DNA from: Synergistaceae bacterium
GTDB lineage: Bacteria; Synergistota; Synergistia; Synergistales; Thermovirgaceae
Length of the DNA stretch: 35,061 nt
Assembly (NCBI GenBank): GCA_012729145.1
Contig: JAAYDT010000006.1
Location: 1-35,061, forward strand
Direction: 5' to 3'
The position numbers and the translations under genes were made by a program. How positions within the stretch are numbered: position 1 is the first letter of the stretch; each line of letters opens with the position of its first letter. The notes beneath the pieces were generated by a model. The model ran no database searches. It saw only the letters and a program-made list of their open reading frames with translations, and was not told the DNA's origin. Shown here one piece after another: positions 1 through 35,061 of this stretch.

Positions 1-1115
1 AGGCTACAGGGGCGATCGACGGGGCCATAGGGAAAGCGGTCCTCGGGTTGAAGGGCAAGGAGAAGCTTATGATCCCTATCACGATGCTTATCTTCTCCAT
101 AGGTGGAGCCACTTACGGCATGGCTGAGGAGGTCATCGTCTTCATCCCGATCGGGGTCGCCCTGGCGAGAGCCGTCGGTTACGACGACGTCGTCGGGGTG
201 GCCATGATGTCAACCGGTGCCGCCGTGGGATTCTCGGGTGGAACCCTGAACCCCTTCACTGTAGGGGTGGCCCAGAGCATCGCCGAACTTCCCCTGTTCT
301 CCGGGCTCGGGCTGCGTTTCGTCGGCCACGTGGTTCTCTACGTCATAGCCTGCTGGTACGTCATGCGCTATGCGGCGAAGGTCAAGGCCGACCCTTCCCA
401 GAGCATTGTCTACGACCTGATGGAGGCTGACCCTGAGCGCCACACAGTTTCGCCCGATCTCCCCTTTACCGGCACCCACAAACTGGTCATGCTGGTAATT
501 GTGGCCAGCTTCGCCTACATGATCTGGGGAGTTATCGAGAAAGGCTTCTACATCATGGAGCTCTCCACGGTCTTCATGGCAATGGGTATCCTGGCGGGTC
601 TATTCGGACGCCTGGCACCGAGCAGGATAGCCTCGTCTTTTGTAGAGGGTGCCAAGACCATTGCCTTCGGTGCGCTGGTGGTGGGTATCGCACGTGCCAT
701 CCTGGTGGTCATGTCCCAGGGGCAGATCGTGGACACGGTCATCAACGCCCTGGCGTCATGGGTAGCCATGCTCCCCGGTGCGTTGACCGCTGTGGGCATG
801 TTCCTCGTTCAGGTGGTTATCAACTTCTTCATACCCTCGGGCAGCGGACAGGCGGCTACGACCATGCCTATCATGACGCCCCTTGCGGACCTTGTGGAGA
901 TATCCAGGCAGACCGCGGTTCTGGCTTACCAGTACGGCGACGGTTTCACAAACCAGATAATCCCCACTTCGGCGGCTTTGATGGGCGTCCTCGGCATGGC
1001 CAGGATGCCCTACGAACGCTGGTTCAAGTTCATATGGCCACTCATGGTATTCTGGATCGTAGCAGGATCGGCAATGGTGTTCATAGCGGCGGTGATCAAT
1101 TACGGGCCTTTCTAA
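1..1115 (+). CDS. YfcC/DcuC-family membrane carrier, 5' end outside window
   Basis: This is an integral membrane carrier of the C4-dicarboxylate/basic amino acid (YfcC, DcuC) family. The frame is open from base 3 and already encodes family-like sequence (TGAIDGAIGK, then LKGKEKLMIPI) before the first possible start at 48, so the true start lies upstream of the window; about 370 residues are visible. Many hydrophobic helices are separated by the family-like segments FSIGGATYGMAEE and FFIPSGSGQAATTMPIM, and YGDGFTNQIIPTSAALMG lies near the C-terminus. It sits 63 bases upstream of three amidohydrolase genes on the same strand. I infer that it imports a peptide, acylated amino acid or amino acid that those enzymes cleave, or exports a product. 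The substrate cannot be read from the sequence. Confidence 0.85.
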   Translation, partial: ATGAIDGAIGKAVLGLKGKEKLMIPITMLIFSIGGATYGMAEEVIVFIPIGVALARAVGYDDVVGVAMMSTGAAVGFSGGTLNPFTVGVAQSIAELPLFSGLGLRFVGHVVLYVIACWYVMRYAAKVKADPSQSIVYDLMEADPERHTVSPDLPFTGTHKLVMLVIVASFAYMIWGVIEKGFYIMELSTVFMAMGILAGLFGRLAPSRIASSFVEGAKTIAFGALVVGIARAILVVMSQGQIVDTVINALASWVAMLPGALTAVGMFLVQVVINFFIPSGSGQAATTMPIMTPLADLVEISRQTAVLAYQYGDGFTNQIIPTSAALMGVLGMARMPYERWFKFIWPLMVFWIVAGSAMVFIAAVINYGPF

Positions 1116-1127
1116 GGGGGTGCCCGG

Positions 1128-1154
1128 GCGGGGAGGGGCTGAGCCCCTCCCCGC
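1128..1154 (+). repeat. intercistronic hairpin, 12-bp perfect stem
   Basis: A perfect inverted repeat with arms at 1128-1139 and 1143-1154 and the loop TGA lies between the carrier gene and the M20 peptidase gene. No T-run follows, so it is not a standard intrinsic terminator. It may stabilise the 3' end of the carrier mRNA or reduce readthrough inside the operon. Confidence 0.6.
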
Positions 1155-1178
1155 ACCACAGGGAATGAGGTGTTTGTG

Positions 1179-2384
1179 ATGAACAGGTCTTTAACGAAGA
1201 TAATATCGACAGTCTCTTCCGGCGAGATCGCGGAGCTAACCGCCCGTTTCATCCGGATCCCCAGCCACTGGGATGTACCCACCAGGGAGGAAGAGATGGT
1301 GGAGGCCGTGGCCTCCTTTCTTTCAGAGGAAAAGATCCCTTTCACTCTCCAGCATGTGGGAGGTACAAGGAACAATATAATCGCCACCATCAAGGGCGAA
1401 GGAGGAGGGAAGAGCCTTGCCCTTTCAGGTCATCTCGACACAGTCCCTCCCTACAACATGGAGGTCGAGCCCTTCGCAGCGGAGATCTCCGACGGGAAGA
1501 TCTTCGGGCGCGGGGCCGTGGATATGAAGGGTCCCGTGGCCGCAATGCTGATGACCCTGGCGGCATACAGGAGGGCTGAAGTGCCACTGAAGGGTGATCT
1601 GGTCTTTGCCGGGGTTCTTGCAGAGGAGACCAACAGCGACGGAAGCGAGACGCTTATCAGGTCGGGCTTCAGGACCGACGGCGCAATTGTAGGGGAGCCC
1701 TCCGACAGGGAGTACGCCATAGGCCACAGGGGCCTGGAGTGGATAGAGGTGGAATTTTTCGGGAAGACCGCCCACGGCGGTGTCCCCCAGGACGGGATCA
1801 ACGCCATAGTTCATGCAGCAAGGTTCATAGGCCAGGTCCAGGAGAAGATCGTTCCGAAGCTGGCCCTCAGGGGCCACCCCCACATGGGGCCTTCGGTAAT
1901 GAACTTCGGGCGCATTGAGGGGGGGACACAGCCGAGCACTGTGGCCGATCACTGTTTGGTAAGGATGGACAGGAGGTACATATCGTCGGAATCTCTCGAT
2001 GAGGTGATAGCCGAATACCAGGGGATCCTGGACGAGCTTTCAAGGGAGGATCCTACTTTCAGGGCGGAACTAAAACTCATGGACATAGGGACCATGGCGC
2101 ACTTCCATCACGTTCCCCTGGAGACCTCTCCCGATGATCCCATAGTGAAGGCCGTTGTTGACTCCATACGGGATGTTAGCCGCATAGAACCCAAAATGAC
2201 TACCAGGAGAGGCTGGACCGATGCGGCGATCTTTGGTCACTACGGCAAGATACCCACTGTTGTCTTCGGCCCCGGTAGCCTTTCGAGATCCCACAGCAAG
2301 GCGGAATTCATAACCGTCGATGAACTGGAGGAAGGTTTCAGGACCTATGTGTCAATAGCCGCCCGTTTCTGCGGGCTGGCATAA
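1179..2384 (+). CDS. M20-family metallopeptidase/deacylase (ArgE/DapE/YgeY type)
   Basis: This is a cytoplasmic di-zinc hydrolase of the M20 family, which removes acyl groups from amino acids or splits dipeptides. Visible metal-site motifs are SGHLDTVPP (His85, Asp87), GRGAVDMKGP (Asp115), the catalytic AEET (Glu149/150), GEPSD (Glu173) and a C-terminal SRSHSKAEF (His372). The 401-residue length is normal. A frame-open GTG lies at 1170, but the ATG at 1179 has TGAGGTG at proper spacing and is preferred. It lies between the carrier and a D-aminoacylase-like gene, only 15 bases from the latter. The neighbourhood suggests use of N-acylated or peptide-bound amino acids. The sequence resembles the YgeY subgroup, but I cannot fix the substrate. 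Confidence 0.88.
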   Translation: MNRSLTKIISTVSSGEIAELTARFIRIPSHWDVPTREEEMVEAVASFLSEEKIPFTLQHVGGTRNNIIATIKGEGGGKSLALSGHLDTVPPYNMEVEPFAAEISDGKIFGRGAVDMKGPVAAMLMTLAAYRRAEVPLKGDLVFAGVLAEETNSDGSETLIRSGFRTDGAIVGEPSDREYAIGHRGLEWIEVEFFGKTAHGGVPQDGINAIVHAARFIGQVQEKIVPKLALRGHPHMGPSVMNFGRIEGGTQPSTVADHCLVRMDRRYISSESLDEVIAEYQGILDELSREDPTFRAELKLMDIGTMAHFHHVPLETSPDDPIVKAVVDSIRDVSRIEPKMTTRRGWTDAAIFGHYGKIPTVVFGPGSLSRSHSKAEFITVDELEEGFRTYVSIAARFCGLA

Positions 2385-2399
2385 AAGAGGTGAGCGGTA

Positions 2400-3734
2400 A
2401 TGGATATCGTAGTCAGGAACGGAACCGTCATCGATCCGGTCTCCCTGAACGAGACAAGGGCCGATGTCGGTATCAGGAACGGCATCTTCGCCTTCGTAGG
2501 AGAGGGTGCCCCGAAAGGCAGCCTTGAGCTTGACGCGTCGGGATCACTGGTGCTGCCTGGATTGATCGACACCCACATGCACTTCGAGCATCGCGTGGGC
2601 GACCCTTACACGGTACTAAGGTCTCTCCTTCTTCAGGGAGTCACCACGGCTTTCGCGGGGCACTGCGGAGAGGGCGTAATGATGAAAGAATACAAGGAGT
2701 GGTTCAGCCAGAACCCGGTCCTGAACATGGGGTTCATGACAGGGGCCAGCACTCTCAGAAGGGCCGTGGGTGCCGAAGACAGGTATTCTCCGGCGAACTC
2801 CGGGCAGATATCGATAATGGAAGGGCTTCTGGAGGAGAACCTGCGGGAGGGGGCAAGAGGGCTCTCCTTCGGGCTTGAATATGCCCCCGGGACCTCATGG
2901 GAGGAGCTATCGCGTCTGGCCAGGGTGGTCTCCCGTTTCAGTCATAGACTTATCTCCATTCACATAAGGAGCGACGGCCACCAGAGCCCCGCGGCAGTGG
3001 CCGAAGCCATCAATGTTGCCAGAGAGAGCGGGGTAAGGGTCCAGATATCCCACCTGGGGAGCATGACTGCCTTCGGCCACTCCGGTGAAGCCCTGGATAT
3101 GATCGAAAAAGCGAGAGGCGAAGGGGTGGATGTGACCTTCGACGTTTACCCCTACTATGCCTTTGCTGCCCGGATAGGGTCGGCTGTATACGACCCAGGT
3201 TTCGAAGAGCGCCTGGGGAAGGGTCTTGAGAGCCTGGAGGTGTCGACGGGCAAGTACAAGGGAGTTCCCCTGACTCCGGAGGTCTTTGCCAGGGCCCGGG
3301 AAGAGGACCCCGACGCATACGTGATCGCCCATGTGATGAACCCCCGGGAGGTCGACATGTGCCTTCTTCATCCGGACAGCGCCATTGCATCCGACGCTGT
3401 TCTAAGGGGCGACGAAGGTCATCCGAGGGCTGCAGGCACTTTCCCCATGGGGATAGGAATACTCAGGAATGCAGGGCTTTCGTGGCCAGAGGCCGTAAGG
3501 CACGCCACTTCGAGGCCGGCGGAGATGATGTGGCACAAGGGGGGAAGGATCGTCGAAGGTGCCAACGCCGAACTGGTCGTGATCGACCCCGACTCCTACG
3601 AGGACAGGGGCAGGTTCGGGGCACCCCTGGTTGCACCAGGAGGAGTAAAATGGGTTATCCTCAACGGTGACGTTGCCGTCGAGGAAGGTGAAATTGTCGG
3701 TTCTCCCAACGGCCAGATCCTTCTGGCAGAATGA
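2400..3734 (+). CDS. N-acyl-D-amino-acid deacylase-like amidohydrolase
   Basis: This 444-residue protein belongs to the amidohydrolase superfamily and looks like N-acyl-D-amino-acid deacylase or dihydroorotase relatives. The N-terminal small beta domain (DIVVRNGTVIDP) leads into the metal motif PGLIDTHMHFEH. Further family signatures are VQISHLG near residue 215 and SDAVLRGDEGHPRAAGTFP near residue 340. The C-terminal beta strand region includes GANAELVVIDPD. The start ATG follows GAGGTGA with ideal spacing. It lies between two M20-type enzymes, so the operon encodes three distinct deacylases. Deacylation of D-amino acid conjugates or a related cyclic amide is the likely reaction, by family resemblance only. 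Confidence 0.82.
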   Translation: MDIVVRNGTVIDPVSLNETRADVGIRNGIFAFVGEGAPKGSLELDASGSLVLPGLIDTHMHFEHRVGDPYTVLRSLLLQGVTTAFAGHCGEGVMMKEYKEWFSQNPVLNMGFMTGASTLRRAVGAEDRYSPANSGQISIMEGLLEENLREGARGLSFGLEYAPGTSWEELSRLARVVSRFSHRLISIHIRSDGHQSPAAVAEAINVARESGVRVQISHLGSMTAFGHSGEALDMIEKARGEGVDVTFDVYPYYAFAARIGSAVYDPGFEERLGKGLESLEVSTGKYKGVPLTPEVFARAREEDPDAYVIAHVMNPREVDMCLLHPDSAIASDAVLRGDEGHPRAAGTFPMGIGILRNAGLSWPEAVRHATSRPAEMMWHKGGRIVEGANAELVVIDPDSYEDRGRFGAPLVAPGGVKWVILNGDVAVEEGEIVGSPNGQILLAE

Positions 3735-3748
3735 GGGGGTGAGTTGAT

Positions 3749-4945
3749 ATGGTTGATGCAAGTGAACTCTGGAAGGAAGTAGAGGAAGAGATAGAACGTT
3801 TTTCGAAGCATGCGATAGATCTCAGTGACTGGCTTGCGAAGAACCCGGAGGTCTCCGAGCAGGAGTTCGAGGCCTGCAGAAAACATACGACCTTCCTTGA
3901 GAGTGCGGGTTACACCGTAGAGACGCCCTTCATGGATATCGAGACCTCCTTCTTTTCCAGGAAAGGTGATCCTGCAGGTCCGAAGGTCTGTCTCATGTTC
4001 GAGTACGACGCCCTTCCCGGCGTCGGTCACGGATGCGGTCACAACGTATCCGGTGCCATGTCGGGTCTTGCGGCCGTGGGCCTGGGCAGGGTTATGGACA
4101 GGATCAAGGGGGAACTGGTCCTGGTGGGGACCCCGGCCGAGGAGACCAACGGCTCCAAGGTGGTACTGGCTGAAAAAGGGATCTTCGACGGCATGGACCT
4201 TGCAATGATGATCCATAGCAGCGACATCTTCACCTATGCCGGTTACCGAAGCCTGGCCATGGACGCTATAGAGTTCCGCTTCACCGGAAAGCCCGCTCAC
4301 GCGGCCGGGGAACCCTGGGCCGGGAGGAATGCCCTCAACGGGGTGCAGCTGCTCTTCCATGCCATAGACATGCTCCGGCAGCATATTATCCCCGAAGCCA
4401 GGATCCACGGGATCATATCCGAGGGGGGTCTCGCCCCCAACATAGTCCCGGAGCACGCCGGTGCCAGGTTCTACTTCCGGGCTCCCAAGAGGCCCATCCT
4501 CGACCAGATTGTCTCAAGGATCTACAACTGTGCCCTAGGTGCAGCCCAGGCGACGGAGACGGAGGTGACCTGGAGGAACTTCGAGTACAGCTTCGATGAC
4601 ATGCTCAAGAACGACGCCGGTGAAAAGTTTGTGGAGGATGTACTGAAGGATCTCGGTGTGCCGATCGTTCCGTCCCTCGGGACCAAGGGGTCTTCTGATG
4701 TGGGTAACGTATCCTACCGGTGCCCGGCACTTCAGCCCAAACTGAGCATAGTCAACGAGGAAATGGCCTCCCACACCCACGAATTCGCTGAGGCGACCCT
4801 TTCCGACAGCGCCCATGAAGCCCTGGTGACGGGTGCCAAGGTGATGGCGAGGACGGCACTGGCAGTGTTCCTCGATGACGACCTCCGCAGGAGGATCCGT
4901 GAAGATTTTGAGAAGGAGAAACAGGAAGCGCAGCACTATCACTGA
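3749..4945 (+). CDS. M20D amidohydrolase (AbgB/aminoacylase-like)
   Basis: This 398-residue enzyme is of the M20D group, which includes the p-aminobenzoyl-glutamate hydrolase subunit AbgB and IAA-amino acid hydrolases. The metal-binding signature GVGHGCGHN lies at residues 92-99, preceded by FEYDALP, with TPAEETNGSK for the catalytic glutamates and KPAHAAGEPWAGRNAL in the lid domain. The C-terminus is highly charged. The start ATG follows a G-rich ribosome-binding site 14 bases after the previous gene. It closes the scavenging operon; a 13-bp hairpin follows the stop codon. Aromatic or p-aminobenzoyl amino acid conjugates are known substrates of relatives, but the actual substrate here is unknown. 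Confidence 0.85.
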   Translation: MVDASELWKEVEEEIERFSKHAIDLSDWLAKNPEVSEQEFEACRKHTTFLESAGYTVETPFMDIETSFFSRKGDPAGPKVCLMFEYDALPGVGHGCGHNVSGAMSGLAAVGLGRVMDRIKGELVLVGTPAEETNGSKVVLAEKGIFDGMDLAMMIHSSDIFTYAGYRSLAMDAIEFRFTGKPAHAAGEPWAGRNALNGVQLLFHAIDMLRQHIIPEARIHGIISEGGLAPNIVPEHAGARFYFRAPKRPILDQIVSRIYNCALGAAQATETEVTWRNFEYSFDDMLKNDAGEKFVEDVLKDLGVPIVPSLGTKGSSDVGNVSYRCPALQPKLSIVNEEMASHTHEFAEATLSDSAHEALVTGAKVMARTALAVFLDDDLRRRIREDFEKEKQEAQHYH

Positions 4946-4970
4946 TCCCGAACCTGTTAATAAAAGACTT

Positions 4971-5000
4971 CCGGGCCCCGGTCGAATGACCGGGGCCCGG
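4971..5000 (+). terminator. 13-bp perfect hairpin after the amidohydrolase operon
   Basis: The arms at 4971-4983 and 4988-5000 are perfectly complementary with the loop GAAT. The stem is very GC-rich, but no T-run follows on the plus strand, so termination would be inefficient or need a factor. It sits between the operon stop codon and the tag gene. Confidence 0.5.
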
Positions 5001-5022
5001 TCTCGACAGGGAGGTCCCAAAC

Positions 5023-5643
5023 ATGTTTCGTTGCCCATGGTCAGAGTCGCACCAGCTTCTTATGGACTACCACGACAAAGAGTGGGGGGTGCCGACCCAT
5101 GATGACCGGGTCCACTTCGAGTTCCTGGTCCTTGAGTCCTTTCAGGCAGGGCTCAGCTGGCTGACGGTACTTAAGAAAAGAGAGAACTTCCGAAGGGCCT
5201 TCGAGGACTTCGACCCTGTCAGGATCGCCAGGTACAGGGATAGCGACCTTGAAAGGCTCCTTTGCGATGAAGGCATCATCAGGAACAGGCAGAAGATCCT
5301 CGCCGCTGTCAGGAATGCCCGTGCCTTCCTCGACCTGGCGGAACGAGAGGGTTCATTCTCAACCTGGCTATGGGATTTCGCTGACGGCAGACCCATTGTC
5401 GGAGGTTGGGATACCCAGGAACAGATACCCGCCAGAACCCCCTTGTCGCAACATGTAAGCAGGGAGCTCAAGTCAAGGGGGTTCGGCTTCATGGGACCCG
5501 TGGTGGTCTACTCCCACATGCAGGCGGTCGGACTGGTAAATGACCATCTCCGGGACTGCTTCCGCTACGCCGAACTTTCCTCCCGAAGGACTTGGTCCTC
5601 CTCTACTGAGAGGTCGTCCACTCCTGCGAGAGACTCTACGTGA
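5023..5643 (+). CDS. tag: DNA-3-methyladenine glycosylase I
   Basis: The protein removes 3-methyladenine from alkylated DNA, starting base excision repair. It aligns with E. coli Tag without gaps at the key sites: the zinc ligands Cys4 (RCPW), His17 (YHDKEWG), His175 and Cys179 (VNDHLRDC), and the catalytic Glu38 (LESFQAGLSW). The start ATG follows GGGAGG. About 24 residues after the conserved core are Ser/Arg-rich and are encoded opposite the 3' end of the convergent zincin gene, an overlap of 79 bases. Those residues are probably a non-functional tail. It appears monocistronic. Confidence 0.93.
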   Translation: MFRCPWSESHQLLMDYHDKEWGVPTHDDRVHFEFLVLESFQAGLSWLTVLKKRENFRRAFEDFDPVRIARYRDSDLERLLCDEGIIRNRQKILAAVRNARAFLDLAEREGSFSTWLWDFADGRPIVGGWDTQEQIPARTPLSQHVSRELKSRGFGFMGPVVVYSHMQAVGLVNDHLRDCFRYAELSSRRTWSSSTERSSTPARDST

Positions 5644-5921
5644 TGTCTGAGTTCGTGTATCATTGTCTCCCTGATCTCTTCGTTCCACTCTTCAAAGGGA
5701 GCACTCCCGAGCATTTCCCGGAAGGACCCGTAGTAGAGGATGATGAGGTTTCCCAGTCCAGGATCTTCCAGGTACTCCCCCATGATGACGTAGTCGCCGT
5801 CCTCCCGGATCGAGGGTTCGACTATTATTCCTCCGTTCAGACGACTGAAAAGTTCGGTCGGCAGCGATCCGGCTATCTCTTCGGCGTTGTGTCTGAATTG
5901 TTTAAGGCTCATGAGCGGCAT
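5565..5921 (-). CDS. small zincin-type metallopeptidase family protein
   Basis: This 118-residue protein matches the small zinc-metallopeptidase-like family (Zincin_1). The zinc motif MIHELRHHVESLAG holds His89, Glu90 and His93, followed by an acidic stretch (DDLSVEED). Residues 53-66 (DPGLGNLIILYYG) are typical of the preceding strand. No signal peptide is visible, so it is cytoplasmic. The start ATG follows GGGAGGTCC. Its 3' end overlaps the tag gene on the other strand by 79 bases. It is divergent from the aminotransferase gene. The substrate and biological role of this family are not well established. Confidence 0.85.
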   Translation of the reverse strand: MPLMSLKQFRHNAEEIAGSLPTELFSRLNGGIIVEPSIREDGDYVIMGEYLEDPGLGNLIILYYGSFREMLGSAPFEEWNEEIRETMIHELRHHVESLAGVDDLSVEEDQVLREESSA

Positions 5922-5957
5922 CTAAGGACCTCCCAATTAGAATTTCTCCCTGCCATA

Positions 5958-5987
5958 ATTTTGCAGCTGACTGGCGGGGCGTGACAA
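5958..5987 (-). promoter_or_regulatory. candidate sigma-70 promoter for the zincin gene
   Basis: On the minus strand TTGTCA (5982-5987) and CAAAAT (5958-5963) are separated by 18 bases, 37 bases upstream of the zincin start. The -35 matches five of six consensus bases and the -10 four of six. Confidence 0.35.
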
Positions 5988-6062
5988 GTGTATTATGTAT
6001 GTGAAAAATTGTGCTAAAATAACATTTGGTAAATATCATTCCTACAGGGAGGTAGGTTTTTA

Positions 6063-7274
6063 ATGAAATTCTCCAAGAGGATAACCTCGATGCAATCTTC
6101 GCCGATCCGCAGGCTTGTCCCCTATGCCGAGGCTGCAAAGGCGGAGGGCAAAAAGGTTTACCACCTCAACATCGGCCAGCCCGACATAGTAACCCCGCCT
6201 GGTTTCCTGGAGTCCATCAAGAAATTTGCCGGGGACGTGATCGCCTATTCGGCATCCCACGGCAGTTACGAGCTCATTGATGCCATGATAGACTACTACA
6301 AGGGTTTCGATATTAACCTGGAGAGAAAGAACCTTATCGTCACCAACGGTGGCAGCGAGGCTCTGTCCTTTGCCCTCATGGCCACCTGTGACCCCGGTGA
6401 CGAGGTTCTTGTCCCCGAACCCTTCTACGCCAACTACAACGCCTTTGCCTCCTCGGTCAACGTAAAGCTGGTCCCCATTACCACCAGGGCAAGGGAGGGT
6501 TTCCACCTGCCTCCCAAGGCGGAGATACTTAAGAAGATCACCCCCCTTACAAGGGCCATTCTCTTCTCCAACCCTGGTAACCCCACGGGAGTCATCTACA
6601 CCAGGGAAGAGATGGAGATGATCGCCGACATAGCCCTTGAGAAGGATATCTACGTCATTGCCGACGAGGTCTACAGGGAGTTCGTCTACGACGGTCTCAA
6701 ATACACCAGCTTCGGCAACATCAAGAGGCTCGAGGACAGGGTCATCATCGTCGACTCCATCTCCAAGCGCTACAGCGCCTGCGGGGCCAGGATAGGTTGC
6801 ATCCTCTCCAGGAACGAAGAGCTCATGGCCCAGACCATGAAGCTTGCCCAGGGGAGGCTCTGCGTACCAACCCTGGAGCAGGTGGGCGCCGTGGCACTCT
6901 ACAAGACCCCCAAGTCCTATCTTGAGGAGGTCAACAAGGAGTACCAGGCGCGAAGGGACATCCTCATCTCCAAGGTCAGGGAGATGCCCGGAGTTATCTG
7001 TGAAGAGCCCAAAGGTGCCTTTTACGTGGTGGCCAAGCTCCCCGTCGACGATGCCGAAAAGTTCGTCATCTGGATGCTGAAGGACTTTCACGTCGACAAC
7101 GAGACAGTCATGATGGCCCCGGCCGAGGGCTTTTACGCTACGCCCGGCCTCGGAAGGGATGAGGCCCGGCTAGCATACGTCCTCAAGAAGGAGGACCTGT
7201 CCAGGGCCATGGACATCCTCAAGGCCGGCCTCGAGGCTTACCCGGGAAGGATCAAGTCCGCTTCCAACTTCTAG
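6063..7274 (+). CDS. PLP-dependent class I aminotransferase (aspartate/aromatic type)
   Basis: This 403-residue fold-type I aminotransferase transfers amino groups between an amino acid and a 2-oxoacid. Family landmarks are NIGQPDIVTP (substrate loop), NGGSEAL (phosphate contact), SNPGNPTG (Asn173), IADEVYREFVYD (Asp201, Tyr204), the PLP lysine in SISKRYSACGAR (Lys235) and Arg243. The ATG follows GGAGGT with nine-base spacing. It is flanked by a divergent zincin gene and an intrinsic terminator, so it is probably monocistronic. In an amino-acid fermenter it would feed oxoacid:ferredoxin oxidoreductases, but amino acid preference cannot be decided from sequence alone. Confidence 0.9.
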   Translation: MKFSKRITSMQSSPIRRLVPYAEAAKAEGKKVYHLNIGQPDIVTPPGFLESIKKFAGDVIAYSASHGSYELIDAMIDYYKGFDINLERKNLIVTNGGSEALSFALMATCDPGDEVLVPEPFYANYNAFASSVNVKLVPITTRAREGFHLPPKAEILKKITPLTRAILFSNPGNPTGVIYTREEMEMIADIALEKDIYVIADEVYREFVYDGLKYTSFGNIKRLEDRVIIVDSISKRYSACGARIGCILSRNEELMAQTMKLAQGRLCVPTLEQVGAVALYKTPKSYLEEVNKEYQARRDILISKVREMPGVICEEPKGAFYVVAKLPVDDAEKFVIWMLKDFHVDNETVMMAPAEGFYATPGLGRDEARLAYVLKKEDLSRAMDILKAGLEAYPGRIKSASNF

Positions 7275-7303
7275 CTTTAGTGAACCGGTCAGAAGAACGC
7301 TTT

Positions 7304-7331
7304 AGCCGCCCCTTCCAGGGGCGGCTTTTTC
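7304..7331 (+). terminator. intrinsic terminator of the aminotransferase gene
   Basis: The stem arms GCCGCCCC (7305-7312) and GGGGCGGC (7318-7325) enclose TTCCA and are followed directly by TTTTT. This is a classical rho-independent terminator 30 bases after the stop codon. Confidence 0.92.
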
Positions 7332-7360
7332 TTGACCTTGAACGGCTGGTCTGGTAACAT
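7332..7360 (+). promoter_or_regulatory. promoter of the arsR-acr3 operon
   Basis: TTGACC (7332-7337), a 17-base spacer and TAACAT (7355-7360) form a plausible sigma-70 promoter immediately after the preceding terminator and 37 bases before arsR. Confidence 0.5.
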
Positions 7361-7367
7361 TTCGTTG

Positions 7368-7377
7368 TTTGGCCAAA
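7368..7377 (+). promoter_or_regulatory. palindrome TTTGGCCAAA, candidate ArsR operator
   Basis: A perfect 10-base palindrome lies eight bases after the -10 element and before the arsR ribosome-binding site, and it is framed by CATTT and AAATG arms (7358-7362 and 7375-7379). Its position around the transcription start is what is expected of an autorepressor operator. Binding is inferred. Confidence 0.4.
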
Positions 7378-7397
7378 TGAGCAAAGGAGAAACGGCG

Positions 7398-7802
7398 ATG
7401 GATGCTCTTCTGAACTTCATCAAGGCACTGGCGGATATTCAGAGGGTAAGGATCATCTATGCCCTGTCGGAAGGGGAACTGTGCCTCTGCAGTCTCCAGG
7501 AAATACTCGAGCTGTCCCCTTCGACTGTCTCAAGGCATGTATCGGTTTTAAAACAGGCCGGCCTGGTAGTATCCCGTAGGGAAGGCAAATGGCGGTATTT
7601 CAGACTTGCCCCCGGACTGGAGAAAACACCGGGGGGTGATCTTGTCAAATGGCTTGTCAGAAACCTTGAGGACGATCACAAAGCCGGGATCCAGGCTGAA
7701 AAGGTAGCCCTCTTGAGGGAACAGCAGAATGAAAGATGCGCTCCCTGCAGTGACGGACTGAAAAAGAGACAGAAGAGGAATGGAAGGGGACAGGTTGGAT
7801 GA
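7398..7802 (+). CDS. arsR: ArsR-family metalloregulator
   Basis: This 134-residue winged-helix repressor belongs to the ArsR/SmtB family. The classical alpha-3 sensor is present as [10 protein letters not shown] (Cys29, Cys31), followed by the recognition helix [18 protein letters not shown] and the wing [13 protein letters not shown] second CxxC (CAPC) lies near the C-terminus and may add a third thiolate. The frame is open to 7332, but the ATG at 7398 has AAGGAG upstream and begins exactly at the family N-terminus. Its TGA overlaps the acr3 ATG. It should repress the operon until arsenite or antimonite binds. Sensing specificity is inferred from the CxC motif. Confidence 0.9.
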
Positions 7803-8992
7803 GCCAGAAATTCAACAACAGCGAACGAAAGATGACCAACGTTTTCGAGCGTTACCTTACCCTATGGGTAGCTCTCTGTATCATAGGAGGGATAGTCCTT
7901 GGCAAGATAGCCCCCGGTTTTGCCAAAACCCTCGACAGCATGGCCATTACGGTGAATGGAGCCCCGGTTGTATCGATACCCATCGCTATATGCCTCTTTT
8001 TCATGATGTACCCCATCATGGTCAAGATAGACTTCGGAGAGGTGGTCAAAGCGGGGAAGAGCGGCAAACCGGTCTACCTTACCCTGTTCATCAACTGGGC
8101 TGTAAAGCCTTTCACTATGTACGCCATAGCGATGTTCTTCCTGGGTTTTGTCTTCAAAGGTTTCATAGGCCCCGATGCGGTAGACCTCGTGAAGATGCCC
8201 TTCGGGCTGAACCTCCCTGTAGGAGCGGCTCATGGAGCCGGCGTAGTTGTACTGGAGAACGGGATCAAAATGCTTCAGGTCCCTTTGTGGAGAAGCTACC
8301 TGGCCGGGGCGATCCTTCTCGGCATAGCGCCGTGCACCGCCATGGTGCTTGTGTGGAGCTACCTTTCCCGCGGCAACGACGGTCTCACCCTTGTCATGGT
8401 GGCCATTAATTCCCTTACGATGCTTGTTCTCTACGGTGTTCTGGGCGGTTTCCTTCTTGGTGTCGGCAGGCTCCCGGTTCCGTGGCAGGCCTTGCTGCTG
8501 TCCATAGGTGTCTACGTCGCTCTCCCGCTGGCGGCGGGCTATTACTCCAGGAAGTGGATGATCGGCGCCAGAGGTATCCAGTGGTTCAGGGAGCAGTTCC
8601 TGCATTATCTCACCCCTGTGACCATTCTGGCCCTTCTGACGACCCTGGTCCTTCTCTTCAGCTTCAAGGGAGAGGTCATAGTGGCAAATCCGCTGACGAT
8701 CCTCTGGATAGCCGTCCCTTTATTTACCCAGACGATCCTGATATTCGCCATAGGATATGCTCTTGCAAAAAAGCTGGGCCTCTCCTACGACATGGCCGCT
8801 CCTGCGGCCATGATAGGGGCCTCGAACCATTTCGAGGTGGCAATTGCTACTGCCACGATGCTCTTCGGCCTCTCCAGCGGCGCAGCCCTGGCTACCGTGG
8901 TGGGTGTGCTTATAGAGGTACCCTTAATGCTGATGCTCGTGAGGTTCTGCGTAAGAACGCGGCACTGGTTCCCCGCTCCTGAGATAAAATAG
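7799..8992 (+). CDS. acr3: ACR3-type arsenite efflux permease
   Basis: This 397-residue, ten-helix permease belongs to the ACR3 branch of the bile acid/arsenite/riboflavin transporter superfamily and extrudes As(III) across the inner membrane. The hallmark helix with the essential cysteine is [19 protein letters not shown] (Cys179). The segment [15 protein letters not shown] holds the conserved Glu near the C-terminus. A stretch of roughly 40 residues around 122-165 (including [16 protein letters not shown]) appears longer than in standard ACR3 proteins of about 350 residues. Start and upstream arsR stop overlap as ATGA, indicating translational coupling. No arsC reductase gene is near, as expected in a reducing habitat where arsenite dominates. 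Confidence 0.9.
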
Positions 8993-9443
8993 GCAGCCTT
9001 CTCTATGGAAGTACAGCTGCAGGGTAGAAAGAAACGGTTCGAAAGAGGTGAGCATTTTGAAGGAACGGATCCGTATTACATCTAAGTACTGGTTGCATGA
9101 AGTTGCAAGACACGGGAACGAATTCAACATCCATATGGCTGTAAATATAGCCGGGTGATGAACTGTCTACAGGGGCCCGGTGGGCCTCTGGGGCTATCCG
9201 GCAGAAAATACAGGAAAGTTCAGGATATTTTATGTGGAGGGTCATCCAGGGATGAAATGCCACATTGAGGAAGAGGTCTTCCAGTGGATGGAAGATGCGG
9301 GGCCGATGCCTGAGGGGGGCTACCTCTTCATGGTTGAGGGGGTCGGCCGCCTGAGGTTCTGCATTGTTTGAATAATGGAAAGACCAGTGATCGCTCCGAA
9401 AAGTGAAGAAGCCCCGTCCCTCCTGTTGACGGTTTCCCCCTTT
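8993..9443. other. intergenic stretch with weak small ORFs, possible gene remnant
   Basis: This 451-base interval separates acr3 from arsP and holds no recognisable gene. Two short plus-strand frames deserve note. One starts at a TTG at 9057 behind GAGGTGAGC and runs 33 codons to 9158 (beginning MKERIRITSKYW). The other is open from a GTG at 9180 to 9371 (63 codons, ending VEGVGRLRFCIV). They lie in the same region but different frames. They could be a decayed gene or chance ORFs; neither resembles a family I know. Confidence 0.3.
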
Positions 9444-10610
9444 TCAGCCGAAAAAGGTGCCGAAGATCCCGCCCGCAAGGGTTGAAAGCACCACAACGAG
9501 ACAGGTGTAAACCACGGTCTTTCTCGTGCCCAGGATGCTGCGGATGACCAGCATGTTGGGAAGTGACAGGGCAGGCCCTGCAAGCAGAAGGGCCAGCGCA
9601 GGCCCCTTCCCCATCCCTGCGCCGATAAGACCCTGTAGAATGGGCACTTCCGTAAGGGTGGCAAAGTACATGAAGGCTCCCAGAACCGAGGCGAAAAAGT
9701 TTGCCCCCAGGGAGTTGCCGCCCACCAGCGTTTCTATCCAGGTGCCGGGAATAAGGGCCTCGTGCCCCGGACGGCCGAGAAGGAATCCGGCCACCAGGAC
9801 TCCCCCGAAAAGCAGGGGGACCACCTGCAGTGCGTAACCCCAGGTCGATCCCAGCCACTGCGAGCGCTCGTCACTGTCGAACCAGACCCTGGAGGCTGAC
9901 AGGGTAAAGACGAAGGCAAGAGCGGCAATGATCCATTTCATTTTATAGACTGTCTCCCAGATCCCGCCCGGGACCCTTGGGGCCGCCCAGTTGGCAAAGA
10001 CCAGGAAGACCACCATCCCGGCCATGTGAGTCGAAGTCTTCCACAGAGGTCTCACTGGTCCGGTTTCGGGGATCTCGACGAAACCCTGCATCCTTTCCGT
10101 TTCTTCCGACCGGAAAACAACCGCCATGAGAAGGCCGATGACCACGCTGAAGACTACCGCTCCCACGGCCCTGGCCAGGCCAAGTTCAAATCCCAGCACT
10201 CTGGCCGTAAGTATTATCGCAAGGACATTAATTGCCGGTCCCGAGTAAAGGAATGCCGTGGCTGGACCCAGGCCGGCGCCCCTTTTGTAGATCCCTGCGA
10301 AAAGGGGAAGCACTGTGCAGGAGCATACCGCCAGGACAGTCCCCGATATGGCGGCCACGGAGTATGCGACCCACCGTCGGGCCTCGGCCCCAAGATACTT
10401 CATCACTGCCTGTTGCGACACGAAGACGCTTATGGCACCTGCGATGAAGAAAGCTGGCACAAGGCAGAGGATCACGTGCTCCCTTGCGTACTCATGGAGC
10501 ATCGCCAGGGCCTCCACGGCCCCGGAGTGCACCCTGGGGCTTTCAACGGGCAGAAAGTAGAACAGGGCAAAGACAGCTGCGAGGACAAGAAATTTTTTCC
10601 GGTCGCTCAA
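9444..10610 (-). CDS. arsP: ArsP/DUF318-type permease
   Basis: This 388-residue polytopic membrane protein belongs to the DUF318 permease family, which includes ArsP, an exporter of trivalent organoarsenicals, and related metal efflux proteins. The family signature AVCSCTVLPLFAGIYKRGAG with its CSC motif and the following SGPAINVLAIIL are intact in the N-terminal half; the C-terminal half repeats the pattern with TLTEVPILQGLIGAGMGKG and AGPALSLPNMLVIRSILG. The frame is open to 10628, but GAGGTGAG places the start at the TTG at 10610. It follows arsR2 and a small thioredoxin on the same strand, a context typical for this family. A terminator lies just upstream, so its expression may be attenuated. 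Confidence 0.82.
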   Translation of the reverse strand: MSDRKKFLVLAAVFALFYFLPVESPRVHSGAVEALAMLHEYAREHVILCLVPAFFIAGAISVFVSQQAVMKYLGAEARRWVAYSVAAISGTVLAVCSCTVLPLFAGIYKRGAGLGPATAFLYSGPAINVLAIILTARVLGFELGLARAVGAVVFSVVIGLLMAVVFRSEETERMQGFVEIPETGPVRPLWKTSTHMAGMVVFLVFANWAAPRVPGGIWETVYKMKWIIAALAFVFTLSASRVWFDSDERSQWLGSTWGYALQVVPLLFGGVLVAGFLLGRPGHEALIPGTWIETLVGGNSLGANFFASVLGAFMYFATLTEVPILQGLIGAGMGKGPALALLLAGPALSLPNMLVIRSILGTRKTVVYTCLVVVLSTLAGGIFGTFFG

Positions 10611-10661
10611 AAATCTCACCTCTTGCAAGTATATGTGTAGATAATGCCACCTATAACCGCG

Positions 10662-10692
10662 AAAAAATCCCCGCCCGGGAATTCAGGCGGGG
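10662..10692 (-). terminator. intrinsic terminator between thioredoxin-like gene and arsP
   Basis: On the minus strand the arms CCCCGCC (10686-10692) and GGCGGGG (10669-10675) are followed by ATTTTTTC (10662-10667 is A6 on the plus strand). It begins seven bases after the thioredoxin-like stop codon. It would limit readthrough into arsP. Confidence 0.8.
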
Positions 10693-10698
10693 GAAGGG

Positions 10699-10944
10699 TT
10701 ATTTCCCTGCCGCCTGTGCAAGGAGGCGTTTCATCTGCTCTGGCGTCGGGACACCCCCTGCGGCCAGTACCTTTCCATCCACGGCCAGACCAGGGGTAGC
10801 CATGACCCCGAAATCGAGGATCTCGGAGATCCCCGTGACCTTTACCAGCTCATAGTTGAGGCCAAGATCCGCTGCCGCGGCCTCAGCCAGTTCGGCCATC
10901 TTCTTGCACTTGGGGCACCCCGTTCCAAGCACCTGTATCTTCAT
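10699..10944 (-). CDS. small thioredoxin-family protein (thioredoxin_3 type)
   Basis: This 81-residue cytoplasmic protein is a minimal thioredoxin fold. The active site TGCPKCKKM holds Cys10 and Cys13 near the N-terminus, and the cis-proline loop reads GVMATPGLAVDGKV. Such proteins are commonly encoded beside DUF318 permeases and ArsR regulators, as here. The start ATG lies 22 bases after arsR2. It could reduce or carry metal(loid) thiolates for the permease; this is inference from context. Confidence 0.88.
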   Translation of the reverse strand: MKIQVLGTGCPKCKKMAELAEAAAADLGLNYELVKVTGISEILDFGVMATPGLAVDGKVLAAGGVPTPEQMKRLLAQAAGK

Positions 10945-10966
10945 CCACTTTACCCCCTCTCGAACT

Positions 10967-11251
10967 CTACCGGGTCATCCTGCGCAGGCAGCCCAGGAGA
11001 TCGCTCAGGCAAGGCATGGCGAGCCTGTAGTATATCTCCCGCCCCTCGCGGACGGTCTCCAGTATCCCAGCCTCCCTGAGGATGGCGATGTGTTTGCTTA
11101 TGGTGGTCCTGTCCACCGGGAAGAGGTTCGCCAGTTCGCCCACCCTGAGCCTCCGGGAGGCCAATGTCTCCACCAGACCCAGCCTGACGGGGTGGGCCAT
11201 CGCCTTGAGTATGCCTACCCTGGGATCCTTCAAGGGTAACATCCCCCTCAT
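10967..11251 (-). CDS. ArsR-family regulator of the arsP unit
   Basis: This winged-helix protein of about 94 residues opens with ILKAMAHPVRLGLVETLASR and has the recognition helix VDRTTISKHIAILREAGILE and the wing TVREGREIYYRL. It lacks the ELCVCD-type alpha-3 CxC sensor. Instead, two cysteines occur near the C-terminus (PCLSDLLGCLRR), so the metalloid site is probably C-terminal. Starts at 11251 (ATG behind GGGAGG), 11242 (ATG) and a TTG at 11233 are all possible; a longer frame reaches 11281 but crosses the operator. The unit it heads includes the thioredoxin and arsP. Autorepression through the palindrome at 11261-11285 is inferred. Confidence 0.87.
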   Translation of the reverse strand: MRGMLPLKDPRVGILKAMAHPVRLGLVETLASRRLRVGELANLFPVDRTTISKHIAILREAGILETVREGREIYYRLAMPCLSDLLGCLRRMTR

Positions 11252-11260
11252 GCGCCTCCC

Positions 11261-11285
11261 TTGAGTGTGATGGAATAACACTCAA
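11261..11285 (-). promoter_or_regulatory. perfect inverted repeat, ArsR operator candidate
   Basis: TTGAGTGT (11261-11268) and ACACTCAA (11278-11285) are perfect inverted 8-base arms around a 9-base spacer. The site lies between the -10 element and the arsR2 start, covering roughly +4 to +28 of the transcript, an ideal position for repression. Confidence 0.75.
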
Positions 11286-11295
11286 AACCGTGGCA

Positions 11296-11323
11296 ATTCT
11301 ACCACATTTATGTCTTTCGTCAA
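11296..11323 (-). promoter_or_regulatory. sigma-70 promoter of the arsR2-thioredoxin-arsP unit
   Basis: On the minus strand TTGACG (11318-11323), a 16-base spacer and TAGAAT (11296-11301) match the consensus at five of six bases each. The -35 overlaps the last codons of the umuD gene. Confidence 0.7.
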
Positions 11324-11628
11324 CCCCGGCGCAGGACCCTTACAACCCCCCTTACCACACCCCAGACCGGGATCCGGGTTGAGGCGACTTCCCTCAGTGC
11401 AAGTTCACCGTCCCTGGCAATGACGGCCAGGTCGCCTTCCCGTGCCACGCAGGAGCGGTCCACGACAAGGATATCGCCTTCCTCTATTGACCAGCCGGGG
11501 ATCTCCCCAGCCGAGCGCATAAGAAATGTGGATGCGCGGTTGCGGACCAGCAGGGAGTTGATGTCCAGGGGATCCTCCCTGAAAGGGTCGGCGGGGGAGG
11601 GGAAACCCGTGGTGGACCTGGAGTTCAT
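11320..11628 (-). CDS. umuD: UmuD-like protein, short form lacking the Ser-Lys dyad
   Basis: The protein (102 residues) matches UmuD from TTGFPSPADPF at residue 6 onward, then EGDILVVDRS, EGDLAVIARDGELALREV and WGVVRGVVRVLR. E. coli UmuD is 139 residues and is cleaved before Gly25 of CGFPSPA to give active UmuD'. Here only seven residues precede GFPSPA, so the gene encodes a form already resembling UmuD'. The catalytic Ser60 of GDSM aligns with Ile43 (SAGEIPGWS) and Lys97 with Arg79 (ALREV), so self-cleavage should be impossible. The ATG overlaps the umuC stop (ATGA), fixing the start. It probably serves as the accessory subunit of polymerase V without SOS-dependent processing. Confidence 0.85.
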   Translation of the reverse strand: MNSRSTTGFPSPADPFREDPLDINSLLVRNRASTFLMRSAGEIPGWSIEEGDILVVDRSCVAREGDLAVIARDGELALREVASTRIPVWGVVRGVVRVLRRG

Positions 11629-12917
11629 GGCAATTGCGCCCCCTCCGGGGGCAGCACGGAGGGGAGGTCCTCCCAGCAGGTGGTGTAGCGGGGCGAGACG
11701 TGCCCCCTGCGCATCACCCAGGACCTTCTGTCCCTGATGCCCATCGAGGCGGTGTAGACCGTCCCCCTGCCGAACTCCATGTTAAGATGGTCCACTGCTT
11801 TCATTAGCGATCCTTCCCAGGGTTTTTTAATCTCCCTGAAGAGGTGTCCCTGCAGGTGAGCCCCGTCGGCCAGGTCTGTAAGCGCCACTCCGGCCTTTTT
11901 ATAGGGGTAGCCTTCCACGAAGATCCTCTCCAGGCACTTGAGTGCCTGACCGACGATGTCGGTCGTACAGGAGGTGGGAACGTCAAATCTTGCCGTGGCC
12001 GCGTTGGCGTAACGCGGGGCGCTGCCGAAGGGGCTGGTCATAAGAAAAAGGTGTATCTTTCCGGCGGCCGAACCCTCCCCCCTGAGGGTCTCCGCCGCTG
12101 AAAAGGCAAAGTACGAGATGGCCTCCCTCAGGGAGAGAAGTTCCGTCACCGGATCGCCGAAGCTTCTGGATACTCTTATGGTCTTGCGAGGCCCGGGTGC
12201 TTCCGTGAAGGGGAAACAGACCAGGCCGTTGAGCTCCCTGGAGGTTCTTGCCTCGCAGATGGTGAAGCGTCTCCTGATCCACTCCCCGTCAGCGTGCTTG
12301 AGGGCCCTGGCAGTCCTGACCCCCAGGCGGCGCAGCTTTGGGGCGTTGCGGAAACCAACGCCCCAGACATCACCTATATCTATCCCCTCCAGGTACCGGT
12401 CGGCCTCCTCGCCGTGGGGCATGGTGAAGATCCCCTCCCTGGATGGATCTTTCTTGGCGATCCTGTTGGCCGCCTTGGCAAGGGTCTTCGTCTCCCCGAG
12501 GCCTATGGAAACGGGTATGCCCGTCCAATGCAGGACCCTCTCGCGGACCCGGCGGCAGAATTCCGACGGGTCCGCAGCGGCCTCCGGCAGGGTGTCCATG
12601 TAGAGGAAGGCCTCGTCGATGGAATAGACCTCCACGTCGGGTACCAGGCTGCGGAGGGAATCGGTGACCCTTCTGGACAGATCCTCGTAGAGGGGGTAGT
12701 TGGAGGAGAAGACCTCCACGCCGAAATGCCTGAACCTGCCCTCCTCCCTGAAATAGGGAGCACCCATGGGAACACCCAGGGCCTTGACCTCCGAGGACCG
12801 GGCTATGACGCATCCGTCGTTGTTGGAGAGGACCGCCACGGGGCGGCGTTCAAGATCGGGCCTGAAGAGCCTCTCGCAGGAGGCGTAGAAGTTGTTGCAG
12901 TCGCACAGGGCGAACAT
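11625..12917 (-). CDS. umuC: UmuC-type Y-family DNA polymerase
   Basis: This 430-residue protein is a translesion DNA polymerase of the UmuC branch. The catalytic palm motifs are FALCDCNNFYASCERLF (first acidic residue) and VYSIDEAFLYMD (SIDE motif). The segments SNNDGCVIARSSEVKALGVP and IGLGETKTLAKAANRIAKK are typical of UmuC rather than DinB. The C-terminal region (HVSPRYTTCWEDLPSVLP) resembles the UmuC tail. The start ATG lies nine bases after GGGAG. It precedes umuD and overlaps it by four bases, an order opposite to enteric umuDC. I see no LexA box of the known types upstream. Confidence 0.93.
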   Translation of the reverse strand: MFALCDCNNFYASCERLFRPDLERRPVAVLSNNDGCVIARSSEVKALGVPMGAPYFREEGRFRHFGVEVFSSNYPLYEDLSRRVTDSLRSLVPDVEVYSIDEAFLYMDTLPEAAADPSEFCRRVRERVLHWTGIPVSIGLGETKTLAKAANRIAKKDPSREGIFTMPHGEEADRYLEGIDIGDVWGVGFRNAPKLRRLGVRTARALKHADGEWIRRRFTICEARTSRELNGLVCFPFTEAPGPRKTIRVSRSFGDPVTELLSLREAISYFAFSAAETLRGEGSAAGKIHLFLMTSPFGSAPRYANAATARFDVPTSCTTDIVGQALKCLERIFVEGYPYKKAGVALTDLADGAHLQGHLFREIKKPWEGSLMKAVDHLNMEFGRGTVYTASMGIRDRRSWVMRRGHVSPRYTTCWEDLPSVLPPEGAQLP

Positions 12918-12960
12918 GATCCCACACTCCCGGAAGGAATGCTCCCTAAAGATTACTGTA

Positions 12961-12989
12961 AGGATACATTACCCGGGAAATAATTACAA
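12961..12989 (-). promoter_or_regulatory. candidate promoter of umuC-umuD
   Basis: On the minus strand TTGTAA (12984-12989), a 17-base spacer and TATCCT (12961-12966) lie about 43 bases upstream of umuC. Each hexamer matches four of six consensus bases. Confidence 0.35.
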
Positions 12990-13001
12990 GTATCTATCTG
13001 G

Positions 13002-13520
13002 TTATTCCTGGTTCTGTCCTCCCTGATAGTGAAGGTTGGCCGACTCCGTCATGGAGATCAGTTCGGGGCCGCTTCCCTTCTGGGGATCTTCGGCCAGGGC
13101 CAGGAAGTAGACCGGTTCACCGGTATCGCCGGACCTCCCCAGGAAGATCGCCATACGGTCGTCGCTGTGGACTTCGGGTATGCCCGGAAAGGCACTCCTC
13201 ACGATGGAGGAAAGGGTCTCCAGGTCAACAGAGCCCGTCCTGAAGGCCAGGTGTACAGCCTGTACCCTCTCCTCCCCGAGATAGTCCAGGGTGACCCTTG
13301 AGAGTCCCTCGTTCCCTGAGATGTCGTACCATTCTGTGGTTCCCTCGGAACCATCGGGCGCCCCTATGGCGTTCAATACATCCTGCCTGGTCATGAGGAG
13401 CCCTACATCCCCGGAGTTCCACTCCTGGAGGGTGACCGCTCCGAAGGCGGCCGTATGGAGAAAGACAAGAACGGCAACTATGGTCCAGCATCTTTTGATC
13501 GTATTGTTCATGTTGTTCAT
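13002..13520 (-). CDS. secreted protein of unknown function
   Basis: I do not recognise this 172-residue protein. It begins MNNMNNTIKRCWTIVAVLVF, a signal peptide with a likely cleavage after HTAAFG, so the mature protein is exported. The mature part contains LLMTRQDVLNAIGAPDG, which resembles the start of small outer-membrane-assembly-like (SmpA/OmlA-type) folds, but the similarity is weak. The frame is open upstream to 13667, but the ATG at 13520 has AGGAAAGGA before it and directly starts the signal peptide. It appears monocistronic, divergent from the zinc-ribbon/TspO pair and convergent with nothing. Confidence 0.75.
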   Translation of the reverse strand: MNNMNNTIKRCWTIVAVLVFLHTAAFGAVTLQEWNSGDVGLLMTRQDVLNAIGAPDGSEGTTEWYDISGNEGLSRVTLDYLGEERVQAVHLAFRTGSVDLETLSSIVRSAFPGIPEVHSDDRMAIFLGRSGDTGEPVYFLALAEDPQKGSGPELISMTESANLHYQGGQNQE

Positions 13521-13647
13521 TTCCTTTCCTCTGGCAATAGGGTTACAATAAATTCCAGGTGTTGCCGACCCTGTTGTTTTTCTGATCAAGACTAACACGC
13601 CATGGCAGATCCCGAAAGCGTAAAAATGCCGGGAGGTTCTTCCATAG

Positions 13648-13851
13648 ATGGTCCGGTCCCAGATCACCTGCCCCTACTGTGGTTCATCCGAAACGGTCCC
13701 GGTAGTATACGGCTATGCGCCCTTCGACCTCCTCCTCCGCGCCAGGCGCGGGGAGCTGGTCCTGGGAGGGGTCTGCGTGGAGCCGGGGCAGCCTCAGTGG
13801 AAGTGCCTGGCCTGCGACAGACTGATCCCTTTGGAGGAGGTGCCGAATTGA
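13648..13851 (+). CDS. zinc-ribbon microprotein
   Basis: This 67-residue protein has two CxxC knuckles, ITCPYCGSSE at the N-terminus and WKCLACDRLI near the C-terminus, which would bind one zinc ion. The central part (FDLLLRARRGELVLGG) has no motif I know. GGGAGG lies at the right distance before the ATG. Its TGA overlaps the TTG start of the tspO gene, so the two are translationally coupled. It is a hypothetical protein; a zinc-ribbon role in nucleic acid or protein binding is only a fold-level inference. Confidence 0.72.
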   Translation: MVRSQITCPYCGSSETVPVVYGYAPFDLLLRARRGELVLGGVCVEPGQPQWKCLACDRLIPLEEVPN

Positions 13852-14321
13852 AGAAGTATGCCCCTTTGGCCCTTTTCGTGCTTCTGTGCCTCGGTGCCGG
13901 GGCCCTGGGTTCGATAGCCACGGCGTCTTCCGTTTCGACATGGTATCCCGGGTTGCTCAAACCTTCCTGGAAGCCGCCGTCATGGCTCTTCGGTCCAGTC
14001 TGGACGCTCCTCTACGTGCTTATGGGTTCATCCGCCTGGAGGGTCTGGCTCACGGCAGGAGGGTTCAGTGACGCCCGGGAGGAGATGATCCTCTTTTTTG
14101 TTCAGCTGACCCTCAACGTGGCCTGGTCCTGGATCTTCTTCGGTCTCAGGATGCCCGGGGCTGCCCTGCTGGAGCTGGTCCTTCTCTGGGTTGCCATAGC
14201 TGTCACTATCAGGGCCTTTGCCCGAATGGACCGGATCGCTGCCTGGTTGATGGTCCCCTATATAGCGTGGGTCACCTACGCAGGGGCTCTGAACGCTTCA
14301 ATATGGTTTTTGAACAGGTAG
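13848..14321 (+). CDS. tspO: TspO/MBR family membrane protein
   Basis: The 157-residue protein has five predicted membrane helices and belongs to the TspO (tryptophan-rich sensory protein, peripheral benzodiazepine receptor) family, which binds porphyrins and related ligands. Typical motifs are WYPGLLKPSWKPPSWLFGPVW between helices 1 and 2, QLTLNVAWSWIFFGLR in helix 3, and VPYIAWVTYAGALNASIW in helix 5. The start is TTG at 13848, preceded by GGAGGAGGTG and overlapping the stop of the microprotein gene. The mbh operon begins 158 bases downstream on the same strand. A functional link to tetrapyrrole or stress signalling is possible, not shown. Confidence 0.92.
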   Translation: MKKYAPLALFVLLCLGAGALGSIATASSVSTWYPGLLKPSWKPPSWLFGPVWTLLYVLMGSSAWRVWLTAGGFSDAREEMILFFVQLTLNVAWSWIFFGLRMPGAALLELVLLWVAIAVTIRAFARMDRIAAWLMVPYIAWVTYAGALNASIWFLNR

Positions 14322-14342
14322 TCCATACCGGAATTTATTATG

Positions 14343-14348
14343 TATAAT
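14343..14348 (+). promoter_or_regulatory. candidate -10 element upstream of the mbh operon
   Basis: A perfect TATAAT lies 22 bases after the tspO stop codon in the 158-base gap before mbhA. No good -35 hexamer stands at the usual distance, so an activator may be needed or the operon may be cotranscribed with tspO. Confidence 0.35.
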
Positions 14349-14479
14349 GCATAATTGGATTTCTTCAGCCCCCCTCCTGCAGGTGCCAGGAGAGGGCGCC
14401 AAATGGGTATCAAGGTCCGAACGGACTTTTTTTGTTCTGTTCCAGTGGTTCTGTACACAGGAAATAGGAGGTGAGGCGT

Positions 14480-14974
14480 GTGGTTATTTTTGTCCTCTCC
14501 GTTGCCACGTACCTCCTGCTGGCGTGGAGTGGAGGAGGAATCGACCCCATCGAGGTGGGGATCGCAGTTGCCCTGGGGGGCGTTATGGCCGGACTGGCCC
14601 GGGCCTGGAACCCGGGGAGGTCGTGGACCCTTGCGGGACTGAACCCGCTGCGCTGGATCGCTTTTGTGATCTATCTTGCGTTGCCCTTCCTGTGGGGCAT
14701 GATCAAGGCCAACTTCGACGTTGCTTTCAGGGTGGTCACCGGGAAGATACGGCCCGGGATCGTCAGGATCGACTCCGGACTTAAGGGAAGCCTCGCCCAG
14801 GCGATCCTTGCCAACTCCATCACCCTGACGCCGGGCACGCTGACGGTGGACGTGGACGACTCCGGAGAGACGGGGGTTTTCTACGTGCACTGGATCAACG
14901 TGACCGACGAGGACCCGTCAGAGAAGAAAGTCTACGGTTCCTTCGGGAAGTGGGCAAGGAGGGTCGCCGAATGA
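14480..14974 (+). CDS. mbhA: membrane-bound hydrogenase subunit A (MrpE-like)
   Basis: This 164-residue membrane protein matches the MrpE/MnhE family, the first subunit of Mrp-type Na+/H+ antiporters and of Mbh hydrogenases. Two hydrophobic helices span the N-terminal 60 residues; the soluble part contains SLAQAILANSITLTPGTLTV and FYVHWINV, both family hallmarks. AGGAGGTGA at 14466-14474 directs initiation to the GTG at 14480, rather than the in-frame GTG at 14471 inside the ribosome-binding site. It opens a fourteen-gene operon and overlaps the next gene by four bases. Confidence 0.9.
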   Translation: MVIFVLSVATYLLLAWSGGGIDPIEVGIAVALGGVMAGLARAWNPGRSWTLAGLNPLRWIAFVIYLALPFLWGMIKANFDVAFRVVTGKIRPGIVRIDSGLKGSLAQAILANSITLTPGTLTVDVDDSGETGVFYVHWINVTDEDPSEKKVYGSFGKWARRVAE

Positions 14975-15231
14975 TGATCACCTATTTCGCATGGGCGGCC
15001 ATGATCACCGGGATCTGTGCCCTGGCCATGGTGGGAAGGCTTGTCGCGGGCCCAACCATCCCTGACAGGATCGTAGCCCTCGACTCCATAAACACCATGG
15101 TGGTGGCTCTTATGATCCTTCTTTCGCTGGTGTACGACTCGGTGGTCATGGTCGATGTGGCCATCGTCTACGCAGCTCTCTCCTTCGTGGGCACCATGTT
15201 CATCGCCCGCTACATAGAGGGGGGTGTGTAG
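14971..15231 (+). CDS. mbhB: membrane-bound hydrogenase subunit B (MrpF-like)
   Basis: The 86-residue protein has three membrane helices and matches the MrpF/MnhF family, including GPTIPDRIVALDSIN after helix 1 and MVDVAIVYAALSFVGTMFIARY in the last helix. The ATG at 14971 overlaps the mbhA stop (ATGA) and has AGGAGGG upstream. It belongs to the cation-translocating membrane module of the Mbh complex. Confidence 0.92.
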   Translation: MMITYFAWAAMITGICALAMVGRLVAGPTIPDRIVALDSINTMVVALMILLSLVYDSVVMVDVAIVYAALSFVGTMFIARYIEGGV

Positions 15232-15233
15232 TC

Positions 15234-15608
15234 TTGGAGAAAGCAGCCCTTATCCTTCTCTCGGTCGGTGTCGTGTTCAACTTCCTCGGAACGGTTGCCC
15301 TGTACCGCTTCCCCGATGTCTACACCCGTCTTCACGGCACGACGAAGTGCACTACCTTCGGGTCCATATTCACCTCGGCGGCTGTCGTTGTCTTCGCCCT
15401 GGACATGTTCTTCCGGACCGGTGAAGGTCGTTTCAACACCCTGACGGTCCACGTGATCATTGCCATCCTGGCACTTCTGATATCCAATGCCACCGGGGCC
15501 CACGCCATCGCGCGGGCGGCCCACAGGAGCGGCGTACTTCCCAAGTATGCCGTAGTCGACAGGCTTGCCGAAGACCATCGGAAGAAGAAAGGCGGTGTTT
15601 CGGCATGA
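15234..15608 (+). CDS. mbhC: membrane-bound hydrogenase subunit C (MrpG-like)
   Basis: This 124-residue, three-helix protein matches the MrpG/MnhG family. The signature VALYRFPDVYTRLHGTTKCT follows the first helix, and the third helix contains the family end NATGAHAIARAAHRSG. A charged C-terminal tail follows. The start is a TTG two bases after the mbhB stop. It is part of the antiporter-like module of the complex. Confidence 0.92.
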   Translation: MEKAALILLSVGVVFNFLGTVALYRFPDVYTRLHGTTKCTTFGSIFTSAAVVVFALDMFFRTGEGRFNTLTVHVIIAILALLISNATGAHAIARAAHRSGVLPKYAVVDRLAEDHRKKKGGVSA

Positions 15609-15868
15609 ACGGTTACGCCCACATGGCCGTGCTGACGATCATAGTCATCTCGGCCTTCTACGCCGTATGGTTTCGTGACCTCCTCTCATCGGTCATCTCA
15701 CTGGCTGTCTTCAGTCTCCTGCTCTCCCTTGAGTTCTTCATTCTCCAGGCTCCCGACGTGGCCATTGCCGAAGCGGCCATCGGAGCCGGGCTGAGCACGG
15801 CCATTTACATTATCGCCCTCCGGGCCTGCAAGACCCTGAGGAAACCGAACGGGGGTGAGGGGCGATGA
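15605..15868 (+). CDS. mbhD: membrane-bound hydrogenase subunit D (MbhD/MrpB N-part)
   Basis: The 87-residue protein has three helices and corresponds to the MbhD domain, equivalent to a C-terminal part of MrpA. The characteristic sequence APDVAIAEAAIGAGLSTAIY is present. The ATG overlaps the mbhC stop. In the archaeal complexes this subunit lies in the Na+ translocation path. Confidence 0.9.
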   Translation: MNGYAHMAVLTIIVISAFYAVWFRDLLSSVISLAVFSLLLSLEFFILQAPDVAIAEAAIGAGLSTAIYIIALRACKTLRKPNGGEGR

Positions 15869-16140
15869 AAAGGCGCGTCCTTTTCCTTGTTGCGGTTCTG
15901 GTAGTTGCCGGTGTCTTCTGGGGCGCCCTGAGCAGGATCCACCCCTTTGGTGACACCGCCAGGGCTCCCATGGACGACTACTATCTCGAGAACGCCCAGC
16001 AGGAGCGATCCGTCAACAACGTCGTAACTTCCATAGTCTTTGACTACAGGGGATTCGACACCCTGGGCGAGGCGGCGGTGCTCTTCACCGCGGTCTGCTC
16101 GGTTCTGGCCCTTTTCCGGAAGGGGAGTGAGGGAAAATGA
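15865..16140 (+). CDS. mbhE: membrane-bound hydrogenase subunit E (MbhE)
   Basis: This 91-residue protein has an N-terminal helix, a loop facing the outside, and a second helix. The family signature NNVVTSIVFDYRGFDTLGEA is intact, followed by AVLFTAVCSVLALF. It overlaps mbhD by four bases and mbhF by four bases. It is an MbhE/MrpB-type component of the ion-translocating module. Confidence 0.9.
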   Translation: MKRRVLFLVAVLVVAGVFWGALSRIHPFGDTARAPMDDYYLENAQQERSVNNVVTSIVFDYRGFDTLGEAAVLFTAVCSVLALFRKGSEGK

Positions 16141-16634
16141 ATCCTCTTTCCGTTGTGGTAAGGACCATCTGTGACATCTTTGCCTGGTTCATGGGCATAT
16201 TCGGTGCCTACATCATAATCCACGGGCACCTTACCCCCGGCGGGGGCTTCCAGGGCGGGGCAGTTGTCGCTACCATGGCAGCCTTCCTTCTTGTCGCCTA
16301 CGGAGGGAAAAAGGTGCTCTCCTTCGTGAGGCCGGGATTCTACTCGGGGATGGAGACGGCGGGGCTGTTGCTCTTCATAGCCGCCGGGTTCCTCGGTATG
16401 GGCACGACCTTCTTCTACAACTTCCTGGCCGGAAGGGGCGGCCTCTTCGGAGCTGTCGTTCCCATCGGTCCCAGCAGCGGCATCCTCAACAGCGCCGGCA
16501 CCATATCGGTGATGAACATTGCCGTGGGACTCGAGGTCATAGGCGGGCTCTCACTGATCCTGATCTACATGTTCAAGGGGATCCGTCTCTTCGACGATCA
16601 TGCGGGAAGGAGTGAGAGCGGCCATGACAGGTAA
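16137..16634 (+). CDS. mbhF: membrane-bound hydrogenase subunit F (MrpB-like)
   Basis: The 165-residue, four-helix protein matches MnhB/MrpB. The most conserved element, HGHLTPGGGFQGGAVVATM, is present near residue 30, and VMNIAVGLEVIGGLSLILIYMF forms the last helix. Start and stop overlap the neighbouring genes. It is a membrane subunit of the cation-translocating module. Confidence 0.92.
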   Translation: MNPLSVVVRTICDIFAWFMGIFGAYIIIHGHLTPGGGFQGGAVVATMAAFLLVAYGGKKVLSFVRPGFYSGMETAGLLLFIAAGFLGMGTTFFYNFLAGRGGLFGAVVPIGPSSGILNSAGTISVMNIAVGLEVIGGLSLILIYMFKGIRLFDDHAGRSESGHDR

Positions 16635-16971
16635 CGCCCCCTTCCTTGTGGTTGGGATCATATTTTTCCTGGGGATGTACGCCATCCTCTTCGAGAGAAA
16701 CCTCATCAAGATAGCCATAGGCATAACGCTCCTGGAAGCGTCGGCCAACTTGCTGCTTATTGTTCTGGGGTTCCGTACGGGTGGCACAATACCTATTTTT
16801 ACCCTGGCAGGCGGGACCAGGACCATGGTCCTCCCCACCCCCCAGGCGCTCACGCTGACGGCTATCGTCATAGGTCTGGCAACTTCGGCCCTGCTCCTTT
16901 CGCTGGTCATTCTTCTGTACAGACACTACGGGACGCTTGACGTCCGCGAGATCAGGAGGTTAAGGGGATGA
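16624..16971 (+). CDS. mbhG: membrane-bound hydrogenase subunit G (MrpC/NuoK-like)
   Basis: The 115-residue protein has three helices and resembles MrpC/MnhC and NuoK. Family features are AILFERNLIKIAIGITLLEA with the buried glutamate, and PTPQALTLTAIVIGLATSAL. The ATG at 16624 follows AAGGAG; an upstream in-frame ATG at 16600 lacks a ribosome-binding site. It overlaps the end of mbhF by 11 bases and mbhH by four. Confidence 0.92.
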   Translation: MTGNAPFLVVGIIFFLGMYAILFERNLIKIAIGITLLEASANLLLIVLGFRTGGTIPIFTLAGGTRTMVLPTPQALTLTAIVIGLATSALLLSLVILLYRHYGTLDVREIRRLRG

Positions 16972-18533
16972 ACTGGCAGATACACCTACCGGCGCTTGCC
17001 CTGGCCGTCCCCCTCCTGGGAGCCTTTGTCTCTCCGGTGGCCGGTCTCGGCGGACGCTTGACGCGCAACGCATGGATGGTGCTCGTCTCCATGGCGACCA
17101 CCGCCGTCTGCATTCTTCTATGGCAGAGGGTAATAGCGGGCGGGACCGTCGTCTACGTGATGGGTGCCGAGGCGTGGAACATAACGCTTCCCTCGGGGCT
17201 CAGCTGGCCCATAAGGATCATCCTCGAGGTCGACGCCTTCAGTGCCTTCATGGCGGTGGTGGGATCCATAGCCGCCCTCGCGGGGGCCTTCTTCTCTCTA
17301 CGCTTCATGGACAAGTTCACAGGCCTCGAGAAGTTCTCGGCCCTCTTCTTCCTGCTCGTCACGGGGATGCTGGGCATGCAGCTCACCGGGGACCTCTTCA
17401 ACTTCTTCGTCTTCCTCGAGATCGCCTCGGTGGCCTCCTTCGGGCTTATCGCCTTCTGGAGGGACAGACCTGAAGCGGTGGAAGCCTCCTTCAAGTACAT
17501 GGTGGTCTCCACCATCTCGGCAATGTTCGTACTTATCGCGGTAGGATTCTTCTACGGGCGCTACAACGCTGTCAACATAGCGGCCGTCGCCAGGATGCTC
17601 CATATGGGTTACGCCGAGAAGATAGCCCTGGTGTTCATTGTGGTCTCCCTGGCGATGAAGTGCGGAGCAGTCCCCATGCACATGTGGACCCCCGACGCCT
17701 ACGCCGAGGCGCCAGCAGGGGTGACCTGCCTCCTGGTTGCCGTAAGCCAGGCGTCGCTCTACGGCCTCTTCCGGGTCTGCTTCTCCCTCTACGGGGTCAG
17801 CCTGGGGAGCACCGTTGTCCCCTGGACGATAATCGTCATGGGTGTCCTTTCCATGTTTATCGGGGTCACAATGGCCGTCATACAGAAAGAGATGAAACGG
17901 CTCATGGCCTACCATTCGGTCTCCCAGATAGGCTACATACTGATGGCCCTCGGAGTAGGTCTGCTCTCCCTGAAGGATCCCCAGGCCATGGCTGATTACG
18001 GTTTTACGGCAATGAAGGGCGGCATCTTTCATATCATCAACTACACCATGTACAAGGGGCTGCTCTTCCTTACCGCCGGTGCGGTGTTCTACTCGGCTGG
18101 CACCCGTAACCTCAACGAGCTCGGGGGTCTGGCCAGGTTGATGCCCCAGACCACCTTCATGTTCGTCATAGCGGCGGCGGCCATCGCGGGCCTGCCGCCC
18201 TTCAACGGTTTCGTCTCCAAACTGCTGATCTACCAGTCGACCTTCGCCGTCTACCCGCTGCTAGCGGTGGCGGCCCTGGTCACTTCGGTGCTGACGCTGG
18301 CCTCCTTCGTAAAGGTCTTTCAGACGGCCTTCCTTGGTCCGGCAAAGAAGACTTTCGAGAAGGTCACCGAGGTGCCTGCGTCGATGCTCCTGGGGATGTC
18401 AGTGCTTACAATAGTCATTGTGGCCCTGACGCTCTTCCCGGGATGGACGCTCTCTCACCTGGTGGAACCTGCCGCCAAGGCCCTGGTTGACCAGGCAGGC
18501 TACATTTCCGCCGTTATGGGAGGTGGTCTGTGA
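16968..18533 (+). CDS. mbhH: membrane-bound hydrogenase subunit H (MrpD antiporter-like)
   Basis: This 521-residue protein with about 14 helices belongs to the proton-conducting antiporter family shared by MrpD and NuoL/M/N. The key residues for ion translocation are visible: Glu151 in FFVFLEIASVASF, Lys231 in SLAMKCGAVPMHMWTPDAYA, the helix-8 region LMAYHSVSQIGYILM, and Lys363 in INYTMYKGLLFLTAGAV. It is the only large antiporter subunit in the cluster, as in archaeal Mbh. It overlaps both neighbours. It should couple H2 formation to Na+ or H+ movement. Confidence 0.94.
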   Translation: MNWQIHLPALALAVPLLGAFVSPVAGLGGRLTRNAWMVLVSMATTAVCILLWQRVIAGGTVVYVMGAEAWNITLPSGLSWPIRIILEVDAFSAFMAVVGSIAALAGAFFSLRFMDKFTGLEKFSALFFLLVTGMLGMQLTGDLFNFFVFLEIASVASFGLIAFWRDRPEAVEASFKYMVVSTISAMFVLIAVGFFYGRYNAVNIAAVARMLHMGYAEKIALVFIVVSLAMKCGAVPMHMWTPDAYAEAPAGVTCLLVAVSQASLYGLFRVCFSLYGVSLGSTVVPWTIIVMGVLSMFIGVTMAVIQKEMKRLMAYHSVSQIGYILMALGVGLLSLKDPQAMADYGFTAMKGGIFHIINYTMYKGLLFLTAGAVFYSAGTRNLNELGGLARLMPQTTFMFVIAAAAIAGLPPFNGFVSKLLIYQSTFAVYPLLAVAALVTSVLTLASFVKVFQTAFLGPAKKTFEKVTEVPASMLLGMSVLTIVIVALTLFPGWTLSHLVEPAAKALVDQAGYISAVMGGGL

Positions 18534-18871
18534 TGTGGGAAAAGGTCTACTCGGGATTCGGCTACTGGGACGTATACTTATGGCTGCTCTTCTTCGTCAT
18601 AGCAGCGGGCATGATCCTGTTCATAAGGGCTCTTGGCCGCAGCGACTTCAAGGAGGGCACCGAGCAGGACGAAATATTCTACGGCAGCAACCCGGTACCC
18701 GAGGACGGCGCCGATATGGGGGTTCCAGCTGCCTCGGCCTACTGGGGGTTCGTGGAGGCCCTCAGACCCTACTATGACTGGCTGGTTGAACTCCACACCG
18801 GCATTGCGAGCGACTACGTGGGCTACTTCGTTCTCACCGTGGCGGCTGTCGCAGTACTGGTCCTTCTGTAA
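18533..18871 (+). CDS. mbhI: membrane-bound hydrogenase subunit I
   Basis: The 112-residue protein has an N-terminal helix (LWLLFFVIAAGMILFI), a hydrophilic middle part and a C-terminal helix. It holds the position of MbhI, the connector between the antiporter module and the hydrogenase module. The middle contains WGFVEALRPYYDWLVELHTG, consistent with MbhI-like proteins. The ATG overlaps the mbhH stop (TGATG) and follows GGGAGG; a GTG one codon earlier is also possible. Confidence 0.85.
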   Translation: MWEKVYSGFGYWDVYLWLLFFVIAAGMILFIRALGRSDFKEGTEQDEIFYGSNPVPEDGADMGVPAASAYWGFVEALRPYYDWLVELHTGIASDYVGYFVLTVAAVAVLVLL

Positions 18872-18883
18872 GGGGGTGGGACG

Positions 18884-19345
18884 ATGAAACTTGAACGCTA
18901 CCTCGACATTCTGACCAAGTCCATCTGGGTCTTTCACTGTAACAGCGGGTCTTGCAACGGCTGCGACATAGAGATCGTGGCGACCATTACCCCCAGGTAC
19001 GACATAGAGCGTTTCGGAATGAAGCTTGTGGGGACCCCGCGCCACGCTGACGCGCTGCTCGTAACGGGACCCGTAACGAAGTACATGACGGGCAGGCTCC
19101 GCAGGATCTACGCCCAGATGCCCGACCCCAAGGTGGTCATCGCCATAGGCAACTGCGCCTGCTCGGGCGACGTATTCTACAAGTCTTACAACCTGGACGG
19201 CCCGGTGGACAACATAATCCCCGTCGACGTCTACGTCCACGGGTGCCCTCCCAGGCCCGAGGCCATCATAGAGGGCGCCGCCAAGGCGGTTCTGAAGCTG
19301 GAGAAGCTCAAGGACTCCCTCAAGAAGGCAGGTGCCGCGAAATGA
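18884..19345 (+). CDS. mbhJ: [NiFe] hydrogenase small subunit J (NuoB-like)
   Basis: This 153-residue protein is the electron-transferring small subunit of a group 4 [NiFe] hydrogenase. It has the four ligands of the proximal [4Fe-4S] cluster: Cys24 and Cys27 in SGSCNGCDIE, Cys91 in IGNCACSGDVF, and Cys121 in VHGCPPRPEAII. No signal peptide is present, so it faces the cytoplasm. It passes electrons from MbhN to the NiFe site in MbhL. Its stop overlaps the mbhK start. Confidence 0.95.
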   Translation: MKLERYLDILTKSIWVFHCNSGSCNGCDIEIVATITPRYDIERFGMKLVGTPRHADALLVTGPVTKYMTGRLRRIYAQMPDPKVVIAIGNCACSGDVFYKSYNLDGPVDNIIPVDVYVHGCPPRPEAIIEGAAKAVLKLEKLKDSLKKAGAAK

Positions 19346-19893
19346 AGCCGCGCTGTGCAGAGTACACCGAAGAGTACGTGAGCCCCGATAAGGTGCTCTC
19401 GCTTCTCAGAAGAAAGTTCCGCAAGACTGCCGACTCCATGGAGCTCAGGGACTACAAGGGAGGTGCCGGTAACGAGACGGCCTACCAGTGCCTCTGGGTG
19501 CAGGTGGAGAAGCAGCGCTTCCTGGATCTGGTGGATGCGCTGAGGGAGATCGACTTTCTCCACTTTCAGATCACCTCCGGCGACGACATCGGTGAGGCGG
19601 TCCAGCTCAACTATCACTTCTCGATCTTCCGCTGCGCCGGGCGGGGCAAAAGGCTGGGAGTCACGGTGACCGTCGATGTTCCGAAGGACGATCTCGTGAT
19701 GCCATCCCTCTGGAGCAGGATCCCGGGGATAGAGTACAGCGAGAGGGAGATCCGCGAGATGTTCGGCGTGGATTTCGACGGATTGCCAAACAAGGCCCTG
19801 GTTTTTCTCCCCGAGGACTGGAACGAGGATATCAAGCCCTGGCGCAGGGACGAAACCGGTCCCAGGCCGGAAGACATCAGGGAACTCTCCTAG
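19342..19893 (+). CDS. mbhK: hydrogenase subunit K (NuoC-like)
   Basis: The 183-residue protein matches the 30-kDa subunit (NuoC) family, with the hallmark IPGIEYSEREIREMFGVDF. The N-terminal part has a charged segment, and the C-terminal tail LPEDWNEDIKPWRRDE resembles the NuoC end. The ATG overlaps the mbhJ stop; a longer in-frame extension exists but overlaps mbhJ. It stabilises the contact between the J and L subunits. Confidence 0.93.
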   Translation: MKPRCAEYTEEYVSPDKVLSLLRRKFRKTADSMELRDYKGGAGNETAYQCLWVQVEKQRFLDLVDALREIDFLHFQITSGDDIGEAVQLNYHFSIFRCAGRGKRLGVTVTVDVPKDDLVMPSLWSRIPGIEYSEREIREMFGVDFDGLPNKALVFLPEDWNEDIKPWRRDETGPRPEDIRELS

Positions 19894-19904
19894 GAGGTGC
19901 CGGT

Positions 19905-21143
19905 ATGGCAGAAGGATTGAACAAAACGTACAAAGTGCCGATCGGCCCTGTTCACGTGGGACTCAAGGAACCCATTACGGCCTGGCTCGATGTCGACGGG
20001 GAGCGCATAAAGGGTGCTACCATACGCCCCGGGGCCATTCACAGGGGCATAGAGTTCATGGCCCGCGACCGCAACCCCATACAGATCATCTACCTTGCCG
20101 AACGGATCTGCGGGATATGCTCCTTCGCCCACATCGTAGCCTTCGTCCGGGCCGTGGAGGATGCCGCCAGGATAGAGGTCCCGGCAAGGGCCCAGTACAT
20201 CAGGACCATCGTGCTGGAGCTGGAGAGGATCCACTCTCACATCCTATGGGCAGGAGTTGCCTGCTACACCTTCGGCTACGACTCGGCCTTCAACCTCGGG
20301 ATGATCCTGAGGGAGAAGGTCATGGATGTCCTTGAGGCACTAACGGGGAACCGGGTCAACTACGGGACCGGAACCGTCGGTGGTGTCCGCAGGGACATAA
20401 CTCCTGCGGTAGGCAAGGTCATCAGGGAAATGATAGACTTCTACAAGAACGAGTTCGGCGTCTTCTACGATGTCGTCACCGACGACCCCATAGCCAAGGC
20501 CAGGATGCGCGACGTGGGCGTTCTCTCGAAGGAGGACGCCATAGCCTACTGCGCCCTTGGGCCTACGGTCAGGGGGAGCGGCCTCAGGGTCGACCTGCGT
20601 TGGTCGTCCCCCTACGAGGCCTACTGCGACATGGATATCAAGCCCGTAGTCCCCCAGGACTACACCGGGGAGGTCTACGGCGACGTCTTCGACCGCTTCC
20701 TTGTCAGGGTACTGGAGGTCTACCAGTCCCTGGAGATAATAGAGAACGCCATGGCAGGGCTGCCGTCGGGGGACCTCATGTGGGAGCCGAAACTACCCAA
20801 GCTCCTCAACTACCTCAAGCAGGCTGACGGTACGGGCCTGAGCTCCATCGAGGCGCCCCGCGGCGACGACACCCATGCGATAAGGCTTACCGGGGGCCAG
20901 GATAACATTACCTGGTGGAAAGTCCGCGCTCCGACATACTCCAACGCGGTCTCGTGGCCGATCATGTTCATGGATAACGAGCTGGCCGACTCCCCGCTGA
21001 TCATCAACAGCATCGACCCCTGCATTTCCTGCATGGAGCGAATGGTCGTCACCGACCGGTCGACAGGATCCGGGAATATCGTGACGAAGTCGGAGCTCAT
21101 CGAGCGCTGTCGTGACAAGACAAGGAGGATGATGGGATCATGA
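19905..21143 (+). CDS. mbhL: [NiFe] hydrogenase large catalytic subunit L (NuoD-like)
   Basis: This 412-residue catalytic subunit forms or oxidises H2 at a NiFe(CN)2CO site. All four nickel-binding cysteines are present: Cys69 and Cys72 in ERICGICSFAH, and Cys373 and Cys376 in DPCISCMERM. This separates it from Mbs/Mbx and from NuoD, which lack some or all of them. Other NuoD-like features are RPGAIHRGIE and LELERIHSHILW. After the last motif a 36-residue tail remains, which could be the peptide removed by a maturation protease, as in other group 4 enzymes. No hyp or protease genes are in the window. The product is expected to use electrons from ferredoxin. Confidence 0.95.
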   Translation: MAEGLNKTYKVPIGPVHVGLKEPITAWLDVDGERIKGATIRPGAIHRGIEFMARDRNPIQIIYLAERICGICSFAHIVAFVRAVEDAARIEVPARAQYIRTIVLELERIHSHILWAGVACYTFGYDSAFNLGMILREKVMDVLEALTGNRVNYGTGTVGGVRRDITPAVGKVIREMIDFYKNEFGVFYDVVTDDPIAKARMRDVGVLSKEDAIAYCALGPTVRGSGLRVDLRWSSPYEAYCDMDIKPVVPQDYTGEVYGDVFDRFLVRVLEVYQSLEIIENAMAGLPSGDLMWEPKLPKLLNYLKQADGTGLSSIEAPRGDDTHAIRLTGGQDNITWWKVRAPTYSNAVSWPIMFMDNELADSPLIINSIDPCISCMERMVVTDRSTGSGNIVTKSELIERCRDKTRRMMGS

Positions 21144-22132
21144 CCCTTCTTCATTTCAAGTTGATAGCGGGGGTGGCCCTCCTGTTCTTTGCTTCCCTTC
21201 TTTCCCTTGTCTTTGAAGGGGTGGACAGGATAATCCACGCCCGGATGCAGCTCAGGCTGGGACCACCGCTCTTTCAGCCCTTCTTCGACATACTGAAGCT
21301 TCTTGGCAAGGAGAACATTGTTCCCCGAAGGGCCATTCCGTGGGCGTTCAACGGGGCTCCCTGGGTCTCGGCCACTGCGGCCCTTATGATACTTCTCTAC
21401 ATACCCATGGGTTCGCTGCCCCCAATTCTGGCCGGGAGCGGCGACCTTATCCTCATCCTCTACCTGCTGGGGCTCTCCGCGGTGGCGATGGCAGTGGGAG
21501 GTTTTGCAAGCGGCTCCACCTACGCCAACGTTGGCGCCCAACGCGAGATGACTCTGATGATGAGCTACGAACTTCCCCTTGCGGTTGTTATCGTCTCGCT
21601 GGCCTGGTTCGCTTACAGGACCGGGATGCCCGGTGAGCCCTTCAGTCTCGAGACCTTCGTCGGGATGCCGCTGTGGAGCGTAGTGGGGTGGACGGGCGTC
21701 TTCGGCCTGCTCTGCCTGCTCGTGGCCCTCATGGCGGTGGTGCCCGCCGAGGTGGGGAAGGTGCCCATGGATATTGCCGAGGCGAAGACGGAGATCCTGG
21801 AAGGGCTCATCTGCGAGTACTCCGGCCGTAACCTGGCCATGTTCAAGATAGCCTTCTCCCTGCGAACGCTGGTTATGTGCGCCGTGGTGGTATCCCTCTT
21901 CTTCCCATGGACCATAGGCAGGCATTTCGGCCTCCAGGGTTCGCTTCTCTTTCTGGCGGACTTCATCTTCTTCTGGGTGAAGGTCTTCCTGATGCAGATA
22001 ATCGGCGTAACGACGGTACGTACTGCCTTTGGGCGGTACAAGATATGGCAGGCCTCGCAGTTCTACTGGTTCCACATTGCGGGGCTCTCCCTGGCGGGGA
22101 TGGTCCTGCTGTCCCTCGACGTGGTCCTTTAA
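21140..22132 (+). CDS. mbhM: hydrogenase membrane anchor subunit M (NuoH-like)
   Basis: The 330-residue protein with eight helices matches NuoH/EchB/MbhM. The cytoplasmic loop signatures RMQLRLGPPLFQPFFDILKL and PAEVGKVPMDIAEAKTEILE are intact, with the charged ICEYSGRN following. These acidic loops connect the hydrogenase module to the ion channel. Start and stop of mbhL/mbhM overlap as ATGA. Confidence 0.95.
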   Translation: MTLLHFKLIAGVALLFFASLLSLVFEGVDRIIHARMQLRLGPPLFQPFFDILKLLGKENIVPRRAIPWAFNGAPWVSATAALMILLYIPMGSLPPILAGSGDLILILYLLGLSAVAMAVGGFASGSTYANVGAQREMTLMMSYELPLAVVIVSLAWFAYRTGMPGEPFSLETFVGMPLWSVVGWTGVFGLLCLLVALMAVVPAEVGKVPMDIAEAKTEILEGLICEYSGRNLAMFKIAFSLRTLVMCAVVVSLFFPWTIGRHFGLQGSLLFLADFIFFWVKVFLMQIIGVTTVRTAFGRYKIWQASQFYWFHIAGLSLAGMVLLSLDVVL

Positions 22133-22144
22133 GGGGGGGTTGGA

Positions 22145-22780
22145 ATGATAAACAGGATGATGATACAGATCTTCAGGCAGTGGTGCGAGGATCCGGCCAC
22201 CAACCCCTTCCCCGTTGCCCACATGCCCGACAACCTCACCGAGGCTCTCAAGGCCGCTGCTGAGGGCAAGATCAAGCTCAACGACCCGGTAAAGACCCCC
22301 GAGGGGTTCCGCGGCAGGATCGGCTACGACAAAAAGACCTGCATAGGGTGCAAAATGTGCATCAAGGTCTGCCCGGCCAACGCCATCGAATCCCTCGACG
22401 AGGAGAAGAAGGTCCAGTTCCACATGGATCGCTGTTGCTTCTGTGCCCAGTGCACCGAGATCTGTCCAGTATCGTGCATATGGATGACCGACGAGTTCGC
22501 CTTCTCGTCCTACGAACGGAAGAAACAGATAGTGAAGGACTCCGGAAAGAGGCCTGCCGCCAAGAAGGTCAAGGGTGCTCCGGAGGCCAATGCGACCGAA
22601 GCGACCAAGTATCACATTGACCCCGACAAGTGCATCGGCTGCACCAGGTGCTCCAAGGTATGCCCCGTTCAGGCTATTTCTGGTAAGATCAAAGAGAAGC
22701 ACGTTATCGACGAGGAGAAGTGTATAGGCTGTTCGGCCTGTGCGGAGGCGTGCCCTGTAAAGGCGATAAGCCCAAGGTAG
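22145..22780 (+). CDS. mbhN: ferredoxin-type subunit N with four [4Fe-4S] motifs (NuoI-like)
   Basis: The 211-residue protein begins as a normal NuoI/MbhN with two cluster motifs: Cys66, 69, 72 and 76 (CIGCKMCIKVCP) and Cys97, 100, 103 and 107 (CCFCAQCTEICP). After a hydrophilic Lys/Ala-rich linker (residues about 125-155) a second complete bacterial-type ferredoxin follows: Cys163, 166, 169 and 173 (CIGCTRCSKVCP) and Cys193, 196, 199 and 203 (CIGCSACAEACP). This domain resembles the C-terminal ferredoxin domains of NuoF/HydB-type proteins. Archaeal MbhN carries only the first two clusters. The extra domain may dock the electron donor or extend the electron wire. There is no stop or frameshift between the halves, so it is a true fusion. 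Confidence 0.94.
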   Translation: MINRMMIQIFRQWCEDPATNPFPVAHMPDNLTEALKAAAEGKIKLNDPVKTPEGFRGRIGYDKKTCIGCKMCIKVCPANAIESLDEEKKVQFHMDRCCFCAQCTEICPVSCIWMTDEFAFSSYERKKQIVKDSGKRPAAKKVKGAPEANATEATKYHIDPDKCIGCTRCSKVCPVQAISGKIKEKHVIDEEKCIGCSACAEACPVKAISPR

Positions 22781-22793
22781 GGTGAACTTGAGG

Positions 22794-22830
22794 GGCGGGG
22801 TCGCGGAAGTTCGCGGTCCCGCCATTTTTT
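22794..22830 (+). terminator. intrinsic terminator of the mbh operon
   Basis: Arms at 22794-22805 and 22812-22823 form a 12-bp stem with two G-U pairs, followed by A and six T (22825-22830). It lies 14 bases after the mbhN stop codon and separates the operon from the asparaginase gene. Confidence 0.9.
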
Positions 22831-22842
22831 CGGAGGTGACCC

Positions 22843-23871
22843 ATGGGAAAGGTTCAAGTCATCTTCACCGGAGGCACCATTGCCAGCGGGTTCCTGGGAG
22901 AGAGGAAGGGACCCGACCCTTCGGCCTCGAAGGCACTGCACGAAAGCATATCGTCCTTCTTCGCCGAGAAGGACATGGAAGTGGAGTGCATAGAGCCATG
23001 GGGTATCCCCGGCCTTGACAGCTCTAACCTCGACCCCGGCCACTGGATAGAGATGACCCGGGCAATAGACGAGGCGGTCAGGGAGGGGATCGACGGTGTC
23101 CTCATACTCCACGGCACCGACACAATGGCCCACTCGGCGGCATGGCTAAGTCTCTGCTTCTCCGGCGTGGGCATACCCATTATCCTCACTGGAAGCCAGC
23201 TGACCCTGGACTACACTCCAGAAGACGTGACCGTGAACCTCCGGGGGGCCGCCCAGGTGGTCTGCTCCGACCTTACAGGCGTATGGATATACTGCAACTG
23301 GAAGCTCATCCAGGGTAACCGTGCCCATAAGGCGAGGGCCCAGCACCCCGACGCCTTCGTCCCCGTAGGTGGCATGCCCCTCTACTTTACCCCGGAGTGG
23401 GCCAGGGACGGGGAGATCGCCGACCTGGCACACCCCAGGGGGAGGACGCCCCGCTCGCTGAAGAAGATACTGGAGATCTTGCCCGACGACGCCCGACGAT
23501 CCGGGAAGAGTATCCGCTGGGCCTTTTTCTCTCCGGGAGCGGAACCGCTCCTGTCGGGCGACGAGAAGGTTCTGGCACTGCTGGGCTTCGGGGCAGGCAA
23601 CGCGCCCACCTCCCAGCTTGAGAGGATCGCTGCCGCCTACCCTGAAGGTTCGCGCCCCCAGGTGATCGCCTGCAGCCAGGCTGAGGGCGACGTTAAAGAC
23701 CCCTCAGCCTACCACGACGTGGGCATGGCGCTGCTCTCCTCAAGGGGTTTCGATGTGTGGGGCCAGATGGACTATCCCGTGGAGTTCATCCATGCCCTGG
23801 CCTGTTACGCCCTGATGGCGTCACCTTCTGACCCGGGGAGGATCCTGGGCAAGTTCCTGAAGAGATACTGA
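22843..23871 (+). CDS. L-asparaginase
   Basis: The 342-residue enzyme hydrolyses asparagine to aspartate and ammonia. The two catalytic threonine motifs are present: FTGGTIASG at residues 8-16 and LHGTDTMAHSAA around residue 89. The downstream ILTGSQL element and the lysine region (EGDVKDP) also fit the family. No signal peptide is visible, indicating a cytoplasmic type I enzyme. The ATG follows GGAGGTGACC within the base of the preceding terminator region. In this organism it would feed aspartate into fermentation. It seems monocistronic, with a hairpin after the stop. Confidence 0.93.
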   Translation: MGKVQVIFTGGTIASGFLGERKGPDPSASKALHESISSFFAEKDMEVECIEPWGIPGLDSSNLDPGHWIEMTRAIDEAVREGIDGVLILHGTDTMAHSAAWLSLCFSGVGIPIILTGSQLTLDYTPEDVTVNLRGAAQVVCSDLTGVWIYCNWKLIQGNRAHKARAQHPDAFVPVGGMPLYFTPEWARDGEIADLAHPRGRTPRSLKKILEILPDDARRSGKSIRWAFFSPGAEPLLSGDEKVLALLGFGAGNAPTSQLERIAAAYPEGSRPQVIACSQAEGDVKDPSAYHDVGMALLSSRGFDVWGQMDYPVEFIHALACYALMASPSDPGRILGKFLKRY

Positions 23872-23907
23872 AACGAAGGGAGGCGCCTCCCGGGCGCCCC
23901 CTTCGTT
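23872..23907. terminator. bidirectional hairpin between asparaginase and gltX
   Basis: Two convergent genes end here. Arms starting AACGAAGGG (23872) and ending CCTTCGTT (23907) form a long GC-rich stem with one bulged A. T-runs are weak on both sides, so it is probably a modest terminator for both genes. Confidence 0.55.
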
Positions 23908-23930
23908 GTCCTGGTCGGGTCCTTGTACCG

Positions 23931-25244
23931 CTACACCAGACCGTAGTGTGAGAGCCTGCTCCTTACCTCGTCCCTTCCCAGGAAGACTGCCACATGGAAT
24001 ATCCCGGGGCTGACCTTCCGGCCCGTGAGGGCCCAACGAAGGGGCATGGCCACGTCCTTCAGCCTGACCCCCTTCTCGTCGCACCAGCCCTTGGCCATAA
24101 CCTCCAGCTCCTCGGGTTTCCAGGACGAGAGCGAAAGCATGGTGGAGAAGAAACTCTTCAGGATCTCTCTCCGCTCTTCGTCGATATCATCGGCGGTGTA
24201 GCGCTTCTTCACCGGTTCAAAGGACAGGAAGTAGTCGGTATACTCCGCCAGCTCCCGGAAGGTCTGCCCCCGTCCCTCCAGGAGGTCCAGGACCTCCGCC
24301 AGCCACTCCTCGGTCCTGGAGTCAGGGTCAAGACCGGTCTCCTTCCAGAAGGGGACAGTGTGCCGGGCCCGCTCCAGCGGGGAAATTCTGGCGATGTGGG
24401 CCTGGTTGACGAAGTTCAGCTTGTCCATGTCGAAGACTGCAGCCTTCCTGGTAACCCTTGCAAGGTCGAACATCTCCACCGCCTCTTCGCGGGTGAAGAT
24501 CTCCCGCTCGTCCCCCGGATTCCACCCGAGCAGCGCGAAGTAGTTGAAAAGGGCGTCGGGGTGGTAGCCCATGTCCCGGTATTCATAGACGCTGGTCGCT
24601 CCATGACGCTTGGAGAGTTTCTTTTTATCCTTGCCCAGGATCATGGGCAAATGGGCGAAGGTGGGAACCTCCCAGCCCAGAGCCTCGTAGAGCAAGATCT
24701 GCTTCGGAGTGTTGGAGATGTGGTCCTCTCCCCTAACCACGTGGCTGATCTCCATGGTGTGGTCGTCGACAACGACGGCGTAGTTATAGGTGGGGAAGCC
24801 GTCGCTCTTGATCAGGACAATGTCCTTGAGGGTGTCGCTGGCCATCTCGATGTGGCCGTAGACTACGTCGTCGAAGGCCACCATCTTTCCCCGTGGGACG
24901 GAGAAGATCACCGCTTCACCCTCACGGTAGGCCTGCCCCGAGCTTACCAGCTTCATTGCGTGCTCCAGGTAGATGTCCCTTCTCTCCGACTGTCTGTAGG
25001 GACCGTGGTCTCCGTCCACGTCTGGGCCCTCGTCCCAGTCGAGGCCGAGCCACCGGAGACCCTGAAGGATCGTCATTTCGAACTCCGCTGTGGAGCGGAC
25101 CAGGTCTGTGTCCTCAATGCGCAGAACGAATGACCCTCCGTTGCGCCTGGCCCAGAGCCAGTTGAAGAGGGCGGTGTGGGCCCCTCCTATGTGGAGCGCC
25201 CCCGTTGGGCTGGGTGCGAAACGTACCCTTGTGGTAGAAGTCAT
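23931..25244 (-). CDS. gltX: glutamyl-tRNA synthetase, compact form
   Basis: The enzyme charges tRNA-Glu (possibly also tRNA-Gln) with glutamate. The class I motifs are FAPSPTGALHIGGAHTAL (HIGH site at His18) and KLSKRHG (KMSKS site, residues 209-213); VVVDDHTMEISHVVRGEDH is typical of GluRS. The protein is 437 residues, shorter than the usual 465-490. The missing part is the segment after GQAY (residue 106), where most bacterial GluRS have CxCTPEEL and about 40 further residues; here the chain passes directly to REGEAVIFSVPRG. The C-terminal anticodon-binding domain is present. The start ATG follows AAGGATGA. It is divergent from polA. Confidence 0.94.
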   Translation of the reverse strand: MTSTTRVRFAPSPTGALHIGGAHTALFNWLWARRNGGSFVLRIEDTDLVRSTAEFEMTILQGLRWLGLDWDEGPDVDGDHGPYRQSERRDIYLEHAMKLVSSGQAYREGEAVIFSVPRGKMVAFDDVVYGHIEMASDTLKDIVLIKSDGFPTYNYAVVVDDHTMEISHVVRGEDHISNTPKQILLYEALGWEVPTFAHLPMILGKDKKKLSKRHGATSVYEYRDMGYHPDALFNYFALLGWNPGDEREIFTREEAVEMFDLARVTRKAAVFDMDKLNFVNQAHIARISPLERARHTVPFWKETGLDPDSRTEEWLAEVLDLLEGRGQTFRELAEYTDYFLSFEPVKKRYTADDIDEERREILKSFFSTMLSLSSWKPEELEVMAKGWCDEKGVRLKDVAMPLRWALTGRKVSPGIFHVAVFLGRDEVRSRLSHYGLV

Positions 25245-25339
25245 TTCAGTTCATCCTTCCCTGGTGGTATCCTATTCGGTAGTTAAAAGAGCCGAACAGC
25301 AGTATACCCCAAAATTCCCTGTCAAAGGAGATGGGGCAG

Positions 25340-27871
25340 TTGCCCGAAAAGACGATACTTCTTGTGGATGGCCACGGGCTTGCCTTCAGAGCCTTCTTTG
25401 CCCTCCCTGAACTCAACGCGCCCGACGGTACACCCACTAACGCCCTCCTGGGTTACGCCAACATGCTCCTCAAGACCATGGAGGATGTCAGACCCGACCT
25501 TGCGGCCGTTGTCTTCGACGCTCCGGGGCCCACCTTCCGGCACGAGGCCTTCGAGGCATACAAGGAAGGAAGGCAGCCTACTCCCCCGGAGTTCAGGGTG
25601 CAGATGCCCTTAATAAAGGAACTCTCACGGGACCTGGGGCTTCCTGTGGTTGAGAGGCCCGGCGTCGAGGCCGACGACGTCATAGCATCAACGGCCCTTT
25701 CGGCCGCCAGGAAGGGATTCCGCGTGGTAATACTGACGGCCGACAAGGATATCCTGCAGGTCCTCGACGAAAACCTCCAGGTGATGCGCCCGGTAAAGGG
25801 CGTCAGTGAGTTCCGCCTCTGGGACCTCAAAAGCTTCCGGGAAGACTACGGCTTCTCCCCCGAGGCAATGGCCGACTACCTGGCCATGGTGGGAGACAGC
25901 GTCGATAACGTCCCCGGGATAAAGGGCGTTGGCGACAAGACCGCCAGGGCTCTCCTGGCCGAGCACGGTTCCCTGGAGGGTGTTTACGAACACCTCGACG
26001 GAATGAAGCCCGCCCTGAAAAAGAAACTGGAAGAGGGCAGGGATACGGTCTTCGCCAGCCGGGACCTTACCAGGCTTCGCCTGGACGAACCCCTCCAGGA
26101 GGAGGACCTCAGGCTTCATGAGAGGAAGGAACCCGAACTGGCCGTGCTGCTTGACCGATTAGCCCTGAAGAAACTGGCTGAAAGGCTCCTGAAAGGCACT
26201 CCCGCGGCTGAAGCCGCTGCTGCGGAAGCCCCTGCCCGTGCCGAACTCAGCGAGACCTCCCTGGAGCCCCTTCTGGAAGAAGACGGACTTGCCCTTGGAT
26301 GGTCCGGCACCGGGGATTACCCCCAGGACTTCTCCATATCCGAGATGTGCCTCTGCAGCGATGACGGCCGTTTCTGGAAGGGCGAGGCCGACGCTGCCGT
26401 TTTTGAGAAGATCTCCCGCTGGGCGGAAAAGGGGCATGTCACCACCATCGGCTTCAAGGAGATCTGCGCCGCCTCTCCATCACTGCTCAGGGAGCCGGCC
26501 CGGGTGTGGGACGTCCGGCTTGCCCACTACGCCCTCCACCCCGAGGTCAGGGTCAATGGCGCTGTCAGCGCCTCGCCGGAGGAGACCATGGCGCTCTGGG
26601 ACATCCGGAAAGATCTGGAACCGCAGGTCCTCTCAAAACAGCTGCAGGGGGTGATGATGGACATAGATACACCTCTCTGCCCGGTTTTGGCCTCGATGGA
26701 GCGTCACGGCGTCCGTGTCGACCGGGACCTTCTGACGAAACTTGGCGGGGAGCTGGACATCCGCACTTCCGAGATATCCTCCCGCATTGACTCCATGGTT
26801 GACACCCATGTGAACCTCAACTCCACGAAGCAGGTGGCCTGGCTGCTCTTCGAGAAACTGGGGTATCCCCCCGTGAAGAAGATCAAGACGGGGTTCTCAA
26901 CTGACGTTTCCGTCCTGGAGGAGCTGGCCGATCTCCCTGTGGGCGATGGAGAAGTCCCAGGGATGCTCCTGGAGTATCGCGAGATCACCAAGGTCATCAC
27001 AGGCTTCATTCAGCCTCTCCTGCGCCAGACCGACCCTGACACCGGATGTGTTCACACCACTTTCGAGCACACCGTTACCGGTACGGGGAGACTCAGCAGC
27101 AGGGATCCCAATCTGCAGAACCTCCCTGCCTTCGGCAACTGGGCCGGCAGGCTCCGGCAGGCCCTGAAGCCTCGCAAGGATGGCTACGTCTTTCTTGCCG
27201 GGGACTACTCCCAGGTGGAGCTCAGGATCCTGGCCCACATCTGCGGCGAGGAACGCCTGAAGGACGCCTTCGCTCAAGGACGCGACATCCACTCCGAGAC
27301 GGCCTACTGGGTCTTCGGAGGGGACAGCGGTGTGAAGCCGGAGCAGCGCCGCATGGCAAAGGTTGTCAACTTCGGTCTTCTCTACGGCATGGGCGTTCAC
27401 GGTCTCTCCCAGAGGATGGGCATAGGCCGTGAAGAGGCAGCCTCGGTGATAGAGCGGTACTTCTCGGCCTTCCCCCGGGTCAGGGAATACATGGAGAGCT
27501 CGGCCAGGGAGGCTCGCGAGCGGGGCTACACTTCGACCCTGTTTGGCAGGATCCGGCCCCTTTCGGAGGTCTCCACCGTCGAGGGCAGGGGGGCCGGCGC
27601 CATCGAGCGGGTGGCTATCAACACGCCTCTCCAGGGTAGCGCCGCCGACATAGCGAGGATAGCCATGGTCCGTTACCATCGGGCCGTTGAAGAGGCAGGT
27701 CTGGATGCCCCCCTGGTGCTCCAGGTTCACGACTCACTGGTGGTGGAGTGCAGCCCCGGGCAGGAGGAAGAAGTATCCCGACTGCTGAGGGTCTCCATGG
27801 AGGGAGCCGCTAGCCTCTCTGTGCCTCTGGACGTGCAGATAAAGAGAGGCGCCACCTTCGAGGATATATGA
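25340..27871 (+). CDS. polA: DNA polymerase I
   Basis: This 843-residue protein has the 5' nuclease domain first (LLVDGHGLAFRAFFAL, GVEADDVIAS, GDSVDNVPGIKGVGDKTA), a middle domain that lacks the DxE proofreading motif, and the polymerase domain. Polymerase motifs are TGTGRLSSRDPNLQNLP, DYSQVELRILAH (motif A), RRMAKVVNFGLLYGMG (motif B) and LQVHDSLVVE (motif C, residues 794-803). Motif C is normally HDE; here Ser799 replaces that Glu. An ATG at 25331 directly abuts AAGGAG, so I choose the TTG at 25340 with nine-base spacing. It acts in replication and repair, removing RNA primers and filling gaps. Proofreading activity should be absent. Confidence 0.95.
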   Translation: MPEKTILLVDGHGLAFRAFFALPELNAPDGTPTNALLGYANMLLKTMEDVRPDLAAVVFDAPGPTFRHEAFEAYKEGRQPTPPEFRVQMPLIKELSRDLGLPVVERPGVEADDVIASTALSAARKGFRVVILTADKDILQVLDENLQVMRPVKGVSEFRLWDLKSFREDYGFSPEAMADYLAMVGDSVDNVPGIKGVGDKTARALLAEHGSLEGVYEHLDGMKPALKKKLEEGRDTVFASRDLTRLRLDEPLQEEDLRLHERKEPELAVLLDRLALKKLAERLLKGTPAAEAAAAEAPARAELSETSLEPLLEEDGLALGWSGTGDYPQDFSISEMCLCSDDGRFWKGEADAAVFEKISRWAEKGHVTTIGFKEICAASPSLLREPARVWDVRLAHYALHPEVRVNGAVSASPEETMALWDIRKDLEPQVLSKQLQGVMMDIDTPLCPVLASMERHGVRVDRDLLTKLGGELDIRTSEISSRIDSMVDTHVNLNSTKQVAWLLFEKLGYPPVKKIKTGFSTDVSVLEELADLPVGDGEVPGMLLEYREITKVITGFIQPLLRQTDPDTGCVHTTFEHTVTGTGRLSSRDPNLQNLPAFGNWAGRLRQALKPRKDGYVFLAGDYSQVELRILAHICGEERLKDAFAQGRDIHSETAYWVFGGDSGVKPEQRRMAKVVNFGLLYGMGVHGLSQRMGIGREEAASVIERYFSAFPRVREYMESSAREARERGYTSTLFGRIRPLSEVSTVEGRGAGAIERVAINTPLQGSAADIARIAMVRYHRAVEEAGLDAPLVLQVHDSLVVECSPGQEEEVSRLLRVSMEGAASLSVPLDVQIKRGATFEDI

Positions 27872-27881
27872 GATATTTCCT

Positions 27882-27910
27882 TTGACAGGGCCACCGTTGG
27901 AACGTATCAT
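27882..27910 (+). promoter_or_regulatory. sigma-70 promoter of the SurA-like gene
   Basis: TTGACA (27882-27887), a 17-base spacer and TATCAT (27905-27910) lie 10 bases after the polA stop codon and 65 bases before the next start. The -35 is perfect and the -10 matches five of six. Confidence 0.8.
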
Positions 27911-27974
27911 GGTACACGCTGTAAAAATAAGGCGAAAAACTCTCCGTTCCAATGCTTAAGGAGGAAGATAGATC

Positions 27975-29039
27975 GTGATAATGCAGGCTCTCAGGACCAA
28001 GACACGGGCAATAATGCTGGTGGTTGTAGTCGTATTCGTGATCTCCATCTTTGCGATGTACATCACCAGGGGGAGCGGCCCCTCTGGCAGGCCGGGCGCG
28101 GAGGGGGACCTCCCCGTCGCCACCGTTGACGGCGAGAAGGTAATGGCTTCCCACATTGAAATGGGGGTCAGGAACTATGCCCAGCAGTCGGGGCAGTCGG
28201 ACCTGTCGCCCGAATGGATAGTACAGACGCGAAAGCAGGTCCTCAACAGCATTGCCATGCAGCACATGCTCCAGAAAGAGGCAGTCAGGCAGAAGATAAC
28301 TCCTCCCAGGGAGGAGGTCGACGCTGCCGTCAAGCGTATAGAGAACCAGTTCCCGACCAAGGAGGCATTCCAGCAGTACATGGAAAACAGCGGCATCAAG
28401 ATGAAGGACCTCCAGGAGCAGATAAGCATGCAGCTGTCCCAGAGGATGGTCCTTGATGCCAATGCCGGCGATATTGGGGTTACCGACGAGGAAGCCATGG
28501 AGTTCTACGATCAGACCAGGGAGCTCTTCTTCCGCCAGCCCGCCGGTTACAATGTCATGTTCGCCCGTTTCGCGGCCCTAGAGAAGGCCGAAGAGGCGAG
28601 AAAGGCCCTGGAGGGCGGGAAAAAGTGGGACGAAGTGATGCAGGGTTACGAGGGAGTGGCCCTTGACTTCACTCTTTCGGAAGAGCCCGCCTTTGTCACC
28701 GAGAAGGAGTTCACCGAAGGAGCCCTCAAGGAGATAGCCGGAACCCCCATTGGCAAGGTCTCCAAAGCAATAGCTCTCGACGAGAACAATGCTGTCATAG
28801 TCATCAAGCAGGAAAAGATGGATGAGAAGATCGCCTCCTACGAAGAGGCAAGCGGCGACATCAAGGGAATGATCGCCCAGCAGAAGAGGCAGACCAACCA
28901 GAACGAGTACCTCGAGGGGCTGCTGACAAAGGCCAACATCCAGGTCCTGGTACCCGAGTTCTTCGAAGTTCCGGCCCAGCCCGAGGCGGAAGGTGAACCT
29001 GTCCCCACTGAAGGCCAGGAAGAGCCGGAGGGGGAATAG
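27975..29039 (+). CDS. membrane-anchored SurA-N/PPIase-like chaperone
   Basis: This 354-residue protein has a single N-terminal membrane helix (residues about 13-30, IMLVVVVVFVISIFAMYI) and an exported body resembling the SurA N-terminal domain (ATVDGEKVMASHIEMGVRNY, then helices with QVLNSIAMQHMLQKEAVRQK). A parvulin-like region follows (EEPAFVTEKEFTEGALKEIA, GKVSKAIALDENNAVIVIKQ), but it looks reduced and may not be active. The C-terminal tail is Glu/Pro-rich. AAGGAGG precedes the GTG start at 27975; the ATG at 27981 is further away. It probably assists folding of envelope proteins. It has its own consensus promoter. Confidence 0.85.
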   Translation: MIMQALRTKTRAIMLVVVVVFVISIFAMYITRGSGPSGRPGAEGDLPVATVDGEKVMASHIEMGVRNYAQQSGQSDLSPEWIVQTRKQVLNSIAMQHMLQKEAVRQKITPPREEVDAAVKRIENQFPTKEAFQQYMENSGIKMKDLQEQISMQLSQRMVLDANAGDIGVTDEEAMEFYDQTRELFFRQPAGYNVMFARFAALEKAEEARKALEGGKKWDEVMQGYEGVALDFTLSEEPAFVTEKEFTEGALKEIAGTPIGKVSKAIALDENNAVIVIKQEKMDEKIASYEEASGDIKGMIAQQKRQTNQNEYLEGLLTKANIQVLVPEFFEVPAQPEAEGEPVPTEGQEEPEGE

Positions 29040-29056
29040 CACCCCCTCCCGCATTC

Positions 29057-29085
29057 TTGACACACCCTTTTAGGGTGCCTAGAAT
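29057..29085 (+). promoter_or_regulatory. promoter of the tRNA-Ser/tRNA-Arg transcript
   Basis: TTGACA (29057-29062), a 17-base spacer and TAGAAT (29080-29085) form a near-consensus promoter 22 bases before the tRNA-Ser gene. The spacer contains the inverted repeat CACCC-TTTTA-GGGTG (29063-29077). Confidence 0.85.
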
Positions 29086-29106
29086 AGACCGAGCACAATT
29101 TTACAG

Positions 29107-29200
29107 GGTGGGATGGCCGAGCGGCTGAAGGCACTCGCCTGCTAAGCGAGTAGGGGGGCTTAAACCTCCCTCCAGGGTTCGAATCCCTGTCCCACCGCCA
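29107..29200 (+). tRNA. tRNA-Ser (anticodon GCT)
   Basis: The acceptor arms GGTGGGA and TCCCACC pair, with discriminator G and an encoded CCA. The anticodon stem CTCGC/GCGAG encloses the loop CTGCTAA, giving anticodon GCU. A long variable arm follows, typical of class II serine tRNA, and the T arm contains GGTTCGAATCC. It reads AGC/AGU codons. Confidence 0.97.
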
Positions 29201-29218
29201 CTTGGTTTCACGTATTGC

Positions 29219-29295
29219 GCGCCGGTAGCTCAATTGGATAGAGCATCGGACTACGGATCCGAAGGTTACGGGTTCGACTCCTGTCCGGCGCGCCA
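29219..29295 (+). tRNA. tRNA-Arg (anticodon ACG)
   Basis: The acceptor arms GCGCCGG and CCGGCGC pair, with discriminator G and encoded CCA. The anticodon stem TCGGA/TCCGA encloses the loop CTACGGA, giving anticodon ACG, which is normally deaminated to ICG by TadA and reads CGN codons. The T loop is TTCGACT. It lies 18 bases after tRNA-Ser, so the two are cotranscribed. Confidence 0.97.
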
Positions 29296-29309
29296 CTTAA
29301 ATAACGGAA

Positions 29310-29335
29310 GGCCCCACTCAAAGTGGGGCCTTTTT
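29310..29335 (+). terminator. intrinsic terminator of the tRNA transcript
   Basis: Arms GGCCCCACT (29310-29318) and AGTGGGGCC (29322-29330) with loop CAA are followed by TTTTT. It ends exactly at the 3' end of the convergent exonuclease gene and can also serve that strand in part. Confidence 0.93.
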
Positions 29336-30171
29336 CATTCCTCCTGCTTCCAGGCCTTCAGGATCCGGTCGAACCTGAAGGTCCGGCTCTCCCCCCTGAG
29401 TGAGCACCAGGCCTCGAGCATGATCCTGCCTCCGATCCTTACTAGCCCCGTGGGCTCTATAAGCCTCTCAGTCACAGAGCCGTTACCACCCCGGTAGACT
29501 ATGAAGATCTTCCCCGAGACCTCAAAGGCCTCCCTTATGGCTTCGAAACCGGAAGGCCACTGCAGAAGGGCGGGGCTTCGCTCCAGGGCCAGAAGCGATC
29601 TGAAGGAGTAGTCCCTTTCGAACCTCTCGTACTCAATATTCCCTGCCGGATCGATCTTTTCCATGCACTTCAGGAATATTCCCATGGCTGCCAGGGAGTC
29701 GTCCAGGGCCCGGTGGCTGCGTCCCTTCGGCACACCAAGAGCCCGGGCCAGGCTTCCAAGGCTGTAGCTGGGAAGCCCCGGGAAGATCACCGGGGCAAGG
29801 CGGCAGGTGTCGAAAAGATCGTTGTCCAGTGGTCCGGAAAAGCTTTCCCGGCGTACGGTATCGATGAAGCCCATATCAAAGGGGGCGTTCTGGATGACCA
29901 GGGGCCTCTCTCCCACGAAGCCAGCCAGCGTCGACACCGCCTCGGCAGGCGCCGGGGCGCCTTTCACCATGCTGTTGGTAATGCCGTGGATCGCGGTAAG
30001 GGCAGAAGTGATCCTCACTCCCGGGTTGACCAGGGTCTCGAAGGTGTCTATTACCTCGCTCCCCCTGAAAATAACAGCCGCTGCTTCGACGATCCTGTCG
30101 TTAAGGGGGTCAAGTCCGGTTGTCTCCAGATCCAGCGCGGCGAACTCCGTGCCCCAAACCTTTGTCAGCAA
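29335..30171 (-). CDS. DEDDh 3'-5' exonuclease fused to a C-terminal WYL domain
   Basis: The 278-residue protein joins two domains. Residues 8-170 are a DnaQ-like exonuclease with Exo I (ALDLETTGLDP, Asp14 and Glu16), Exo II (VIQNAPFDMGFID, Asp99) and Exo III (SHRALDDSLA, His153 and Asp158), so it should degrade DNA or RNA 3' ends. Residues about 210-278 resemble a WYL domain (IREAFEVSGKIFIVYRGG, then WCSLRGESRTFRFDRI), which in other proteins binds ligands or nucleic acid ends and regulates activity. The frame is open to 30231, but GAGGGTGATC places the start at the TTG at 30171. It is divergent from the ARPP-1 gene. The function of the fusion is unknown to me. Confidence 0.85.
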   Translation of the reverse strand: MLTKVWGTEFAALDLETTGLDPLNDRIVEAAAVIFRGSEVIDTFETLVNPGVRITSALTAIHGITNSMVKGAPAPAEAVSTLAGFVGERPLVIQNAPFDMGFIDTVRRESFSGPLDNDLFDTCRLAPVIFPGLPSYSLGSLARALGVPKGRSHRALDDSLAAMGIFLKCMEKIDPAGNIEYERFERDYSFRSLLALERSPALLQWPSGFEAIREAFEVSGKIFIVYRGGNGSVTERLIEPTGLVRIGGRIMLEAWCSLRGESRTFRFDRILKAWKQEE

Positions 30172-30299
30172 GATCACCCTCGATCTCAATTTCTTTACTA
30201 CAGGATATATCAATTTACATAACCAGGCCAAACCTGTTTTGATACCACATCCAAAATGTCGTCTGCCCTCCCTAGAATGAGATCCAGGAGGTGGTAGAA

Positions 30300-31262
30300 A
30301 TGAAGACCGTCATAGAGAGTTTCTTCAATAGCCTCAAGACAGGCGAGCCCTGCAGCTTCAAGGGACTTACGGCCTTCCCGGTTTTCTCCGCCCTCCCGGA
30401 AGCAGTGGACTTCGTGACCCTCACCGAAGCCTTCAGGGAGGACTGGATCGAGATCCGGGAATTGACCCAGGGAGGCTCCGTGCCGGAACTGCTCGTCATC
30501 AACAAGAGCGACCGAAACATCCTCATCCTCGACAGCGAAGAGCTCCAGGGTGCGAAGCAGAACAGGGTGCTCAACATAACCGTGCTGGTGACGGCCTGGT
30601 CCAAGGTGGTGGTCCCCGTAAGCTGCACCGAAAGGGGGAGGTGGCACTACATCTCGAACGTCTTCAGGGACTCTGGCACCATGGCGTCCCGGTCCGTGAG
30701 GTTCTCCAAGAACCGTTCCGTAGGGGAGAGCCTCAGGAGAGATAACAGCTTCAGGTCCGACCAGATGGAGGTCTGGGACAAGGTAGACGAGCTCTCAATG
30801 AGATCCGGCACCATGTCACGGACCCATGCCATGCGGGACGTATTCGTGGACATGGACGAAAAGCTCCGATCTTTCGAAAAGGCCTTCCCGCTCTCCGAAG
30901 GCCAGAGAGGGGTGATCTTCTTTGCCGGAAAGGAACCTGCCGGTTTCGAATACGTCTCTGATCCCCGGGCCTTCCGGGACCTCTTCCCGAAGATACTCCG
31001 AAGCTACGCCGTGGAAGCCCCGCCTGGAGAAGCAAAGACAGCAAAGGCACTTTCAGGGGATCAGGCCATGGCCTTTGTTGGAAAGGTTCTTTCGGCTGAG
31101 ACCACGGTAAAACACTCTGCCGGCAGGGGAGAGGATATCAGGTTTTCAGGCGATGGCGTAACAGGTTCCGCCCTGGCCTACGAGGGCGAGATCCTTCACG
31201 CCGTCTTCTTCCCCGATGAGAAAGAGGGCAGGCCCGTTATCCGCAGGAGACCTGTCAGTTAG
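30300..31262 (+). CDS. ARPP-1/DUF6569-family protein
   Basis: This 320-residue protein matches the ARPP-1 (DUF6569) family. The family core is visible as LTAFPVFSALP, ITELxxxGSVPELLV-like IRELTQGGSVPELLVINKS, the highly conserved ELQGAKQNRVLN around residue 85, and VPVSCTERGRWHY around residue 107. No signal peptide or membrane helix is present. AGGAGG fixes the ATG at 30300 rather than a GTG at 30291. The molecular function of the family is not established. It is divergent from the exonuclease-WYL gene, with 128 bases between the starts. Confidence 0.78.
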   Translation: MKTVIESFFNSLKTGEPCSFKGLTAFPVFSALPEAVDFVTLTEAFREDWIEIRELTQGGSVPELLVINKSDRNILILDSEELQGAKQNRVLNITVLVTAWSKVVVPVSCTERGRWHYISNVFRDSGTMASRSVRFSKNRSVGESLRRDNSFRSDQMEVWDKVDELSMRSGTMSRTHAMRDVFVDMDEKLRSFEKAFPLSEGQRGVIFFAGKEPAGFEYVSDPRAFRDLFPKILRSYAVEAPPGEAKTAKALSGDQAMAFVGKVLSAETTVKHSAGRGEDIRFSGDGVTGSALAYEGEILHAVFFPDEKEGRPVIRRRPVS

Positions 31263-31326
31263 CGGGAAGGCCCCGTGCGACATCTACCTTGAATTCCGCG
31301 ACCGCTTCGACCTTCCGAAAAATTAC

Positions 31327-31360
31327 GGGGCGGGAATCCTTCCCCGCCCCTGCATTTTTT
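31327..31360 (+). terminator. intrinsic terminator after the ARPP-1 gene
   Basis: The arms GGGGCGGGAA (31327-31336) and TTCCCCGCCCC (31340-31350) form a stem with one bulged C, and TTTTTT follows at 31355-31360. It ends the ARPP-1 transcript before the convergent DUF4129 gene. Confidence 0.82.
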
Positions 31361-31436
31361 CTCCTGCCGCCTTGTTTTCTGTTTTTCTTCCCGTTCACCG
31401 TTGACCGTTGACGCTTGTATTATTCTTGCCCCGCCC

Positions 31437-32723
31437 CTAAGCTTTTAGAAACGGCACCCTCACATACAGTTTCAATAAGTACCATTTGAGGCCTCGCTCA
31501 AAGACCTTTCCCTCCCTGGAGTACCTGTGGCGCACGAAACTTCCCGTAATGCGCGACAACTCCCTTTCCCGGTCGGGAAACCTCTCCAGAAGCCTTTCCA
31601 GGTATTCGTAGGCCGTCTCGTCTGGTTTCCTCGGGCTCCCTCTGTGTTTCCCCCAGAAGAGTAGGAAACCGTAGGCCCGTTCTGCTGTAATGGGCAGCGG
31701 CAAAAATATGCTGGCCATGAGGGCCAGCCGCTTTAGCGCCCGGTACATGGCAACCAGGAAGGCCCTGAAAGAAGGCCTCGACCAGGTCCCACCCGAGACA
31801 GAGCCTGTCCTCCTTTGAAGCAGAAAGCTCACCAGCATCCACAGCATGTAGAGCACCAGCAGCGCGGCAAGAACCAGTACCGCCACGGTCATGCCACAGA
31901 GGAGAGCCTGCATGAAGGGGCCCGTCTCCCCGGGCAACAGAAGCCCCTCTTCCGCAACGGCAGAGCCTTCACCTGCTCCGGTCTGGATCTGTTTGCGGGG
32001 TGCCAGCTTCATCAACCTGAAGATCACCAGGAGCACTGCCGTTAGCCCCTGAAGAAGAAGCCTGAAAAAGGGCTTGCTGAATTCGATCAACGACCCCGCG
32101 GGCTGCTCCAGCACAGAAAGTGCGTCAGAGTTCCCGATCAGCCACACCGGCACCATAAGTGCTGCCAGGCCAAGGAGCACGCGCCAGCGGCCCTTTCCGG
32201 AACTCTCCCCCCTGGAGCCGAAAAAGAGCATCAGTATGTTCGAAAGGATCGCCAGGAACAGCAGTACATGCACTCCCGGAAGACGGATCCCGAAGGATGA
32301 GGCCAGAAGCAGCATCAAAAACAGCGCCGCGATGTTGATGTCGAAGAGCCCGTATCGACGTGGATCCCTGGTCCAGGAGAGGAAGGCTGCCCGTCCGCCC
32401 GCGGCCAGAAGCAGCATCCATGTTGCCCAAAATCCCGCCACCGCCGCCGGGTTGCCGGGGGCAGAAAATAGCGCGGCCGGATCACGCCCCAGGCGCAGGG
32501 CGGCGACGAAGACAGTAACGTTCGCAACGGCTATCGCCAGGTACCGGAAGCTCCCTCGCCTCATGGCCAGGTTCACCGCCGCCACAGAGGCAGACACGGT
32601 CAGAAAGGACCAGGGGTTAACGAACCCCGCCACCCCGAACCCCGATGTGGCAAAGAGATAGAGCAGGCAGAAATTCAGCGACTCGCTGATGACCAAAAAC
32701 AGCCTGAACAGGAGACCTGTCAT
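31437..32723 (-). CDS. polytopic membrane protein with C-terminal DUF4129
   Basis: The 428-residue protein has about eight to ten helices followed by a cytoplasmic DUF4129-like end (DETAYEYLERLLERFPDRER, then SFVRHRYSREGKVFE). In the usual moxR-DUF58-tgpA operons the third gene has a transglutaminase domain between the helices and DUF4129; no such catalytic Cys-His-Asp set is visible here. Its start ATG overlaps the DUF58 stop (ATGA) and follows GAGGTGA; a long upstream extension is only antisense to nothing but overlaps DUF58. It may anchor the MoxR/DUF58 machinery in the membrane. Substrate unknown. Confidence 0.82.
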   Translation of the reverse strand: MTGLLFRLFLVISESLNFCLLYLFATSGFGVAGFVNPWSFLTVSASVAAVNLAMRRGSFRYLAIAVANVTVFVAALRLGRDPAALFSAPGNPAAVAGFWATWMLLLAAGGRAAFLSWTRDPRRYGLFDINIAALFLMLLLASSFGIRLPGVHVLLFLAILSNILMLFFGSRGESSGKGRWRVLLGLAALMVPVWLIGNSDALSVLEQPAGSLIEFSKPFFRLLLQGLTAVLLVIFRLMKLAPRKQIQTGAGEGSAVAEEGLLLPGETGPFMQALLCGMTVAVLVLAALLVLYMLWMLVSFLLQRRTGSVSGGTWSRPSFRAFLVAMYRALKRLALMASIFLPLPITAERAYGFLLFWGKHRGSPRKPDETAYEYLERLLERFPDRERELSRITGSFVRHRYSREGKVFERGLKWYLLKLYVRVPFLKA

Positions 32724-33808
32724 GACGGCGTCACCTCTGACAGAGCCTCGGCAGGGATCTCGCCTCGGATGGAGATCACCGTAGTTCCCCAGGGCAGAAG
32801 CCTCGACTCCTTCCTCAGGAACTCCCCGAAGGGAAGGGCTACGGGAAGCTCTGCCCGGGCGAGCGCCTCCAAAGCCAGCCGCACCTGGGTGGGGCCCGAC
32901 CCTACGGGGATTGATACGGGACCTGACATGCCGCATCGGGAGACGTTCGATACAAGCCCGAAGGGGATCCTCTTCCTGTCTGCCCACACGGCCAGGGTAG
33001 CCGCTAGGGACAGGGCTTCCTCCATCGAGGGTCCGGGCGTGTCAAAGCTGTCCCCGTCCAGGGTTATGCATAGTCTCAGGTCCGCGGTGTGCTCCAGCAC
33101 CTTGGCCAGGAGTTTCCCGTGACGGGCACTTGCCTTCCAGTGGATCCGGCCTGCTGGAGTGTCCGGTGTGTAGTCCCTCAGGCTCGATACCCTGGTGGGG
33201 TCAGGCATGAAGGGCCTGTCGGAGCGGATATCGCCCATGAGGTAGTGCTGGGCAAGGTCGGGATCTTCAAAATCCAGGAGTGCGGGATAGACAAGGATCT
33301 CCGTGGCACCCCCGAAGGTCCTCTCTCTGTTGAAGAGCCCCAGGATGTCCCTGGAGCTGATCTTTCCTGGAGGGACCTTGTAACAGCCACGCGAAATACC
33401 CCTGATCCGGAAGGTCGAAAGGTCCTCGCCGGACTTTCCCAAAAAGGTCACGGGCTGTCCGTCGGAAACTTCGTCAATGCCCCCACGGGATGTCACCTCT
33501 AGCCCGTCGGGGAAGGGTTGCATTACCTCGATGGCGACGGGGAGCCATTTTCCGTTCCGGATAAAGACCGAAAGGGAAGCTTCGTCACCAGGGAAAAGCC
33601 TTACCGGGTGCGCTTCGCGGCTTGTGACAAGCCTTCTCAGGCCGTAGTCTGCCCAGAGCCTGCAGCTGCCCAGGATCAGAAGAATGGCTATCAGGAAGGA
33701 GGCCGGAAGGTACAGCCCCCTGGCCAGAAGCAGTATAACGCCTGCCGCGGCAAAGACCCGAACTGAGGGGAAGGTATAAAGGGAAGTGAACCGCTGGAAC
33801 TCTTCCAT
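32720..33808 (-). CDS. DUF58-domain protein
   Basis: This 362-residue protein has two N-terminal helices (residues about 17-50), an Ig-like middle region and the DUF58 signature LRDYTPDTPAGRIHWKASAR at about residue 208, followed by KLLAKVLEHT and a vWA-like end. DUF58 proteins are the usual partners of MoxR ATPases and probably present metal-ion-dependent adhesion sites. It lies three bases after moxR and overlaps the DUF4129 gene. The complex is thought to chaperone or assemble envelope proteins, but targets are unknown here. Confidence 0.88.
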   Translation of the reverse strand: MEEFQRFTSLYTFPSVRVFAAAGVILLLARGLYLPASFLIAILLILGSCRLWADYGLRRLVTSREAHPVRLFPGDEASLSVFIRNGKWLPVAIEVMQPFPDGLEVTSRGGIDEVSDGQPVTFLGKSGEDLSTFRIRGISRGCYKVPPGKISSRDILGLFNRERTFGGATEILVYPALLDFEDPDLAQHYLMGDIRSDRPFMPDPTRVSSLRDYTPDTPAGRIHWKASARHGKLLAKVLEHTADLRLCITLDGDSFDTPGPSMEEALSLAATLAVWADRKRIPFGLVSNVSRCGMSGPVSIPVGSGPTQVRLALEALARAELPVALPFGEFLRKESRLLPWGTTVISIRGEIPAEALSEVTPS

Positions 33809-33811
33809 GGA

Positions 33812-34753
33812 CTACTCCCAGTCATCTTCGATCGGGACGGGTACCCGGGAGAGGATCCCGGCCACAACGGCTCGACCCGTGTTCCCCCGGTAGCGCTCCT
33901 CACGGTGCAGAAGCAGGCGGTGGGGGAGTATGTAAGGGGCCAGGTACTTCACATCGTCGGGGATCACGTAGGACCTGCCCCGGATGAAAGCCAGTGCCTT
34001 CGAGGCCTTGAACAGGGCCAGGGAGCCTCTGGGGCTGGCGCCAAGTTCAACAGCAGAGTCCTCCCGCGAAACCCGGACAAGGCTGATCATGTACGCCGTC
34101 AGCGACGGGTGCACGAAGATATTCGCTGCATCATCCTGCCAGGAGAGTATGTCCTCCCCGGATACCACGCTCTCGATCTCCGAAAGGGCGTTATTCTTGC
34201 CGTGGGTGAGGATGATCTCTTCTTCCTCGCCGGCGGTGGGGTACCCCATGTCGACTTTCAGGAGGAAGCGGTCCAGCTGGGCCTCGGGCAGTGGAAAGGT
34301 CCCCTCCATCTCGATGGGGTTCTGGGTGGCCATCACCATGAAGGGGGATGGCAAGGGGAAGGTCTGTCCGTCCACCGTCGCCTGCCGTTCCTCCATCGAC
34401 TCCAGCAGGCTGGACTGGGTTCGCGGCACGGCCCTGTTGATCTCGTCCACGAGGAGGATGTTGGTCATTACCGGACCCGGGCGAAAGGTGAACTCACCGC
34501 CCCGTTTGTCGTAGGTGAAAAAGCCCGTCACGTCCGTGGGCATGAGGTCGGGTGTGCACTGCAGCCGCCGGAACTTCATGTGGCACGATGCCGCGATAGC
34601 CCGGGCCATCAGCGTCTTGCCCACCCCCGGGACATCCTCGATCAGGATATGTCCCCCGGAGATGAGCCCCACCAGCATGAGATCCAGCACTTTCCCCTTG
34701 CCGATGACCACTTTCGACACGTTTTCCTTCAACTTCGACAACTGGTTCGACAT
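33812..34753 (-). CDS. MoxR-family AAA+ ATPase
   Basis: The 313-residue ATPase has Walker A (EDVPGVGKT), Walker B (ILLVDEINR), sensor 1 (VMATQNPIEMEGTF, LPEAQLDRF) and the MoxR C-terminal domain (ASPRGSLALFKASKALA with sensor 2 Arg, YVIPDDVKYLAPYILPHRL). The frame is open to 34780, but GGAGG at proper spacing marks the ATG at 34753. It heads a three-gene operon with DUF58 and DUF4129 genes. MoxR ATPases act as chaperones in assembly of metal- or cell-envelope proteins; here the client is not identifiable. Confidence 0.93.
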   Translation of the reverse strand: MSNQLSKLKENVSKVVIGKGKVLDLMLVGLISGGHILIEDVPGVGKTLMARAIAASCHMKFRRLQCTPDLMPTDVTGFFTYDKRGGEFTFRPGPVMTNILLVDEINRAVPRTQSSLLESMEERQATVDGQTFPLPSPFMVMATQNPIEMEGTFPLPEAQLDRFLLKVDMGYPTAGEEEEIILTHGKNNALSEIESVVSGEDILSWQDDAANIFVHPSLTAYMISLVRVSREDSAVELGASPRGSLALFKASKALAFIRGRSYVIPDDVKYLAPYILPHRLLLHREERYRGNTGRAVVAGILSRVPVPIEDDWE

Positions 34754-35061
34754 GGTAAAACCTCCAGTACAAATGAGCAAGAGAAGGTCTTTTCATCAAA
34801 ATTACGTTCAATTTGCCCTTGATTATAACAATAGTATCCGGATCTGAACTTCCGTTCACCGTGGATGCTCTTCATCTATTGCTGACAATCTGAGGAATCT
34901 GCCAGACGGCGGATGAGGATCTGATCCCAAAACCATCTCACCGCAGACGAAGTAACCTATCCGGCGCACCGCCGGCGTAGGTCAGGACGCAGACGAAGTG
35001 CCCGGAGCGGAGCGACAGGGTAGAAATGCAAGAGAGAGAAAACCATTCTTTGTGAGAACTA
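34754..35061. other. region upstream of moxR without a gene; possible -10 at 34822-34827
   Basis: I see no supported coding sequence in these 308 bases. A perfect TATAAT on the minus strand (34822-34827), 69 bases upstream of moxR, is a likely -10 element, though no strong -35 stands at the right distance. The rest holds the dyad and direct repeats described separately. Confidence 0.5.
34942..34999. repeat. hairpin flanked by 12-base direct repeats
   Basis: CGCAGACGAAGT occurs at 34942-34953 and again at 34988-34999. Between the copies lies a dyad: CCGGCG-CAC-CGCCGG (34961-34975), extended by ACCTA (34955-34959) and TAGGT (34978-34982). The arrangement resembles a REP-type or mobile intergenic repeat, but no second copy is in the window. 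Confidence 0.6.

Follow-up and report, generated by a model that had tools for sequence, protein, structure and literature searches.

What a WYL domain does at the end of an exonuclease is the question raised by a gene of the window, by which we mean the whole stretch of 35,061 nucleotides analysed here (contig JAAYDT010000006.1 of a Synergistaceae bacterium). A sequence-only reading had described the product as a DnaQ-like exonuclease fused to a WYL domain, had supposed it to be gated by a ligand or by a nucleic-acid end, and had drawn a connection to conflict systems through the neighbouring ARPP-1 gene.

Gene and domain architecture

The exonuclease-WYL fusion is real and the gene is conserved. 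Pfam searches placed both domains above their cut-offs, RNase_T (PF00929) with E 1.8e-32 and 113.6 bits against a cut-off of 24 and WYL (PF13280) with E 1e-12 and 48.3 bits against a curated cut-off of 21.8, and the coordinates first given for the gene proved correct (Table 1). The WYL-like character seen earlier in the last 70 residues was likewise borne out, and the C-terminal part is not an ordinary DnaQ extension, as sequence, profile and structure comparisons all led to WYL proteins. When residues 198-278 were searched alone with phmmer, PafC (2.1e-5) and PafBC (2.3e-3) were the first matches among solved structures, and a profile built from eight related C-termini matched PafBC, PafC, two Pif1-WYL helicases, CapW and BrxR, with the PafBC and Pif1-WYL chains outscoring BrxR and CapW. 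The same fusion occurs in independent genomes and is therefore not an assembly artefact.

No HTH domain was detected in the 278-aa protein by the Pfam scan, which sets it apart from the HTH-WYL regulators, and the protein ends directly after the WYL domain with neither a WCX nor a dimerisation domain. Besides it, the genome yielded a single WYL protein (G000, contig C30, about 10503-10706; L136:1156-2142), which is 328 aa long and, by its layout, a regulator of the HTH-WYL type. The terminator-like repeat listed in Table 1 carries a T-run on the + strand, as judged by reading, and the count from the repeat scan was no more than expected by chance.

Table 1 Features of the exonuclease-WYL locus, in positions of the window
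Feature	Coordinates	Strand	Description	Basis
Exonuclease-WYL gene	29335..30171	-	278 aa, TTG start, TGA stop	open frame, Pfam, kept in several phyla
DEDDh (RNase_T) exonuclease domain	29674..30138	-	residues 12-166	
WYL domain	29356..29547	-	residues 209-272; arginines R236, R259, R263, R266, R269	
Variable linker	29548..29673	-	residues 167-208; model confidence lowest at 198-203	
GC-rich inverted repeat, terminator-like	29308..29332	.	between tRNA genes and exonuclease gene 3' end	
ARPP-1 family gene	30300..31262	+	divergent neighbour, ATG at 30300 by reading	PF20208, 298.9 bits

Predicted structure

The whole protein was modelled with AlphaFold2 from six sequences, which are also the only basis of the domain-to-domain orientation in the model, and was predicted as two domains (mean pLDDT 87.3, pTM 0.69): a DnaQ-like fold and a five-stranded barrel, joined by a linker whose residues 198-203 are poorly ordered. 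Against the PDB, the whole model matched best the exonucleases of DinG, PolC and DnaQ/epsilon, with ExoX and E. coli ExoI lower, and the exonuclease domain is accordingly nearest in fold to DinG, PolC, DnaQ and ExoX. The match to E. coli ExoI has a high rmsd of about 10 Å, and hence the barrel is not positioned as in that enzyme. Modelled alone, the C-terminal 90 residues gave an Sm/SH3-like barrel (pLDDT 84.7) whose best 30 PDB matches were all WYL proteins, namely PafBC, BrxR, DriD and CapW, including ssDNA-bound forms of DriD and one ssDNA-bound form of CapW.

Catalytic residues, groove arginines and selection

The DEDDh motifs, which had been described as fully intact, are present as D14, E16, D99, H153 and D158 and are invariant across 54 aligned fusion proteins from Synergistota, Coatesbacteria, Planctomycetota and Bdellovibrionota. 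In the WYL domain, R236, R259, R263, R266 and R269 align with PafB R181, R204, R208, R211 and R214, and also with PafC R201/R204; mutation at these arginine positions of PafBC abolishes or impairs ssDNA binding (PMC11804915). At the level of sequence, the protein is catalytically competent and equipped with groove residues. All five arginines occur in each of the eight Synergistota proteins, most are kept in Coatesbacteria and many in Planctomycetota. The Bdellovibrionota proteins (30 read) have lost R266 in every case, with S or T at 259 and K at 263 and 269, so that one binding mode may not suit all fusions. The WYL tyrosine is not conserved in the window protein, which has M251; nor are the three eponymous residues a strongly conserved feature of the WYL family generally.

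By the NG86 method, comparison of the window protein with its nearest relative (L021) put dN/dS at about 0.11 in the exonuclease domain and 0.14 in the WYL domain, against 0.22 in the linker; in more distant pairs synonymous sites are close to saturation. The WYL domain is kept by purifying selection, as the enzyme domain is. Judging from the conserved arginines, the prediction that the WYL domain binds nucleic acid is well supported; the same arginines occur in WYL transcription switches and therefore do not discriminate between holding a substrate and gating an enzyme.

Distribution and evolution

Sampling covered Synergistota, Coatesbacteria, Planctomycetota, Bdellovibrionota, Bacillota and Pseudomonadota, and the taxonomic check suggested earlier showed full-length relatives in several bacterial phyla. 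Eight of 188 Synergistota genomes carry the full-length fusion, and a contig end truncates a ninth copy (G001). Among Coatesbacteria it occurs in 7 of 14 genomes, and among Planctomycetota in about 10 of 199. At a threshold of 1e-50, matches were obtained in 183 of the 291 Bdellovibrionota genomes sampled, and among the matches listed nearly all cover both domains (30 read). At the thresholds applied, 250 Bacillota and 299 Pseudomonadota yielded no match covering both domains, the Bacillota matches being PolC-sized frames, and the full-length fusion was absent among the phage and plasmid matches listed. In one Planctomycetota sequence (L135) a 732-aa open frame ends in the exonuclease-WYL region.

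A per-member Pfam scan of 20 proteins found RNase_T in all of them and WYL in 12; the Bdellovibrionota C-termini showed no WYL at E 1e-3 (eight of the 20 members unmatched). A profile of these C-termini had no PDB match. The Bdellovibrionota C-terminus can nevertheless be counted as a diverged WYL domain, because profile comparison relates it to WYL at 95% (E 3.6e-8).

An exonuclease-domain tree of 64 rows places the Synergistota fusions together with WYL-less proteins of the Synergistota family f4 (96/74), and the Bdellovibrionota form a starred clade in it. A single clade of all fusions was rejected on this tree (AU p 0.012), whereas one clade of the fusions together with their WYL-less f4 relatives was not (AU p 0.114); therefore repeated fusion and one origin with loss of WYL both fit. 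The f4 relatives (L007, L010, L011, L012, L041-L054), close in the exonuclease domain and about 193-217 aa long, come from several species and terminate at almost the same position through different stop codons. Other Synergistota encode proteins resembling Pif1-type helicases (L015, L017) whose C-terminal WYL resembles that of the window protein.

Besides the window protein, no RNase_T protein was detected in its genome, which is about 90% complete. Among 21 related genomes, 14 are without any RNase_T protein, several of them at 99-100% completeness, from which it follows that the enzyme is optional and that replication in those Synergistota needs none.

Genomic surroundings

In the Synergistota family of the window, the fusion gene comes after polA, a SurA-like gene and two tRNA genes (Ser GCT, Arg ACG). 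The divergent region said to be common with an ARPP-1 gene is indeed there, 128 bp long, and the neighbour is of that family (Table 1). ARPP-1 is near and divergent in G000, G002, G004 and G005; in G003 the fusion is kept at the same site beside polA and the SurA-like gene without ARPP-1, ARPP-1 occurs without the fusion in the f8 genomes G033 and G040, and in f6 and Bdellovibrionota, too, one occurs without the other. A partnership with ARPP-1 as a rule was rejected, since the linkage is confined to one Synergistota family and G003 is without ARPP-1, and the two genes probably do not form one unit. A functional paper on ARPP-1 was not found in the literature. In G002, a gene for a C_GCAxxG_C_C redox protein (L068:980-1513) sits between ARPP-1 and the fusion gene, overlapping the start of the latter.

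Elsewhere the neighbours differ. The Bdellovibrionota gene stands beside lipoamide-dehydrogenase-like genes, often with a small ORF and a radical-SAM gene; at five loci (L023, L025, L083, L087, L102) the fusion is followed by a recurrent ORF of 73-88 aa, membrane-bound in appearance, and the radical-SAM gene, with the lipoamide dehydrogenase gene often divergent from the fusion. At one Coatesbacteria locus the end of the fusion gene overlaps with an Archease gene (Pfam; L024, 1014-1469), a possible link to RNA repair, and a similar ORF occupies the same place in L116 (2270-2713). Two Planctomycetota loci have neighbours that look, by eye, like oxidoreductases. No defence island was seen at the loci examined in these four phyla, and PADLOC returned matches to single domains with no system-level match.

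Proposed function and alternatives

The reading that we favour, at a probability of about one half, is a stand-alone, optional 3'-5' exonuclease that acts on single-stranded or 3'-overhang nucleic acid, most likely DNA, for repair or turnover, with the WYL domain as its single-strand grip. The N-terminal DEDDh domain would remove nucleotides by two-metal catalysis, and the arginine groove of the C-terminal WYL barrel would bind the single strand, so that the barrel would hold and orient the substrate and would set the preference for single-stranded ends and perhaps processivity. We infer that the bound strand would be ssDNA, that the WYL domain would have a holding role and that the function would lie in repair.

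By analogy, a WYL grip on a single-stranded substrate appears the best-supported role, and may be likened to that in the Pif1-WYL helicases and, more loosely, to the SH3-like domain of ExoI. TePif1 and DdPif1 are likewise DNA enzymes with a C-terminal WYL and the arginine spacing of the window protein, and groove arginines have also been modelled for the Pif1-WYL helicases; however, they are helicases and not exonucleases, with ssDNA binding tested in TePif1 only. The ssDNA-specific E. coli ExoI (SbcB) also has a DnaQ-type exonuclease followed by an SH3-like barrel, but differs in having no WYL, an extra helical domain, low identity and a barrel placed otherwise; an SbcB combines the exonuclease with an SH3-like and a helical domain in a protein of about 450-480 aa, whereas the window protein has 278 aa and no helical domain. 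The exonuclease domains of PolC and DinG and the DnaQ epsilon subunit share the DEDDh fold and are nearest by sequence, but are without WYL and are parts of polymerase or helicase systems.

The architecture itself is not new, since Makarova et al. 2014 (PMC4012209) name a 3'->5' exoRNase among several enzymes fused to WYL. The likeness is a WYL domain on a 3'-5' exonuclease; that protein appears there as a list entry, the main text describing no member, and its identity with the family of the window protein is likely. No paper and no functional study on a DnaQ/DEDDh-WYL protein was found in the literature.

The name exoRNase in that listing (PMC4012209) points to an RNA 3'-end exonuclease, similar to RNase T or oligoribonuclease, that would trim or repair RNA with an Sm-like grip. 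The Sm/Hfq fold of WYL (PMC6789036), the Archease gene and the similar ORF at the two Coatesbacteria loci and the two tRNA genes adjoining the window gene agree with it, but the nearest relatives in sequence and fold are mostly DNA-acting (PolC, DinG, ExoX, epsilon), and an archease neighbour is missing from other Coatesbacteria and elsewhere. We regard this reading as unlikely.

Slightly less likely is that the WYL domain is an allosteric gate and the exonuclease stays silent until WYL binds a signal, for example a fragment of ssDNA or a nucleotide second messenger, that switches it on. PafBC and DriD have a WYL with the same ssDNA-binding arginine groove, and ssDNA at this WYL switches the protein; ligand sensing was moreover proposed for WYL-enzyme fusions in Makarova et al. 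(PMC4012209). PafBC and DriD differ in that they activate transcription as HTH proteins with WCX and work as signal switches, not as enzymes, while the window protein stops right after its WYL. Furthermore, no signal-producing gene (cyclase, CRISPR, CARF) adjoins the fusion at the loci examined, and where an enzyme with WYL offers a precedent, in Pif1, the role is substrate binding. The ligand-gated enzyme suggested by the sequence-only reading is at most possible. More doubtful still is the specific version in which the WYL domain would detect damage-derived ssDNA and switch the DEDDh nuclease on, which would make the protein the enzymatic equivalent of DriD/PafBC and, in Bdellovibrionota, a core enzyme of repair.

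A defence effector, or a part of a conflict system together with ARPP-1, is very improbable. The two genes are near and divergent in four genomes of the family, and PADLOC has WYL and DEDDh models as CRISPR-associated domains, but its matches are to single domains, each gene occurs without the other, and the full-length fusion was not seen among the phage and plasmid matches listed. This candidate was rejected on the lack of a system match and of defence neighbours, and the proposed connection to conflict systems is not upheld, the neighbours being housekeeping genes or, in the other three phyla, genes of metabolic or housekeeping appearance, and the ARPP-1 link local to one family. Lastly, although the protein is the sole RNase_T protein found in its genome, an essential role is very unlikely, and the idea that it serves the lineage as DnaQ epsilon, the proofreading subunit of replication, was rejected as extremely unlikely, on the many near-complete Synergistota genomes without an RNase_T protein and on scores far below the NCBIfam epsilon equivalog cut-offs (TIGR01406, 70.9 bits against 222.7; NF004316, 65 against 196).

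Overall, the analysis corrects a defence-system lead. WYL domains have mostly been studied in transcription regulators and their fusions to enzymes little beyond Pif1; the exonuclease fusion, present in several phyla and common in Bdellovibrionota, offers a small soluble protein in which holding by a WYL domain may be set against switching by it.
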